Source: Gemmatimonadota bacterium (GTDB taxonomy: Bacteria > Gemmatimonadota > Gemmatimonadetes > Gemmatimonadales > Gemmatimonadaceae). Taken from it: a DNA stretch of 64,000 nt. The translations under genes and the position numbers were made by a program. The notes beneath the pieces were generated by a model. The model was not told where the DNA came from. It saw only the letters and a list, made by a program, of their open reading frames with translations, and made no database searches. The stretch lies in contig JACPPC010000021.1 in the NCBI GenBank assembly GCA_016191225.1, positions 1-64,000 of the forward strand, written 5' to 3'. Of the stretch, positions 1 through 64,000 are shown piece by piece (within the stretch, counting starts at the first letter, position 1; each line of letters opens with the position of its first letter).

Positions 1-332
1 GCACGGGGGCGCGGCGCGGGGCCACGGGGCGTGTCGGCAGGGGGCGCGGCGCGCGAGCGGCGCGCGCGGCACCGCGCCGCCCGCGACAACCCCCCGGACG
101 CGAAAACCCCGCCTTTTGAGGGGCGGGGCTTCCGGTGGAACGGGAACGAAGAGAGGTTTTTGAAGCCCAGTCGAATGATGAGGCCCTCACCCTACCGTTG
201 GCCTTCCCCGCACTGGGGCATGACCGAGATAAAGTTGTCGGATCCTACTCGAAGGACTTATCGGCTCAAAGAATAGGTCTCTTCGCCCCTCGCCACCGAA
301 TCTACGGCCACGTGCCGGGAGCGTCAACGAAA
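1..332. other. no convincing gene; small GC hairpin
   Basis: No reading frame here looks like a protein: the frames present are Arg/Pro-rich translations typical of GC-rich non-coding DNA. An inverted repeat lies at 107-113 and 122-128 (ccccgcc / ggcgggg, 8-nt loop), which could be the terminator of a gene lying to the left. The stretch 230-290 is less GC-rich than its surroundings and may hold the promoter of the small membrane protein gene that starts at 333, but no good -35/-10 pair stands out. Confidence 0.4.
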
Positions 333-518
333 ATGGATGCAGGCATCGTCCTCGCGATCGCGATGTTGGTGACCTGGGGCATAGCGACCTTCAAGTACGA
401 GGCGCCGGGCTACGTGCACCTGCTGCTGACCCTGGGCGTGGCCTTGCTCGTGCACCGCATCGTCGATCGCGGCGCCCCCGGGCCGGCGGCGCCGGGCGAG
501 GGAAGGAAGGGGGGCTGA
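333..518 (+). CDS. small membrane protein, DUF5670 (Lmo0937)-like
   Basis: A 61-residue protein with one N-terminal hydrophobic segment (about residues 4-19), a short polar loop with Gly-Tyr-Val-His, and a second hydrophobic segment (about 30-43) followed by a basic, Pro/Gly-rich tail. The arrangement WGIATFKYEAPGYVHLLL is like the short lmo0937/DUF5670 family, two-helix membrane proteins of unknown function. I chose the ATG at 333 because a GGGAG sequence lies 11 nt upstream and the upstream codons of the same open frame do not look like protein. It is monocistronic and converges on the GNAT gene. Function unknown. Confidence 0.6.
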   Translation: MDAGIVLAIAMLVTWGIATFKYEAPGYVHLLLTLGVALLVHRIVDRGAPGPAAPGEGRKGG

Positions 519-570
519 GGCGGCGGGCGGGGGACCTGGTGCCGGCACGGCCGGCCGGCGGCCTCCCCGC

Positions 571-1545
571 TCAGATCTCCCAGTTGCTCAGCACGACCCC
601 CCGCTCCGGGCGCTGCTCGGCAAACCCGTGCAGGGTCATGCGCAGGTCGCTCCACCGCACGCGTGCCCCCATGCCGACGAGGGTCCGGTGCAGCCCGGAG
701 TATTCTCCCTGCACGCGGAAGGCCACCCGCCGCGTGCCGCTGCGCCGCGCGAAGTCGGCGAGCGCGATTGCCATCCGCTCCCCGTCGGTCTCGTCGGCGA
801 GCACGAGCTTGAGCACCCGCAGTTCCTCCCGCGCGCGCCCCTCGACCAGCGGCACCGTGTGGCAGATGGCGAATCCCGCCAGCGTGTCGCCACGGCGGAG
901 GAGCACGGTGTCCCCGCAGGACAGTTCGTCGGTGAGCTGGAGCTCGCGCGTGAAGTCGTACCCCGGCACGAGCTGGCCGACGAGGGCGCGGCAGGCGGCG
1001 ATCATTGCCGCCTTGTCGGTCGGGGTGAGCGCCCCGAGGAGCAGCGGCGAGCGCTCGGCTCCGGCGGCGTCCACGGTGAGCGTGAGGGTGAGCCGCCCGG
1101 GCACGAACCCGAGCCGCGAGTAGAACCCGATGTTGTCGAGGGTGCGCGGCATCGTCTCGAGGCCCAGCGTGTGGACGCCGAGCTGTCGCAGCCGGTCCAC
1201 GCCGGCGTGCACGATCTCCTTGCCGATCCCGTGCCCCTGCAGGTCGGGGCGCGCGGCCAGCGGCCCCATCCACCCCTCGGCCCCCGACGCGTGCGCCACG
1301 TTGAATGCCCCGATCTCCCCGCGGTCGTCGCGCCACAGCATCGCCCCCGCGCCGGCCCCCTCGATCGCGTAGCGCCAGATCAGCGGGTTCAGGAACGGGA
1401 CGCGCACCCCCACCAGGCCGTCGCGCCGGTACCGCTCCGTGAACGCGTCGCTGAACACGCCGTTGAGCGCGGTGATGTCGGCGAGCCGCACCGGGTAGGG
1501 GCCGTCGAGCGGCCCCTGCGTGCGCAGGTGGCGGGCAGTCGCCAT
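571..1545 (-). CDS. GNAT family N-acetyltransferase
   Basis: A 324-residue protein. The N-terminal half (about 20-165) is a GNAT fold: the acetyl-CoA pyrophosphate-binding motif A is visible as Arg-Pro-Asp-Leu-Gln-Gly-His-Gly-Ile-Gly near residues 99-108, followed by the beta-bulge and a typical 'NIGFYSRLGFVPGR' segment. The C-terminal half (about 165-324) looks like a second, weaker GNAT-like domain, so it may be a tandem-GNAT protein. The acceptor substrate cannot be told from sequence. The start codon shares its A with the sbcC stop (TGATG), so it is translationally coupled as the last gene of the DNA-repair operon. A role in DNA repair is not implied by the family; this may be passive linkage. 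Confidence 0.8.
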   Translation of the reverse strand: MATARHLRTQGPLDGPYPVRLADITALNGVFSDAFTERYRRDGLVGVRVPFLNPLIWRYAIEGAGAGAMLWRDDRGEIGAFNVAHASGAEGWMGPLAARPDLQGHGIGKEIVHAGVDRLRQLGVHTLGLETMPRTLDNIGFYSRLGFVPGRLTLTLTVDAAGAERSPLLLGALTPTDKAAMIAACRALVGQLVPGYDFTRELQLTDELSCGDTVLLRRGDTLAGFAICHTVPLVEGRAREELRVLKLVLADETDGERMAIALADFARRSGTRRVAFRVQGEYSGLHRTLVGMGARVRWSDLRMTLHGFAEQRPERGVVLSNWEI

Positions 1546-4001
1546 CAGGCGGCCCCGAGGCCGGCGAGCTCCGCCCCGGCGTCGTCGTCCGGCGCCGTGA
1601 TGGCCTCGCCCCGCGTCACGTCCGATGCCCCGGTCTCCTCGTTGTACCGCACGCTGATCACCCGGTCGAGTCCGTCGCGCACGCCCTCGATGTGCGTAAT
1701 CACGATCACCTGTTCGAAGCGATGATGCAATGACCGCAGCAGCTCGAGCACGTGCTGCCGCCGCGACTCGTCGAGCGACCCGAACACCTCGTCGAGGATC
1801 AGGAGCGAGAACGACTGCCCCGACCGCTCGGCGATCATCTGCGAGATCGCGAGGCGCAGCACGAGGTTGGCGAGGTCCTCCTCGCCCCCGGAAATCACCG
1901 GCTTGGGGACGCCGTCCTCGCGCACCGACAGGGCGTAGTCCTCGTTCAGTTCGAGCTCGCCGTAGCGGGCGTCGGTGAGCTCGCTCAGGAACTGGCTGGC
2001 GATCTCGGACAGCTCCGGCCGCAGTTGCGCGTTGAGGTCGGTGCGCACGTCCGAGAAGGCCCGGTCGAGCTCGTCGTGGAGCCGCTTCTCCCCCTGCCGC
2101 ACGGCGAGGCGCTGCTGCGCCGCCGCCAGCTCGGCCTGGGCCTGGGCCGCGCGGGCCGCCTCCACGCGGGCCGCCTCGGCCTCGCCGCGCGCCGCCACCG
2201 CGTCGAGCTCGGCGGTGCGGGCGGCCTGCTGCGCCTCCTCGTGCCGCGCGCGCAGCGCCGCGTACTCGGCGTCGCCAAGGAGCGGCGCGCCGATGCCCGC
2301 CGCCAGCGCCGCCATGCGGCCCCGCACGGCCATGAGGTGCGCCGTCACACGGTCGCGCTCGCGCAGGAGCTGCGGTTCGCGATCCACCTGCGCGCCGAGG
2401 CGGGCCTGCCGGGCATCGAGCGGCGTGAGGCGCTCGATCTCCCGCCTGACCGCCGCGTGGCGCGCCGTGTCGTACCCCGCCGGCAGGCTGTCGATGTCCC
2501 GCCGCAGCCCCGCGTGCCGCTCCTCCTTGGCGTGGATGTCGCGCCCCAGCTGCGCCAGCTCCTGCACCGCGCTCTGCACCTTGGCCAGGCGCCGCTCCTG
2601 CGCCCCCGCCTCGAGCGCGAGGGCGCGGCGCTGTTCGTCGAGCGCGCGGACCTCCTCGGGCACCTCCTGCAGCTGCTCGAGCCGCCGCTTGAAGAAGTTG
2701 CCGTCGACCATCACCGTCTCGAGCTGCGCGTCGAGCACGTCGAGCACCTGCCGGTAGTGGTCCCCGAGCGGGCGGGCGCAGGTCGGGCAGGTCCCCTCCT
2801 CGCCGAGCGCCACGATCCGGTCGCGCTGCTCCTTGGCGTCGCGCCACTGCTTGAGCAGGGCCTCGCGCCGGGTCTCCGCCTCCTGGCGGTCGCGCACCCA
2901 CTCGGTGCGGCGCGCCTCGAGCTCCGCGAGCATCGCCTCCACCGCGTGGCGCTTCTGCTCGAGCTGCACCGTGGCCTCCTCCTCGAGCGCGGGAGCGGTG
3001 CTCACGCGCTCCCGGCGGTCGCGCAGCCGCGCCAGCTCGTCGGCCAGCACGCGCTCCTCGGCGAGCAGGGTGCGGCGGCGCCCCTCCTCGCCGGCGAGCG
3101 CGTTGAACTGCTGGATCTCGACCATCAGTCCCGGCAGCGGGGCGAGCTCGGTGGCGAGGGCCTCGAGCTCGGCGCGCGCGGCGGCGACCTCGTGCAGGTC
3201 GCGGGCCAGCCGCGCCACGTCGCGACTCAGTGCCGCCTCCTCCCCCTGCCCGACCCGCCGTTCCGTCTCGGCCTGCTGGGCGCGCTCGCGCTCGGCCTGG
3301 GCGCGCGTCCACTGCGGGGCGACCGCGGCGAGCGCCCGTGACGCCCCGGCGAACGCCTCCTCGGCGACCGCCAGCCGCCGGTCGGCGGCGCGGCGGCGGT
3401 CGTCGGCCTCCTGCAGCTGGCGGGCCACCACGGCCGGGTCGGGAAGCCCCTCGCGCAGCACCGCGATCTCGGCCGCGATCACCTTGCGGCGGTCGCGGAC
3501 GAGCGCCTGCGCCGTGCGCAGCCGTTCGTACCCGAGCACACGGGACAGGAACTGCGCCCGCTCGGTCGGCCCCATCGCCGCCATCACGTCGAGTTCCTTC
3601 TGTCCCGTGAAGTAGGTGTTGAAGAACTCGCTGCGCGTCATCCCGAGCCGCCGCTGCAGCAAGTCGCCGACGGCGGTAATCGAGTTGGCGATCGGCTCCG
3701 CGCTGTCGTCGAGGTAGAGCTCGGCGCTGGTCAGCCCGCGCACCACGCGAAAGCGGTGCGCCCCGAGCTCGAAGCCCAGCTCGACGCGCACCGACGACCG
3801 GGCCGGCGCGCGCGAGAACCGGATCGAGTCGCGCGTGCCGCGGGCGGCCGCGTTGCCGTAGAGCGCCCACGCGATCGCCTCGAGCACGGTGCTCTTGCCC
3901 GAGCCGTTGGGGCCGATGATGCCGGTCAGCCCGCCCTCGAACTCGAACAGCGAGTCGGCGTGCTGGCGGAAGTTCACGAGCTGGAGCCGGTTGATCTTCA
4001 C
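1545..4001 (-). CDS. sbcC: SbcC/Rad50-type DNA repair ATPase
   Basis: An 818-residue SMC-like ATPase, partner of the SbcD nuclease in DNA-end and hairpin processing. Visible parts: N-terminal ATPase half with Walker A GPNGSGKS at residues 30-37; long Ala/Glu/Arg-rich coiled coils; a zinc hook CPTC at about residue 404 in the middle of the coils; and the C-terminal half with the ABC signature ISGGEEDLANL, Walker B LLILDEVFGSLDE and a D-loop. It is nearer in length to archaeal/Thermus Rad50 than to E. coli SbcC (about 1050 residues). GTG start at 4001, overlapping the sbcD stop by 4 nt, with GGAGG a few bases upstream. Third-last step of a nurA-herA-sbcD-sbcC string. Confidence 0.93.
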   Translation of the reverse strand: MKINRLQLVNFRQHADSLFEFEGGLTGIIGPNGSGKSTVLEAIAWALYGNAAARGTRDSIRFSRAPARSSVRVELGFELGAHRFRVVRGLTSAELYLDDSAEPIANSITAVGDLLQRRLGMTRSEFFNTYFTGQKELDVMAAMGPTERAQFLSRVLGYERLRTAQALVRDRRKVIAAEIAVLREGLPDPAVVARQLQEADDRRRAADRRLAVAEEAFAGASRALAAVAPQWTRAQAERERAQQAETERRVGQGEEAALSRDVARLARDLHEVAAARAELEALATELAPLPGLMVEIQQFNALAGEEGRRRTLLAEERVLADELARLRDRRERVSTAPALEEEATVQLEQKRHAVEAMLAELEARRTEWVRDRQEAETRREALLKQWRDAKEQRDRIVALGEEGTCPTCARPLGDHYRQVLDVLDAQLETVMVDGNFFKRRLEQLQEVPEEVRALDEQRRALALEAGAQERRLAKVQSAVQELAQLGRDIHAKEERHAGLRRDIDSLPAGYDTARHAAVRREIERLTPLDARQARLGAQVDREPQLLRERDRVTAHLMAVRGRMAALAAGIGAPLLGDAEYAALRARHEEAQQAARTAELDAVAARGEAEAARVEAARAAQAQAELAAAQQRLAVRQGEKRLHDELDRAFSDVRTDLNAQLRPELSEIASQFLSELTDARYGELELNEDYALSVREDGVPKPVISGGEEDLANLVLRLAISQMIAERSGQSFSLLILDEVFGSLDESRRQHVLELLRSLHHRFEQVIVITHIEGVRDGLDRVISVRYNEETGASDVTRGEAITAPDDDAGAELAGLGAA

Positions 4002-5203
4002 GGCCCCTCCTCCTCGCCCACGGCGGCCGGCGCCACCACGTCTTCCGCCTCGCGCAGGTACTGGAGGCCGAGGGCGACCAGCGCCTCGCGGTCGATGTCG
4101 GCCTCGAGGGGGCGGGCGTGGAGCCGGTCGCGGAGGGTCTCGGCGAGCGAAGGACGCCGCCCTGGGGCCCCCGAGATCGCCGTGAGCCGGATCGGCTCGG
4201 GCCGCCGCGCGTCGAGGTGGAAGTGCAGCGCCCGCTTGCGGTAGTCGCGCAGGGCCGCGTGGTCGAGCTCGCGGGCCACGTGCCGCGGGATCTCGTCGAC
4301 CACCAGCCGCACGATCGCGTCGTCGATCTTCGCGCGTGAACGCTCCACGGTGGCGCGGATCGCCGCGTCCACCGACTCGGGGGAGAGGCCGCGGGCGTTC
4401 ACCGGCGGGAGGTCGATCACCTGCCGCACGGCCTCGATCGCGTGGGGCGTGTGCTTGCCGGTGGCGAGGTTGTGCTCGACGATCCGCTTGCCGGGGAGCT
4501 TCGCATCGCGCTCCTCGCGCAGCTCTCCCCAGATGTTCGGGCTCGTGTACTCGGTCGAGCCCGAGTAGTACACCGGCCGGCCGGGGACGACCTGCCGGTA
4601 CACGTGATAGTGGCCGAGGGCGCCGTAGTCCCACTTGCCCGCCGCCAGCTCGGCCGGGGTGTAGCCGGCGGTGGCCCGGTCCACCGGCGCCGCGTGCATC
4701 GGGATCACGCCATCCACCTCGCCGTGCAGCAGGAGCACGTTCCACCGCGCCCGCGGGTCGGGTTCGAGGCGGGGACGCACCATTCCCACCACGTCGGGCA
4801 CGGCGAGGATCGACAGCTCGCGATCGGGGAACGACAGCCGCTCGGCACCCTTGTGCACCACATGGATGCCGAGTTGCGCGAACAGCGTGAGAATGCACAC
4901 GGTCTCGCTGGAGCGTGGCGCGTCGTGGTTGCCCGCCACCATCACCACCGGCGCTTCGGGGAGCGCCGTCACCAGTCGCTGGAACTGGCGGACGGCGTGC
5001 AGGAGCGCCTGGTTGGTCGGCCGCACCGTGTGAAAGACGTCGCCGGCGATGAGCACGAGGTCCGGCGCGAGCGCGATCGTCCGGTCGATGGCGCGCGTGA
5101 AGGCCTGCGCCACGTCGGCCTCGCGCTGGTTGAGGCCGTTGGGGTTCGTGCGCTGGTACTGGCGAATCCCGAGGTGCAGGTCGGCGAAGTGGACGAGCCG
5201 CAT
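3998..5203 (-). CDS. sbcD: SbcD/Mre11-type DNA repair nuclease
   Basis: A 401-residue calcineurin-like phosphoesterase, the Mn-dependent exo/endonuclease subunit of the SbcCD (Mre11-Rad50) complex. The metal-site motifs are all present: D8-x-H10 (FADLHLG), GD55, GNHD at 91-94, H160 in LLHGE, and the H198-x-H200 pair in GHYH. A C-terminal capping/Rad50-binding region of about 130 residues follows. The ATG at 5203 gives the standard MRLVHFADLHLG start. It begins only 3 nt after the herA stop codon and its own stop overlaps the sbcC start, so herA, sbcD and sbcC are almost certainly on one message. Confidence 0.95.
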   Translation of the reverse strand: MRLVHFADLHLGIRQYQRTNPNGLNQREADVAQAFTRAIDRTIALAPDLVLIAGDVFHTVRPTNQALLHAVRQFQRLVTALPEAPVVMVAGNHDAPRSSETVCILTLFAQLGIHVVHKGAERLSFPDRELSILAVPDVVGMVRPRLEPDPRARWNVLLLHGEVDGVIPMHAAPVDRATAGYTPAELAAGKWDYGALGHYHVYRQVVPGRPVYYSGSTEYTSPNIWGELREERDAKLPGKRIVEHNLATGKHTPHAIEAVRQVIDLPPVNARGLSPESVDAAIRATVERSRAKIDDAIVRLVVDEIPRHVARELDHAALRDYRKRALHFHLDARRPEPIRLTAISGAPGRRPSLAETLRDRLHARPLEADIDREALVALGLQYLREAEDVVAPAAVGEEEGP

Positions 5204-5206
5204 CGG

Positions 5207-7174
5207 TCAGGGGCCGTACGGATCGTCGTCGGGCACACGGCGCACGGCACGGGGCCGCGTCGCGGCGGGCGCCGGCTCCCGCGCCGGCGCCCGCCCCCGC
5301 AGCGCCCGCTGGAAGTACTCCCGCACGTTCGCCGGCCGCTCGCGCAGCGCCGCGTGCCGCACCCGCAGCACCTCCTCTTCGCCGTGCAGCGCGACCAGGT
5401 CCTGCGCCCACGCCAGCGGGAGCGTGTCGTCGAGCGGCTTCAGCGCGCGCAGCAGCGCGACCTCGACGCCGGGCTCGGCCGCGGGGGGCCACCGCTCCAT
5501 CCCGTCGCGGCCGCGGCACACCGCCGGCCGCGGGAAGCGCACGAAGATCGGCTGCGTGAAGTGCGGGTGCCGCACCATCAGCTGCCCCTTCTCGAGCGTC
5601 GCCAGCCGCGTCCGAACCGCCGGCGAGAGCACGGCGTACCCCGGCGTCGCCAGCTCGTCGGCGTCCATCCGGCCGAAGAGCGCCGTGCCCGCGTTGCCGA
5701 CCACGCGCCGGTGCACCTGCGACCGGAACTGCTGCGCGCTGAACAGCACCAGCCCCAGGTAGCGGCCCCGCTCCGCGATGTCGAGCAGCATCCGCCGCAC
5801 GTAGGTATCAGGGCCGTCACTCGCCGCGTAGCGGTTGAGCTCGTCCACGAACACCACCACCTGCCGCACGCCAAGGTCGCCCCGCTCGAGGTGCTCGCGC
5901 AGCATGCTGATCACCCGGGCGAAGATCAGGTCCTGCGCATCCTCCTCGAGGTTCGCCACGTCCACCACGTACAGGCCGCGGTCGTCGAAGGCGCCCCACG
6001 GCAAGTCGCTCACCACCCCGCCGTCGGTCACCAGGCCGGCGCAGCGCGTGGCGATGTTCACGAGCCGGTTGCGCACCTTGCGGATCGTCGCCACGTGGTG
6101 CGTGCGCCACCCGTCCTGGTTGCGGCTCTCCATCCCCCGCAGCAGGTCGCGAAACCACGCCTCGAGGCCGGCGAAGGTGCTCACCGTGTGCGGCTGCGAC
6201 AGCACCTCGTCGCTGAACAGCTGGTCGAGCACCCGCTCCTTGACGAAGTCGATCAGCGCGTCGGCCTTGGCGTCGACGTCGTCGCGGTTGAGCAGCACCT
6301 CCGCGTACTGCAGCACCTCGCGCAGCCCCCACGTGAGCGGCGAGACGTTGTGCTGCAGCGCCTCGTGGCTGCGCAGCGTGTCGAGCGACATCCCCCCGGC
6401 CGTGAGCGGCGCGAAGTACCGCACCGCCGCGAACGGCTCGGCCGGCACGCCCAGCTGCTCGTGCATCGCCCGGTCGGCATCCTCGAGCGCGCCGGGCTGG
6501 TCGAGGAACAGCAGGTCGGGGCCCTTCACGTTGAAGCAGACCGCCGCGACCGGCCCCTTGCTCGCCGGGAAGTGGGCGAAGATCGACGCCAGCAGCCACT
6601 CCACCGCGCTCGTCTTGGTCGCCAGCCCCGACACGCCGCTGATGTTGCAGTGTGCCGCCTCGGGGCCCACGAGAAAGTCCGCGTCGAGCCAGATCGGCGC
6701 GTCGGTGCCGCCGGCGCGATACACGCCGAGCGGTATCCCGGTCTGCGCGCCCTCGGCGAGGTACCCGTCCATGCGCAGCGCGACCGACACGTCGGCGGCC
6801 GAGGCGAGGAAGACCTCGCCCAGCGGCACCGGCTGCAGCGGCTCCTCGGGGACGTGTCGCAGCACCGCCGCCGTGTACAGCCGGATCTCGGTGCGGTGCG
6901 TCGGCGCCGCTCCCGGCCCCGCCGGCCGGCCGTCGAACCCGAGCACGTCGTGCAGCGGCGTGGCGAGGTCGGAGTACGACAGCCCGTCCGTGACCACGCC
7001 GTAAATCACCGGCCGCACGCCGAGCACGGCCTGCGTCCCCGCCACGCGCACGATCGTGCCGATGCCCACCGGCGAGTCGAGCGCCGTCCAGAAGTGGAAC
7101 TCGTGCGGCGTGTTGGGGCGGCGCTCGGTCGCCACCACCCGTCCCAGCGGGGCGGCAGGCGCGGAATCCGTCAT
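5207..7174 (-). CDS. herA: HerA-type hexameric DNA translocase/helicase (DUF87)
   Basis: A 655-residue protein of the FtsK-HerA ATPase superfamily: an N-terminal HAS-barrel-like region (about 10-135), then the P-loop ATPase core. The P-loop is unusual, GVSGLATKTS at 180-189, with the lysine at 187 in place of the common GSGKS form. Walker B is VVVFVDELN, and a downstream segment on Arg-rich strands and 'FSAQQFRSQVHRRV' corresponds to the sensor/arginine-finger region. In archaea HerA threads DNA for the NurA nuclease during end resection. Start chosen at the ATG 7174: a -10-like TATCTT ends 6 nt before it, which suggests an internal leaderless promoter in addition to read-through from nurA (61-nt gap). 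Confidence 0.85.
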   Translation of the reverse strand: MTDSAPAAPLGRVVATERRPNTPHEFHFWTALDSPVGIGTIVRVAGTQAVLGVRPVIYGVVTDGLSYSDLATPLHDVLGFDGRPAGPGAAPTHRTEIRLYTAAVLRHVPEEPLQPVPLGEVFLASAADVSVALRMDGYLAEGAQTGIPLGVYRAGGTDAPIWLDADFLVGPEAAHCNISGVSGLATKTSAVEWLLASIFAHFPASKGPVAAVCFNVKGPDLLFLDQPGALEDADRAMHEQLGVPAEPFAAVRYFAPLTAGGMSLDTLRSHEALQHNVSPLTWGLREVLQYAEVLLNRDDVDAKADALIDFVKERVLDQLFSDEVLSQPHTVSTFAGLEAWFRDLLRGMESRNQDGWRTHHVATIRKVRNRLVNIATRCAGLVTDGGVVSDLPWGAFDDRGLYVVDVANLEEDAQDLIFARVISMLREHLERGDLGVRQVVVFVDELNRYAASDGPDTYVRRMLLDIAERGRYLGLVLFSAQQFRSQVHRRVVGNAGTALFGRMDADELATPGYAVLSPAVRTRLATLEKGQLMVRHPHFTQPIFVRFPRPAVCRGRDGMERWPPAAEPGVEVALLRALKPLDDTLPLAWAQDLVALHGEEEVLRVRHAALRERPANVREYFQRALRGRAPAREPAPAATRPRAVRRVPDDDPYGP

Positions 7175-7180
7175 CCGGGA

Positions 7181-7186
7181 AAGATA
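7181..7186 (-). promoter_or_regulatory. -10-like TATCTT directly before herA
   Basis: On the minus strand TATCTT is followed by six bases and the herA ATG, so a transcript from it would start at or next to the start codon. No good -35 hexamer is present at 17 nt. The same hexamer recurs before other genes in this window. Confidence 0.4.
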
Positions 7187-7235
7187 GCGTTGCCCCTCCC
7201 CCACGGCTGCACGGCGGCGTGCGGCCGGTCGCCGG

Positions 7236-8267
7236 CTACAGCGACGCCCGCAGGAACTCCTCGCAGTCGCGGATCGGGTACACCATCACGTCCCACCGGC
7301 TGTCCGGCAGGGCGAGGGGGCGCGACTCGGCGAGGACCATCCGCGACACGGCGTCGGCCCGCGCCGCGAGCGCCACGCCATCGCCTCCCGGCGCGTGCGC
7401 CGCTTCCACCCGCACCAGCCCCCACAGCGGATGCCGCCCGGCGGGATCGCGCAGGCGCAGGTACCATGTGGCCACGCTCACGCGCGTGGCGGAGGTGCGC
7501 TCGAGCACGCTCGACCGTTCGCCCGCCGCCAGTGCCAGCACCACGCGCAGCGCCTCACCGGCCACCTGCAGCTCCCGGTGGCTCTTCACCACGCCGGTCA
7601 CGGCCGGCGAGCGGCTGGCGGCGTCTCCCGGCAGCGGGCCGTCCACGCAGAGCGCCCCGGGGCCCCGCTCCACCCAGGCGTCCGCCAGGCGGCGCTCCAT
7701 CGCGCCGCGATGCTCGCGAATCGCGTCGCAGGCCGCGCGCTCCAGTTCCAACGGGTGAGGCCCGGCCGACCGGTCGACCGCGCGATCCCTGCGGCCGGCC
7801 AGCGTGTCGGCGATCGCGAACCCCCGCTCCTCAAACTGCGCGGGGACATCCGCCGGCAGGAGCGCCAGGGGCAGGTACACCCGCGTCTCCCGGGCGAAGC
7901 CGCCACCCCACGTGCGCAGCCGGCCCTCGTGGCGCTCGCGCACCACGGCCGCCACGGAGCCGAGCACGATCGGCGCGGCGTCCAGGTACCCGACCCGTTC
8001 CGTGCGCTGGATGCCGTCGAGGAAGGCGCCGAACGTCGCGTCGGGCTCGCCCGCCACGCGGTGCGCACGCACCGTGTCGCCCTCGATCACCCGCGCCGGC
8101 GAAAGCCGCGCCTCGTCGCGCGCGTCGCGCGCGACCTCCATCGGCGCCCCGCCCGCCCCGCTCACCAGCGCCCGCGGCGACGCCGCGCCGAGCGTGCGCC
8201 GCGCCATCGCCAGCAGCGCCGCCTGTCCCGCCGCGGCGCCCGCCGCGGCGCCCGCCGGGACAGTCAC
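7236..8267 (-). CDS. nurA: NurA-like 5'-3' nuclease (putative)
   Basis: A 343-residue protein that I assign to the NurA nuclease family with moderate confidence. Family-like landmarks: FLDG with Asp84 (first catalytic acid position), CVDG with Asp209 (second acid), the nearby GVVKSH with Lys228, and a C-terminal 'YPIRDCEEFLRA' that resembles the YP..L..A ending of NurA. The N-terminal 20 residues are Ala/Gly-rich. The assignment is supported by position: it lies immediately upstream of herA, the usual NurA partner, and upstream of mre11/rad50 homologues. It starts 4 nt after the stop of the AsnC-domain gene. The canonical DGS triplet is DGI here. Without the context this would be a hypothetical protein. 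Confidence 0.6.
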   Translation of the reverse strand: MTVPAGAAAGAAAGQAALLAMARRTLGAASPRALVSGAGGAPMEVARDARDEARLSPARVIEGDTVRAHRVAGEPDATFGAFLDGIQRTERVGYLDAAPIVLGSVAAVVRERHEGRLRTWGGGFARETRVYLPLALLPADVPAQFEERGFAIADTLAGRRDRAVDRSAGPHPLELERAACDAIREHRGAMERRLADAWVERGPGALCVDGPLPGDAASRSPAVTGVVKSHRELQVAGEALRVVLALAAGERSSVLERTSATRVSVATWYLRLRDPAGRHPLWGLVRVEAAHAPGGDGVALAARADAVSRMVLAESRPLALPDSRWDVMVYPIRDCEEFLRASL

Positions 8268-8271
8268 GCGC

Positions 8272-8550
8272 CTACTCGACGCCGATGTCCCACGCCTGCT
8301 CGAGGTCGCCCTTCGAGTAGGCGCGGAACGCCGTCAGCGTCTGCGTGCGCTCGATGCCGGGCACCTTGGGGAACTCCTCGGTCACCACCTGCGCGATCTC
8401 GTCGTACTCCGTCACCCGCACGATCACCACCAGGTCCCACGGACCGGAGACCGAGTAGACCTCGCGCACCCCGTCGATCCCGGCCAGCGCCGCTCCGCAC
8501 TCGGGCACGCGCTTGGGGTGGGCCTTCACCAGCACGATCGTCGTGATCAT
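8272..8550 (-). CDS. stand-alone Lrp/AsnC ligand-binding (RAM) domain protein
   Basis: A 92-residue protein that is only the RAM/AsnC_trans_reg alpha-beta sandwich: 'MITTIVLVKAHPKRVPECGAAL', a GVREVYSVSGPWDLVVIV strand-turn-strand, and a C-terminal 'IERTQTLTAF' strand. The DNA-binding helix-turn-helix of full Lrp proteins is absent, so it probably oligomerises and binds a small ligand, often an amino acid, rather than DNA. The start ATG overlaps the upstream stop by 4 nt, and the next gene (nurA-like) begins 4 nt downstream. What it contributes to a repair operon is not known; the aminotransferase two genes upstream is the more natural partner. Confidence 0.85.
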   Translation of the reverse strand: MITTIVLVKAHPKRVPECGAALAGIDGVREVYSVSGPWDLVVIVRVTEYDEIAQVVTEEFPKVPGIERTQTLTAFRAYSKGDLEQAWDIGVE

Positions 8551-9047
8551 GGCGCACTCGTGAACGGGGGCACGTTGCAGAGCCACACACCGGTGATGGC
8601 GTCGTGGCGGTCGAGGTCGAACAGCACGTCGGAGCCCACGCGCACCGTGCGCGTGCGCCCCTGCGACAGCACAAAATGGATCGTCTTCTCCGACGGATCG
8701 GACTCGGCGCGCAGCGGCGCCGTGACTTCCATCGTCGCGATCCCGGGCTGCGATGAGCGCGCCGGCACGCTCAGCGACACCGCGGCGACGTCCGCCGGCA
8801 CCGCCAGTCCCTTCACCGTGCGCACCTCGGGCCAGACCGCCACCTCGATCGAACAGATCCGCCCGCCGTCGACCTCCAGCACCAGCCAGGAGCCATCCTG
8901 TCCCTCGAGCTCGATCGAGCCCGTCAGGCCTCCCGGTCCGGGGCCGCCGGCGATCTCGGCCGAGAGGATCTCGGTGTCCGCGTCCCAGCGGAAGCGCACA
9001 CCAGGTGGGGCGCCCTTGAGCGAGGCAACATGGACGTGGACGCTCAC
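8547..9047 (-). CDS. conserved beta-rich protein with DUF2283-like repeats (weak)
   Basis: A 166-residue soluble protein with no signal peptide. It seems to hold two copies of a short beta unit: 'FRWDADTEILSAEI' near the N-terminus and 'VGSDVLFDLDRHDAITGVWL' at the C-terminus. These resemble the two ends of DUF2283 (YD.eaDvLyI ... iDld..G.ivGIei), so I suggest a distant relation, weakly held. GTG start at 9047 (the only reasonable start that leaves the first strand intact). It lies 13 nt after the aspartate aminotransferase stop and overlaps the AsnC-domain gene by 4 nt. Function not known. Confidence 0.65.
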   Translation of the reverse strand: MSVHVHVASLKGAPPGVRFRWDADTEILSAEIAGGPGPGGLTGSIELEGQDGSWLVLEVDGGRICSIEVAVWPEVRTVKGLAVPADVAAVSLSVPARSSQPGIATMEVTAPLRAESDPSEKTIHFVLSQGRTRTVRVGSDVLFDLDRHDAITGVWLCNVPPFTSAP

Positions 9048-9060
9048 GCGACCGCCCCGG

Positions 9061-10296
9061 CTACCGTGACGACCGTCCGGTCCGCCACGCCGAGACGATC
9101 CGGCGCAGCCCCTCCAGCACGTCAGCCGTCGGCGCCGCGTACGACATCCGAACCCAGCCCGGCGCCCCGAACGCGTTCCCGGCCACCACGGCCACGTCGT
9201 GCTGCTCGAGCATCGTCGCCGCGAAGGCGGCGCCGGCACCGTCGGGGCCGCGGGCGGCCGCGCTCACGTCGAGAAAGAGGTAGAACGCGCCCGCCGGGTG
9301 CACCGCCGGCGGCGACTCGCCGCCGGCGAGCAGCGCGAGGCAGGCATCGCGCCTCGCCCGGAACTCGGCCACCATCGCCGCGATCGCCGGCTCCGCCTCC
9401 GCCGGCCGCGTCAGGGCCGCCAGCGCCGCGTGCTGCGACACGGTCGCCGCGTTCGACGTCGTGTGCGACTGCAGGTTGCCGATCGCCTGCGCGACGGCGC
9501 GTGGTGCCACGGCCCAGCCGATCCGCCAGCCGGTCATGGCGTACGACTTGGCGACGCCGTCGACCACCACCAGCCGGTCTCGCTGCGCCGCCACCTCGAA
9601 CGCCGACGCCGCCGGCCCGTCGTAGGCGATGCGCCGGTAGATCTCGTCCGAGATCACCCACCAGTCCCGCTCGGCCGCCAACGCAAGGATCCCGGCCAGC
9701 TGGTCGCGCCCGTACACCGCCCCCGTCGGGTTGCAGGGCGAGTTGAGCATCAGCCCGCGCGTCCGCGCCGTCGCCGCACGCGCCAGGGCATCCACGTCGG
9801 GCAGGAGCCCGTCGGCAAGGCGCCCGGGCACCGCCACGGCATTGGCCCGCGACAGTCCCAGCATCTCGTAGTAGCTCACCCACGCCGGCGTCGGCACCAG
9901 CACGTCGTCGCCCGGGCCGAAGAGCACGAAGCAGGCGTTGAACAGCGCCTGCTTGGTGCCGTTCCCCACCACGATGTCCCCAGCCGCCACCGGTGCCGCA
10001 CCGGCTGGCAGCAGCGCGTTCGCCCGCGACGCGATCGCCTCCCTCAGCGGCAGGATGCCCTCGGTCGCGGTGTAGCGCGTCGCGCCGGCGTCGAGCGCCG
10101 CCTTGGCGGCGTCGCGGATGAAGGCCGGCGTGTCGAAGTCCGGCTCGCCGGCGCCGAGGTCGATGATCGGGCGCCCCTGCGCCCTGAGCGCCTTCGCGCG
10201 CGCGGAGGCGGCAATCGTGGCCGACTCGCGGAGCTGCGTGATGTTGCCCGATGGCACAAACGGCGCAGCCGTCGCGTCGGCGGCGGTGAGCGTCAT
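9061..10296 (-). CDS. aspC: aspartate/aromatic aminotransferase, class I
   Basis: A 411-residue PLP-dependent fold-type I aminotransferase, most like the prokaryotic aspartate aminotransferase subgroup Ib: 'DLGAGEPDFDTP' near 46-57, the NSPCNPTG loop at 185-192, the SDEIY motif, and the Schiff-base lysine K250 in DGVAKSYAMTGWRIG, followed by the phosphate-binding arginine. It would interconvert aspartate and oxaloacetate with 2-oxoglutarate/glutamate; a prephenate-aminating role is possible in this subgroup. First gene of the long minus-strand operon that continues into nurA-herA-sbcDC. Divergent from the DEAD-box-like gene with a 95-nt intergenic region. Confidence 0.88.
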   Translation of the reverse strand: MTLTAADATAAPFVPSGNITQLRESATIAASARAKALRAQGRPIIDLGAGEPDFDTPAFIRDAAKAALDAGATRYTATEGILPLREAIASRANALLPAGAAPVAAGDIVVGNGTKQALFNACFVLFGPGDDVLVPTPAWVSYYEMLGLSRANAVAVPGRLADGLLPDVDALARAATARTRGLMLNSPCNPTGAVYGRDQLAGILALAAERDWWVISDEIYRRIAYDGPAASAFEVAAQRDRLVVVDGVAKSYAMTGWRIGWAVAPRAVAQAIGNLQSHTTSNAATVSQHAALAALTRPAEAEPAIAAMVAEFRARRDACLALLAGGESPPAVHPAGAFYLFLDVSAAARGPDGAGAAFAATMLEQHDVAVVAGNAFGAPGWVRMSYAAPTADVLEGLRRIVSAWRTGRSSR

Positions 10297-10327
10297 GGAT
10301 GTGGGAGCGAAGGGGGCGGCGGGCGGC

Positions 10328-10333
10328 TATCTT
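10328..10333 (+). promoter_or_regulatory. -10-like TATCTT between aspC and the DEAD-box-like gene
   Basis: TATCTT lies in the 95-nt divergent intergenic region, 58 nt before the ATG at 10392, in a locally AT-rich patch (10327-10351) that stands out from the GC-rich flanks. No clear -35 pairs with it. The patch probably contains promoters for both directions. Confidence 0.3.
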
Positions 10334-10391
10334 TGCAGATTGCAATGTTACCGACGCGGCCACGGCCGCGCCATTTCCTGCAGCCGACGTG

Positions 10392-11915
10392 ATGACCACC
10401 AGCCGTGACGACACCGCCGCCGCGCCTCGCGCGCAGCCGGTGCTGCATACCCTTTCGCTCGACCCCGCCTCGCTTGCCGCCGCCACCGGCCCCGCGCTCG
10501 ACCGGGCCGATGCCGCCGCCGGCGGGCTCCAGGTCCTGATCCTCGTCCCCGACCCCGCTCTCGGCGTCGCCACCGCCGAGCGGCTGGCCGATGCCCCCGT
10601 GCGGGTGGTCGCCGCCACCAGCGCCCGTCGCGGGGCGCGCCTCCTCGCCGAGGGGGCCCCCGCCGCGCTCGCCATCTCCCTCGACGATGCCCTCGCCCTC
10701 CTGCGCGCGTCGCAGCTCAAGCTCGAGCCGCTCCGCGCCCTCGTGATTGGCGGCGCCGACGAGCTCCTCGCCAGCCGCGCCGAGGCCCTCGAGGCGTTCC
10801 TCGCCGACGTGCCGCGCGAGGCGCTGCGCATCGCCACGGCCGCCCGCGTCGGCGAGGGCTTCAAGGCCTTCGCCGAGCGCCACCTCCGCCGGGTCCGGCT
10901 CGAGGCCGGCCCCGCCGGCGCCCCGCTCGAGTCGCCGCTGCACGTGCTCACGGTGGCGCATGGTGCGCACGCCAGCGCCCTCCGGTCGCTCCTCGACGCG
11001 CTCGATCCGCCGTCGGCGGCGGTGGTGGTCGAATCCGATGCCGCGGCGACGGCCGTCGAGGGGGCGCTGCGCCCGCTCGGCCTCGGTGGGGCCGGCTCCA
11101 GCGTCACGGTCGTGCGCGGCGACGCCATTCCGTCGCACGCCGCGCTCGTGGTGCTGTTCGACGTGCCGGGCAGCCGCGACGTGCTGCACGCCGTGGCCGC
11201 GGCCACCCCCGTGCGCGCCGTGGTGCTCGCCGAGCCGCGCGAACTCGGGCGCCTCGCCGCCCTCTCGGGCGGCGCCCTGCTGCCGCTCGACATCGCGGCC
11301 GCCGCGTCGGCCGCCATGCGCCGCCACGACCTCGCCTTGCGCGAGGAGATCGCCGCCGTCCTCGCCACCGGGCTTCCGCTGCGCGAGCTGGTGGTGATCG
11401 AGCCCCTCCTCGCCGCCCACGACGCGGCCACCATCGCGGCCGCCACCCTCCGGCTGCTCGAGAGTGCGCGCGCCCGGGCGCCGCGAGCCGCCGCCGTTGA
11501 GTCGCCCGTTACGCCGGCGGCTCCCGCCGCGGCACCGGCATTCGTGCGGCGCGACCACGACCGCGACGACCAGCCGCGTGGTCCCCGCCGCGACGTGACG
11601 CCGCGAGATCGCGGAGACCGTCCGCCGCGACGCGACCGGGGTGACCGTGGCGACCGGCCCGCCCGGTCGAATGCGCCACGCGAGGGCGCACGCGGCGACC
11701 GTTCCGTGCGCGGCGACCGCCCGGATCGCGGCCCCCGCCCTGGCCCCCCGCGCGACCGCATCGGCGCCCCGCTCCGCGATCGCGACCGCGGCGAGGGCAC
11801 GCGCGGCCCGGCGCGAGGCCCGCGCGGCCCCGCCGAGGGTGGCGACCGGCGCGAGTGGTCCGACCGCGGCGAGGCGCTGCGCCGCAGCCGCAAGCCCCGG
11901 CGGGAGGATTCGTGA
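10392..11915 (+). CDS. degenerate DEAD-box helicase-like protein with RGD-rich tail
   Basis: A 507-residue protein. Its first 340 residues follow the plan of a two-domain DEAD-box RNA helicase without catalytic motifs: a '[31 protein letters not shown]' stretch sits where helicases have motif Ib and the DEAD box (GGAD replaces DEAD), followed by a segment like motif III ([10 protein letters not shown] instead of SAT), and a second domain with strands like VVVESDAA and VVLFDVP where helicase motifs IV-V would be. No Walker A lysine is visible. The tail from about residue 375 is low-complexity, rich in Arg, Asp, Gly and Pro (RDRGD repeats), as in RNA-binding helicase tails. Probably a non-catalytic RNA-binding paralogue. 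Stop overlaps the tdk start. Confidence 0.6.
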
Positions 11916-12562
11916 GCGGCTCGTTCCAGATCGCCGGCGGATGGATCGAGGTCGTCGTCGGCGTCATGTTCAGCGGCAAGAGCGAGGAGCTGATGCGCCG
12001 GGTGCGGCGCGCGATCATCGCCCGCAAGCGCATCCAGGTGTTCAAGTCGCACCTCGACGAGCGCTATGCCGGCGTGCTCGCCGTCAGCAGCCACGACGGC
12101 CGCACGATCGACGCGTTCCCGGTGGACTCGTCGGCGCAGATCGCGCAGCGCATCGATCCCACCGCGCAGGTGATCGCGATCGACGAGGCGCAGTTCCTCG
12201 ACCGGGGGATCGTGCAGGTCGCCGCCGATCTGGCGGGGCGCGGACGGCGGGTGATCATCGCCGGGACCGACACCGACTTTCGCGGCGAGCCCTTCGGGCC
12301 GATGCCCGACCTGCTCGCGACCGCCGAGCTCGTCGACAAGCTCCACGCCATCTGCGTGCTCTGCGGCGCGCCGGCGAGCCGCAACCAGCGGCTGATCGAG
12401 GGGCGGCCGGCGAGCTGGGACTCCCCCACGATCATGGTCGGCGGGCACGAATCGTACGAGGCCCGCTGCCGCGCCTGCCACGTCGTGCCCCGGTGCGACG
12501 AGTCACAGGTCGCGATCCCCTTCGGCGTCACCGCCGAGGGAATGCGTCACTCGGGCCGGTAG
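11912..12562 (+). CDS. tdk: thymidine kinase, type II
   Basis: A 216-residue thymidine kinase that phosphorylates thymidine in the salvage pathway. P-loop GVMFSGKS at 17-24, Walker-B-like IDEAQF, the '[15 protein letters not shown]' lasso region, and four zinc-binding cysteines in CVLC and CRAC...RC arrangement. GTG start at 11912, overlapping the preceding stop (GTGA), with a strong GGGAGG at 11902-11907 inside the end of the upstream gene. The first ten residues are specific to this protein. Followed by a hairpin terminator. Confidence 0.95.
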
Positions 12563-12572
12563 CCCGGGAACG

Positions 12573-12608
12573 CGCGGGGGCGCCGCCCTCGCGGGCGACG
12601 CCCCCGCG
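12573..12608. terminator. GC-rich hairpin between convergent tdk and pilX-like gene
   Basis: Arms 12573-12582 (cgcgggggcg) and 12599-12608 (cgcccccgcg) are perfectly complementary, and the loop contains a further nested inverted repeat (cgccc / gggcg). It lies between two converging stop codons and has no T-run, so it is best read as a bidirectional stop. Confidence 0.65.
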
Positions 12609-12630
12609 TCTCGCCGGCGGCGCGCGCCGC

Positions 12631-14952
12631 CTAGCGCCCGGCCGTCAGGTGCTCGAAATACTCCGTCACCCCGAGCCGGTTGAACTTCACCGGGTCGATC
12701 TCGTAAAACCGGTTGTCGATGTACCGACCGGTCGTCGGGAAGTACGGCGGTGGCCGCGTCGCCGCGCACCGGTCGTAGGCGTACCGCTTCACGTACCCGG
12801 TCTGGCCGAGGAGGGCGACGATGCCGCGCGTGTCCATCAGCAGCCCGCCGGTCAGGTTCAGGCACCCGCGTCCCGAAAGGCTCGTGCCGCACGTCGCCGC
12901 GGTCGCCGCGATCGAGCCGCCGCGATACCCCTCGTTCCGGAACGCATCGTCGAGCGTCATGATCACCGCGTGCAGCGTGAGGCCGACCGTCGGCGACGTC
13001 GTGGGGTCGAGGAGGTTCGGGTACTCCGCCGGCTTGGCAGCGGGAAAGCCGGGGCTCATGCTCTTGAATTCCGCGTTGGGAATGCTCGGCGCGGGCGCGA
13101 CGAAGGCTTGCGGATCGAGCAGCGCGTTGTCGGCGATCGTCACGTTCCTGGAGGCGATCAGGCCGAGGATGTCGCGCTCGCCGAGGCAGTCGGCCCCGGC
13201 CGGGCTGATCGCGTACCGCGTGTTGTCGACGATCACGATGTTCCCGCCGCTGGCGTACATCGTGATGCGCCCTCGCACCACGCCGCTGACGCCGATCGAA
13301 CCGTCGACCTGGATCACGCCGCGCGAGCCCGGGTTGATGCCACGGTACAGCGGAAAGAGGTAGTTCGCGTCGTTTCGCCTCGCCGGTCCCGAGGTGAGCC
13401 GGCCGTCGATCGTGCCCGGGTACGTGCGCCAGGCGCTGAAGCGCCCGCTCGCCGTGAACGTCGTGTCCGAGCCGCCCTTCTGCCACGTCGTCGAGTCGGT
13501 GCCGCCCATCTGGTAGCGCTCGATCGCCACCAGGTGCGGGTCCCCGCCCAGGTAACAGCGCGGCACCCCTTCCGACTTGCCGTCGGCGTTGCGCATCAGG
13601 CGCCCGGCGAGCGAGGCCGAGGGGTGCACGGTGTGCGAGTCGCGCCCCGCCGCCAACATGGTGACCGGCGGGCCGCCCTGCGCGACCGGCTTGGTGAGCG
13701 TGTCGCGGAACCACTTCATCCGGTGCACGGACAGCGGGAAGAACTGCTTGTGGCGCCCCGAGCCGAACCCCGGCGCCCCCAGCGTGTGCCAGTCGCCGCA
13801 GTTGTTCACGCGGCGGGACGAGACCGTGTCCCACCGCGTCAGGTAGGTGGACAACCCGGCAGCCGTCGCCTGCGGCCCCGTCCAGACATCGACGGGGTCG
13901 CCGCGAATGTAGCGCCCCATCTCCGTCGCCGTCGTGGGCGGCTTGGGCTGCAGCGTGTCGCCTCCCGTCATGCCGGCACCGCTCCAGCCGGCGGGAAGCG
14001 CGGCCGGCACCGTGATCGGTGTCGCCCGCCCGTCCACCACCCGGAAGAAGCCGTCCTCGGGGTCGGTCACCGAGCCGTTGTTGCCGATGTCCCAATTCGT
14101 GAACTCGAGCCGCGTCGTCACCAGGAAGCTCGTATCGGTCGGCGTGTACGACGCCGACGGCGGCGTCACGTACGGCGTCATCGTGAGCGCCGTGAACAGG
14201 AAGTTTGCCGGCGAGGCGTACCCGCTCAGCGTCGCCAGCTTCGCGTCCGTCGGCAGCGGGATGCCCGGCATGTTGATCTGGTAGCCATACGCCGAGAAAG
14301 CCGCGCACGACGGGTTCTTGATGATCTTTGCCGTCTGCACCTGGTCGCGGAAGGACGCGACAGGGCACGTGCCGGTGTTGATGCTGATCGTGTCGTTCGA
14401 GAACACGGGGCCGTAGATCACGTCGCCGCCGCCGAACACGATCGTGCCGCCGGTGGGGAATTTCTCGCGCACCGAGAAGTAGGCGAACTTCGCGAAGGTC
14501 TCCTGTGCCAGCTCGAGGCGCCGCACGTAGCGCGCCCCCGAGCCATCCGTGGCCTCGGCAACGATGCTCGCGAACGAGCCGTCCTGCCCCGACGTCGAGC
14601 CCGTCGGGCCGGCGTACAGGTTCACGAGCACGCGCGGCACCACCGCGCCGTCGGCGCCGGTGATCGTCGCCCCGCTCATGATCGTCGTGTATCCGCTGTC
14701 CGGCAGGGTGAACAGGCCGCCGCTGAGCTGGCTCTTGGCGATCCCCAGCGCCGCCTCGGCGCCGTAGCGGTAGTCGCGCTCGCGGTCGTAGGAGCTGCCG
14801 ATCAGCGCGGCGTTGCCGGTCATGTAGATCGCCCCCATCGCCATCGCGGCGAAGGCGACCGTGAGGATCATCGTCAGGATCAGCGCCACGCCGCGGCGCG
14901 GCTGCACGAGTCGCGGCGGGCGGCGGGCGGGGACGTGCGCGGAGTGCGGCAT
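12631..14952 (-). CDS. PilX-like type IV pilus assembly protein, very large
   Basis: A 773-residue protein with a PilX N-terminal: a basic leader, then RRGVALILTMILTVAFAAMAMGAIYM, the single hydrophobic helix (about residues 20-45) without the Glu5 of classical pilins. Classical PilX is about 170-200 residues; here a long extracellular part follows, with polar Gly/Asn/Thr/Ser-rich beta strands ('VIQVDGSIGVSGVVRGRITMYASGG') that look like a right-handed beta-helix and a few Cys residues. It is the last gene of the minor pilin operon, 13 nt after the PilW-like gene. Probably a minor pilin carrying a large display or adhesion domain; the distal role is inferred. Confidence 0.7.
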   Translation of the reverse strand: MPHSAHVPARRPPRLVQPRRGVALILTMILTVAFAAMAMGAIYMTGNAALIGSSYDRERDYRYGAEAALGIAKSQLSGGLFTLPDSGYTTIMSGATITGADGAVVPRVLVNLYAGPTGSTSGQDGSFASIVAEATDGSGARYVRRLELAQETFAKFAYFSVREKFPTGGTIVFGGGDVIYGPVFSNDTISINTGTCPVASFRDQVQTAKIIKNPSCAAFSAYGYQINMPGIPLPTDAKLATLSGYASPANFLFTALTMTPYVTPPSASYTPTDTSFLVTTRLEFTNWDIGNNGSVTDPEDGFFRVVDGRATPITVPAALPAGWSGAGMTGGDTLQPKPPTTATEMGRYIRGDPVDVWTGPQATAAGLSTYLTRWDTVSSRRVNNCGDWHTLGAPGFGSGRHKQFFPLSVHRMKWFRDTLTKPVAQGGPPVTMLAAGRDSHTVHPSASLAGRLMRNADGKSEGVPRCYLGGDPHLVAIERYQMGGTDSTTWQKGGSDTTFTASGRFSAWRTYPGTIDGRLTSGPARRNDANYLFPLYRGINPGSRGVIQVDGSIGVSGVVRGRITMYASGGNIVIVDNTRYAISPAGADCLGERDILGLIASRNVTIADNALLDPQAFVAPAPSIPNAEFKSMSPGFPAAKPAEYPNLLDPTTSPTVGLTLHAVIMTLDDAFRNEGYRGGSIAATAATCGTSLSGRGCLNLTGGLLMDTRGIVALLGQTGYVKRYAYDRCAATRPPPYFPTTGRYIDNRFYEIDPVKFNRLGVTEYFEHLTAGR

Positions 14953-14965
14953 GCGGGGCGGCTCC

Positions 14966-16120
14966 TTACGGGATGGTGACGGTGCCCGTCACGGAGGGGG
15001 GGGACAGGGCGGGGCTGCAGTCCATGGCGGCCACCCCATAGACCCACGAATCGCCCGACGAGATGTTGGTGTCGATCCAGGTGTACGTGGCGAGGCCCGC
15101 CGCCACGTTGTCGATCGGCTCGTCGAACGCGCTGGCCGCGGCGGCCCGCCGGAAGACGGCGTACTGCTCGACGTCCTTCTCGCCCGTCGACTCGTCGACC
15201 GACGGCAGCCACGAGAGCGTGACGCGCAGTGGGGACGACCCGATCACGGCCGTGATCGTCTTGCCGAACACCGGCGACTCGCCGCAGGTGGTGCGCTGCA
15301 CGAGCCCCGAGTTGGCGACCCGCACCGCGGTCGTCACGGTGACCGTGCGCGAGCCGGTCCGCGGGTCGTCGTAGCTCCCGGTGAGGGAGATGTTCACGAC
15401 GCGCACGGAGTCGATCATCGCGTAGGCCCCGCTGTCGCCGGGCGACCCGTGGATCGGTGCGTTGTGGTACCGCGGCAGCCCGGTCACCGTGCTCACCGCG
15501 CCGCCCGTGTCGGACTTCACGTACGAGAAGATCGAGCCGCCGGCCCCGATGATGATGCCGCGCGCGATGATCACCGGCGTCGTCAGGTTCTCGCGCCGCC
15601 AGAGGATGTAGTCGTCGGTGCGCGACGTGCTGGAATCGGACGACACCCAGTACGAGATCGTCTCGGCGGGGCTGCGGATGCCCGAGATGATGTAGTTCGT
15701 GTCCGGGTACTGCCTGGTGCCGCTCGTCGGCAGCGTGATCTTGGCCGACGTGGTCAGCGAGGTCATCGTCGTCGGGTCGGCGTCGGGGTCGTAGTACACC
15801 GACCGCACGTCGGCCGAGTCGGCGCTCGCCATGTTCGCGTTGAAGGTGATCGCGTTGGCCCCGATCTGCACCAGCATCGGCTGCTGCGCGTACGTCCCCG
15901 CCCCCGCCATCCGCAGGTCGCGGTCGATCTGCGCGAGGGCGAATTGCAGGGCGCGCGTCATGTCCCCCTGCCCGCTCGCCCGCGACACCGCCCGCGACTG
16001 CGAGTTGAAGAACGGCAGGCTGAAGCTCAGCACGAGGAGGAAGATCGTCATCGCGACGGTCACCTCGATCAGGCTGAAGCCGCGGCGGCCGCGGGGCACG
16101 GGCTCGGCGTGGGCGCGCAT
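14966..16120 (-). CDS. PilW-like minor pilin
   Basis: A 384-residue protein with a prepilin peptidase site: basic leader ending RRG, then FSLIEVTVAMTIFLLVLSFSLPFF, with Phe+1 and Glu+5 in place. The C-terminal part (about 265-380) resembles a fibronectin-type beta domain (SSPLRVTLSWLPSVDESTGEKDVEQY), unusual in a minor pilin. By position between PilV- and PilX-like genes it is PilW. Start ATG at 16120, 2 nt after the PilV-like stop. It would be processed by PilD and incorporated in the pilus tip complex; no pilus motor genes are in the window. Confidence 0.75.
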   Translation of the reverse strand: MRAHAEPVPRGRRGFSLIEVTVAMTIFLLVLSFSLPFFNSQSRAVSRASGQGDMTRALQFALAQIDRDLRMAGAGTYAQQPMLVQIGANAITFNANMASADSADVRSVYYDPDADPTTMTSLTTSAKITLPTSGTRQYPDTNYIISGIRSPAETISYWVSSDSSTSRTDDYILWRRENLTTPVIIARGIIIGAGGSIFSYVKSDTGGAVSTVTGLPRYHNAPIHGSPGDSGAYAMIDSVRVVNISLTGSYDDPRTGSRTVTVTTAVRVANSGLVQRTTCGESPVFGKTITAVIGSSPLRVTLSWLPSVDESTGEKDVEQYAVFRRAAAASAFDEPIDNVAAGLATYTWIDTNISSGDSWVYGVAAMDCSPALSPPSVTGTVTIP

Positions 16121-16122
16121 GG

Positions 16123-16551
16123 TCAGAACCTCGGGATCGCGATCGTGTTCTTGATCGTGTCCGGGATCGCCTTCCCGTACACGGACACGGTCACGAGGAT
16201 GTGATCCTGCTTCGACCCCGACGACCCGCCGATCTGCTTCGTGTACGTCCGCCGGTTGTACCCCGGCAGCACGTCGGTCTCGGTCGTCGTGAAGGTCGAC
16301 ATGAGGGTGTAGTAGTTGTTCCAGGTCTTGATCGTCTCGAGCCGCGTCGACACCAGCTGCCCGCCCAGCGCCCGCGCGTTCGTCGACCGCGTCGTGCGCG
16401 TGTAGTTCGTCACGAACATCCCCATCGACAGGAGCGCGCCGCCGAGGATGATCACCGCCACGACGACCTCGATCATCGACATGCCGGCCCGGCCCCGCCG
16501 CCCGCGGGCGAGCCCCGCCGCCGGCCGCGCTAGCGGTTGAAGATCGACCAT
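16123..16551 (-). CDS. PilV-like minor pilin
   Basis: A 142-residue type IV prepilin. After a 22-residue basic leader comes the cleavage motif AG|MSMIEVVVAVIILGGALLSMG with Met+1 and Glu+5. An internal ATG at this Met would remove the leader, so I chose the ATG at 16551, which overlaps the end of the preceding gspH-like gene by 22 nt. The rest is a short alpha/beta head with 'TRLETIKTWNNYYTLMS', typical of PilV/GspI-type minor pilins. Second gene of the operon. Confidence 0.75.
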   Translation of the reverse strand: MVDLQPLARPAAGLARGRRGRAGMSMIEVVVAVIILGGALLSMGMFVTNYTRTTRSTNARALGGQLVSTRLETIKTWNNYYTLMSTFTTTETDVLPGYNRRTYTKQIGGSSGSKQDHILVTVSVYGKAIPDTIKNTIAIPRF

Positions 16552-17132
16552 GTGCCCCCCGCGTACGTGTACGTCTCGACGCGCCCCGTCGGTTGCGTCA
16601 CCGCGATCGCCCGGAAGTCGTCGCGCTCGCCACGGAGCGTCACCACGAACACCTGCAGGTCGCTCGACAGCGACCCGCCACGCCGCGCGATCACCGTGGG
16701 GAAACCGTCCACCGTCCGCAGCCGCCCCCCCACCACCGCCGCCGCCGAGTAGCTCCCGGCGATGATCGCCGGCGGCCGCGCGAACTTGGTCTGGTTCTCC
16801 AGCGGCTTCCACAGCACCCGCTCGCCCGCGTCCACCGCGCCGTTGTTGTTCACGTCCTCCACGTAGCGGATGCGCCGGTTTACCGTGTCGAACGACACCA
16901 GGATGTCGTGCTGGCGCTGCACCGAGTTGCGCATCGCCTGCTGCATCACCGTCCGCACCAGCGCCAGCCCGGCGTCGGCCTGGTTGCGACGCGGGTCCAG
17001 CTTGATGAACGTCCACCCCATGATCACGCCGATGATCACCAGCGTGGTCATGATCTCGAGCAGCGAAAAGCCGCCCCGAAGCTGCCGGTCGGGCCTCGCG
17101 CGTCGTGCCGCGTACGCTGCTGGTGCGTCCAT
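16530..17132 (-). CDS. GspH/FimT-type minor pseudopilin
   Basis: A 200-residue prepilin: leader ending RGG, then FSLLEIMTTLVIIGVIMGWTF with Phe+1 and Glu+5, followed by a GspH-like beta-rich head containing 'IVISFDTVNRRIRY'-like strands and a calcium-site-like DVNNNGAVDAGE loop (about residues 110-121). First gene of the minor pilin operon. Start chosen at ATG 17132, with AGCGGAGG about 10 nt upstream. Upstream DNA carries the GTCAC repeat cluster, so regulation by the neighbouring AraC-type protein is plausible but not shown. Confidence 0.8.
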   Translation of the reverse strand: MDAPAAYAARRARPDRQLRGGFSLLEIMTTLVIIGVIMGWTFIKLDPRRNQADAGLALVRTVMQQAMRNSVQRQHDILVSFDTVNRRIRYVEDVNNNGAVDAGERVLWKPLENQTKFARPPAIIAGSYSAAAVVGGRLRTVDGFPTVIARRGGSLSSDLQVFVVTLRGERDDFRAIAVTQPTGRVETYTYAGGTWSIFNR

Positions 17133-17153
17133 TGCCGTGATGCCTCCGCTGCG

Positions 17154-17266
17154 GTGACGGGTCCCCGCCACGTGACGACAAGCTGTGGTCACCGTAACCC
17201 GGGCGCTGTCACGCTGGCGGTGGGAATCGTCACATTAACATTAATGCTGCCTGTGACCCGCGTCAC
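17154..17266. promoter_or_regulatory. cluster of seven GTCAC/GTGAC pentamers
   Basis: The divergent intergenic region holds GTGAC at 17154, 17172 and 17253 and GTCAC at 17188, 17208, 17229 and 17262; the two words are reverse complements. About 0.2 would be expected by chance in this length and composition. In the middle is the most AT-rich spot for several kilobases, a direct repeat of acatta at 17232-17243. This looks like an operator region for the pilin operon and/or the AraC-type gene. Confidence 0.55.
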
Positions 17267-17290
17267 CCGACCCGCGCTCCGTCCCGTGCC

Positions 17291-18076
17291 ATGGGCGTGA
17301 TCGCCGCCCTCCTCCCGCGGCCCGCCTGGCTGTCGCGCCTGCGCACCGCGCTCCGCGACCGGCACACCGTGCTGCCCTGCGCCGGCTGGCCCGACCTCCT
17401 GCGCGCCTGCGAGCACGAGCCGGTCGTGATCGCCTTCTTCGACCTCTACGCCGACGGCGCCCTCAACCTCGAGCACCTGCGAACGATGCGGCGCCGCTTC
17501 CCCCGCGTCACGCAGGTTGCCTACGTCCTTGGCGCCGCCGACCGCGGGCGCGACCTCTTCGACGCCGGCCGCGCCGGCATCGACGCCCTCGTCCTCGCCG
17601 ACCGCGACGACAGCCCCGCCGTGCTCCGGGCCACCGTCGACCTCGCCGAGGCGCGGTCGGTCACGGGGCTCGTGCGCGAGCAGCTGGGCGAGGTCAAGCC
17701 GCTCATTCGCGACGCCCTCCTGATCGCCGTCACGCGCGCCCACGAGGGACTCGCCCCCGACCGGCTCGGCAAGCTGCTCGCGATCTCCCGGCGCGCCCTC
17801 GCCGACCAGCTTGCCCAGGCGGGATATCCCCCGCCGCAGCGCCTCCTCGCGTGGGGACGGCTGGTGGTTGCCGCGCACCTGCTCGAGGACGAGTCGCGCA
17901 GCGCCGACTCGGTGGCTCTCGCGCTCGACTACCCGTCGGGGAGCGCCTTTCGCAACACCTGCCAGCGCTACCTGCACGCCACGCCGCACGAGATCCGCGC
18001 CCGCGGCGGTGCCGCCTTCGCCATGCGCACCCTCCTGGCCGAGGTCGCGGGCGGCGCCCAGGTGGCGGCGGAGTAG
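17291..18076 (+). CDS. AraC-family transcription regulator with degenerate receiver domain
   Basis: A 261-residue protein. The C-terminal third (about 155-250) is an AraC-type double helix-turn-helix: 'GLAPDRLGKLLAISRRALADQL' then 'SVALALDYPSGSAFRNTCQRYLHATPHEIR'. The N-terminal 120 residues resemble a response-regulator receiver, with VVIAFFDLYADG at the phospho-acceptor strand, but the N-terminal acidic pair and the conserved Lys are missing, so it is probably not phosphorylated. Divergent from the minor pilin operon and upstream of coaE (4-nt gap). Likely binds the GTCAC-rich intergenic region; that is inference. Confidence 0.8.
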   Translation: MGVIAALLPRPAWLSRLRTALRDRHTVLPCAGWPDLLRACEHEPVVIAFFDLYADGALNLEHLRTMRRRFPRVTQVAYVLGAADRGRDLFDAGRAGIDALVLADRDDSPAVLRATVDLAEARSVTGLVREQLGEVKPLIRDALLIAVTRAHEGLAPDRLGKLLAISRRALADQLAQAGYPPPQRLLAWGRLVVAAHLLEDESRSADSVALALDYPSGSAFRNTCQRYLHATPHEIRARGGAAFAMRTLLAEVAGGAQVAAE

Positions 18077-18080
18077 GCGC

Positions 18081-18716
18081 GTGCTGTTCGTCGGCCTCAC
18101 CGGCAACATCGCCAGCGGCAAGTCGTCGGTCGCGCGCCGCCTCACCGCGCTCGGCGCGACCGTGATCGACGCCGACCTCCTCGCCCGCGAGGCCGTCGCA
18201 CCGGGGGAGCCGGCCCTCGCCGCCATCGTCGAGCGCTGGGGGCCGGGCGTCCTCTCCCCCGACGGCTCGCTCGACCGGGCCGGCCTGCGCACCCGCGTCT
18301 TCAGCGACCCCGACGAGCTCGAGGCGCTCAACAGCATTGTGCACCCGCAGGTCGGGCAGCGCCGCGGCCGCCTCGTGGCGGCGGCCCGCGCCCGCGGGGA
18401 CACCGTGGTCGTCTGCGACATTCCCCTGCTCTTCGAGCGCGGCCTCGCCGGCGACTTCGACCGGGTGGTGCTCGTGGACGCCCCGCGCGACGTGCGCCTC
18501 GGCCGGATCGTGCGCGACCGCGCCCTCCCCGCCGACGAGGCGATGCGGATGATCGCCGCGCAGATGCCGGCCGAGCTGAAGCGGGCCCGTGCCGACGTGG
18601 TGATCGACAACGACGGCTCCCTCGCCGAACTGCACGAGCGCGTCGACGCCCTCTGGGCTGATCTCGCCGCCGCCGCAGGCGAGCCGGCGCGGGCCCGGCC
18701 GCCGCGATCGCGGTAG
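18081..18716 (+). CDS. coaE: dephospho-CoA kinase
   Basis: A 211-residue P-loop kinase that phosphorylates the 3'-hydroxyl of dephospho-CoA in the last step of CoA synthesis. P-loop GNIASGKS at 8-15, the DAD motif in VIDADLLAREAV, the HP in NSIVHPQVG, the 'CDIPLLFERGL' strand and an LID-like arginine segment. GTG start at 18081 shortly after the regulator stop. CoA supply fits the surrounding acyl-CoA/lipoyl genes only loosely. Confidence 0.93.
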   Translation: MLFVGLTGNIASGKSSVARRLTALGATVIDADLLAREAVAPGEPALAAIVERWGPGVLSPDGSLDRAGLRTRVFSDPDELEALNSIVHPQVGQRRGRLVAAARARGDTVVVCDIPLLFERGLAGDFDRVVLVDAPRDVRLGRIVRDRALPADEAMRMIAAQMPAELKRARADVVIDNDGSLAELHERVDALWADLAAAAGEPARARPPRSR

Positions 18717-18746
18717 CGCCCGCGCCCCGCCGTCGCCCCCGCTCGC

Positions 18747-18775
18747 TTGAAGGGTCCCGCGCGGCCGGGTACCTT
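18747..18775 (+). promoter_or_regulatory. sigma70-type promoter of gcvH
   Basis: TTGAAG (18747-18752) and TACCTT (18770-18775) are separated by exactly 17 nt, 35 nt upstream of the gcvH GTG. Best single-gene promoter match in the left half of the window. Confidence 0.65.
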
Positions 18776-18810
18776 CCCCGCGCAGACGACCCCGAGCCCG
18801 GAGCGCACGC

Positions 18811-19194
18811 GTGGCGGACATCCCGAAGGACCTGCAATACACCACGGATCACGAGTACGTGAAGGCGACCGCCGACCCGGCCGTGGTCATCGTCGGGATC
18901 ACCGACTTCGCACAGGGTGAGCTGGGCGACGTGGTGTACGTCGAGCTCCCCAGGCCGGGCGCGACCTTCGACGCCCACGCCGCCTTCGGGACGATCGAGG
19001 CCGTGAAGGCCGTCTCCGAGCTCTTCGCCCCGCTCGCGGGCGAGGTCGTGGACGTCAACGGCCGCCTCGACGGCGAGCCCGCCCTCGTCAACACCGACCC
19101 CTACGGCGACGGGTGGATGATCAAGCTCCGCGTCGGCGCCGCGCGCGCCGGCCTGCTCGACGCCGCCGCCTACGCGAAGCACGTCGGGCAGTAG
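18811..19194 (+). CDS. gcvH: glycine cleavage system H protein
   Basis: A 127-residue lipoyl carrier that shuttles the aminomethyl group between the P, T and L proteins of the glycine cleavage system. The lipoylated lysine is K66 in FGTIEAVKAVSE, and the domain has the normal 'DHEYVK ... GITDFAQ.ELGDVVYVELP' layout. GTG start at 18811. It faces gcvP, from which it is separated by a perfect hairpin, so unlike in many bacteria gcvH and gcvP are not co-transcribed. gcvT is not in the window. Confidence 0.95.
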   Translation: MADIPKDLQYTTDHEYVKATADPAVVIVGITDFAQGELGDVVYVELPRPGATFDAHAAFGTIEAVKAVSELFAPLAGEVVDVNGRLDGEPALVNTDPYGDGWMIKLRVGAARAGLLDAAAYAKHVGQ

Positions 19195-19213
19195 CCCGCC
19201 GGTCCCGGTGTGA

Positions 19214-19248
19214 CGAGGTCCCGGCGCGCCATCCGCGCCGGGACCTCG
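19214..19248. terminator. perfect 15-bp hairpin between convergent gcvH and gcvP
   Basis: Arms 19214-19228 and 19234-19248 are perfect reverse complements with a 5-nt loop (ccatc). It lies between the two converging stop codons and would end transcription from both sides; no T-run follows on either strand. Confidence 0.8.
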
Positions 19249-19273
19249 CTCGTGCTCTGGCGCGTCCGGCCCC

Positions 19274-22153
<2,880 letters not shown>

Positions 22154-22174
22154 GGGACTCCCAAGGGGCTCAAT

Positions 22175-22194
22175 CGCGCGCGCCGGCGCGCGCG
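22175..22194. repeat. perfect 20-nt CG-alternating palindrome upstream of gcvP
   Basis: Two 10-nt arms (cgcgcgcgcc / ggcgcgcgcg) with no loop, 22 nt before the gcvP start. It could be an operator, form a hairpin in the gcvP leader, or simply reflect CG-rich composition. Confidence 0.4.
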
Positions 22195-22315
22195 TTGCTC
22201 GGCTCGTCATGGCCGCGGGTGCGGCCGCAGTCTCGCGAGTGAAACGTAACCGCCACCCGGTTCGTTCGCTGCGCGCCACTGGTGCGACGAGGCTCCCGGC
22301 GCTTGCTTGTGCGCC

Positions 22316-23107
22316 GTGCGCGACCTCCTCCCCGCCACGCGCTGGCGGCTCCTCGCCAGCCCAAACGCCGGCGCCGCCGCGAACATGGCGGTCGACCACG
22401 CGCTGCTCGAGCATGCGGCCCGCACCGGCGAGGGCGTGCTGCGCACCTACGGCTGGGCGCCGCGGGCCCTCTCGCTCGGCCGCAACCAGCGGGGCGCCGG
22501 CGTCTTCGCGCCCGCGCGCGCCGCGGAGCTCGGCATCGACGTGGTGCGCCGCCCGACCGGCGGCCGGGCGATCCTGCATGCGCGCGAGCACACCTTTTCC
22601 CTCGCCGCGCCGATCGCGGCCGCGGCATCGGTCGCGCGCGTCGCGGCCGTCACCGCCGCCTGGCTGCGCGCCGCCCTCGGCGCCCTTGGCGCCGACGTCG
22701 AGGTCGCGGCGGTGCGGAGGCGCCACGCCCCCCCCGGCGCGACGGCATGCTTCGCCGAGCCGGCGCGCGGCGAGCTCACCTGGCGGGGCCGCAAGCTCGC
22801 CGGGGTGGCGCAGTGGCGGGACGGCGGCGCGCTGTTGCAGCAGGGCTCCGTCCTGGTCGACGACGACCAGCCGCTGCTCGGCGCCTTGAGCCTCGTGCCC
22901 CTTTCCGGCATGCCGCCCGCGGCCACCCTGCGCGAGACCATCGGGCGCGAGCCGGGCCAGGCCGAGTTCACCAGGGCGCTGGCCGATGCCCTCGCGCAGC
23001 TGGTCGGCGACGCGCTCGTGCCGCTCGCGCCGCTCGACCCGGCGGCGCAACCGGGAGCCGCTCTCGCGCGTCTGTATCGCGACGACGCCTGGACCTGGCG
23101 GCGCTGA
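22316..23107 (+). CDS. lipoate-protein ligase A / octanoyltransferase LipM family protein
   Basis: A 263-residue protein of the BPL/LplA/LipB fold: '[10 protein letters not shown]' (ligand and adenylate loop) at about 80-90, then a segment with ACFAEP and, shortly after, [11 protein letters not shown] containing the conserved catalytic lysine. Lacks the C-terminal accessory domain of E. coli LplA. The presence of both a Cys in the ACF position and the Lys means it could be a ligase or a LipM-type octanoyl-ACP transferase; sequence alone does not decide. GTG 22316 chosen over a TTG three codons upstream. Divergent from gcvP, so probably serves GcvH or the dehydrogenases. Confidence 0.8.
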
Positions 23108-23142
23108 CGGCCACCGCCGGCTCCCTCCCCCGACCGACCGAC

Positions 23143-24876
23143 ATGAACCGCTGCCCGACGCGCCCCGCCGCTCCCCTCGTTCCGCAGGCCCCGCGCCGCA
23201 CGCCCGCGCGCCCGGCGCTGGCGGCGGTGGCGCTGCTCACCGCCATGTCGCTCGGCGCCTGTTCCGATCCCGGGTCGGCGAGCGACGTGAGCGGCGGGAC
23301 CGTCGTCATGGCCGTCAACGCCGACGTCGACTACCTCGTCCCCGCGCTCAGCGCCACGCAGCAGGGACAGGTCGTCGCCGAGCTCCTGTTCGACCGCCTC
23401 GCCGACATCGGCGACAACCTGAACACCGTCGGCGACCAGGGATTCCGGCCCCGGCTCGCCCGCAGCTGGTCGTGGTCCGCGGACTCGCTGTCGATCGCCT
23501 TCACGCTTGACGCCCGCGCCCGCTGGCACGACGGCCGGCCGGTGCGCGCCACCGACGTGCGCTTCACCTGGCGCCTCTACGCCGACACCCTCACCGGCGC
23601 CCCGTTCGCCCCGCTCCTCGCCAACATCGACTCGGTCACCGAGCGCGACTCGCTCACCGCCGTCTTCTGGTTCCACAGGCGGTCGCCGGAGCAGTTTTTC
23701 GACGCCACGTACCAGATGCTCGTCCACCCGGAGCACCTGCTGCGTGGCGTCCCGCACGACCAGCTCCGGACGGCGCCGTTCGGCCTGGCGCCCGTGGGCA
23801 CGGGGCGCTTCCGGTTCGTGCGCCGGGAGCCCGGCATGCGCCTCGAGATCGCCAGCGACACCGGCAACTACGCCGGCCGCGCGCGGCTGGACCGCGTGAT
23901 CTTCAGCGTCACGCGCGACTACCAGGCCGGCGTGAACCGGCTGCTCACGCGCGAGGTCGACGTGCTCGACAACCTGCGCCCCGAGACGATGGCGGGACTT
24001 GGCGCCCACCCCGAGCTGCGCGCGGTCCCCTACCCCGCGCTCACCTACGCCTTCCTGCAGTTCGCGCTGCGCGACGGCGGCACCTCGCGCCCCCACCGGC
24101 TCTTCGGCGACCTCGCGCTGCGGCGCGCCCTGCTGCGGGCGATCGACCGCAAGACCCTCCTGCGGAGCGTCTTCGATTCCCTCGCCACGATCCCGCTCGC
24201 GCCGGCCCCGACGGCCCTCGTGCCCGCCGACACCGGGCTCGGGCAGGCCCCGTTCGATCCCGCGCTGGCGGCGCACCTGCTCGACTCGCTGGGCTGGGTG
24301 CGGACGGGCCCCGACGGCCTGCGGCAGCGCGGTGCCGTGCCCCTGCGCTTCTCGGTCATGGTCCCCTCGCCGAGCCGCAACCGCGTCCGCTACGCGACGC
24401 TGATGCAGGAGCAGCTGCGCACGGCGGGCGTCCAGGTCGACATCGAGACCCTCGAGCCGGCCGTCTTCAGCGACCGTCTCAAGCGCCGGGCCTTCGACGC
24501 CGTGCTGAACTCGGTGAACACCGATCCCACGCCCGTCACGTCGCTGCGCCAGAGCTGGGGCGGCGGCGCCGCCGCGCGCGACGGCAGCAACCGCAGTTCG
24601 TACGTGAACCCGGCCTTCGACGCCATCGTCGACAGCGCTGCCGCCTCGATGTCGCCGGCGGCGGCCCGCGCCCACATCGTGCGGGCCTATCGCGTGATCA
24701 ACGCCGACGTGCCGGCGATCTGGCTGTACGAGCCGAGGCAGGTGGCGGCGGTGCACACGCGCCTCCAGCTCCCGCGGCTGCGGGCCACCGGCTGGCTTTC
24801 CGGGCTGGCCGACTGGAGCATCCCGCCCGCGCAGCGGATCGCGCGCGATCGCATGGCCGCCGCGCCGAAGCCGTAG
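23143..24876 (+). CDS. peptide ABC transporter substrate-binding lipoprotein
   Basis: A 577-residue SBP family 5 (DppA/OppA) lipoprotein. Basic N-terminus, hydrophobic stretch, and lipobox SLGAC with the acylated Cys40. The mature part shows family features: '[15 protein letters not shown]', '[24 protein letters not shown]' (the SBP_bac_5 signature WhDG.p.tA.DV.fs) and a C-terminal ligand lobe. First gene of the peptide uptake operon with both permeases and ATPases following. Ligand is probably a di- or oligopeptide; not determinable in detail. Confidence 0.9.
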
Positions 24877-24877
24877 C

Positions 24878-25849
24878 GTGCTGCGGGCCCTGCTCCGGCG
24901 CGGTGGGCAGGCCGCGCTCGTCGTTGGGCTCGTGGCGGTGGCGACCTTCGCCCTCATCCACCTTGCCCCCGGCGACCCGTTCGGTGCGTCGCTCGACGAC
25001 GCCCGCGTCGCGCCCGAAGTGCGGGCGCACTGGCGCGCCGTGTACGGCCTCGGCCGCCCCCTGCCGGAGCAGTTCGGGCGCTGGACGATGAGCTTGGCCC
25101 GCGGCGAGCTTGGCTACTCGTTTTCGCAACATCGCCCGGTCGCCGACGTCATTCGCGCCACGGTGCCGAACACGATCCAGCTGATGGGCGTGGCCCTCGT
25201 GCTGAGCTTCGCCCTCGGCATCGGCACGGCACTGGCGCAGGCCCGCCGACCTGGCGGCTGGCTCGACCGCGCCCTCGGCACCACCACCCTCGCCACGTGG
25301 GCCCTGCCCGACTTCTGGCTCGGCCTCGTGCTCCTCCTCGCCTTCTCGTACTGGCTTCCCTGGTTCCCGGCCGGCGGCATGACCGACGACCTGCACGAGT
25401 CGTTCCCCCCCTGGTGGCGCGCCGTCGACCGCCTCCGCCACCTCGTGCTCCCCGCCGGCACGCTCGCCCTCCTCACGGCCGCCCAGGTCGCGCGGCACCA
25501 ACGCGTCGCGCTCGACCGCGCCCTCGCCGGCGCCTTCGTGCGCACGGCACGCGCCAAGGGCGCCGCGCCGCCGCGGGTGCTCCTGCGCCATGCCTGGCGC
25601 GCCGCCCTCCTGCCCGTGATCACCCAGTTCGGCGTGGCCCTCCCCGGCCTCCTCGGCGGCGCCGTCTTCATCGAGGGCATCTTCTCGTGGCCCGGCATGG
25701 GTCGCGTGGCGATCGACGCGATCGGTGCCCGCGACTACCCGCTGGTGATGGCGTGCGTGCTGATCGGCGCGGTGCTCGTGGCCATCGGCGCCGCCGCCGC
25801 CGACCTCCTGCAGCAGTGGGCCGATCCGCGGCTCCGCCGCACCGCATGA
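24878..25849 (+). CDS. peptide ABC transporter permease, DppB/OppB type
   Basis: A 323-residue membrane protein with about six transmembrane helices. N-terminal TM1 followed by the 'LAPGDPF' motif typical of DppB/OppB, and the EAA cytoplasmic loop seen as 'AFVRTARAKGAAPPRVLLRHAWRAALLPV'. GTG start at 24878 immediately after the binding protein's stop (1-nt gap), so it is co-translated. Pairs with the next permease to form the channel. Confidence 0.92.
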   Translation: MLRALLRRGGQAALVVGLVAVATFALIHLAPGDPFGASLDDARVAPEVRAHWRAVYGLGRPLPEQFGRWTMSLARGELGYSFSQHRPVADVIRATVPNTIQLMGVALVLSFALGIGTALAQARRPGGWLDRALGTTTLATWALPDFWLGLVLLLAFSYWLPWFPAGGMTDDLHESFPPWWRAVDRLRHLVLPAGTLALLTAAQVARHQRVALDRALAGAFVRTARAKGAAPPRVLLRHAWRAALLPVITQFGVALPGLLGGAVFIEGIFSWPGMGRVAIDAIGARDYPLVMACVLIGAVLVAIGAAAADLLQQWADPRLRRTA

Positions 25850-26685
25850 GTGCCTCGCGACGCGACGGCTGGGGCCTCGCGGCGCTCCCGCCGGCGCTGA
25901 TCGTCGTCGTGGCGGCCGCCGCCCCGCTCCTCACGCCGTTCACCCCGATCGAGCAGCCGGGCCCGCTCGACATGCGCCTGCTCGCGCCGTCGTGGGCGCA
26001 CCCGTTCGGCACCGATGTCTACAGCCGCGACCTGCTTTCGCGCGTACTCCACGGCGCACGCATCTCGGTCGCGGTCGGCCTCGGCACGGCCGTGATCGCG
26101 GCCCTCCTCGGCACGACCGTGGGACTGCTCGCGGGCACCGGGCCGCGATGGCTCGACCAGCTGCTGATGCGCGCCGTGGACGCCCTGCTCTCGGTGCCGC
26201 GCGTGCTGATGCTGATCGCCCTGGCCGCCAGCTTCGGCACGCTGCCCACCTGGGCGCTGGTCGTCGTGCTCGGCGGCACCGGTTGGTTCACCCTCGCTCG
26301 GCTGGTGCGAGACGGGGCCCGCGCGGCGTCGCGGCTCGATTTCGCGCAGGCAGCGCGGGCGCTCGGCGTCGGCCGCTGGCGCTTCGCCTGGCGGCACGTG
26401 CTGCCCACGCTCGCCGGCACCGTGCTGGTGGCCGCGGTCCTCACCGTGGGCAACGCGATCGCCATCGAGGCCGGCCTCTCGTACCTCGGCCTCGGCGTTC
26501 AGCCACCCGCGCCAAGCTGGGGGACGCTCATCCACGATGGCACCGAGGTGCTCGGGCAGGCCTGGTGGACCTCGGTCTTCCCCGGCCTCGCGATCGTCGG
26601 CACGGTGTTCGCCTGCCAGTCGCTGGCGACGGCCATCGAGCGCCGCGTGGGCACGCAGGCGGCCGTCGCCGCCTCGGCCCGGTGA
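25846..26685 (+). CDS. peptide ABC transporter permease, DppC/OppC type
   Basis: A 279-residue membrane protein with an N-terminal TM helix and the conserved 'HPFGTDVYSRDLLSRVLHGARISVAVG' motif of DppC/OppC, then five further helices and an EAA loop 'FAQAARALGVGRWRFAWRHVLP'. The ATG overlaps the upstream stop by 4 nt. Second channel subunit of the peptide importer. Confidence 0.92.
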   Translation: MSASRRDGWGLAALPPALIVVVAAAAPLLTPFTPIEQPGPLDMRLLAPSWAHPFGTDVYSRDLLSRVLHGARISVAVGLGTAVIAALLGTTVGLLAGTGPRWLDQLLMRAVDALLSVPRVLMLIALAASFGTLPTWALVVVLGGTGWFTLARLVRDGARAASRLDFAQAARALGVGRWRFAWRHVLPTLAGTVLVAAVLTVGNAIAIEAGLSYLGLGVQPPAPSWGTLIHDGTEVLGQAWWTSVFPGLAIVGTVFACQSLATAIERRVGTQAAVAASAR

Positions 26686-26693
26686 CGCGCCGG

Positions 26694-26722
26694 CTGCCAC
26701 ACCGCGCCCCGCGCCCTATCTT
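26694..26722 (+). promoter_or_regulatory. weak promoter before the first peptide ATPase gene
   Basis: CTGCCA (26694-26699) and TATCTT (26717-26722) with 17 nt between, 46 nt before the ATPase ATG. The 83-nt gap is the only break in an otherwise overlapping operon, so a second promoter for the ATPase pair is plausible. Confidence 0.4.
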
Positions 26723-26768
26723 CTTGCCGCACGCGCAGCCCCCCGGCACCCCACGCGCCGCCCCGAAC

Positions 26769-27797
26769 ATGACCGATCGCGATCCGACGCCCGGCCCGCT
26801 GCTCGAGGTCCGCGACCTCGTGGTCCTGTTCGATGGACCGGCTGGCGTGGCGCGCGCGGTCGATGGCGTCTCGTTCGACATCGCGCGGGGCGAGACGGTG
26901 GCCCTCGTGGGCGAGTCGGGGTGCGGCAAGTCGGTCACCGCGCTCTCCCTGCTGCGCCTCATCGACCGGCCGGGACGGATCGAGCGCGGCAGCGCGATCC
27001 GCTACGACGGGCGCGACCTGCTCGACCTCCCGGAACCGGCGATGCGCGCCCTGCGCGGCAATCGCATCGCCATGATCTTCCAGGAGCCGGCCACCGCCCT
27101 CAACCCCGTCTTTTCCGTCGGCGACCAGGTGGCGGAGGTGGCGCGCATCCACGACCGCGCCGCGCGCGACGACGCGTGGGCGCGCGCCGTGGCCATGCTC
27201 AAGCGCACGGGAATCCCCGATGCCACCGCGCGGGCCCATGACTACCCGCACCAGCTGTCGGGAGGGATGCGGCAGCGCGTGATGATCGCGATGGCCCTCA
27301 TGATGGGCCCCACCCTAATCATCGCCGACGAGCCGACCACGGCGCTCGACGTCACGATCCAGGCGCAGATCCTTGACCTCCTGCGCGACGTCCAGCGCGC
27401 CTCCGGCAGCGCGGTCCTGCTGATCACGCATGACCTCGGAATCGTCGCCGAGATGGCCCAGCGCGTCCTGGTCATGTATGGCGGCGAGATCGTCGAGTCG
27501 GCCCCCGTGCGCACGCTGTTCGCCCGGCCGGCGCACCCGTACACCAGCGGCCTGCTGCGCGCGATGCCGCGGCGCGGCGACCGGCGCGAGCGGCTCGACG
27601 CCATTCCCGGCACCGTGCCCCCCGCCACCGCGTGGCCCGGCGGGTGCCGCTTCCGCGACCGCTGCCCGCATGCCTGGGACAAGTGCGCCGCCGAGGCCCC
27701 CGCGCTGGTGCAGGTGACGCCGGGGCATGCGGCGCGCTGCCACCTCGTCGCCGAACCGAGGCGCCGCATCCCCGCCACCGCCGCGGCGCCGGCATGA
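26769..27797 (+). CDS. peptide ABC transporter ATPase, DppD/OppD type
   Basis: A 342-residue ABC ATPase: Walker [10 protein letters not shown]-loop in '[14 protein letters not shown]', signature LSGGMRQRV, Walker B '[13 protein letters not shown]' and H-loop 'THDL'. The C-terminal Cys-rich extension ('[16 protein letters not shown]') is the OppD/DppD-type region that can hold an iron-sulfur cluster. ATG at 26769; the end overlaps the next ATPase by 4 nt. Confidence 0.93.
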
Positions 27798-28879
27798 GCG
27801 CACCCGCGCCCTCCACTCCCCTCGTCGCCGTGCGCGGCCTCGCCAAGCACTTTCCCGTCGCGGCGGGGTGGCTTGGCCGCCGGCGCGGGGTGGTGCGGGC
27901 CGTCGATGGCGTGTCGTTCGACGTGTTTCGTGGCGAGACCCTCGCCCTCGTCGGCGAGTCGGGCAGCGGCAAGACAACCACCGGTCGCCTGATCCTCCGG
28001 CTGCACGAACCAACCGCCGGCACGGTGCGGTTCGACGGCGCCGACGTGCTGGCCCTCTCGCCGCGCGACCTGCGCGCCCTGCGGCGCCGCATGCAGGTCG
28101 TCTTCCAGGATCCGTACGGGTCGCTCAACCCGCGCATGACCGTCGGTGACACGGTCAAGGAAGGGCTGCTTGTCCACCGGCTCGCCGAGGGCGCCGAGGC
28201 CGACCGCCGCACGCGCGACCTCCTCGACGAAGTCGGCCTGCGCCGGGAATGGGCGACCCGTTACCCCCACGAGTTGTCGGGGGGCCAGCGGCAGCGCGTC
28301 GGCATCGCGCGGGCCCTCTCGGTCGGTCCCGACTTCATCGTCTGCGACGAGCCGGTCTCCGCGCTCGACCTCTCGGTCCAGGCCCAGGTGATCAACCTGC
28401 TGACGGACCTGCGGCGGCAGCGAGGCCTCACCTACCTGTTCATCGCCCACGACCTGTCCGTCGTCGAGCACATCGCCGACCGAGTGGCCGTCATGTACAT
28501 GGGACGGATCGTCGAGCTGGCGCCGGTCGCCCGGCTGTACCGCGAGCCGCTCATGCCGTACACCCAGGCCCTCCTGTCGGCGATTCCCGTGCCCGACCCC
28601 ACCGTGCGCGCCCGGCGCATCGTGCTCGGCGGCGAGCCGCCCTCGCCACGCGCCCTCCCCTCCGGCTGCGCCTTCCACTCGCGCTGCCAGCATCCCTCGC
28701 GCGACGACGCCTGCCGGCACCTCGTGCCCCCGCTCGAGGAAAAGGCGCCCGGGCACTGGGCGGCCTGCCTCAAGCAGCCCCCCACGACCGTCGCGTGGGA
28801 GGCGCAGCGCGCCGCCGGTGCGACCCGCGAGCCCGCGCGTCATCTTCCCGTCGTCACGCTCGAACCGCGCACCGACTGA
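27794..28879 (+). CDS. peptide ABC transporter ATPase, DppF/OppF type
   Basis: A 361-residue ABC ATPase: Walker [11 protein letters not shown]-loop '[13 protein letters not shown]', signature LSGGQRQRV, Walker B '[13 protein letters not shown]', H-loop 'AHDL', and an oligopeptide-type C-terminal region with '[17 protein letters not shown]'. Its first residues show a DppF-type insertion ('[12 protein letters not shown]') after the first strand. Forms the second ATPase of the heterodimeric importer; last gene of the ABC operon and 21 nt before the POT transporter. Confidence 0.93.
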
Positions 28880-28900
28880 CCCCCCGCAACCCGCCGCGCC

Positions 28901-30370
28901 GTGGCCACCACCCCCGCCCCAACCCTCGAGTCCGTACGCGACGATCGCTCCTTCTTCGGCCACCCCAGGGGGCTCGGCCTGCTCTTCGCCGCCGAAATGT
29001 GGGAGCGATTCTCGTTCTACGGCATGCGCGGCCTGCTCGTGCTCTACCTCGTCAACGCGCTCAAGTGGAGCGACGGCGACGCGGCGCGGCTGTACGGCAA
29101 CTACATGAGCCTGGTGTACCTCACGCCGCTCGTCGGCGGCTACATCGCCGACCGCCTGCTCGGTACGCGCAACTCGCTCGTGATCGGCGGGATCGTCATC
29201 GCCGCCGGCCACTTCGTGATGGCCATCGACAACATGGCCACCTTCTACACCGGCATGGGGCTGGTCATTGTCGGCACGGGATTCTTCAAGCCGAACGTGT
29301 CGACCATGGTCGGCCAGCTCTACGCGGCCGGCGACCCTCGGCGCGACGCCGGATTCACCGTGTTCTACATGGGGATCAACCTCGGCGCCTTCCTCGCCCC
29401 CTTCGTCTGCTCGACCCTTGGCGAGAAGGTCGGCTGGCACTACGGCTTCGCCGCCGCGGGCGTCGGCATGGTGCTGGGCACCGTGTCCTACGTCTTGCTC
29501 CGCGACAAGTACCTCCCCGGCATCGGCCTCGCCCCCGGCCGAGGTGCGGCGGCCACCGCCGGCGCCGGCGGCGAGAGTCCCTCCAGGCCCTGGCATGGCA
29601 TCGTGGGCGGGGCGGCCGGCCTCGGCGTCGCCGCGCTGGCCTCCAGTGGCAACTGGGTCGCCCTCCTCATGGGCGCCGTGATCGGCGGGGCCATTGGCAC
29701 GGCCGTCCTCGGCACCCACGGCGAGGAGCGCAAGCGCGTGATCGCCCTCTTCATCGTCGTCACCTTCATCGTGCTCTTCTGGGCGGCCTTCGAGCAGGCC
29801 GGCAGTTCCATGAACCTCTTCGCCGACCGGCACACCGACCGCACGATCGGCTCGTTCCTCATGCCGACCGGCTGGTTCCAGTCGGTGAACTCCCTCTTCC
29901 TGCTCCTCTTCGCCACGGTCTTCGCCGGGCTCTGGCTGCGCCTGTCGAAGGCCGGCAGGGAGCCGCCGACCGCCTTCAAGATGGTGATCGGCCTCTTCCT
30001 GCTCGGCCTCGGGTTCGTGGCGCTCGTCATCGGCGGCCGCCTGGTCGATGCCGGCGGAAAGGTCAGCCCCGTCTTCCTCCTCGCCGCCTACCTCTTCCAC
30101 ACCTGGGGCGAGCTCTGCGTCTCGCCGGTCGGCCTCTCCTACGTCACCAAGGTGGCGCCGGTGCGGTTCGCCTCGCTCCTCATGGGTGTCTGGTTCCTCG
30201 CCAACTCGGCCGCCGGGCTCGTCGGCGGCGCGATCGCAGCCATGACCGAGACCGTCAAGTCCCAGGCCGCCTTCTTCGCCATCCCCATGGCCACGTCGAT
30301 CGGCGCCTCGCTGCTCCTGCTGCTGCTCGTGCCGCTGCTTCGCCGGCTCACCGCGAGCGTGCAGGCCTGA
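28901..30370 (+). CDS. POT/PTR-family proton-dependent peptide transporter
   Basis: A 489-residue MFS protein of the POT family (DtpT/PepT): the '[18 protein letters not shown]' signature (E-x-x-E-R-like helix 1 motif as ERFSFYG) near residues 30-47, '[20 protein letters not shown]' and '[13 protein letters not shown]' (PTR2 signatures), and about 14 hydrophobic segments including a small insertion near 210-240. It imports di/tripeptides with protons. Its place directly after the ABC peptide importer points to a peptide-utilising lifestyle. GTG start at 28901. Confidence 0.9.
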
Positions 30371-30376
30371 GACGCC

Positions 30377-32113
30377 CTACGGCCAGTTGAACACCGACGG
30401 CGCGATCGCCCGCGCCCGGCTGCGCAGGATGTCCGCCGGTTCGCGGAAGCCCATCCGCGCCACGTCGGCCCCCGACGTCGCGATCGAGAACACCGGCGAT
30501 ACCCCGTCCGGCGTGAGGCGCAGCGTCAGGTCGAGCCGGAACAGCCGCCGCGACGGCGGGGGCACCGCCGCCAGGAGGCTCAGCCCGATGGCCGCCGCCG
30601 GATGCGTGGTCGCGCCGAACGGGGCGTCACGGGCGGTCATCACCCCGACCCCGGCGAAGGGGGCGAGCCCCACCGCGGCCAGCGTCGAGATGCGGCCCAG
30701 GTACCACCGATCCTCGGCCCGGAGCACGAATCGCTCCCCGCCCGCCTGGCGCGAATTGACGAAGCCCCGCAGCCCGCCCACGGGGTCACCCAGGGTCAGC
30801 TGGAACGGCGCTGAGTTGCGGTAGCCCCCGGCCCACGTCGCCGTGACGATCAGGGTCCGGTTGCTGGAGTGCCGCCAGTACGTGGTCGCCGCCGCATCCC
30901 ACATCACCTCGTCCCAGTTGGCGTCCCGCTCGTGCCGCTGCGCCTGCCACCGCGCGTCCACCATCGAGTACAGCAGCGCATCGCCCGTGCCCACGAACAG
31001 GTCCGTCGACAGCAGCAGGTCGGCCTCCGTCGCGCCAAGCGCGCGCAGGCCTCGCCCCACCACGAGCCCCGCCTGCACCCCGGTGCGCACGTCCTGCGTT
31101 CCCTCGAGCACATCGAACCCCGACACGTTGAAGAACTGCACCCGCCGGATTCCGGCGAGCAGATTCACGCGGCGCGCGTCGTACCGGGTGTAGCGACCCG
31201 CGAGCGCCGTGGTGGTATCGGGCACCGGCCCCGTCGGCCGGAGGTCGACCGGGTTCGACGACGGCTCGAGCAACTCGCGCGACAGCGAGGCACCGTACAG
31301 GAAGAGCTTGCCCGGCGGCCCGACACGCGCGATCACGCCCGCGTCGGCCGTGATGCGCCGCAGCCCGAGCGACACCGGCTCCGTGTCGGGACGTGCGAAC
31401 GGCAGGTACCCGTCCGCCTGCCCCACGCTCACCCGCCACGCCACCCGCTGGTAGTCCGTGATGAATGGCCGTGCCACGTCCAGCAGCCAGTCGCCGCCCA
31501 GCGTGCGCAGCGTGCCCGTGGCGGTCACCTGCAGCGGTCGACCGCGCAAGGCGTACGACTTCGCCAGCAGCGAGTACTCGTCGCGGTAGCCAAGCCCGGT
31601 GCGCCAGCCGGCCACCAGCGTGATCCCGCGCCCGTCGAGGTTCGAGCTCCCCGTCCCGAAGCGCCGCACGTACGGACTCGTCGTCGCCGCCTGTACGTCC
31701 AGTGGCACGGCAAACTCGTCCACCACGTTCACCACCAGCACCACCCCGCCGTCGCCGGCGTCGAGCACGCTCACCCTCGCCTGGGCGATGAACGTCTGCG
31801 CGCGCAGCAGGCGCTCCGACTCCGCGCGCCGCGCCTCGTCGCACCGGTCCCCCTCCGCCAGCAGCAGGAAGGCCCGCACGACCTCGGGGCGGGTCGGCTG
31901 GTGGACCTTGCGCTGCAGCCGCTTGAGCGACGGTACCCGGGCGAGGTCGAGGCGCGTGATCGGGTAGTCGACGTCGAAGTCGATGCGGCGGATCACCTGG
32001 CCCGCGCACCGCACCGTCCGCGCCGCCACCGGGACCGCTGCGGTCGGGTCCTGGCCGAGCGCGACGCCGGTCGTCGCGCACAGCGCGACGGCCAGCCATC
32101 CGGGCGATGTCAC
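30377..32113 (-). CDS. Omp85/BamA-type outer membrane protein (surface antigen D15-like)
   Basis: A 578-residue outer membrane protein with a signal peptide (about residues 1-20, cut near ALG-Q). Residues about 40-120 look like a single POTRA-type domain ('IDFDVDYPITRLDLARVPSLKRLQRKVH', 'RAFLLLAEGDRCDEARRAESERLLR'); the rest is a beta barrel ending in Phe-Asn-Trp-Pro. It has fewer POTRA repeats than BamA, so it is nearer to the TamA/patatin-barrel branch. GTG start at 32113 with GGAG just upstream, 10 nt after the coiled-coil gene. Convergent with the POT gene (6-nt gap). Confidence 0.75.
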   Translation of the reverse strand: MTSPGWLAVALCATTGVALGQDPTAAVPVAARTVRCAGQVIRRIDFDVDYPITRLDLARVPSLKRLQRKVHQPTRPEVVRAFLLLAEGDRCDEARRAESERLLRAQTFIAQARVSVLDAGDGGVVLVVNVVDEFAVPLDVQAATTSPYVRRFGTGSSNLDGRGITLVAGWRTGLGYRDEYSLLAKSYALRGRPLQVTATGTLRTLGGDWLLDVARPFITDYQRVAWRVSVGQADGYLPFARPDTEPVSLGLRRITADAGVIARVGPPGKLFLYGASLSRELLEPSSNPVDLRPTGPVPDTTTALAGRYTRYDARRVNLLAGIRRVQFFNVSGFDVLEGTQDVRTGVQAGLVVGRGLRALGATEADLLLSTDLFVGTGDALLYSMVDARWQAQRHERDANWDEVMWDAAATTYWRHSSNRTLIVTATWAGGYRNSAPFQLTLGDPVGGLRGFVNSRQAGGERFVLRAEDRWYLGRISTLAAVGLAPFAGVGVMTARDAPFGATTHPAAAIGLSLLAAVPPPSRRLFRLDLTLRLTPDGVSPVFSIATSGADVARMGFREPADILRSRARAIAPSVFNWP

Positions 32114-32123
32114 GCGCTCCGGC

Positions 32124-32672
32124 CTACTGCCCCATGCGGCGCTTGAGCTCGGCGAGGCGCGCATCGGCATCGAGCTCACGGGCTTCGCGGGCCTGCGACC
32201 GCGACAGGGTCTCGAAGTCGCGCGCGAGGGCGGCGTCGGGGTCGAGTGCATCGGCCACCGTCGCCGTGGGCGCCGGTCCCGGCATGCCGCCGCTCGCCGC
32301 GACCCTCAGCTGCTGCGTCATCTCCCCCACGTCGCGCTCGGCGAGGGCCAGCTCCGCTTCCTGCGCCTCCAGCTTGCGGCGCAGCACGGCAAGGCGCTCG
32401 GCGTGGTGCTCGGCGTACCTGGTCGCCACCGCCACCGTCTCGGCGTCCTGGATCTGCTCCGCGAGCTGCCGGCGCCGGTCGATCGTCGCCAGCTCCGCCT
32501 CCTCCTGCGCCAGCCGCGTGCGCGTTTGCCCCACGCCGGCGCGCAGGTCGTCGATGCCCAGCTTGGCGCGCACCAGCGCGTCGCGCATCGCCTGCACCGC
32601 CGCCCGCCGGTCATCCGGCGAGAGGCGGGTCGAAATCAGCTCGCGCAGCGAGTCCTTCAGCTCTTCGAACAC
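32124..32672 (-). CDS. PspA/IM30-like coiled-coil protein
   Basis: A 182-residue, almost wholly alpha-helical protein ('FEELKDSLRELISTRLSPDDRRAAVQAMRDALVRAKLG') with long heptad-like segments, like PspA/IM30 family members although shorter than typical PspA (about 220). No signal peptide. I prefer the GTG at 32672; an upstream GTG at 32741 would add a low-complexity Arg/Ala segment and neither has a clear Shine-Dalgarno. Upstream of the Omp85-like gene in an operon-like order, so a role in envelope stress or membrane maintenance is plausible, but this is context only. Confidence 0.6.
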   Translation of the reverse strand: MFEELKDSLRELISTRLSPDDRRAAVQAMRDALVRAKLGIDDLRAGVGQTRTRLAQEEAELATIDRRRQLAEQIQDAETVAVATRYAEHHAERLAVLRRKLEAQEAELALAERDVGEMTQQLRVAASGGMPGPAPTATVADALDPDAALARDFETLSRSQAREARELDADARLAELKRRMGQ

Positions 32673-32786
32673 GGTGGGGACGATTGCAGCGAAGTGTACC
32701 GGAGCGCCGGCCGCGCTGCCAGCGCGCCGCCCGCTTCCCACCCGCGCACCAGCCGCGCCCCCCCCGGCGCGCCCGCTGACCCCCGC

Positions 32787-33518
32787 TCAGCTCGCCAGCC
32801 GCCAGCGCGACGCGTCCCGCACCTGCCGCATCAGCCGCTCCGGCGTGTGCACATGCGGGAAGAGCAGCGTGTCGCTCACCGCGTTCAGCGCCAGCCGCAG
32901 CGCGCCGTAGTGGTCGGCCACGGCCGTGAACAGGCCGGTGAGCCCGTGCTCCGCCGACAGCCGGTGGTCGGCAGCCATCCGGAAGCCGCGGCGCCCCATC
33001 TCGTCGTAGTAGCCGAGGTCCGGGCCGCCGCGACGCCAGCGGCGCTGCTCGATGAAGTCGGGAAAGCACCCGGCCAGCCAGAGGGCGTAGTTCCCGAGGT
33101 GCGCCCGCACCAGGAAAGTGCGGCGCGGGTCCCCATGCTCCGAATCCTCGAGCAGCGCCGCCACGGTGTCGTACACCTCGTCGTCACTCCCGGCCACGCG
33201 CCGCGCGCGGTCCCGCAGCCCGAAGTGCACCAGGATTGAAGCCACGTAGTCGCTCAACGTACGGTCCTCCTCCCCCTGCGCCCGGAGGGCGTGCCGCACC
33301 ACCACGTAGGAGAACAGCGGCCAGCTCGCCCGCGCGCCGAGGGGCGTGCGCACCAGTCCCTCCAGCGTCCGGCGGTCGTCGAGCAGGGTGTCGATCCCGT
33401 GGTCACGCAGCGTCGACTCCGCGTCGGCCGCCTCGCGGGACGAGCCCCGGCCCACGAGCCGCAGCACCAGCTGGGCGTCGTCGCGCGTCAGGTGACGTCG
33501 AACGTTGGCGAGGATCAT
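32787..33518 (-). CDS. conserved hypothetical protein
   Basis: A 243-residue predicted soluble, largely alpha-helical protein with no signal peptide, starting MILANVRRHLTRDDAQLVLRLV. No motif I can name: it contains an acidic region ('LEDSEHGDP') and 'VHTPERLMRQVRDASRWRLAS' at the end. The ATG at 33518 is preceded by a GC-rich segment without a clear ribosome binding site. It is upstream of the coiled-coil/Omp85 pair and likely co-transcribed. Function unknown. Confidence 0.6.
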   Translation of the reverse strand: MILANVRRHLTRDDAQLVLRLVGRGSSREAADAESTLRDHGIDTLLDDRRTLEGLVRTPLGARASWPLFSYVVVRHALRAQGEEDRTLSDYVASILVHFGLRDRARRVAGSDDEVYDTVAALLEDSEHGDPRRTFLVRAHLGNYALWLAGCFPDFIEQRRWRRGGPDLGYYDEMGRRGFRMAADHRLSAEHGLTGLFTAVADHYGALRLALNAVSDTLLFPHVHTPERLMRQVRDASRWRLAS

Positions 33519-33699
33519 CGCGCACCACCTCGGTGAGGGGGGAGGCCGCTGCCCGCACATCCAATGCACGTGCCGTGCCACCGCCGCCTTCCTGCCAGTA
33601 TCGACACCGCCAGCCCGAATTCGATGCGTGCGCCGGGTCACCACGGCGCGTGGCACTCGCCGCCGCGGAGTGCTACCGCCGTTCCCTCCCGCAAGCGAG

Positions 33700-33727
33700 A
33701 GCGGCGGCAACCGAAGTCGCCGCCGCT
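33700..33727 (-). terminator. hairpin downstream of the M28 peptidase
   Basis: Arms 33700-33708 (agcggcggc) and 33719-33727 are complementary with a 10-nt loop; a second inverted repeat (gcactc / gagtgc) lies at 33653-33658 and 33668-33673. The pair follows the peptidase stop on the minus strand. No T-run, so assignment is moderate. Confidence 0.45.
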
Positions 33728-33740
33728 GTCACGCACCCGC

Positions 33741-35315
33741 TCACATCGCCGCCGGTCCCGGCGGCCTGGGCCGCGTGGGACGGTTCCCCACCGCGAGGCC
33801 GACGCGCCACACGTACTCCGAGATCCGCGCCATCTTCGCGTAGTCGATCTTGTCCGGCGAGTCGCTCACCTTGTGGTAGTCGGGGTGCAGTCCCGACGTG
33901 AAGAAGAGGATCGGGACGCCCTTGGAGGCGTAGTTGAAGTGGTCGCTCCGGTAGTAGATGCGCTCCGGGTGTGTCGGCGAGTCGAATGACCGGTCGATCG
34001 TGAACGGGCGTGCCAGGGCGCCGTTCACGGAGTCGGCGATCGCCCCCAGCGGCGCGCTCTGGCTCTTCGGCGCCGACGCCGGGCCCACGATGTAGAGGGA
34101 GTCGGCGCCGTTGCGGCCGATCATGTCGGCGTTGAGCTGCGCCACGATCGAGTCGATCGGCACCGTCGGGTGCGCGGTGAAGTACGCCGAGCCGAACAGC
34201 CCCTTCTCCTCGGCGGTGTGCCAGACGAACAGCCACGAGCGCTTCATCGGCTCGCCCTGCGCCGCCGCACGGGCGATCGCCAGCGCGCCGATGCTCCCCG
34301 ACCCGTCGTCATCGGCCCCGTTGGCGATCGAGTCCGGCCCGCTCCCCTGGATGCCGATGTGGTCGAGGTGGGCACCAACCGCCACGTAGGTGCTCTTGAG
34401 CGCGGAATCGCTCCCCCGCACGATGCCGACCACGTTGTACTCCGTCACCCGGTCTCGCGTGGCCTCGATGCGCGCGATCAGCTTCGTCCCCCAGTTGAAC
34501 TGTGCCGCCTGGTTGGCCGGCCACCCCATCGGCACCAGCGGGGAGTTCGGCACCTCCCTGGCGATCAGCACCAGCGGCAGTGGCCGCTCATCCTCGCTCG
34601 GAATGCGCGACGTGTCGAGCGGCGTCAGCGACCGCATCAGCTGCGACGACACCTGCTCGAAGATGTCCCTGCCCGAGCCCGCCAGCACGAGAACCACCGC
34701 CGCCGGCCGCATGCCCAGCACCCGCTGCAGCCGCGCCGAGATCCCCTGCGGCGCCTCGAACGCCTGCCGCTGCACGCTGTCCGCCCCCGGCGGGGCCTGG
34801 ACCATCATCACCACCGCCTTTCCCGCCACGTCGAGGCTCGCGAAGTCGTCGCGCCCCAGCTTCGTGTTCACCACGCCGTAGTTCGCGAACACCAGCGGCG
34901 CGTCCGCCGAGCGCCTGGGGAGCGGCGCGCCCGGACCCAGCGCCAGCAGCGGCACGATCGACGGCCCGACCGGGATCGTCAGGCGCGCCCCCGACGTGAG
35001 CAGCACCTCCACCCGCGACGTGGCCGCCACGCTCGTGCGCGACAGCGGCACGCGCTGGAAGAAGCCCGAGTCGCCCGCCGGCTCGAGGCCCATCGTGCGC
35101 ACGCGCGCCGCAAGGAACCGCGCCGCCCGGAAGGCGTCGGGCGTTCCCGCCTCGCGTCCCCGCATCGAGTCGTCGGCAAAGGCCATCAGGTCGCGCCGCA
35201 GCTCGTCGGCGCCGGGCGGGGCCGCGACGCGCGGGCCGGCGGGGGTCGCCACCCGCGCGCTGCCGCCGGCACAGGCGGCAGCGAGGACGATTGCTCCAGC
35301 GATCAGGTGGCGCAT
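33741..35315 (-). CDS. M28 family metallopeptidase, exported
   Basis: A 524-residue aminopeptidase-like protein: a hydrophobic N-terminus with a lipobox-like LAAAC (Cys15), then a PA-type insert (about residues 120-235), and an M28 catalytic domain with zinc ligands in the order AHLDH, ADDDGSGS, HTAEEKG (catalytic Glu), LNADMIG and a late YRSDHFNY. Start ATG at 35315, 43 nt downstream of a good promoter. It would act outside the cytoplasm, releasing N-terminal amino acids, in line with the peptide-uptake genes nearby. Confidence 0.88.
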   Translation of the reverse strand: MRHLIAGAIVLAAACAGGSARVATPAGPRVAAPPGADELRRDLMAFADDSMRGREAGTPDAFRAARFLAARVRTMGLEPAGDSGFFQRVPLSRTSVAATSRVEVLLTSGARLTIPVGPSIVPLLALGPGAPLPRRSADAPLVFANYGVVNTKLGRDDFASLDVAGKAVVMMVQAPPGADSVQRQAFEAPQGISARLQRVLGMRPAAVVLVLAGSGRDIFEQVSSQLMRSLTPLDTSRIPSEDERPLPLVLIAREVPNSPLVPMGWPANQAAQFNWGTKLIARIEATRDRVTEYNVVGIVRGSDSALKSTYVAVGAHLDHIGIQGSGPDSIANGADDDGSGSIGALAIARAAAQGEPMKRSWLFVWHTAEEKGLFGSAYFTAHPTVPIDSIVAQLNADMIGRNGADSLYIVGPASAPKSQSAPLGAIADSVNGALARPFTIDRSFDSPTHPERIYYRSDHFNYASKGVPILFFTSGLHPDYHKVSDSPDKIDYAKMARISEYVWRVGLAVGNRPTRPRPPGPAAM

Positions 35316-35364
35316 GGTCGGGCACTCCGCTCGGGACTCGCGCGCCGGCATGGCGCGACCGGGG

Positions 35365-35393
35365 ACGCTATTGCGCGGCGCGTGCCCCGGCAA
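35365..35393 (-). promoter_or_regulatory. sigma70-type promoter of the M28 peptidase gene
   Basis: On the minus strand TTGCCG (35388-35393) and TAGCGT (35365-35370) are separated by 17 nt. The -10 hexamer is identical to that of the susC promoter. About 43 nt of leader before the ATG. Confidence 0.55.
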
Positions 35394-35485
35394 GCGCGCC
35401 GCGGGTGGCGTCGCGCCGGCGCCCCACCCTAGCTTTCGCGATCCCGTGGCGCGCCCGCGCGCCTCCCACCTGGCCCCGTGACTCC

Positions 35486-36250
35486 GTGCTGTACTGCTGC
35501 ATTCCCGTGCACAACGAGGCGCCCACGATCGGCGTCCTCCTGTGGCGCATTCGCGCCGTCTTTCGCGACTACCCGCGCGAATTCGAGGTCGTCGTCTGCA
35601 ACGACGGCTCCACCGACGCCACCGCGGAAACCCTCGCCGGCTACACCGAGGTGCTTCCCCTCACCATCATCGGCTCCCGCGAACGCCGGGGCTACGCCGC
35701 CGCGGTCGACGCCCTCTGCCGGCACGTCGCCAAGGCAGCACGGTACGCGCGCCGCGACGCCATGATCCTGCTGCAGGGCGACTTCACCGATCCCCCCGAG
35801 CACATTCCCGAGCTCGTCAAGCGGTTCGAGGGCGGCGCCGACGTCGTCCTCGCCGAGCGGGCGCCGACCGAGGGAATCCCCACGGAGGTGCGCAGGCTTC
35901 GCCGCGTCGCCCCCTGGGTGCTACGCCCCTTCGTGCGGCTTCCCGGCATCACCGACCCCCTGGCCACCATGCGGCTGATGCGGATCGCAACCGTGAAGGA
36001 CGTGGTCAGGGCCGCCGGCGAGCAGCCGGTGGTGCGCGGCGAGGGTTGGGCGGCCAACCTGGAACTCCTCGCGGCGACCCTCCCCCATACCCGTCGCGTC
36101 GAGACGGTCACCCTCGCGCCGCGCTACGACCTGCGCCAGCGACCCACCCGGCGCCACGCGTGGCGCGATGCCATGCAGCTCGGATCGTGGGTCTGGGGGG
36201 CACGCACGAGGCTGCGGAGCACGGCCGGCAGGCGCACCGCCACGTCCTAG
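35486..36250 (+). CDS. glycosyltransferase family 2 protein
   Basis: A 254-residue GT-A fold glycosyltransferase: 'CCIPVHNEAPTIG' at the N-terminus, 'VVVCNDGSTDATAE' (NDGS motif), and the nucleotide-sugar acidic motif 'LLQGDFTDPPEH' in place of the standard DxD. Lacks transmembrane helices, so it may be of the DPM1 type or a cytosolic variant. GTG start at 35486; upstream codons in the same frame are low-complexity. Acceptor and sugar cannot be told. Confidence 0.75.
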   Translation: MLYCCIPVHNEAPTIGVLLWRIRAVFRDYPREFEVVVCNDGSTDATAETLAGYTEVLPLTIIGSRERRGYAAAVDALCRHVAKAARYARRDAMILLQGDFTDPPEHIPELVKRFEGGADVVLAERAPTEGIPTEVRRLRRVAPWVLRPFVRLPGITDPLATMRLMRIATVKDVVRAAGEQPVVRGEGWAANLELLAATLPHTRRVETVTLAPRYDLRQRPTRRHAWRDAMQLGSWVWGARTRLRSTAGRRTATS

Positions 36251-36256
36251 ACGCAC

Positions 36257-36288
36257 GCGGGGGCCGGCACCTCGGTGCCAGCCCCCGC
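36257..36288. terminator. hairpin between convergent glycosyltransferase and small membrane protein
   Basis: Outer stem gcgggggc (36257-36264) with gcccccgc (36281-36288), one mismatch, then inner stem ggcac with gtgcc and a 4-nt loop. Lies between two converging stop codons. Confidence 0.7.
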
Positions 36289-36309
36289 CGTGGCGTCGGG
36301 GCGGCGCGC

Positions 36310-36537
36310 CTACATCGAACTCGTGCCGGAGAACTTCTCCCGCAGGCGCTTCGCGGAACTCGGGCTCACCACCCGTACCACGAGGTACACCGCTCCACCA
36401 ACCAGCGCGATCTTGGCGGCGAGGAAGAGCAGCCCGATGAACAGCCCCAGCAGGCCGCCGAGGATCCCGAAGACGAACTTGAGTGCGAACAGGCCAAGCA
36501 GCGCGAAGATGCCGACCATGAAGATCGTGCGAAGCAT
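36310..36537 (-). CDS. small membrane protein
   Basis: A 75-residue protein, mostly hydrophobic from residue 5 to 57 (Leu/Gly/Phe-rich, two or three helices), ending in a basic/serine tail 'SPSSAKRLREKF'. No known motif. ATG at 36537. Monocistronic and divergent from the thiO-like gene. Could be a short stress-linked membrane protein, but there is no evidence for function. Confidence 0.6.
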   Translation of the reverse strand: MLRTIFMVGIFALLGLFALKFVFGILGGLLGLFIGLLFLAAKIALVGGAVYLVVRVVSPSSAKRLREKFSGTSSM

Positions 36538-36612
36538 GAGGTTCTCCCCAATCAGGTCCTGCGGGCCGTACGGCGGCCTCCCCCGGGGAGTTTCGGCCGG
36601 GCCGGGCGACGC

Positions 36613-37689
36613 ATGAACGGGCGCACGGTGGACGTCGCGATCGTGGGCGGCGGCCTCGTCGGCATGACCGCGGCCCTGGCCTGCGCCGACCGCGGCCTCA
36701 CCGTCGCGCTCAGCGCCGCGACCCGCCCCGGATCGGCGTCCGGCGCGGCCGCCGGCATGCTCGCGCCCTCCACGGAGGGCGCCACCGCCCCGGTCGCGGC
36801 CTTCGCCTCGGCCTGCCGCGACGCCTGGCCCCCTTACCTCGACCAGCTTGCCGGCCGGAGCGGCCGGCGAGTGGCGCTCAACCGGCTCGGGATACTCCAG
36901 GTCCCGGCCGACGAGGGCGGAGCGGGACGGCTGCGCGCGGCCGCCGGCGCCGGCAGCGACTGGCTCACCCCGCTGCAGGCGGCCGAGCTCGAGCCGGGAA
37001 TCGTGGCGCCGCTCGGCGCCCTGCTCCACGAGCGAGACGGCGCCGTCGACAACGAGCACCTGCTGCTGGCCCTCGACGAGGCCATCGGCGCGACCGACCA
37101 CGTCGCGTCCGCTGGAGAGGCGCGCGGCATCCGCCTCGGGCGCGGCACCGCGGAGTTGCTGCTCGCCGACGGCGGGACCATCGCCGCCGGACGGCTCGTC
37201 GTCGCGGCCGGCGCATGGGTGTCGCAGCTCGAGGGCCTGCCGCGGGCGATCCCGGTGGTGCCCGTGCGCGGGCAGATGATCGGCTTCGCGGCCGCACCGG
37301 TTCGTCATGTGATCCATGGTCCGGGCGCGTACGTGGTCCCGCGCCCCGCGGGACGCACGATTGTGGGGGCGACCATGGAACACGCCGGCTTCGACGCCGG
37401 CACCAGCCCGGAAGCGGCCACGCGGCTCGCGGACGCGGCCGGCCGGCTCGCCCCCGGGCTTGCGGGACTCCCCGTCATGGAGCACTGGGCCGGGCTCCGT
37501 CCCACGACCCCCGACCAGTTGCCGATCCTCGGGCCCGACCCCGAGCACGGGACCGTGCTGTACGCCTGCGGGCATTCAAGGAACGGGATTCTGATGGCAC
37601 CGCTGACAGCCGAATGCATCGCGGCGCTGGCGTCCGGTGTACCCTCACCCTGGCCACTGGAGCCGTTTTCGGTGGCGAGGTTTGGGTAA
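36613..37689 (+). CDS. thiO: FAD-dependent glycine/amino acid oxidase, ThiO-like
   Basis: A 358-residue DAO-family oxidoreductase. FAD-binding GGGLVG motif near residues 11-16 after the first beta strand (VDVAIVGGGLVGM), 'AAGMLAP' of the ThiO/DAO family, and a C-terminal 'HSRNGILMAPLTA' where the FAD/substrate site closes (GHxRNGIlLAP is a ThiO hallmark). ThiO oxidises glycine to the imine for thiazole synthesis. No thiG/thiS is in this window, so the gene symbol is a best guess. ATG 36613. Confidence 0.75.
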   Translation: MNGRTVDVAIVGGGLVGMTAALACADRGLTVALSAATRPGSASGAAAGMLAPSTEGATAPVAAFASACRDAWPPYLDQLAGRSGRRVALNRLGILQVPADEGGAGRLRAAAGAGSDWLTPLQAAELEPGIVAPLGALLHERDGAVDNEHLLLALDEAIGATDHVASAGEARGIRLGRGTAELLLADGGTIAAGRLVVAAGAWVSQLEGLPRAIPVVPVRGQMIGFAAAPVRHVIHGPGAYVVPRPAGRTIVGATMEHAGFDAGTSPEAATRLADAAGRLAPGLAGLPVMEHWAGLRPTTPDQLPILGPDPEHGTVLYACGHSRNGILMAPLTAECIAALASGVPSPWPLEPFSVARFG

Positions 37690-37744
37690 CTGTCTAAGTT
37701 GTATTTGGAAGGTTATGCAGCGCCGCGGCTCGCGCCGGCTCTCC

Positions 37745-37750
37745 TATCTT
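37745..37750 (+). promoter_or_regulatory. -10-like TATCTT before lipA
   Basis: TATCTT ends 10 nt before the lipA ATG, and an AT-rich stretch (37688-37718) lies upstream. No -35 at the expected distance. Suggests a nearly leaderless lipA transcript. Confidence 0.45.
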
Positions 37751-37760
37751 CACTCCTCGC

Positions 37761-38669
37761 ATGACCGAGACCCTCTACCAGATCATGGGGCGCCATCGCG
37801 CCGACCCGCTCCCGGTGCGCAAGCCGGCGTGGCTCAAGGTCCGCGCGCCCGGTGGCACCAACTACACCCACCTCAGGCAGCTCATGCGGGAACTCGACCT
37901 CCACACAGTATGCGAGGAGGCGCACTGCCCCAACGTCGGCGACTGCTGGGACCATGGCACCGCCACCTTCATGATTCTCGGCGACGTCTGCACGCGAAAT
38001 TGCGCCTACTGCGCCGTCGCCCATGGCCGCCCCCCGAAGTTCGACCCCGCCGAGCCCGCCCGCGTCGCCGAGGCGGTGCGGCGCATGAACCTCCGGCACG
38101 TCGTCCTGACCTCGGTCGACCGCGACGACCTCCCCGACTTCGGCGCCTGGGGATTTGCCGAGACGATCCGGCTCATCAAGGCCGCCAGTCCCGACACCAG
38201 CGTCGAGGTGCTCGTCCCCGACTTCCAGGGGAGCGAGGACAGCATTCGCGCCGTCCTCGACGCCCGCCCGGAGATCTACAACCACAACACCGAGACGGTG
38301 CCGCGCCTCTACAAGAAGGCGCGTCCGGGTGGCCGCTACGAGCGGGTGATGCAGATCTTCCGCTTCGCCCGGTCGTATGCCCCCGACATTCCCACCAAGA
38401 CGGGAATCATCCTCGGCATGGGCGAGACGAACGAGGAGGTGCTCGCCACCATGCGGGACCTCCGCGCCGTCGACGTCGACATCCTCACGCTCGGCCAGTA
38501 CCTGCGCCCCTCCGAGGGGCACATCGCGCTCGACCGCTACGTCACGCCCGCCGAGTTCGCGATGTTCCGCGAGCACGGCCTCGCCCTGGGGTACCGGCAT
38601 GTCGAGTCGGGACCGCTCGTGCGCTCGAGCTACCACGCCTGGGAGCAGGTCCAGGCGGCCGGCGTCTGA
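37761..38669 (+). CDS. lipA: lipoyl synthase
   Basis: A 302-residue radical SAM enzyme that inserts two sulfurs into octanoyl groups on E2 or GcvH. The auxiliary cluster ligands C51, C56 and C62 (CEEAHCPNVGDC) and the radical SAM cluster C77, C81, C84 (CTRNCAYC) are in place, and the C-terminal 'GPLVRSSYHA' carries the conserved RSSYHA serine. First gene of the lipA-pdhABC-lpd-lipB operon (13 nt to pdhA). Confidence 0.96.
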   Translation: MTETLYQIMGRHRADPLPVRKPAWLKVRAPGGTNYTHLRQLMRELDLHTVCEEAHCPNVGDCWDHGTATFMILGDVCTRNCAYCAVAHGRPPKFDPAEPARVAEAVRRMNLRHVVLTSVDRDDLPDFGAWGFAETIRLIKAASPDTSVEVLVPDFQGSEDSIRAVLDARPEIYNHNTETVPRLYKKARPGGRYERVMQIFRFARSYAPDIPTKTGIILGMGETNEEVLATMRDLRAVDVDILTLGQYLRPSEGHIALDRYVTPAEFAMFREHGLALGYRHVESGPLVRSSYHAWEQVQAAGV

Positions 38670-38682
38670 CCCCCGTTCGCCC

Positions 38683-39711
38683 ATGATGGCCAGGAAGAAG
38701 CCCGACGCCGCCTCGGCGGCGCTCAATCGCGAGTTGCTCCACTCGATGCTCCTCCAGCGCCGCTTCGAGGAGCGCACCGCCGAGGCCTACGCCCTCGGCA
38801 AGATCGGCGGATTCTGCCACCTCTACATCGGGCAGGAGGCGGTCAGCACCGGGTCGCTCTCGCAGCTGCGCCCGGACGACTACGTGATCACCACCTACCG
38901 CGACCACGGCCAGGCCCTTGCCCGCGGCATGACCCCGCGTGCGGTGATGGCCGAGCTCTTCGGCCGCAGCGACGGCTGCGCCCGGGGCAAGGGGGGCTCG
39001 ATGCACATGTTCGACAAGCAGCTCGGCTTCCTCGGCGGGCACGGCATCGTGGGCGGCCACATCCCGATCGCCACCGGCGTCGGATTCGCCATCAAGTACC
39101 GCGGCGGCGACCAGGTCTGCGTCTGCTTCTTCGGCGAGGCGGCGATCAACAACGGCGCCTTCCACGAGGCGGCCAACATGGCCGCCCTCTGGAAGCTCCC
39201 CGTGATCTACGTGATCGAGAACAACCGCTACGGCATGGGCACCGCGATCGAGCGCGCCTCGGCGATCAACGACATCTACGAGCGGGCCCAGAGCTACGAC
39301 ATGGCCCGCGACGTGGTCGACGGGCAGGACGTCTTCGCCGTGCGCGAGGCGATCGGCAAGGCGGTGCAGCGCGCCCGCGCCGACAGCATGCCCACCCTGC
39401 TCGAGGTGCGAACCTACCGCTTCATGGGGCACTCCATGAGCGACGCGGTGAGCGGCACCTATCGCACCAAGGACGAGCTCGAGGAGTACCTCAAGCGCGA
39501 CCCGATCGCGCTGCTCCGCTCGCGGATGGAGGAGGCCGGCGAGATCTCCGCCGACGAGATCGCGGCGATGGATGCCGAGGTCAAGGCGGTGGTGCAGGAC
39601 GCCCTCGACTTCGCCGACGCCAGCCCCGAGCTCCCCCTCGAGGCCCTCTGGGAGAACGTCCTCGTCGACACCACCAGCGATGCGGGCGCCATGCCCGCCC
39701 GCGCGGGCTGA
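38683..39711 (+). CDS. pdhA: pyruvate dehydrogenase E1 component, alpha subunit
   Basis: A 342-residue TPP-dependent E1 alpha subunit: 'GEAAINNGAFHEAANMAALWKLPVIYVIENN' carries the thiamine-pyrophosphate motif GxA..(N)NN with the NN ending, and 'GFCHLYIGQEAVSTG' is a typical start. It decarboxylates pyruvate together with pdhB. Two ATG codons lie at the start; I use the first (38683). Directly downstream of lipA. Confidence 0.92.
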   Translation: MMARKKPDAASAALNRELLHSMLLQRRFEERTAEAYALGKIGGFCHLYIGQEAVSTGSLSQLRPDDYVITTYRDHGQALARGMTPRAVMAELFGRSDGCARGKGGSMHMFDKQLGFLGGHGIVGGHIPIATGVGFAIKYRGGDQVCVCFFGEAAINNGAFHEAANMAALWKLPVIYVIENNRYGMGTAIERASAINDIYERAQSYDMARDVVDGQDVFAVREAIGKAVQRARADSMPTLLEVRTYRFMGHSMSDAVSGTYRTKDELEEYLKRDPIALLRSRMEEAGEISADEIAAMDAEVKAVVQDALDFADASPELPLEALWENVLVDTTSDAGAMPARAG

Positions 39712-39721
39712 GGCCCACGCC

Positions 39722-40702
39722 ATGACCGTGATGACCTACCGCGACGCGCTCAACGCCGCGCTGCGCGAAGAGATGCGGCGCGACGACCGCGTCTTCCTGA
39801 TGGGCGAGGAGGTGGCCGTCTACCAGGGCGCCTACAAGGTGTCCAAGGGGCTGCTGCAGGAATTCGGCGAGATGCGCGTGGTCGACACGCCGATCACCGA
39901 GCTCGGCTTCGCCGGCGTCGGCGTCGGCGCCGCCATGGTCGGGCTCCGCCCCATCATCGAGTTCATGACCTGGAACTTCGCCCTCCTCGCCCTCGACCAG
40001 GTGGTGAACGCCGCCGCCAAGATGCTCTACATGTCGGGGGGGCAGTTCGCGATGCCGATGGTCTTTCGCGGCCCCAACGGCGCCGCCCTGCAGCTGGGCG
40101 CCCAGCACTCGCAGGCCTGGGAGTCGTGGCTCGCCCACATTCCCGGCCTCAAGGTGGTGGCGCCGGGCACGCCGGCCGATGCCAAGGGGCTCCTCAAGGC
40201 CGCCGTGCGCGACGACAACCCGGTGATCGTGCTCGAGGGGGAGATGCTCTACAACATGAAGGGCGAGGTCCCCGACGGTGACCACGTCATTCCCCTGGGC
40301 GTGGCCGAAGTCAAGCGCGTCGGCGAGCACGTTTCCCTGATCAGCTACGGCAAGATGGTCAACGTCGCCCTCCAGGCCGCCGACGCCCTTGCCCGGGACG
40401 GCGTGCATGCCGAGGTCCTCGACCTCCGCACCCTGCGGCCCATGGACGTCCCGGCGATCGTCGCCACGGTGCGGAAGACCAATCGCTGCGTGGTGGTGGA
40501 GGAGGGGTGGGAGCTCTGCGGCCTCGGGGCACAGGTGGCCGACTACGTGCAGCGCGAGGCCTTCGACTGGCTCGACGCCCCGGTGCTCCGCGTGCACCAG
40601 GCCGAGGCGCCGATGCCGTACGCCAGGACGCTCGAGAAGCACGCCAAGCCCGACGTGGCCAAGACGGTGGCCGCCGCGCGGAAAGTCCTCTACCTCGACT
40701 GA
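39722..40702 (+). CDS. pdhB: pyruvate dehydrogenase E1 component, beta subunit
   Basis: A 326-residue transketolase-like E1 beta: 'YRDALNAALREEMRRDDRVFLMGEEV', 'GAQHSQAWESWLAHIPGLKVVAPGTPADAKGLL', and a C-terminal domain with 'HQAEAPMPYA'. Starts 10 nt after pdhA. It forms the alpha2beta2 E1 that passes the hydroxyethyl group to the E2 lipoyl domain. Confidence 0.93.
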   Translation: MTVMTYRDALNAALREEMRRDDRVFLMGEEVAVYQGAYKVSKGLLQEFGEMRVVDTPITELGFAGVGVGAAMVGLRPIIEFMTWNFALLALDQVVNAAAKMLYMSGGQFAMPMVFRGPNGAALQLGAQHSQAWESWLAHIPGLKVVAPGTPADAKGLLKAAVRDDNPVIVLEGEMLYNMKGEVPDGDHVIPLGVAEVKRVGEHVSLISYGKMVNVALQAADALARDGVHAEVLDLRTLRPMDVPAIVATVRKTNRCVVVEEGWELCGLGAQVADYVQREAFDWLDAPVLRVHQAEAPMPYARTLEKHAKPDVAKTVAAARKVLYLD

Positions 40703-40735
40703 TCGCATGACGGGAACCCGGACTGTGAGCCGCTG

Positions 40736-42016
40736 ATGGCGACGAAAGTGGTGATGGAGGCCCTCTCGCCCACGATGGAGGAAGGGCGCGTCGTGAAGTG
40801 GACCCGGGCCGAGGGCGACGCCGTGAAGGCAGGCGACGTGCTGGCCGAGGTCGAGACCGACAAGGCGGTCATGGAGCTCGTGGCCCGCGCCGACGGCGTG
40901 CTGCGCCGGATCCTCGCGCCGGTGGACACCTCGGCGCCCGTGGGAACGCTGCTCGCCGTCATCGCCGCCGCGGGCGAGGACATCGGGGCCCTGGTCGCCG
41001 GCGCCCCGGCCGCGCCTCCTGCCCCGAGCGCGCCGTCGCCTCGACCCGGCGGCGCAGCCGCCGGTGGAGGGACCTCGGGGACGCCGGCCCCGCCGCCGAG
41101 CGCGAGTCCCGCCGCCACACCGCCCGCCTCCGGCGGCACCGGCCGCTCCTCTCCCCTCGCCCGCCGCCTCGCTGCCGACGCGGGCGTCAGCCTCGGCGCC
41201 GTTTCCGGATCGGGCCCCGGCGGCCGCATCGTCAAGCGCGACGTCGAGGCGGCGCTCGCGGGCGGCGGTGCGCGGCCCGCCGTCCCGGGTGCGGCGGGGG
41301 ACATGCCTGCCCCGGCGCCCGCCGCCGCCGGCCCCGGCTTCCGCGACATCCCGCTCACGCAGATCCGCAAGACGATCGCCCGCCGCCTCGTCGAGTCGAT
41401 CGGCCCGATTCCGACCTTCTACCTCACGGCCGAGTACGACCTCGGCCGCGTCAGCGAGATGCGCGCCGCCATGGCCGCCATGGGCGACGACTACAAGGTC
41501 TCCGTCAACGACGTGATCCTGAAGGCGGTCGCCACCGCGCTCGCGCAGCATCCGGAGGTCAATGCCCACTGGCTCGGCGACCGCATCCGCCAGCACGACC
41601 GGGTGCACCTCGGCATGGCGGTCGCCACCGACGACGGCCTGATCGTCCCCGTGATCTTCGACGCCCACGCCAAGCGCATGCGCGAAATCTCGCGCGAGGC
41701 CAGGGAGCTCGCGAAGAAGGCCCGTGAGCGCAAGCTCAAGCCGGAGGAGTACACCGGCTCCACCTTCTCGGTGAGCAACCTCGGCATGTTCGGCATCGAC
41801 CAGTTCACCGCGATCATCAACCCGCCCGAGTGCGGCATCCTCGCCATCGGCACGGCGAGCGACCAGGTCGTGCTCGACGCGGGCACGGCGCGCACCCGCA
41901 AGGTGCTGCGCGTGACGATGAGCTGCGACCACCGCGCCGTCGACGGCGCGGTGGGCGCCACCTTCCTGCAGGCGCTGCGGCGGATGATCGAGAATCCGCT
42001 CATGCTCGTGTACTAG
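40736..42016 (+). CDS. pdhC: dihydrolipoamide acetyltransferase (E2)
   Basis: A 426-residue E2: one N-terminal lipoyl domain with modified K43 (VETDKAVMEL), a flexible Ala/Pro/Gly-rich linker (about 80-135), a peripheral subunit-binding domain ('SPLARRLAADAGVSLGAVSGSGPGGRIVKRDV'), a second linker, and the catalytic domain with HxxxD as DHRAVDGAVGA near the C-terminus. Single lipoyl domain as in Gram-positive and Rhizobium-type complexes. Confidence 0.95.
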   Translation: MATKVVMEALSPTMEEGRVVKWTRAEGDAVKAGDVLAEVETDKAVMELVARADGVLRRILAPVDTSAPVGTLLAVIAAAGEDIGALVAGAPAAPPAPSAPSPRPGGAAAGGGTSGTPAPPPSASPAATPPASGGTGRSSPLARRLAADAGVSLGAVSGSGPGGRIVKRDVEAALAGGGARPAVPGAAGDMPAPAPAAAGPGFRDIPLTQIRKTIARRLVESIGPIPTFYLTAEYDLGRVSEMRAAMAAMGDDYKVSVNDVILKAVATALAQHPEVNAHWLGDRIRQHDRVHLGMAVATDDGLIVPVIFDAHAKRMREISREARELAKKARERKLKPEEYTGSTFSVSNLGMFGIDQFTAIINPPECGILAIGTASDQVVLDAGTARTRKVLRVTMSCDHRAVDGAVGATFLQALRRMIENPLMLVY

Positions 42017-42045
42017 GGGCTGCGGCCCCGCTTCCCCTCCCGACC

Positions 42046-43449
42046 ATGGCCCAGTTCGACGTGATCTTCCTTGGCGGCGGCCCCGCCGGCTACGTGGGCG
42101 CCATTCGCTGCGCCCAGCTCGGCCTGAGCGCCGGCGTGGTCGAGCGCGACGGGCTCGGCGGCACCTGCGTGCTCTGGGGCTGCATTCCCGCCAAGTCGCT
42201 GCTCGAGAGCGCGTCGCTCGCCGTCAAGGTCGGCAAGTCCGCGGAGCACGGCATCACCGTCGGCGAGGTCAAGCTCGACTACGGCCCGGCCATGAAGCGC
42301 TCGCGCGCGGTCTCGCTGCAGAACTCCAAGGGGGTCGAGTTCCTGTTCAAGAAGAACAAGGTCACGACGCTCAGGGGCACCGGCACGCTCGCCGGCGGCA
42401 TGTCGGTCCGGGTCACCGGCGCCGACGGGAAGGCCGAGGTCCACACCGCGAGGAAGGCGGTCGTGATCGCCACCGGCTCGCGCGTGAAGGGACTGCCGCA
42501 GGCGGGCCTCGAGCTCAACAAGACCACCGTGCTCTCGAGCGACGAGGTGCTGGTCCTCGACAAGGCGCCGAAGTCGATGGCGGTCGTCGGCGCCGGCGCG
42601 GTGGGCTGCGAGTTCGCCGACGTCTTCAGCGCTTTCGGAACCAGGGTCACGCTGATCGAGGTCGCCCCCGTGATCCTCCCCCTCGAGGACGCGGACTGCT
42701 CGGCCGAGCTCGCCCGGGCCTTCAAGAAGCGCGGCATCGACGTGATGTCGGGCGCGAAGATCGCCAGCGTCAAGGTGGGCGCCTCGAGCGTGAGGATGAC
42801 GGTCGAGTCCGGCGGCGAGAAGAAGGAGCTCGAGGTCGAGAAGGTCCTCGTCGCCGCCGGCCGCGCCCCGGTGACCGACGACATCGGCCTCAAGGAGGCC
42901 GGCGTCCAGCTCACCGACCGCGGCTTCATCAAGGTCAACGAGCGGTTCGAGACCACCGCCGGCGGGATCTACGCCATCGGCGATGTCGCCGGCCCGCCGA
43001 TGCTGGCCCACAAGGGCTCGCGCGAGGGACACGTCCTCGCCGAGCAGCTCGCCGGCCGGCATCCGCACCCGGTGAACTACGGCAACATCCCCAACGCCAC
43101 GTACTGCCATCCCGAGGTCGCGTCGATCGGCCTCACAGAGGCGCAGTGCAAGGAGCGGAAGCTCGACTACAAGGTCGGCAAGTTTCCCTTCTCCGCGAAC
43201 GGCCGCGCCCGCACGTCCGGCGAGACCGACGGCTTCGTGAAGGTCATCCGCGACGCAAAGTACGGCGAGATCCTGGGCGCCCACATCGTCGGCGCGCACG
43301 CCACCGAGATCATCCACGAGCTGGCGGTCGCCCGCGAGAACGAGTTCACGGTGGAGGAGGTCGACCTCGCCGTGCACGCGCACCCGACGCTCTCCGAGGC
43401 CGTCGCCGAGGCCGTGCTCGACTCCCTCGGGAAGATGATCCACGCCTGA
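42046..43449 (+). CDS. lpd: dihydrolipoyl dehydrogenase (E3)
   Basis: A 467-residue flavoprotein disulfide reductase: FAD motif LGGGPAGY, the redox cysteines C41 and C46 in GTCVLWGCIPAKSLL, NAD-binding 'VVGAGAVGCEFA', and the His-Glu pair in HAHPTLSE near the C-terminus. Reoxidises dihydrolipoyl of E2 and GcvH. The variable residues between the cysteines (VLWG rather than LNVG) are the E3 type seen in several bacteria. Confidence 0.95.
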   Translation: MAQFDVIFLGGGPAGYVGAIRCAQLGLSAGVVERDGLGGTCVLWGCIPAKSLLESASLAVKVGKSAEHGITVGEVKLDYGPAMKRSRAVSLQNSKGVEFLFKKNKVTTLRGTGTLAGGMSVRVTGADGKAEVHTARKAVVIATGSRVKGLPQAGLELNKTTVLSSDEVLVLDKAPKSMAVVGAGAVGCEFADVFSAFGTRVTLIEVAPVILPLEDADCSAELARAFKKRGIDVMSGAKIASVKVGASSVRMTVESGGEKKELEVEKVLVAAGRAPVTDDIGLKEAGVQLTDRGFIKVNERFETTAGGIYAIGDVAGPPMLAHKGSREGHVLAEQLAGRHPHPVNYGNIPNATYCHPEVASIGLTEAQCKERKLDYKVGKFPFSANGRARTSGETDGFVKVIRDAKYGEILGAHIVGAHATEIIHELAVARENEFTVEEVDLAVHAHPTLSEAVAEAVLDSLGKMIHA

Positions 43450-43453
43450 TCCC

Positions 43454-44164
43454 GTGGCGCCGCGCGAGCTCTGGGTCGCCGACCTCGGCACGCTGCACTA
43501 CGGCGCCGCGCTGGCGCTTCAGCGCGACCTCGCCGCGCGTCGCATCGGCGGTGAGCTCCCCCAGGATGTCCTCCTGCTGGTGGAGCACCCGCCCGTCATC
43601 ACCTTCGGCCGCTCGATCCGCGCCGGGCACCTCACGGCCACGCCGGACCTGCTCGCCGCCCGCGGGGTGGAGGTGCACGAGACGGAGCGCGGCGGCGACA
43701 TCACCTTCCACGGCCCGGGCCAGCTCGTGGGCTACCCCATCGTCGACCTCACGCGCCACCGGCAGGACCTGCACTGGTACCTGCGCGCCCTCGAGGAGGT
43801 GCAGGTCCGGGCCCTCGCCGCCTTCGGGATCGCCGCCGCGCGACACCCGGGGAAGACCGGCGTCTGGACGCGCGGCCGCAAGATCGCCTCGATCGGCGTT
43901 CACGCGCGGCAGTGGGTGACCTGGCACGGCTTCGCGCTCAACGTCACCACCGACCTGTCGTTCTTCGACCTCATCGTCCCCTGTGGCCTCGCGGGCGTGG
44001 ACATGACAAGCGTGGCGCGCGAGGTGACGGAACTCGGCCTTGCCGCCGCCGGCGAGGCGCCCGGGGCGCTCGGAGCCATGGCACGCCCGGCGGTCGTGCA
44101 GGCCATGTCCGACCTCCTGGCGCTCACACCGCGCGCCTGGGTCGACGAGGCGGACGCGACATGA
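43454..44164 (+). CDS. lipB: octanoyl-ACP:protein transferase LipB
   Basis: A 236-residue octanoyltransferase that transfers octanoyl from ACP to lipoyl domains. 'RGGDITFHGPGQLVGYPI' motif at 79-96, catalytic K143 in GRKIASIGV and C177 in VPCGL. GTG start at 43454, 4 nt after lpd. Together with lipA the operon contains a full endogenous lipoylation path, so the separate LplA/LipM-like gene at 22.3 kb is extra or specialised. Confidence 0.95.
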   Translation: MAPRELWVADLGTLHYGAALALQRDLAARRIGGELPQDVLLLVEHPPVITFGRSIRAGHLTATPDLLAARGVEVHETERGGDITFHGPGQLVGYPIVDLTRHRQDLHWYLRALEEVQVRALAAFGIAAARHPGKTGVWTRGRKIASIGVHARQWVTWHGFALNVTTDLSFFDLIVPCGLAGVDMTSVAREVTELGLAAAGEAPGALGAMARPAVVQAMSDLLALTPRAWVDEADAT

Positions 44165-44308
44165 CCGGGAGGCGGCGCACCGGCCCTCTCGCCGGCCTGC
44201 TCGCGCAGGACGCGCCCCCGCCGACCGGCGCCTCCTGCCGGTGCCGAACGACTCGCTGATCTTCTTGCGCCTCGGCACACCGGCGCGGTAGCCGCCGCGG
44301 CGGGGGGC

Positions 44309-44314
44309 TAGATT
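44309..44314 (+). promoter_or_regulatory. -10-like TAGATT before uvrD-type gene
   Basis: TAGATT is followed by six cytosines and the ATG at 44321, consistent with a leaderless message. No -35 hexamer at the right spacing. The 156 nt between lipB and this gene hold nothing else convincing. Confidence 0.4.
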
Positions 44315-44320
44315 CCCCCC

Positions 44321-46408
44321 ATGGCCGATGCCCCCCGCGTCTATCGCCAGCGCGAGCGCCAGGTGGACGCGCGCGCGGAGGGGGCTCCCGATCACCTCGA
44401 CGGGCTGAACGACGAGCAGCGCCTCGCCGCCACGGCGAGCGGCGCGCCGCTGCTGATCGTGGCCGGCGCCGGGACGGGAAAGACGCGCACCCTCGTGCAC
44501 CGGGTGGCGCACCTGATCGAGACGGGCGTGCGCCCCGAGCGCATCCTCTTGCTCACGTACACGCGGCGCGCCGCGCAGGAGATGCTCTCCCGCGCCGAGC
44601 GACTGGTCGGCTCGGCGAGCCGGTCGGTGCAGGGGGGGACCTTCCACGCCACCGCCAACCGGCTGCTCCGGCGGTTCGGGCCCGCCGCGGGCCTCCCCGG
44701 CGACTTCACCATCATGGACCAGGGGGACGCCGAGGACCTGATGCAGATCGCGCGGGCCACCCTCGGCGTCGCGCAGCGGAACAAGCGATTCCCGAAGAAG
44801 GAAACGCTGCAGTACCTCTACTCGCGCCACGTCAACACCGAGCGCTCCCTCGACGCCCTCCTGCACGACGAGTTCCCCGCCTTCGTCGACTGGCAGAAGG
44901 ACATCGAGCGGGTGTGGGGCGACTATACGCGGCGCAAGGCGGAGCGGAACCTGGTCGACTACGACGACCTCCTGCTCTTCTGGGCGCTGATGCTCGACCA
45001 GTCGCCCGAGCTGGGGGCGCGCATCGCGTCGATGCACGACCACGTGCTGGTCGACGAGTACCAGGACACCAACGCGCTGCAGTCGCGCATCCTGCGGGGG
45101 CTGTGCGGTGCGAACGGGCGGCTCACCGTCGTGGGCGACGATGCCCAGAGCGTCTACTCGTTCCGCGGGGCGACGGTGCGCAACATGCTCGACTTCCCGG
45201 CGCAATTCACCGGCGCGCGCGTGGTAACCCTCGAGCGGAACTACCGCTCCACCGCCCCCATCCTCGACTGCACCAACGCGCTGATCTCGCGCGCCAGCGA
45301 ACGGTACAGCAAGCGGCTCTGGACAGCGCGCACCGGGGGCGAGAAGCCCTGGCTGGTGGCCGCCCGCGACGAGTCGCAGCAGACCCGCTTCGTCGCCGAC
45401 CGGATCCTCGAGCTGCACGAGGAGGGCGTGCCGCTGCGCGAGATGGCGGTGCTCTTCCGCGCCGGCTACATGTCCGCCGACCTCGAGATCGAGCTGGCCC
45501 GCCGCAAGATCCCGTTCGACAAGTGGGGCGGCCTGCGCTTCCTCGAGGCGGCGCACGTGAAGGACGTGCTCGCCTTCCTGCGCATCCTCGAGAATCCCCG
45601 CGACGAGGTCAGCTGGTACCGCATCCTCCTCCTCATGCCCGGCATCGGCGAGACGACGGCGCGCGCGGCGATCGAGACCATGGCCCAGCTCGCCTGGGAC
45701 TCCGGTGCCTTCGGCCGGTACGCCCCCCCGCCGCGCGCCCGCCCCGCCCACGACGCCCTCGTTGCCCTGCTCGAGGCCATGCGGAACGCCACCCCCACCG
45801 ACTACGCCCAGGTCAGCGCCGACATCGCCCGCGTGCGCACCATGTACGACGAACTGCTCCGCGACAAGTACGACCGCCCCGAGCCACGGCTGGCCGACCT
45901 CGACCAGCTCCAGGTGATCGCGGCCGGCTATCCCTCGCGCCTGGAGTTCCTGAACGCCATCGCCCTCGAGCCGCCCCAGGGCACGCAGGACCTCGCCGCC
46001 GGCGGCGCCGACCAGGAGGACGACGTGCTCGTGCTCAGTACGGCGCACTCCGCCAAGGGGCGCGAGTGGGACGTCGTATTCGTGATCTGGGCCGTGGACG
46101 GCTTCTTTCCCCTCGCCCGCGCGATCGGCGACGACGACCAGGTGGACGAGGAGCGGCGGCTCATGTACGTCGCCATGACACGCGCCCGCAACCACCTCTT
46201 CGTCACCTACCCGATCCACACCTACGGCACGCGCCGCGGGGCCGACTACACCATGGACCAGCTGTCGCGCTTCCTCGACCGCGGCGTTCGCGAAACGATG
46301 GAGCGCGTGGCCCTCGGCGACAACGATGCCACGGCCCCGCCCGACACCTCGCCCCCCGCCCAGCCCGTGGACCTGCGCGCCCTGCTGCGCGGTCGCTTCA
46401 ACGCCTGA
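44321..46408 (+). CDS. UvrD/PcrA-family ATP-dependent DNA helicase
   Basis: A 695-residue superfamily 1A helicase: Walker A GAGTGKT at 49-55, motif Ia 'LTYTRRAAQEM', 'DEYQDTN' (motif II) near residue 245, 'VVGDDAQSVYSFRGA' (motif III), 'LERNYRS' (motif IV), 'STAHSAKGREWDVVFVI' (motif V) and 'MTRARNHL' (motif VI). Involved in DNA repair or replication restart. Unlike UvrD, the second 2B region and C-tail are short and the C-terminus is Pro-rich. ATG at 44321 immediately after a -10-like hexamer. Confidence 0.9.
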   Translation: MADAPRVYRQRERQVDARAEGAPDHLDGLNDEQRLAATASGAPLLIVAGAGTGKTRTLVHRVAHLIETGVRPERILLLTYTRRAAQEMLSRAERLVGSASRSVQGGTFHATANRLLRRFGPAAGLPGDFTIMDQGDAEDLMQIARATLGVAQRNKRFPKKETLQYLYSRHVNTERSLDALLHDEFPAFVDWQKDIERVWGDYTRRKAERNLVDYDDLLLFWALMLDQSPELGARIASMHDHVLVDEYQDTNALQSRILRGLCGANGRLTVVGDDAQSVYSFRGATVRNMLDFPAQFTGARVVTLERNYRSTAPILDCTNALISRASERYSKRLWTARTGGEKPWLVAARDESQQTRFVADRILELHEEGVPLREMAVLFRAGYMSADLEIELARRKIPFDKWGGLRFLEAAHVKDVLAFLRILENPRDEVSWYRILLLMPGIGETTARAAIETMAQLAWDSGAFGRYAPPPRARPAHDALVALLEAMRNATPTDYAQVSADIARVRTMYDELLRDKYDRPEPRLADLDQLQVIAAGYPSRLEFLNAIALEPPQGTQDLAAGGADQEDDVLVLSTAHSAKGREWDVVFVIWAVDGFFPLARAIGDDDQVDEERRLMYVAMTRARNHLFVTYPIHTYGTRRGADYTMDQLSRFLDRGVRETMERVALGDNDATAPPDTSPPAQPVDLRALLRGRFNA

Positions 46409-46505
46409 TCCGCCGTCGTCCTGAGCGCCCCGACGGACAGGCCTTGCCGTCGTCCCCGGTGCGGCGAGCGACCTGCTTGGCGCCCCCGCGGCGCTTCCCC
46501 CGCCC

Positions 46506-47552
46506 TTACGGCCCCTTCCGCGCCCGCGTGTCCACCTCGATGATCTGCCGAATCGCCTTCCGCAGGTCGCCGCGATTGGCCTGCACCGCCGCGTCGAGGG
46601 TGATCAGTCCGGTGCGGTAGAGGGTCTTCGAGAGCACGGCATTGTTGCCGAGCGGGGCGCGGTCGGCCCAGCCGGCTGGCCGTGGAGACCGCAACCACGT
46701 GCCCATCGAGTCGCGCAGCACCGTGCGCGCCTGCGTCTCGAGCGTGTCGCGCGCCGCGAGGCGCGCAAGCGAGTCGCGGTCGTGGGCGCGGAACGCCGAG
46801 TCGAGGCGCATCGCGTACCAGGACCAGAACGCTCCCAGCCGGATCTCGTCGTTCCAGCGGTCGCCCACCAGCCGCGCATTGGCGCTGTCTCCCCGTGACC
46901 GGAAGAACCGCTGCGCGCCCCGGTGGCCCACCATGTTCGCGAACGACTCGTTCATCGACACCGCGCCGGGCACGAAGTACGTCGTGTGCAGCAGCTCGTG
47001 GATCACCGTCTCGGCCACGCTCGCCGAGTCGCCGGCCAGCGTCGGTGAGAGCAGCGGGTCGTCGAGCCACCCCAGCGTGCTGAAGGCGCTCGCGGGGCGC
47101 AGCTCGGCGTCGAGTCCGAGCCCCTCCAGTTCTGCTCGCGCCGCCTCGGCGTCCGCGGGCCGGAAGAATCCCTGGTACGGCACCGACCCGATGATCGGGT
47201 ACCACCAGGTCACCCGGATCAGTCGGTCCCGCCTCGCTCCGGTGAGCACCAGCACCAGCGTATCCCCCGGCAGCGTGCTGTAGGTCGTGTAGGCCCGGCC
47301 GGCCGAGAGCCCGATCGAGTCCACGGCGTACCGCCGCACCGCCTGCACAAGCCCAAGCATGCCGCGGGTGCGGGCGTCGGTGCGCGGATCGGCGATCACC
47401 TCGGCGATCGGCCTTCGCCGGGCCAGGATGCCCCCCTCCTCCCAGGCCGCGCGGGCGATATAGCGACCGGTTCGCGTTGTCGCCGCTGCCCCCACGAGCA
47501 CCGACAACAGCCCCCCGCCGCCAAGCAGGAGCCACCGTCTCCAGCGAGCCAT
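46506..47552 (-). CDS. predicted aminopeptidase, PF10023-like
   Basis: A 348-residue protein with an N-terminal signal or TM segment (about residues 8-25) followed by features of the PF10023 predicted aminopeptidase family: 'VPYQGFF' near the middle, 'AFSTLGWLDDPLLSPTLAG', then 'VIHELLHTTYFVPGAVSMNESFANMVG' containing the HExxH zinc motif as HELLH and the downstream NESFA with a third ligand. Predicted exported or membrane-anchored metalloprotease. ATG 47552 chosen over the GTG one codon earlier. Divergent from dnaE with its own good promoter. Confidence 0.8.
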   Translation of the reverse strand: MARWRRWLLLGGGGLLSVLVGAAATTRTGRYIARAAWEEGGILARRRPIAEVIADPRTDARTRGMLGLVQAVRRYAVDSIGLSAGRAYTTYSTLPGDTLVLVLTGARRDRLIRVTWWYPIIGSVPYQGFFRPADAEAARAELEGLGLDAELRPASAFSTLGWLDDPLLSPTLAGDSASVAETVIHELLHTTYFVPGAVSMNESFANMVGHRGAQRFFRSRGDSANARLVGDRWNDEIRLGAFWSWYAMRLDSAFRAHDRDSLARLAARDTLETQARTVLRDSMGTWLRSPRPAGWADRAPLGNNAVLSKTLYRTGLITLDAAVQANRGDLRKAIRQIIEVDTRARKGP

Positions 47553-47591
47553 CACAATCTTTCCGAAATAGTCATGGTCAGGAAAGCCGTC

Positions 47592-47620
47592 ATTATGTCC
47601 AAATCATTACAGCGCATCAA
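47592..47620 (-). promoter_or_regulatory. sigma70-type promoter of the predicted aminopeptidase
   Basis: On the minus strand TTGATG (47615-47620) and CATAAT (47592-47597) are separated by 17 nt, about 39 nt before the ATG. Strong match in this GC-rich genome; it is in an AT-rich divergent region shared with the dnaE promoter. Confidence 0.7.
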
Positions 47621-47651
47621 CTTATCTGCCGTCCGCGCGACCGGCAATGCT

Positions 47652-47681
47652 TTGACAGCCACCCCTCCGAAGGCCTATCAT
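47652..47681 (+). promoter_or_regulatory. sigma70-type promoter of dnaE
   Basis: Consensus TTGACA (47652-47657), 18-nt spacer, TATCAT (47676-47681), then nine bases and the ATG at 47691. The predicted transcription start is at or within a few bases of the start codon, so dnaE is probably translated from a leaderless message. It also argues against the longer open frame upstream of 47691. Confidence 0.75.
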
Positions 47682-47690
47682 ACGGGTCTC

Positions 47691-50600
47691 ATGTCCTTCG
47701 TCCATCTCCATTGTCACACCGAGTACTCGCTGCTCGATGGCGCGAACCGGATTGACGACCTGATCGCTCGCGCCAGGGAGTTCGAGCAGCCGGCGCTCGC
47801 CATCACGGACCACGGCAACCTGCACGCGGCGTGGGAGTTCCAGGACAAGGCGCGCGGGCAGGGACTCCGGCCGATCATCGGCATGGAGGCGTACGTCGCG
47901 CCGACCGACCGCAGGCTGCGCGCCCGCGTCGCCGCCGGCGCCAAGCCCTACTACCACCTCGTCCTCCTCGCTCGCGACCGGCAGGGGTACCGCAACCTCG
48001 TCAAGCTCTCCTCGCTGGCGTGGACCGAGGGGTTCTACGTCCGGCCGCGCGTCGACCGCGAGTTGCTCGCCAGGTATGCCGAAGGGATCATCGTCTCCTC
48101 GGCGTGCATGGCGGGCGAGGTCGCGTCGCACCTGCTCGCCGACCGGTACGACGACGCGCGGGCGACCGCCGAGTGGTACGCCACCCTGTTCAAGGACCGC
48201 TACTACCTCGAGGTGCAGGCGCACCACAGCGAGGGACAGGCCAGGCTCAACCAGCAGGTCTTCCGGCTCGCCGGCGACCTCGGACTCCCGGTGGTCGCGA
48301 CGAACGACAGCCACTTCCTGCGGCACGACGACCACGAGGCCCACGACGTGCTGCTCTGCATCGGGCTCGGCAAGGACTACGCGGACCGGGACCGCATGCG
48401 GTACGATGACGGCCTCTACTTCAAGAGCGCCCCCGAGATCGCCGCCTTCTTTCCCGATCGCGCCGATGTCCTCGCGAACACCCTCGTCATCGCCGACCAG
48501 GTCGACGTCACGTTCGAGAAGAAGCACTACCTGCCGTCGTTCCCGCTCCCGCGCGGGGTCGCCGGCGAGAACGAGCTGCTGCGGGCCCTCGCCGAGGCGG
48601 GGGCGCGTGAGCGGTACGGCGAGCCACTTCCCGCCAACGTGCGCGAGCGGCTCGACTACGAACTGGGGGTCATCACCAAGACCGGCTACGCCGGGTACTT
48701 CCTGATCGTCCACGACTTCATCAAGGCCGCGCGCGACAGGGGGATTCCCGTGGGTCCGGGGCGCGGGTCGGCCGCCGGCTCGCTCGTCGCCTACAGCCTT
48801 CGCATCACCGACGTCTGCCCGCTGACCTTCGACCTCCTCTTCGAGCGCTTCCTGAACCCGGAGCGCGTGTCGATGCCCGACATCGACGTCGACTTCTGCT
48901 TCGAGCGGCGGGGCGAGGTGATCGAGTACGTGCGGCAGAAGTACGGCCGCGATGCCGTGGGCCAGATCGTCACCTTCGGGACGATGAAGTCGCGGGCCGC
49001 CATCAAGGACGTGGGCCGCGTGCTCGGCTTCACCCCGGCCGAGACCGACGCGCTCGCCAAGCTCATCCCCAACCAGCCGAACTTCTCGCTCTCCGTCGCC
49101 GAGGCGATCACCCAGATCCCCGACGTGAAGCGCCTCTACAAGTCGGAGGAGCGCTACACCCAGCTCCTCGACTTCGCGATCGCCCTCGAGGGACTGTCGC
49201 GGCACACCGGGGTGCACGCGGCGGGTGTCGTGATCGCCCCGGGGCCGCTCGACGACTACGTCCCCGTGTGCACGCAGACCACGAAGGGCTCGGGGGCCGG
49301 CGACGACGAGACGGTCGTGGTGACCCAGTACGACATGAACGCGCTCGAGAAGGCCGGGATGCTGAAGATGGACTTCCTCGGCCTCACGACCCTCACCGTC
49401 ATTCACGACGCCGTGAAGTCGGTCGCGGCGCGCACCGGCGAGCAGGTGGACCTCGACGCCCTCCCCCTCGACGACGAGGCGACCTACCGGCTCCTCCGCG
49501 CCGGCCGCACCGCCGGCGTCTTCCAGTTCGAGTCGCCGCTCGCCACCGACGTGCTGCGCTCGATGCGCTGCGATCGCTTCGACGACCTCGTGGCGTCGAA
49601 CGCCCTCCTGCGTCCCGGTCCGCTCGACGCCGGCATGCACAAGGTGTACATCCGGCGCAAGCGCGGCGAGGAGGCGGTCACCTACCCGCTCGCCGAGCTG
49701 GAGCCGATCCTCGCCCCCACGTACGGCGTCATCACCTACCAGGAACAGGTGATGCGCATCGCGCAGCTGCTCGGCGGCATCTCGCTCGCCGAGGCCGACG
49801 TGCTGCGCAAGGCGGTGGGCAAGAAGGACGCCGACCTGATCCGCCGGGAACTCGGCGCCTTCGTGCGCAAGGCCCTCGCCCGCGGCCACCCCCGCAAGCA
49901 GATCGAGGAGATCGCCAGCCAGATCGAGACCTTCGGCCGCTACGGCTTCAACAAGTCGCACTCGGTCGCCTACTCCGTGGTCGCGTACCACACGGCGTGG
50001 CTCAAGGCGCACCACGCCGCCGACTTCATGGCGGCCCTCCTCTCGGCGTGCATCGGCGACACCGACGCCGTGGTGAAGTACATCTCCGAGGCCCGCGAGC
50101 TGGGCCTCGAGGTGCTCCCCCCGCACGTCAACGAGTCGGGGTACAAGTTCACCGTGATCGCCGACCGGAGGCTCCGCTTCGGCCTCGGCGCCATCCGCAA
50201 CGTCGGCCGGGCGGCGATCGACTCGATCCTTGCCGCCCGCGCCGCCGGGCCCTTCACCTCGCTGCACGACCTCTGCGGCCGCGTCGACCTGCGGCTCTGC
50301 AACAAGCGGGTCTTCGAGGCCCTCGTCGCCTCGGGGGCGCTCGATGGCGTCGGCGGCGCCCACCGCGCCCAGCTCCTCGCCGCCCTCGACGGCGCGCTGC
50401 AGGGCGCCGCCCTCGAGCAGTCCGAGCGGCTCAGCGGGCAGTCGTCGCTGTTCGGCGACGCGGGAGCCGGCCCGGGCGCCTCGGCCATTGCCGACCGCAC
50501 CCTGCCCAACGTCGCCCCCATGGGGGAGGCCGACCGCCTCGCCCGCGAGAAGGAGATCATCGGGTTCTACATCTCCGGGCATCCCCTCGAGCCCTTTCGC

Positions 50601-51179
50601 ACCGAGTGCGAGCTCCTCGTCTCGCACTCCGTCGCCCAGCTTGGCGCCTGGACCGAGGAGCCGATCACCCTCGGCGTCGTGGTCACGGCGATCAAGCGCC
50701 AGGTCTCGCGCAAGTCGGGCGCCGAGTTCGCCCGGCTCACCATCGAGGACTTCACCGGCACCACCGAGGTGCTCGTCTTCCCCGAAGCCTGGGCCGCCCT
50801 CGCCGACCGCATTCGCGAGGACGTGCCGGTGCTGCTGCGGGGCGCCTACGGGCGCCGCGACCAGGGGGCCGACAAGCCGACTTTCATCGTCGAGACGGTC
50901 CAGAAGTTCGCCGAGGTGCGCGCCAGCGGGCAGGTCGCCGTCGCCCTCGAGCTCGGCTCCGGCGCCGGCCTCACCCCCGGGGTCATGCGCGACGTGCGCG
51001 CCGTCGCCGAGGCCCATCCGGGGGCCTCGCCCCTCGAGCTGCGCTGGCTGGCCGAGGGCGAGTCCGCCCCGGCCCGCTGGCGGTCCCGTTCGCTGCGGGT
51101 CTCGCCGACCGGCGCCGCACTGACTGAACTGCGCAACCTGCTCGGCACCGAGCGGGTGCGCCTCGTACGCGGGAGCTAG
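47691..51179 (+). CDS. dnaE: DNA polymerase III alpha subunit
   Basis: A 1162-residue replicative polymerase (DnaE1-type). N-terminal PHP domain (about residues 1-210) with 'LHCHTEYSLLDGANRI'. The catalytic acidic pair is in MPDIDVDF at about 396-403. An OB-fold nucleic-acid-binding region begins around residue 990 ('LGVVVTAIKRQVSRKSG'). The start ATG gives MSFVHLHCH, the normal N-terminus. First gene of dnaE-accA-ricT-metG; ends 1 nt before the accA start. Confidence 0.97.
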   Translation: MSFVHLHCHTEYSLLDGANRIDDLIARAREFEQPALAITDHGNLHAAWEFQDKARGQGLRPIIGMEAYVAPTDRRLRARVAAGAKPYYHLVLLARDRQGYRNLVKLSSLAWTEGFYVRPRVDRELLARYAEGIIVSSACMAGEVASHLLADRYDDARATAEWYATLFKDRYYLEVQAHHSEGQARLNQQVFRLAGDLGLPVVATNDSHFLRHDDHEAHDVLLCIGLGKDYADRDRMRYDDGLYFKSAPEIAAFFPDRADVLANTLVIADQVDVTFEKKHYLPSFPLPRGVAGENELLRALAEAGARERYGEPLPANVRERLDYELGVITKTGYAGYFLIVHDFIKAARDRGIPVGPGRGSAAGSLVAYSLRITDVCPLTFDLLFERFLNPERVSMPDIDVDFCFERRGEVIEYVRQKYGRDAVGQIVTFGTMKSRAAIKDVGRVLGFTPAETDALAKLIPNQPNFSLSVAEAITQIPDVKRLYKSEERYTQLLDFAIALEGLSRHTGVHAAGVVIAPGPLDDYVPVCTQTTKGSGAGDDETVVVTQYDMNALEKAGMLKMDFLGLTTLTVIHDAVKSVAARTGEQVDLDALPLDDEATYRLLRAGRTAGVFQFESPLATDVLRSMRCDRFDDLVASNALLRPGPLDAGMHKVYIRRKRGEEAVTYPLAELEPILAPTYGVITYQEQVMRIAQLLGGISLAEADVLRKAVGKKDADLIRRELGAFVRKALARGHPRKQIEEIASQIETFGRYGFNKSHSVAYSVVAYHTAWLKAHHAADFMAALLSACIGDTDAVVKYISEARELGLEVLPPHVNESGYKFTVIADRRLRFGLGAIRNVGRAAIDSILAARAAGPFTSLHDLCGRVDLRLCNKRVFEALVASGALDGVGGAHRAQLLAALDGALQGAALEQSERLSGQSSLFGDAGAGPGASAIADRTLPNVAPMGEADRLAREKEIIGFYISGHPLEPFRTECELLVSHSVAQLGAWTEEPITLGVVVTAIKRQVSRKSGAEFARLTIEDFTGTTEVLVFPEAWAALADRIREDVPVLLRGAYGRRDQGADKPTFIVETVQKFAEVRASGQVAVALELGSGAGLTPGVMRDVRAVAEAHPGASPLELRWLAEGESAPARWRSRSLRVSPTGAALTELRNLLGTERVRLVRGS

Positions 51180-51180
51180 C

Positions 51181-52149
51181 GTGGGTACTTCCGTCGCACT
51201 GGAGTTCGAGAAGCCGATCGCCGAGCTCGAGAAGCAGATCGACGAGCTCCGCAAGGTCGCCGGCGACCGCCAGGTCGAGGTCGACGACGAGATCGTGCCG
51301 CTCACGCGCAAGCTCGACGCGCTGCGGGCCGAGATCTACCGCAACCTCTCGCCCATCCAGCGCGTCCAGGTCGCCCGGCATGTGCGGCGCCCCTTCACCG
51401 CCGACTACCTGCGCCTCTGCTTCACCGACTTCATCGAGCTCCACGGCGACCGCGCCTTTCGCGAGGACGCCGCCATCGTCGGCGGCTGGGCCCGCCTCGA
51501 CGACGAGACCGTGATGGTCATCGGCCACCAGCGCGGCCGCGACACCCGCGAGAACCTCAAGCGCAACTTCGGCATGCCCCACCCCGAGGGCTACCGCAAG
51601 GCGCTGCGCCTCATGAAGCTCGCCGAGAAGTTCCAGGTCCCCATCCTCACCCTCATCGACACCACCGGCGCCTGGGCCGGGATCGGCGCCGAGGAGCGGG
51701 GCCAGTCCGAGGCGATCGCCCGCAACCTGTTCGAGATGAGCCGGCTCGAGGTGCCGATCATCGCCACCGTGATCGGCGAGGGCGGCAGCGGCGGCGCCCT
51801 CGCCCTCGGCGTCGCCGACCGCGTCCTCATGCTCGAGAACTCGGTCTATTCCGTGATTTCCGTCGAGGGCTGCGCCTCGATCCTCTGGAAGGACGGCAAG
51901 AGCCCGGAGATGCGCGAGAAGGCCGCCAAGGCCCTCCGCATCACCGCCCCCGACCTCCTCGAGCTTCGCGTCATCGACGACATCGTGCCCGAGCCGCCGG
52001 GCGGCGCGCACGCCAATCACGAGGAGGCCGCCAAGGCCCTCCACGTCGCGCTCCTGCACCACCTCGAGGAGCTCCGCCGCCTCAAGCCCGACAAGCTTGT
52101 GCGCCGCCGCCGCGAGAAGTTCCTGCGCATGGGGATCTTCAACGAATGA
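51181..52149 (+). CDS. accA: acetyl-CoA carboxylase carboxyltransferase, alpha subunit
   Basis: A 322-residue AccA: N-terminal helical domain, 'LSPIQRVQVARHVRRPFTADYLRLCFTDFIELHGDR', the crotonase-fold oxyanion region 'IGEGGSGGALALGVADRV', and a basic C-terminus. Some conserved residues differ from the usual enzyme: DTTGAWAG where most have DTPGAYPG (about residue 159) and 'SVISVEGCAS' in place of SVISPEGCAS. accD is not in the window. GTG start at 51181, in an operon with dnaE; its stop overlaps the ricT-like gene start by 4 nt. Confidence 0.93.
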   Translation: MGTSVALEFEKPIAELEKQIDELRKVAGDRQVEVDDEIVPLTRKLDALRAEIYRNLSPIQRVQVARHVRRPFTADYLRLCFTDFIELHGDRAFREDAAIVGGWARLDDETVMVIGHQRGRDTRENLKRNFGMPHPEGYRKALRLMKLAEKFQVPILTLIDTTGAWAGIGAEERGQSEAIARNLFEMSRLEVPIIATVIGEGGSGGALALGVADRVLMLENSVYSVISVEGCASILWKDGKSPEMREKAAKALRITAPDLLELRVIDDIVPEPPGGAHANHEEAAKALHVALLHHLEELRRLKPDKLVRRRREKFLRMGIFNE

Positions 52150-53492
52150 CGGGGGAGTCGTCGCCCGTCACGGAGCTCGACCAGCCGCCGTCGGCTCGAC
52201 CGGAGCCCGGTGAAGCCGTGCCCAGTGGGGCGACCGCGGCCGCGCCCCCGCCATTGGCCCCGGCGACCGATGCGGGCCCGCCGCCGCGGGCCCATCGCGT
52301 CGAGGTGGCCTTCAAGGGCAACCGCCGCGAGTTCTACCGCTACGAGGGCCCCGAGCCGCCTCCCCTTCGCACTCCCGTGATCGTCGAGGCGGACCGCGGC
52401 GAGGACCTGGGCCGCGTCCACAGCACCGGCGAGGCGGCCGAGGTGCGCAATGCGGGGCTGGCCCATGGCACCGGACGCGAGCTGCCGTCCTTCCGCGTCC
52501 TCCGCCTCGCCACAAGTGCCGAGGTCGCCCGCGAGCGACAGGCCCGCCTCGACGACGACGACGCCCGCCGCCGCGCCGCCGAGCGCGTCCGCGCCAATCA
52601 CCTCGTCATGAAGCTCTCGGACGCCGAGTGGCAGTGGGACCGCAAGAAGCTCACCCTGTACTTCACCGCCGAAAAGCGCGTCGACTTCCGCACCCTCGTG
52701 CGCGACCTCGCCGCCATGTTCCGCGCCCGCATCGAGCTCAAGCAGATCGGCGTGCGCGACGAGGCCAGGCGACTGGGTGGTGTCGGGCGCTGCGGCCGCG
52801 AGTACTGCTCCGCCAGCTGGCTCCCCGAGCTGCGTCCCGTCAACCTCGGGGTGGCCAAGGACCAGCGCCTCTCGCTCAACCCGACGCAGATCTCGGGTGC
52901 CTGCGGCCGGCTGATGTGCTGCCTCCGCTACGAGCACGAATTCTACGTCCAGGCCCGCAAGCGCTTTCCCAAGGAGGGCAAGGTCCTCACCACCGCGCGC
53001 GGCGAGGAGAGGGTCATCGCCAACGACATCTTCCGCGAGCGCGTGACCCTGCGCAACACTGAGGGCGAGTCGCGGATCGTGCCCCTCGCCGAGCTCGACG
53101 CCGAGCGCGCCGCCGGGGAGCTGCGCGGCATGACCGAGGAACTCGCGGTTCCCGAGGTCGCCGCCTCGCGCGACGACGACTTCGTCCCCGACCCCGACGC
53201 CCCGCTCGCCGGCGACTCCCCTGCAGCAGCACCGGATGCCGCGCCGACGACGGCGCGGCCCGCCGCCGCCGGCGACGGCCGCGGCGGGGCGACGGCGCCC
53301 GGCGAGGGTGCGGCGGCTGAACTGCGCCGCAAGCGTCGCCGGGGGCGGCGTGGCGGCCGCCGCGGGCGGGGAAGCGCGGGTGCGGGAGACGGCGCCCCCG
53401 GGGCCGACGGTGAGGCGGCGCACGGCGATATTGGGGATGCCCCGGGCGACGCCTCCTCCGGCGGCGCGCCCCCCGACGACGCCAACCGCTGA
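52146..53492 (+). CDS. PSP1/RicT (YaaT)-like protein
   Basis: A 448-residue protein with a PSP1 domain in the middle (about 75-265): 'LYFTAEKRVDFRTLVRDLAAMFRARIELKQIGVRDEARRLGG', then two cysteine motifs CGREYC and CGRLMCC that hold the iron-sulfur cluster in the RicA/RicF/RicT complex. Flanked by low-complexity tails: an N-terminal Pro/Ala-rich part and a C-terminal Arg-rich (RKRRRGRRGGRRGRG) then acidic part. In Bacillus the yaaT gene lies near metS/holB, matching the next gene here. Function there includes control of RNA processing and sporulation; role in this organism unknown. Confidence 0.85.
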   Translation: MTGESSPVTELDQPPSARPEPGEAVPSGATAAAPPPLAPATDAGPPPRAHRVEVAFKGNRREFYRYEGPEPPPLRTPVIVEADRGEDLGRVHSTGEAAEVRNAGLAHGTGRELPSFRVLRLATSAEVARERQARLDDDDARRRAAERVRANHLVMKLSDAEWQWDRKKLTLYFTAEKRVDFRTLVRDLAAMFRARIELKQIGVRDEARRLGGVGRCGREYCSASWLPELRPVNLGVAKDQRLSLNPTQISGACGRLMCCLRYEHEFYVQARKRFPKEGKVLTTARGEERVIANDIFRERVTLRNTEGESRIVPLAELDAERAAGELRGMTEELAVPEVAASRDDDFVPDPDAPLAGDSPAAAPDAAPTTARPAAAGDGRGGATAPGEGAAAELRRKRRRGRRGGRRGRGSAGAGDGAPGADGEAAHGDIGDAPGDASSGGAPPDDANR

Positions 53493-53494
53493 TC

Positions 53495-55027
53495 GTGCCC
53501 CGCTTCTACCTCACCACCGCCATCGACTACGCGAACGGCGATCCGCACCTCGGGCATGCGCTCGAGAAGGTCGGCGCCGACGCCATCGCCCGGTATCATC
53601 GCCTCGCCGGCTTCGACGTGCACTTCTGCACGGGCATGGACGAGCACGGGCAGAAGGTGGCCCAGACCGCCGCGGCCCGGGACGTCGACCCGCAGGCGTT
53701 CGTCGACCGGATCGCCGGCCGCTTTCGCGAGACGTGGGAGCGCCTCGCCGTGTCGTTCGACCAGTTCGTCCGCACCACCGACCCCGCGCACAAGTCCGGC
53801 GTCCGCGCCCTGATCAGGCGCATCGCCGACACCTCGCCGGGCGACTTCTACGAGAAGGCGTACGAGGGTTGGTACTGCGTCGGCTGCGAGCTGTTCAAGC
53901 GCGACGACGAAATCGTCGACGGGCACTGCGCCCTGCACCCCACCCGAACGCTCGAGTGGACCGAGGAACGCAACTTCTTCTTCCGGCTCAGCAAGTACGC
54001 GGGGTTCCTCCGGCAACTCTTCGCCGACCGGCCGGACTTCCTCGCCCCCGAGTCGCGTCGCAACGAGGTCCTGTCGCTCATCGAGCGGGGGCTCGACGAT
54101 ATCTCCATCTCGCGCGCCCGGCTCTCCTGGGCCATTCCCTTTCCCCTTGCCGCGTCCGACGGCGTGGCGCAGGGCACCTGGGTCTGGTTCGACGCCCTCC
54201 CCAACTACCTCACGGCCACCGGCTATCCCGGCGCCGGCTGGAAGGAGCGCTGGCCGGCCCAGCTCCATGTGATCGGCAAGGACATCACGCGACTGCACGC
54301 CGTGATCTGGCCGGCCATGCTGCAGGCCGCCGAGATCGCCCTCCCCGGGCGCGTCTGGGCCCATGGCTTCGTGCAGCTCGCCGGCGAACGCTTCTCCAAG
54401 TCGGCCGGCGTCAAGCTCGAGCTCGGCGAGGCGATCGACCGATACGGCGCCGATGCCTTCCGCTACTTCCTCCTCCGCGAGGTGCCGTTCGATGCCGACG
54501 GGAACTTCTCGTTCGAGCGGTTCGACGAGCGCTACCACGCCGACCTCGCCAACGCCTTCGGCAACCTCGCCAGTCGCGTGATCGCGATGGTCGAGCGCTA
54601 CCGCGGGGGCGTCGTGCCGCGCGCGCCGCGCACCGGCCTCGACGCCGACGACCACGCGAGCATCGCCGCCTATCACGCGGCCATGGACGGCACCAACGGC
54701 TACCTGCTGCATGAGGGGCTCAAGCACATCTGGGCCTGCGTCCAGCGCGGGAACGAGTACGTGGACCGGCGCGCCCCATGGAGGCAGGCCAGGGACCCGG
54801 TGCTCGCCGCCGACCTCGACGAGACCCTCGGCGCGCTCGTTCGGCAGCTCGCCCGACTGGCCGTCCTCGTCCAGCCATTCATGCCGGGCAAGGCCGCCGA
54901 ACTCTGGTCACAGCTGGGCGGCCCCGGCGCGGTCGCCGACCAACGGTTCGCGGCGCTCGCGACCCTCGACCCGGCAGGCTGGAAGGTCGCCAAGGGCGCC
55001 CCCCTGTTCCCCAAGCCGGAAGGCTGA
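53495..55027 (+). CDS. metG: methionyl-tRNA synthetase
   Basis: A 510-residue class I aminoacyl-tRNA synthetase. HIGH-like GDPHLGHA at 15-22, KMSKS-like RFSKSAG, and a zinc knuckle of the Thermus type (CVGC...CALH). Short form without the C-terminal EMAP/tRNA-binding domain, as in T. thermophilus-like or Mycobacterium enzymes. GTG start at 53495, 2 nt after the ricT-like stop. End of the dnaE operon; followed by a hairpin. Confidence 0.95.
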   Translation: MPRFYLTTAIDYANGDPHLGHALEKVGADAIARYHRLAGFDVHFCTGMDEHGQKVAQTAAARDVDPQAFVDRIAGRFRETWERLAVSFDQFVRTTDPAHKSGVRALIRRIADTSPGDFYEKAYEGWYCVGCELFKRDDEIVDGHCALHPTRTLEWTEERNFFFRLSKYAGFLRQLFADRPDFLAPESRRNEVLSLIERGLDDISISRARLSWAIPFPLAASDGVAQGTWVWFDALPNYLTATGYPGAGWKERWPAQLHVIGKDITRLHAVIWPAMLQAAEIALPGRVWAHGFVQLAGERFSKSAGVKLELGEAIDRYGADAFRYFLLREVPFDADGNFSFERFDERYHADLANAFGNLASRVIAMVERYRGGVVPRAPRTGLDADDHASIAAYHAAMDGTNGYLLHEGLKHIWACVQRGNEYVDRRAPWRQARDPVLAADLDETLGALVRQLARLAVLVQPFMPGKAAELWSQLGGPGAVADQRFAALATLDPAGWKVAKGAPLFPKPEG

Positions 55028-55036
55028 CACCTTGTT

Positions 55037-55058
55037 CGGCACGGGGGGCAACGTGCCG
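55037..55058 (+). terminator. hairpin after metG
   Basis: Stem cggcacg (55037-55043) / cgtgccg (55052-55058), 8-nt loop, 9 nt after the metG stop. Likely ends the dnaE-accA-ricT-metG operon. Confidence 0.5.
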
Positions 55059-55114
55059 CACGACCGGCGATCGCGCGGGCCGGCACACCCCCCTCCCCCT
55101 GCACGGTCGATCCC

Positions 55115-55567
55115 GTGACCCTATTGCGCTTCGCCGGTCGTGGCACCTCCCTGCTCGCCACCGGCGTGCTCGCCGCCGCCTGCAGCTTTCTCCCCGGCCG
55201 CGCGTCGTCGCCCGCCCCGAATCCCCCGGCGGGCATCTCGGCGCCGGCCGAGCCGGCGACCTCGGACCTCGGCGCGATCATGCTCCACGTCGAGAATCAC
55301 GGCTATGACGACATCGTGATCTCGATCGTGCGGGGAAGCTCGCCCGAGCGGGTGGCGCGCGTCGGCGCGGCCAACAAGTGGAGCGGCGCCCTCGACCGGT
55401 GGCTCGACCCCAAGGGTGGGGAGGTGCGGCTGCTGGCGGAGCCCATTGGGGCCCGCACCTATGGCCCGGAGTCCGCCCTTCGCGTCCTGGTCAGGCTGCA
55501 ACCCGGCCAGTCCCTGATCTGGACGATCGAGAAGAACATCAGGGCGTCGTTCTACGAGGTGCGCTAG
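55115..55567 (+). CDS. hypothetical lipoprotein
   Basis: A 150-residue protein with an N-terminal hydrophobic stretch and lipobox LAAAC (Cys23), then a Pro/Ala-rich linker and a beta-rich domain ('IMLHVENHGYDDIVISIVRG'). No known family recognised. GTG 55115 is preceded by GC-rich spacer. Its stop shares bases with the stop of the convergent lipoprotein gene. Confidence 0.7.
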   Translation: MTLLRFAGRGTSLLATGVLAAACSFLPGRASSPAPNPPAGISAPAEPATSDLGAIMLHVENHGYDDIVISIVRGSSPERVARVGAANKWSGALDRWLDPKGGEVRLLAEPIGARTYGPESALRVLVRLQPGQSLIWTIEKNIRASFYEVR

Positions 55568-56016
55568 CGCCCCGGGCCGCTGTTCCCGCCGTTCCGGCCC
55601 AGCAGGTCGCCACCGAGCTTGATCCCGGCAATGATCGCGGCGCCGCCGAACACCACGCCACCCGCCAGCAGCGCCGATCGCGCCAGGTTGAGGTTGCGGC
55701 GATCGTAGCCGGAGACGAACTGCCGCGGCACCACCACCTTCTCGCCGATCCACGGGTCCTCGAGCTCCTGGCGGTTGGTCACGCCGACCACCGACAGGGT
55801 GAGCGACGCCGAGTCGGCGGCCACGAGCCGGCCCCGGATCGCGATCACCCCGGTGCCGATCCTGGGCGCCAGAGTGGCCGATCCCAGCTCGGTGAGGCGC
55901 ACCCGCGCCTCCTCGCCTGTCCCCGGCGCCGTCCGCAGTGGCGTGTACGAGTAGCACCCGGCGCTCAGCAATGCGGGCATGGCAATCACGGCACGGAATC
56001 GGCGAAAGAACTTCAC
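55564..56016 (-). CDS. hypothetical lipoprotein
   Basis: A 150-residue protein with an N-terminal hydrophobic segment and lipobox LSAGC (Cys21). Residues about 40-85 form beta strands ('LTELGSATLAPRIGTGVIAIRGRLVA'), and a final hydrophobic Gly-rich helix (about 118-137) resembles a membrane anchor. I prefer GTG 56016 because it keeps the basic N-terminus of the signal peptide; the ATG at 55977 region would truncate it. Overlaps the previous gene by 4 nt. Family not recognised. Confidence 0.65.
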   Translation of the reverse strand: MKFFRRFRAVIAMPALLSAGCYSYTPLRTAPGTGEEARVRLTELGSATLAPRIGTGVIAIRGRLVAADSASLTLSVVGVTNRQELEDPWIGEKVVVPRQFVSGYDRRNLNLARSALLAGGVVFGGAAIIAGIKLGGDLLGRNGGNSGPGR

Positions 56017-56102
56017 GGGGAGCACCGGGCAAGGTGGGCCGGGGCCGGGATGCCCCATGCGCCATGGGAAAACTACGGCCGGCCGCGCGGCGGGAAAAGC
56101 CG

Positions 56103-56138
56103 ACGGCCCGCCCCGGAAACTACTCCGGAGCGGGCCGT
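56103..56138 (-). terminator. intrinsic terminator downstream of susD
   Basis: Stem of 9 bp (acggcccgc / gcgggccgt), one mismatch, then 5 bp with a 6-nt loop, followed on the minus strand by cggcTTTT. It follows the susD stop by 34 nt. Confidence 0.8.
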
Positions 56139-56172
56139 GGGTTCCTGCCACCATCAGCTTGGTGAGAGTGTC

Positions 56173-57645
56173 TTACGGCTCGCCAAGACAGGCCGCGCCG
56201 CCGACCGTGGTGGTGTTCTTCGGGTCCATGCGATTCCTCGGGTTCGCCTGCTGAACGGACGGCGACGGGATGTTCGGGTTCGTCTGCCGCTCGCCGGAGC
56301 CGTAGTAGAACCGGGCCGGAATCTTGGTCGTCGGCGCCCTTGCCGTTACGTTCGGGGCCAGGTTCGGCCAGCAGGTGCGCTTGTAGTCGTTCCAGACCTC
56401 GATGTGCTGGAAGAGGGCGATGTACTTCGAGGTCAGGATCTCCTGCAGCAGCGCGGTGCCCGTGCAGGCAATGCCACCGCAACCGGTCGCCGGCGAGAGC
56501 GCGGCGAGGCCGATCGACGTCCGGTACGTGTTCAGCGTGGCGAGTGCCGTGGCGTCACCCGCGCCTCCGCGCGCGGACGTCTGCGCCTCGGCGAGGATGT
56601 GGGCATTTTCGGCGTACGTCACCAGCGGCTGGTTGAACGACGACGCCGCACGCGCCGCGCTCAGCCACGACTGCGTGCCGTCATCCTCGTCGCCCGGGGC
56701 TGCCCCCTTGATGCTGTCGAACGGAGCCCCGCCTGGGACGGGTGATGGCTGCTGCGCCGTCGCGAAGTACTCCGACAACCTCGGATCACCGCGGGAGACC
56801 ATCAGGTCGACGAGGAACTTGCCCGCGGAGATGTCGGTGCCGCGGTTGCGCCTGAACTGGAACCAGCCGTTCTCTTCACCCACCGTGCTACTCTGGTAGG
56901 TGTTGTAATCGCCGGCCGCACTTGCGATGCCCAGCGCCGCCTCGGTGGCCGCCTTCGAGTACGCCGTCGCGCCCACCACCTCAGCCGTATGCAGGTACAA
57001 GCGGGCCTTGAGCGTGTGCGCGAGCGCCGTCCATCTGGCCGTGCTGTTCGCGTAAACGAGGTCCGACGCACCGGGGCCCACGCCGACTCCCGTGGCAAGG
57101 TTCGCTAGACCGCTGTCGAGCAGTACTTGAAGCGCCGCGTACACCGAGTCCTGCCGGTCGAGCTTCGGGGTCGGCTTCAGCAGCACGGAGACGGCCTCCG
57201 AGTAGGGAATGTCTCCCCACGCGTCCGCGGCCTGGGCCATGCTCATCGCCTCGTAGATCTGCGCGACTCCCAGGAACTTCTTGTTGCCGGCCGCGCGCGT
57301 AGCCGCCTGGACGGTACGCAAGTCGACGAGCCCGCCACCAGTGTAGAAGTTGTCGAATCCCTGCGTATTCTCGTCAATCTCGTACCGCTCGAACGAGAGC
57401 CATTGCCGGTTCACCCCGGCCATCTGCTGCATCCAGATCGTCGCAAGACGGTTCATGTCGCCGGTCATCCCGGCCTGCTGAAACGCCTGCACCGCCGTAA
57501 ACAGCTGCGCGCTCGACCCGGCCACGGGCGCGTTGGGATTCGTATCGAGGCCCGGGCCCGTGAAGTCCACGCAACCGGCCAGACCGCCAGCCACCAGGGC
57601 GGCGCCGAGCGCCGCCCGCATGCGAAGTGAAATCATGTTGGTCAT
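56173..57645 (-). CDS. SusD/RagB family nutrient-binding outer membrane lipoprotein
   Basis: A 490-residue lipoprotein: hydrophobic N-terminus and lipobox LAGC (Cys25), then a SusD-like helical fold with 'GDMNRLATIWMQQMAGVNRQWLSFERYEI', repeated TPR-like helices ('AQIYEAMSMAQAADAWGDIPYSEA'), and a long C-terminal region. It partners the adjacent SusC-like TonB-dependent channel (7-nt gap) to take up a complex nutrient; the ligand is unknown as no glycosidase or peptidase is beside it. ATG 57645. Confidence 0.85.
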   Translation of the reverse strand: MTNMISLRMRAALGAALVAGGLAGCVDFTGPGLDTNPNAPVAGSSAQLFTAVQAFQQAGMTGDMNRLATIWMQQMAGVNRQWLSFERYEIDENTQGFDNFYTGGGLVDLRTVQAATRAAGNKKFLGVAQIYEAMSMAQAADAWGDIPYSEAVSVLLKPTPKLDRQDSVYAALQVLLDSGLANLATGVGVGPGASDLVYANSTARWTALAHTLKARLYLHTAEVVGATAYSKAATEAALGIASAAGDYNTYQSSTVGEENGWFQFRRNRGTDISAGKFLVDLMVSRGDPRLSEYFATAQQPSPVPGGAPFDSIKGAAPGDEDDGTQSWLSAARAASSFNQPLVTYAENAHILAEAQTSARGGAGDATALATLNTYRTSIGLAALSPATGCGGIACTGTALLQEILTSKYIALFQHIEVWNDYKRTCWPNLAPNVTARAPTTKIPARFYYGSGERQTNPNIPSPSVQQANPRNRMDPKNTTTVGGAACLGEP

Positions 57646-57652
57646 CGGTCGC

Positions 57653-60600
57653 TCAGCGGTTGAGGGTGATGTTGATGACCCACGACCGTGTCTGCGGGTT
57701 GTTGAAGTAGTCGATGCCTCGACCAATGCCCGTGGCGCCGTAGAGGTTGGTCTCCGGATCCACGCCCTGGTAGTCCGTCCACACCATCAGGTTGCGCCCC
57801 GACAGCCGGACGTCGATGCTCGACAGTGACAGGTTCTTGCGAACGAAGTTGTCGTCGAAGGTGTACGCCACCGAGATCTCGCGCAGCTTGGTGTACGCAC
57901 CGTCGTCCACGAGCTGGCCGCCCGGGCCGGCGAACACGCCACCTCCGATGCCGGTGCGGAACCAGTTCTCGCCCACCTGCACGGCGGTCCCGGCCCCTGG
58001 GCCCGTCGACGGGCCCGGCTGGATGTCCTTGCCGAACGTGCGCAGGCCACCCGTGTACGCCCCCGTGCCCGCCGGCGAGCGCATCGCGCGCGGCGTCGTG
58101 CTGATAGCGCGCCCGAAGCTCTCGAGCGCGCCGCGCGTGCCGTTCCAGTTCGCCGCACCGTTGCGGATGTCGATCAGCATCGAGACGCTGAGCTTCTTCA
58201 TCAGCGTCAGGTTGTTGCGGAACCCGAGCAGGTAGTTCGGGTTCGGGTTGCCCGTGATGCGGTTCTTCGGGTCGTACAGCGGGTAGCCGCTGGCCGGGAG
58301 GAAGAGTGCGCCGTTCGGGGCGTTCTTGCTGCGGCAGTACTTGTTGATGTCGTCACCCGGGACGCCCGAGCCGGCCTGGATGTTGTCCGTGTCCGGCACG
58401 TTGTACAGGCAGCGGACAAAGTCCGTCTGGTAGAACACGCCGAGTGGCGCGTCCTTCACCGCCAGCGAGGCGCCGAAGCCCCCCGCGAGGCCCACGTACT
58501 CGGCCCCGAGGATGTCCTTCACCTTGTTCCGGTTCGCCGTGAAGTTGATCCCCATCTCCCAGCGCAGGTCCGACCGGTCGATCACGCGGCCGTTGAGCGT
58601 GAGTTCGACGCCGGTGTTCTCGATCTTGGCGCCGTTCTTGTTCACGCTGAAGAAGCCGGTCGATGGCGGGAGCGGCACCCCGAGGATGACGTCCGTCGTC
58701 TGCGCGTTGTAGTACGTGATGCCGCCGTCGATCCGCTGGTTCCAGAGGCCGAAGTCGGCACCGAACTCGGTCTCCGTCGTGATCTCGGGACCGATCTTCA
58801 CGTTGCCCAGCGTCCCGAACGCGGCAATGCCGTTGTTGCCGGCCTGCGTCGGCGTCGTGGCGCCCCCGCCGTAGGCGTAGGCACCGTTCGCGTTCGAGTA
58901 CGTCGTGAGCGTCTGGTACGCGTACGGCTCACGACCGACCTGCCCGTAGGCCACGCGGGCCTTGAGGAAGGACAGCATCCCCTTCTGCGACGTGTTCCCC
59001 AGCGTGTTGGTCACGTTCCAGACCACCGACGCCTTCGGGAAGTAGTTGGTGCGCCGGTCCGGCGCGTACGACGACGCCTGGTCCATGCGGACGGCGCCGC
59101 TCAGGAACACCTGGTTCCACAGGTCGGCCTCGACCTGGCCGAAGAAGGCGGCGATGTTCGTCTTCGACTCGAAGTTCTGCGGCTGCATGTTCGAGGGAAT
59201 CGTGTTGTTGAGCGTCAGCAGCGTCGGGTCGGTGTATCCCGTTCCCTGCACCTGCAGGATCCTGAACTTGCGCAGGTTCAGGTTCTGGCCCAGCGACACG
59301 CGCAGGTTCACGTTCGGGTTGACCTCGAACTGCCCGGTCGCCAGCAGGTTGTGGTCGATCTGCAGGCCCGTGTAGTTGCCCTGGTAGAGCTGGCCCGGCA
59401 GGCCGTCGCCGGCGGAGCCTGGCGGCAGCGAGCTCACGCGTTCGTCGCTGTAGTAGTCCGTGCCCAGCGTATAGTTGACCTTCAGCCAGTTCATCGGCTG
59501 GTAATCCAGCAGCACGTTGCCCACGATGCGGCCGACATTGCTCGTGTTGCGGGGCTCGTTCACCACCCAGAACGGATTGTCGTACACCGGGTCGGCGCAC
59601 GGGTCGCCAAGGACCGGCTTCGGGTAGCGATACGACACCTGGCAGCCGTCCACCGTCTTCCACTTGGCCGCGCTGTTGAAGGTCGCGTTGGTGCGAGCGC
59701 CGCCGAGCAGCAGCGAGTTCAGGTTGTTGCCACGCTGCACATACTTCCCGCGCACGTCGGCGTAGCTCACGTTGCCGCCGATCTTGAGCTGGTCGGTCAG
59801 CTGCTGCGTGGCCTTGAGGCGGACCGTGTACCGGTTGTACTCGTTGTTCGGCCCGACGATCACGCCGCTCTGGTTGGTCGCGCCCGCCGACAGGAAGAAG
59901 GTGCGGCGCGCATCGCCACCGGAGATGCTCAGCTGGTTGTCGAAGGTGCTGCCGGTGCGAAAGAGCTCACCCCAGTGGTCGTATGTGGGCGTCCCCGCCG
60001 GGATCAACGCGCCCCAACTGCGCGACTGCGGGTAGCAGCCGAAGCCGCCGGCGCAATCGTTGCCCACCGTCACGCCGTTCGTGCCGCGGTCATACTGCCG
60101 CTGCAGCGGGATCTCGCGGTTCACCTCGTCGAACGCCATGTTCGACGTCAGCGTGTAGCGGGTCTCGCCCGCGCGCCCCGCCTTGGTCGTGATCAGGATG
60201 ACGCCCGCCGACGCGCGCTGCCCGTACAGCATCGTCGCCGCGGCACCCTTCAGCACTTCCACCGACTCCACGTCGTTCGGGTTGATGTCCGATGCGCGGT
60301 TCGAGGTCACCGTGCCGATATCGCCCGTCGTCGACGTGAATGTCGACGAGTTGTCGATCGGCGTGCCGTCCACGATGAACAGCGGCTGGCCGTTGCCCTG
60401 CAGCGTCTTGAAGCCGCGGATCACGATCAGCGAGCCCGCTCCCGGGTCGCCCGCCTGCGAGGTCACCTCGACGCCCGGCGCCTTGGCCGCCAGCGAGTTC
60501 ACGATGTTCGTCTCGCTCGACTTCTTGATGTCCTCGCTCTTCACCGACGAGATCGACGTCGCGAGCTTCTCGCGCACGTTCGTCGTCCCGGACCCCGTCA

Positions 60601-60952
60601 CGACGACCTCGCCGAGCAGGAGCGGGTTCTTCTCCATCCGGAAGTCCTTCGTCACCGTGCCCGGCGTCAGCACGAAGGTCATCGACTGCGGCTTGTAGCC
60701 CACCAGCTTGGCCGTCAGCGTCACCGTCTGGCCCTCGGCGCGCGCGCCGGGCACCACAATCGTGTACACGCCGGCGTTGTTCGATTGCGCTCCCGCGTTC
60801 AGGCGCTCGACCACCACGGTGGCGTACGCGAGCGGGTCGCCCCCCTCGCTCTTCACCGTCCCGGTGATCGTCGCCTGTTGCGCATAGGCGGCCATCGGCA
60901 GCATCGCCAGGCCCGCCACCACGCTCATCAGACGAAGCAGTTTGCGATTCAT
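57653..60952 (-). CDS. SusC/RagA family TonB-linked outer membrane protein
   Basis: A 1099-residue TonB-dependent receptor: signal peptide (AYAQ cleavage site, about residue 25), an N-terminal carboxypeptidase-like/CNA-B-type domain ('ITGTVKSEGGDPLAYATVVVERLN'), a plug domain beginning with 'GEVVVTGSG' and the RGF/TPID motif (SLIVIRGF..., FIVDGTPIDN), then a 22-strand barrel. Encoded just upstream of SusD in one transcript. ATG 60952, with AGGA 5-8 nt upstream. A promoter and a leader with hairpin precede it. Confidence 0.92.
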   Translation of the reverse strand: MNRKLLRLMSVVAGLAMLPMAAYAQQATITGTVKSEGGDPLAYATVVVERLNAGAQSNNAGVYTIVVPGARAEGQTVTLTAKLVGYKPQSMTFVLTPGTVTKDFRMEKNPLLLGEVVVTGSGTTNVREKLATSISSVKSEDIKKSSETNIVNSLAAKAPGVEVTSQAGDPGAGSLIVIRGFKTLQGNGQPLFIVDGTPIDNSSTFTSTTGDIGTVTSNRASDINPNDVESVEVLKGAAATMLYGQRASAGVILITTKAGRAGETRYTLTSNMAFDEVNREIPLQRQYDRGTNGVTVGNDCAGGFGCYPQSRSWGALIPAGTPTYDHWGELFRTGSTFDNQLSISGGDARRTFFLSAGATNQSGVIVGPNNEYNRYTVRLKATQQLTDQLKIGGNVSYADVRGKYVQRGNNLNSLLLGGARTNATFNSAAKWKTVDGCQVSYRYPKPVLGDPCADPVYDNPFWVVNEPRNTSNVGRIVGNVLLDYQPMNWLKVNYTLGTDYYSDERVSSLPPGSAGDGLPGQLYQGNYTGLQIDHNLLATGQFEVNPNVNLRVSLGQNLNLRKFRILQVQGTGYTDPTLLTLNNTIPSNMQPQNFESKTNIAAFFGQVEADLWNQVFLSGAVRMDQASSYAPDRRTNYFPKASVVWNVTNTLGNTSQKGMLSFLKARVAYGQVGREPYAYQTLTTYSNANGAYAYGGGATTPTQAGNNGIAAFGTLGNVKIGPEITTETEFGADFGLWNQRIDGGITYYNAQTTDVILGVPLPPSTGFFSVNKNGAKIENTGVELTLNGRVIDRSDLRWEMGINFTANRNKVKDILGAEYVGLAGGFGASLAVKDAPLGVFYQTDFVRCLYNVPDTDNIQAGSGVPGDDINKYCRSKNAPNGALFLPASGYPLYDPKNRITGNPNPNYLLGFRNNLTLMKKLSVSMLIDIRNGAANWNGTRGALESFGRAISTTPRAMRSPAGTGAYTGGLRTFGKDIQPGPSTGPGAGTAVQVGENWFRTGIGGGVFAGPGGQLVDDGAYTKLREISVAYTFDDNFVRKNLSLSSIDVRLSGRNLMVWTDYQGVDPETNLYGATGIGRGIDYFNNPQTRSWVINITLNR

Positions 60953-61165
60953 GTTTCCTCGATCCTCCACAGGTTGACCGCGCGCCGTGCGCGCGGATTG
61001 CCGCTACCGCGACGACACATCTCCGACTGCTCCGTCCTCCGCCATTTGAAGGTGGTCCGCTGGCCCGGGCTCACCCGCTGTCCGGGCTGCTCCTCGTCCA
61101 CATTCCGCGTCCCTTCAGGCTCGCGTTGGAGCCCGCCCAGACCCGCTCGGCGGGCCGGAAAACGA

Positions 61166-61205
61166 GAGAGGCGACCCCCAGCCCAATGGCCGGGCGTCGC
61201 CTCTC
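61166..61205 (-). terminator. attenuator-like hairpin with T-run in the susC leader
   Basis: Stem gagaggcgac (61166-61175) / gtcgcctctc (61196-61205) with a further nested repeat in the loop, followed on the minus strand by cgTTTTcc. It lies downstream of the susC promoter, so it would stop transcription before susC unless read through. Confidence 0.6.
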
Positions 61206-61208
61206 CAG

Positions 61209-61259
61209 CTACGAAGAGCGCGGCGCCGCCTGCAGATTCCTCAGGCGGTTCGAGTTCAT
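61209..61259 (-). CDS. candidate 16-codon leader peptide
   Basis: On the minus strand ATG at 61259 begins MNSNRLRNLQAAPRSS and a TAG ends 3 nt before the hairpin stem. The predicted transcription start is at the ATG. The ORF contains four Arg/Asn clusters but no obvious run of a single amino acid as in classical attenuators. Short ORFs arise by chance, so this rests on position. Confidence 0.35.
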   Translation of the reverse strand: MNSNRLRNLQAAPRSS

Positions 61260-61267
61260 ATGCCACG

Positions 61268-61296
61268 ACGCTACAGGCGCGTCACGGCCGTGTCAA
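61268..61296 (-). promoter_or_regulatory. sigma70-type promoter of the susCD operon
   Basis: TTGACA (61291-61296, minus strand) with a 17-nt spacer and TAGCGT (61268-61273). Perfect -35; the -10 matches that of the M28 peptidase promoter. Confidence 0.7.
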
Positions 61297-61377
61297 TAAC
61301 GCTCCAGCCCCCACCCGCGTTGACGCAGGCTGCTCCAAATCAGGCCAAACCGAACAAATGCCGAAGCGCCGACGTCC

Positions 61378-61965
61378 CTATGGCTGCTTCGGCGCGGCGG
61401 GCTTGCTGAAGTCCACCGCCGGCACCTCGCGTGCCGAAGCGTTCGTCACCTCGAAATACGTCCGCTCCTTCGCCCCGGTCACCTTCGCCGTCAGGACCGC
61501 CGGGAAGGTCCGGATGTAGGTGTTGTACGACTGCACGGCCCCATTGTAGTCCGTCCGCGACACGGCAATCCGGTTCTCGGTCCCCGTCAGCTCGTCCTGC
61601 AGCCGCAGGAACGACTGGTCGCTCTTGAGTTGCGGATACGCCTCCGCCACCACCATCAGCCGCCCCAGGGCGCTGGTGAGCGCCTGGTTCGCGTCGGCCA
61701 TCTGGGCGGGGTCGCCCCCCTTCACCGCGCCGAGCAGCCCGGCACGCGCGGCCGCGACCTTGGTGAACACCTCCTGCTCCTGCTGGGCGAATCCCTTCAC
61801 CACGTTCACGAGGTTCGGGATCAGGTCCGCCCGGCGCTGAAGCTGCACCTCGATCTGCTGCTTCGCCGCCTGCGCCTGCTCGTCGAACTTCTGGATGGTG
61901 TTGTAGCCGCACCCCGTAAGCGCCAGCGCGAGGGGTGCCAGGAGGGCCAGCCTGATGCGTCGCAT
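61378..61965 (-). CDS. lemA: LemA family lipoprotein
   Basis: A 195-residue protein: N-terminal hydrophobic segment with a lipobox-like LTGC (Cys19), then the LemA domain 'YNTIQKFDEQAQAAKQQIEVQLQRRADLIPNLVNVVKGFAQQEQEVF' (QLQRRADLIPNLVNVVKG is the family hallmark) and a helical remainder. LemA and TPM-domain proteins are often encoded together, as here. ATG 61965. Role: membrane-associated, possibly envelope stress, not known in detail. Confidence 0.9.
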   Translation of the reverse strand: MRRIRLALLAPLALALTGCGYNTIQKFDEQAQAAKQQIEVQLQRRADLIPNLVNVVKGFAQQEQEVFTKVAAARAGLLGAVKGGDPAQMADANQALTSALGRLMVVAEAYPQLKSDQSFLRLQDELTGTENRIAVSRTDYNGAVQSYNTYIRTFPAVLTAKVTGAKERTYFEVTNASAREVPAVDFSKPAAPKQP

Positions 61966-62040
61966 GGTGTGTGCCTGCTCCGAATGGGTTGGGGAAGGCG
62001 GCGCGCGCCGCGGCCGCCCGGCCGCGGACGCGTCGGCACG

Positions 62041-62757
62041 CTACTTCCCGATGGTGAATACGTCGAGATGGGTCGCGAGTTTCTCCGCACCGGCCAGGTA
62101 CCCGGCCAGCACCGGCCCGGGGTCGGCCAGGGGGTCGCTGCCGCGCCGGTGCTCCGCCACTCGCACAAAGGGCTCGGCATCGAATCCCGCCCGTGCCGCC
62201 ACAGCGCGCGCCAGGGTGTCGTAGTCCGCCGCCGGCGCGACCCCGTGCAGGCGTTCCACGGCCCGGAAGATCACCATGAACGTGGAGAGGCTCGCCGACA
62301 GCAGGGCGCGCTGTCGCCTGGCGTCGTCCCCCGCCGTGAGGATGCCCGCGCGCAGCTGCAACAGCTTGCCCATCGCCTCATGCTCCGCCTGCAGCCGCAG
62401 GTCGCGTGGCGCGACCACCAGCCCCTCCGTCGGCAGGGCACCGTGCAGCACCCGGTGGCGTTCGAGGATGTCGGCGTACTCCATTGGGAAGATGTCGGCG
62501 CTCCCATGCCACTCGCGCACCGTCAGCAGCAGCGGCGCGGGGTTGCCGGCCTCGCGCCAGGCGTGCGTCGCGGCGGCCATGCCGCTGCCGAGTTCGGCGC
62601 TCCCCAGCCGCTTGACGAGCACCAGCACGTTCACGTCGGAGTGCCGTTCGTGGTGCTCGTTGCCGACGGCCGAGCCGTACAGCACCACCGCCTGCAGCCC
62701 GTCGCCGAGGGCGGCGCGCAGTCGTGCGACCAGGGTGTCGAGTGTCATCTTTGTCAT
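62041..62757 (-). CDS. nucleotidyltransferase-fold protein, degenerate active site
   Basis: A 238-residue protein. The N-terminal third has an NTP_transf_2-like fold: 'AVVLYGSAVGNEHHERHSDVNVLVLV', where the usual GSxxxG...SDxDL.V has Asn instead of the second Asp (DVN). The C-terminal two thirds form a helical HEPN-like bundle. The change suggests reduced or no catalysis, or a different metal site. It lies between lemA and the TPM gene and begins 3 nt after the TPM stop. ATG 62757 or 62748; the first is used. Function unknown. Confidence 0.7.
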   Translation of the reverse strand: MTKMTLDTLVARLRAALGDGLQAVVLYGSAVGNEHHERHSDVNVLVLVKRLGSAELGSGMAAATHAWREAGNPAPLLLTVREWHGSADIFPMEYADILERHRVLHGALPTEGLVVAPRDLRLQAEHEAMGKLLQLRAGILTAGDDARRQRALLSASLSTFMVIFRAVERLHGVAPAADYDTLARAVAARAGFDAEPFVRVAEHRRGSDPLADPGPVLAGYLAGAEKLATHLDVFTIGK

Positions 62758-62760
62758 GGG

Positions 62761-63546
62761 CTACCAGTCTCCGCTCGAGCCGCCGCCACTGAATCCGCCG
62801 CCACCACCGAATCCGCCGAACCCGCCGCCACCACCGAACCCTCCGCCCCCCCAGCCGCCACCGCCGCCACCGCCGCCACCGCCGAACGGGATGATCCACG
62901 GAAGCCCGCGCCGGCGACCGCGCCTTCCGCCGGCGTTCAGCAACGCCATCAGCACGAAGAACCCGAGGAAGAAGACGATCGGGTTGATCCCGCGCGACCG
63001 GCGCGGCGGCGCCCGCGGCCGGGCCAGCGCCGTGGCCGTCGAATCGAGCGCGAAGCCGAAGTTGGACGCGAACCGTTCCGCCACTCGCTGGGCGACCAGC
63101 TCGGCGGCGGCACCGTAGTCCCGCTGCTGCAGGAAGGGCAACGCCTCCCGCCGGATGTCGCCAGCCGTGCCGTCGGTGATGAAGCCCTCCGCGCCCTGCC
63201 CCGTCTGGATGCTGATGTGCCCGCGCCCGTCCGCGCTGGTTTCCTTGGGCACGATCAGCACCACGACGCCCGCGTTCCGCCTCGCCTCGCCGATGGCCGC
63301 GTTGGAGCCGAGCTTCCAGGTCCGGCCGATCCGCAGCGCGACGTCGCCCACGTCGCGCCCCTGGAGGTCGCGCAGCGTCACGACGGCGATGTCGCCACCA
63401 GACTTGCGCTGGACCTCGAGCAGCAGCCGCTCCATGCGCTGCGCGCTCGCCGCGGGAATCACGCCGGCGAAGTCGTTCACCATCCCGGTCGGCGCCGGGA
63501 CCTGCAACTGAATCGCGGCCACCAGCAGGAGGGGCCACGCGAGCAC
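62761..63546 (-). CDS. TPM domain protein, YgcG family
   Basis: A 261-residue exported protein: signal peptide (about residues 1-19), a TPM domain (about 22-165; 'VNDFAGVIPAASAQRMERLLLEVQRKSGGDIAVVTL' and a GAEGFI loop), one TM helix (about 188-205) and a Gly-rich tail (about 215-261, FGGGGG repeats), all characteristic of the YgcG/TPM phosphatase-like family. GTG 63546. It leads a three-gene operon with the nucleotidyltransferase-like gene and lemA. Confidence 0.88.
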   Translation of the reverse strand: MLAWPLLLVAAIQLQVPAPTGMVNDFAGVIPAASAQRMERLLLEVQRKSGGDIAVVTLRDLQGRDVGDVALRIGRTWKLGSNAAIGEARRNAGVVVLIVPKETSADGRGHISIQTGQGAEGFITDGTAGDIRREALPFLQQRDYGAAAELVAQRVAERFASNFGFALDSTATALARPRAPPRRSRGINPIVFFLGFFVLMALLNAGGRRGRRRGLPWIIPFGGGGGGGGGGWGGGGFGGGGGFGGFGGGGGFSGGGSSGDW

Positions 63547-63680
63547 GGTCGAACCCAGGTGTCGCTCCGATGTGGGGCGGCGCTATGGCGATGCGCGACC
63601 GGATGCGGCCGCGCCCTGCTGCATACTACCGTGTCGGACCGCCACGGGATTCAGCCGTCGCCCAACCGTGGACGGGACGA

Positions 63681-63686
63681 TAGCTT
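63681..63686 (+). promoter_or_regulatory. -10-like TAGCTT before the DsbA-like gene
   Basis: TAGCTT ends 48 nt before the GTG at 63735. A TTGACA occurs at 63717 but is too close to the start to pair with a -10. Moderate to weak. Confidence 0.3.
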
Positions 63687-63734
63687 CCCGACGCCAACCC
63701 TCGCTGAGCTCCCCCCTTGACATCCGCCAGACCT

Positions 63735-64000
63735 GTGACACCACGCCGCCTGCGTTCCCTGCTCCCCTCCCTCGCTGTCGCCGCCATGCTGGCTGCGGGG
63801 ACGGCGCCCGGCCAGCTGCTCGCCCAGGCGTCCCGGGACGCCGGAGCGGGAAGCGCGGCCGCGCCGGCCGCCGCGTTCGACACGGCGCTCCTTGCCCGCG
63901 CCGACAGCGGTCGCATCCTTGGCAGCGCGCAGGCCCGGGTGTGGGTGGTCGTGCTGAGCGACTTCCAGTGCCCATACTGCAAGGCCTGGCACGATGCCAC
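63735..64000 (+). CDS. DsbA-family thiol oxidoreductase, partial
   Basis: The 3' end of the gene lies beyond the window. The visible 88 residues show a signal peptide (about residues 1-28; Leu/Ala-rich, cut after LLAQA), a short Ala/Ser linker and the start of the thioredoxin fold with 'VVLSDFQCPYCKAWHD', where CPYC is the catalytic dithiol. Typical of DsbA/DSBA-domain proteins that oxidise or isomerise disulfides outside the cytoplasm. GTG start at 63735. Confidence 0.7.
   Translation, partial: MTPRRLRSLLPSLAVAAMLAAGTAPGQLLAQASRDAGAGSAAAPAAAFDTALLARADSGRILGSAQARVWVVVLSDFQCPYCKAWHDA

Follow-up and report, generated by a model that had tools for sequence, protein, structure and literature searches.

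A probable DNA-end-processing operon of the NurA-HerA-Mre11-Rad50 type in a Gemmatimonadaceae genome

Introduction

The linkage of herA, mre11, rad50 and nurA in archaea has long been known (PMC2288612), the same four families being co-located in Sulfolobus, Thermococcus and others. Among bacteria, Deinococcus and Thermus have known nurA-herA pairs, and the order nurA-hepA(herA)-sbcD-sbcC has already been described in Oceanithermus profundus (PMC5448004). An earlier sequence-only reading of the locus studied here, which presented the module as one known in archaea, was therefore correct about the archaeal linkage but too narrow. The closest solved relatives of the proteins are those of the Deinococcus radiodurans NurA-HerA pair (7f6d), in which alanine mutants of NurA residues D53, K201 and R309 lose all nuclease activity and the key HerA residues are K175, T176, D220, D487 and E488 (PMC9960219). 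That pair has been presented as a minimal machinery that lacks Mre11-Rad50 (PMC12977600), whereas in the present locus Mre11-Rad50 is encoded in the same operon.

The cellular job of HerA-NurA is contested. For the Thermococcus proteins, the authors doubted a part in resection and suggested that the complex acts otherwise, for instance in antiviral degradation (PMC12977600), and Deinococcus cells lacking both nurA and herA showed higher, not lower, resistance to mitomycin C and high-dose UV (PMC9960219). RecBCD and AddAB, whose proteins are unrelated to NurA-HerA, are presumed to do the same job, unwinding and cutting double-strand ends processively.

A search of the literature collection used here for NurA and HerA in Gemmatimonadota found no relevant paper. 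In this phylum the pair lies within the Mre11-Rad50 operon in most species of an order and is cleanly missing in close relatives; as it is present or absent in sister species, often without detectable RecBCD/AddAB, the question of resection versus degradation becomes testable. The kind of module is known, and what is added here is the phylum, a divergent NurA subfamily overlooked by standard annotation, extra conserved genes and two arrangements of the set. The four families and their order are those of Oceanithermus profundus, both sets being known from their genes alone, but the organism belongs to another phylum, the set is enclosed in an aat-DUF-AsnC...GNAT operon, and its NurA is beyond Pfam recognition.

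Results and Discussion

Organization of the locus

The window, that is, the whole stretch of 64,000 nucleotides that was analysed, has a G+C content of about 73% and comes from a genome of 3.04 Mb with a completeness of 93%. Named relatives of its nurA gene are nearly all from Gemmatimonadota, including Gemmatimonadaceae, Roseisolibacter and Gemmatimonas. Positions 571-10296 hold eight minus-strand genes in the order aat, a 166 aa gene, an AsnC-type gene, nurA, herA, sbcD, sbcC and a GNAT gene (Table 1). The NurA-like, HerA, SbcD and SbcC genes were all found to be consecutive on one strand, as had been read from the sequence alone, and the other genes named in that reading were right, except that the 166 aa gene had been overlooked. 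Its description of overlaps or tiny gaps holds for most adjacent genes, which share a start-stop tetranucleotide or lie 3-13 bp apart (about -4 to +13 bp), but not for nurA and herA, which are separated by 31 bp if herA begins at its GTG or by 61 bp if it begins at the ATG. Immediately before the more likely ATG of herA, at window positions 7171-7190 (minus strand), lies GCTATCTTTCCCGGATG, which looks like a leaderless -10 element and might give herA a promoter of its own.

Among the genes upstream of nurA, aat gave aspartate aminotransferase as its best NCBIfam match, under the cut-off, and its linkage to the operon was seen in many relatives. The 166 aa protein matched no Pfam family above cut-off; its gene shares an ATGA overlap with the AsnC-type gene, and homologues 37-59% identical to it are encoded between aat and nurA in relatives. 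The AsnC-type protein has a RAM domain without a DNA-binding domain, and its gene is found upstream of nurA in most loci of family f1, with identities of 64-84%.

Table 1. Genes of the operon, in order of transcription.
Gene or product	Position in window	Strand	Remarks
aat, aspartate-type PLP aminotransferase	9061..10296	-	First operon gene; PF00155 1.6e-67
166 aa protein, no assigned function	8547..9047	-	Read from sequence
AsnC/Lrp ligand-binding (RAM) domain protein, 92 aa	8272..8550	-	PF01037 3.3e-15
nurA, predicted NurA-family nuclease, 343 aa, divergent bacterial subfamily	7236..8267	-	Profile and predicted fold
herA, Deinococcus-type HerA translocase	5207..7204	-	Likelier start ATG 7174, 655 aa
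sbcD/mre11, Mre11-type phosphoesterase, 401 aa	3998..5203	-	PF00149 1e-12
sbcC/rad50, Rad50 ATPase, 818 aa	1545..4001	-	SMC_N, AAA_23, SbcC_Walker_B
Tandem GNAT acetyltransferase-like protein, 324 aa	571..1545	-	Last operon gene; PF00583 3.6e-11

Identity of the NurA protein

The guess that the protein at 7236-8267 is NurA was borne out by its family profile, its predicted fold and its essential residues. As a single sequence it matched no Pfam or NCBIfam model, and a search of its own genome with PF09376, the check that had been proposed, found nothing; by PF09376 alone, NurA would have been wrongly rejected. A homologue was found in 42 of 60 relatives, and that of G046 matched PF09376 directly. 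When a profile of 20 relatives' homologues (A1) was searched against the whole PDB, the top two matches were Deinococcus NurA (7f6d, 7.6e-6) and Thermotoga TM1739 (1zup, 2.8e-4), with no other convincing match beyond these, so the absence of any relation to NurA, named beforehand as what would speak against the guess, was not what was seen. The same profile also picks out, in other families, NurA genes that lie close to herA. A broader alignment to which other-family NurA sequences had been added (A5) matched 7f6d at 6.6e-29 and 1zup at 8.6e-20 over nearly the full length, E-values that are helped by the intermediate sequences in the alignment.

An AlphaFold2 model of the protein (pLDDT 87) gave four significant Foldseek matches in the PDB, all of them NurA from Deinococcus (7f6d_G), Thermotoga (1zup, chains A and B) or Sulfolobus (2ygk), with TM scores by query length of 0.45-0.58 (RNase H-like fold). 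In the A5-based alignment, drNurA residues D53, K201 and R309 correspond to window residues D84, K228 and R324, numbers that were counted along the alignment with a 20-residue tag offset fitting all three. K228 and R324 were invariant and D84 was conserved in at least 90% of 20 sequences; together with E191 and D209 (VDGPL), these conserved residues, D84 lying in motif I (FLDG), are the candidate active site. By homology and modelled fold, the protein is thus a real member of the NurA family, from a divergent subfamily that standard annotation misses.

HerA, SbcD and SbcC

HerA matched drHerA (7f6d_B) with an E-value of 2e-43 in two stretches (phmmer), the homology covering the N-terminal and RecA-like domains. 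The five key drHerA residues correspond, in GTG-start numbering, to K197 and T198 of the Walker A motif GVSGLATKTS, D230, and D454 and E455 of Walker B, all of which were invariant in 12 HerA homologues. The unusual Walker A motif is of the Deinococcus type (GISGVATKTS) rather than defective. The best PDB matches of SbcD were archaeal Mre11 (1.9e-13) and those of SbcC archaeal Rad50 (3.6e-31), the latter protein also matching the NCBIfam Rad50 model at 2.6e-55, under the cut-off of that model. The phosphoesterase motifs of SbcD are present, as are both ABC ATPase halves, a short coiled coil and a CPTC zinc hook in SbcC, the start of sbcC lying inside the end of sbcD. Both proteins score under the cut-offs of TIGR00619 and TIGR00618, which points to a divergent subfamily. 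Judged by sequence, NurA, HerA, SbcD and SbcC are all genuine members of their families with intact predicted catalytic motifs.

Proposed function

The locus probably represents a bacterial operon, in a Gemmatimonadaceae genome, for the processing of DNA ends by NurA, HerA, Mre11 and Rad50, this function being likely by analogy, with a role that is disputed even in archaea. On the model of Deinococcus and archaea, Mre11-Rad50 would first open blocked or hairpin ends, after which a HerA hexamer would drive the duplex, starting at its end, into a NurA dimer for cutting, and the product would be a 3' tail for RecA, loaded through RecFOR, that feeds recombination. In most of the HerA-positive close relatives, those in which RecBCD/AddAB was not detected, the module may serve as the chief enzyme for the processive resection or degradation of ends, beside RecJ.

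Conservation of gene order

Twenty loci of relatives were picked by NurA match alone. Directly downstream of nurA, herA was found in 19 of them (gaps of 6-132 bp by aligned ends), and sbcD-sbcC-GNAT continued in 18, in many after one extra gene; most had AsnC-type and DUF (166 aa) genes upstream. As the order recurs in 18 of 20 loci chosen only for their NurA match, it is far from chance, and the recurrence across related genomes on which the sequence-only reading had been made to depend was observed.

An order of this kind might nevertheless reflect only the co-regulation of housekeeping genes, with NurA-HerA and SbcCD acting separately and resection being carried out by RecJ with a RecQ-type helicase. 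The aat, AsnC-type, DUF and GNAT genes do share the operon, some of the genes are unlinked in four genomes (G005, G032, G174 and G181), and other genomes are without the pair. RecJ was found in 55 of 60 relatives, where RecF and RecO are also nearly universal, so that another resection route exists. This account was considered unlikely, however, as the four genes are clustered again in G068 (family f5; L151, C1:2014000-2033000, 6777-13532), with other subfamilies, including a distinct HerA subfamily, and in the other order herA-mre11-rad50-nurA, with overlapping frames and nurA last. This is the common archaeal order, from which the window differs in having nurA-herA-sbcD-sbcC and bacterial-type sequences. 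The repeated clustering of the four genes, in G068, in archaea and in Oceanithermus, points to a functional link.

A removable nurA-herA pair

Among 200 Gemmatimonadota genomes with a completeness of at least 90%, HerA was found in 129 and NurA in 117, all of the latter also having HerA; in the f2 genomes G040, G048 and G052, HerA was present and NurA was not recognisable. In G023, G024, G026, G037, G041, G042 and G045, nurA-herA was missing and the remaining operon was in place, reading aat-DUF-AsnC-43 bp-sbcD-sbcC-GNAT in G045 and aat-DUF-29 bp-sbcD-sbcC-GNAT in G037. It was thus shown that nurA-herA behaves as a removable pair within the aat-DUF-AsnC-sbcD-sbcC-GNAT operon. Two genera (g23 and g24) contain genomes both with and without the pair, so that recent loss (or gain) is frequent.

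Such patchy presence within a genus is like that of optional modules, and nurA-herA could be chiefly a DNA-degrading defence module that destroys both strands, as in HerA-Sir2 and HerA-DUF4297, and rides in the sbcCD operon. The antiviral function suggested for Thermococcus HerA-NurA (PMC12977600) favours this explanation, as do PADLOC matches of HerA to mad8 (3e-9) and of SbcC to mad3. These matches, however, are weak and at superfamily level, reflecting shared ATPase families. Moreover, nurA-herA is single copy, tightly packed with Mre11-Rad50, and located at one fixed chromosomal operon site beside aat and sbcDC across two families, where no mobile or defence island was visible. A defence module was therefore judged rather improbable, and DNA-end processing together with Mre11-Rad50 remains the preferred reading. 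That the 7236-8267 protein is unrelated, leaving HerA, SbcD and SbcC as the sole genuine members of the set, is hardly credible, since the failure of the single sequence and of PF09376 in its own genome is answered on homology by the profile and fold searches, the direct match of the G046 homologue and the essential residues kept.

Relation to RecBCD and AddAB

The sequence-only reading had also supposed that the bacterium might resect ends with this module rather than with RecBCD or AddAB alone. The PDDEXK_1 model (PF12705) had no match in the window's own genome (93% complete), compared with matches in 12 of the 14 genomes used as controls and 18 of the 47 HerA-positive relatives (none in the other 29). 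Some of these matches are Cas4-Cas1 or short nucleases, and the model scores the RecB of this lineage at only about 28-33 bits, so that RecB may be missed. A fused Cas4-Cas1 protein is encoded in G042 (L067 7131-8849), with similar ones in G005, G013 and G054. A RecB-, AddA- or AddB-type protein was found in 10 of 48 HerA-positive near genomes, own genome included, and in 5 of 13 HerA-negative ones (Fisher p 0.28). No such enzyme was detected in 38 of the former, in agreement with the supposition, but ten carry both systems and 8 of the 13 HerA-negative genomes have neither. Replacement of RecBCD/AddAB by the nurA-herA module is accordingly suggested but not demonstrated.

Strict mutual exclusion was also considered. 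It is favoured by RecB in the HerA-less G024 and G026 and weakened by RecB in the HerA-positive G005, G012, G017 and G027, AddAB and RecB occurring in a minority of the same families and sometimes alongside NurA-HerA. In f1/f2, strong full-length matches to the AddB of the lineage were confined to HerA-positive genomes, the opposite of exclusion, the match in G205 being weaker. Over the 200 genomes, HerA and any PF12705 match occurred together in 57, HerA only in 72, PF12705 only in 64 and neither in 7, an inverse association (Fisher 3e-11) that is lineage-driven and so cannot be read as independent events. Points against the preferred reading are that the pair can be lost without harm to the lineage's persistence and that RecB or AddAB accompanies it in the ten HerA-positive near genomes, besides the near-universal RecJ, RecF and RecO of the relatives. 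RecJ was not found in the window's own genome, which is probably an assembly gap, since RecJ is present in 50 of the 51 good genomes in the set. In G079 (L154 2659-15280), addB-addA lies beside a convergent herA...nurA cluster, two end-processing systems thus adjoining.

The GNAT gene and other linked genes

An AF2 model of the GNAT protein (pLDDT 92) matched the tandem-GNAT structures 3ddd, 3tt2 and 7q3a. Its identity across relatives is 46-74%, above that of NurA, with conserved motifs GLETMPRT..NIGFY and a C-terminal SNWEI. The gene follows sbcC in 18 of the 20 NurA loci and also in loci without nurA-herA, which makes its product a candidate SbcCD partner. To our knowledge, the archaeal set includes neither GNAT nor AsnC neighbours; here the two proteins are probably encoded next to the set for shared regulation, and their participation in the complex is conjectural. 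A bolder proposal, that in Gemmatimonadaceae without RecBCD/AddAB the four-gene operon would be the principal double-strand-end resection machine, with the tandem GNAT as a dedicated fifth component, appears quite improbable; if true, it would make an archaeal-type pathway the default throughout a bacterial order.

Many relatives have an extra gene between herA and sbcD, which is absent from the window. Its product, about 260-300 aa long, has an N terminus resembling a signal peptide and belongs to a family with LRPRVGDTLRMRLDQ; the gene was seen in L032, L033, L035, L036, L037, L038, L040, L043, L044 and L045, as well as in the nurA-herA-less loci of G023, G024 and G026. The family represents a predicted exported protein encoded inside a DNA-repair operon.
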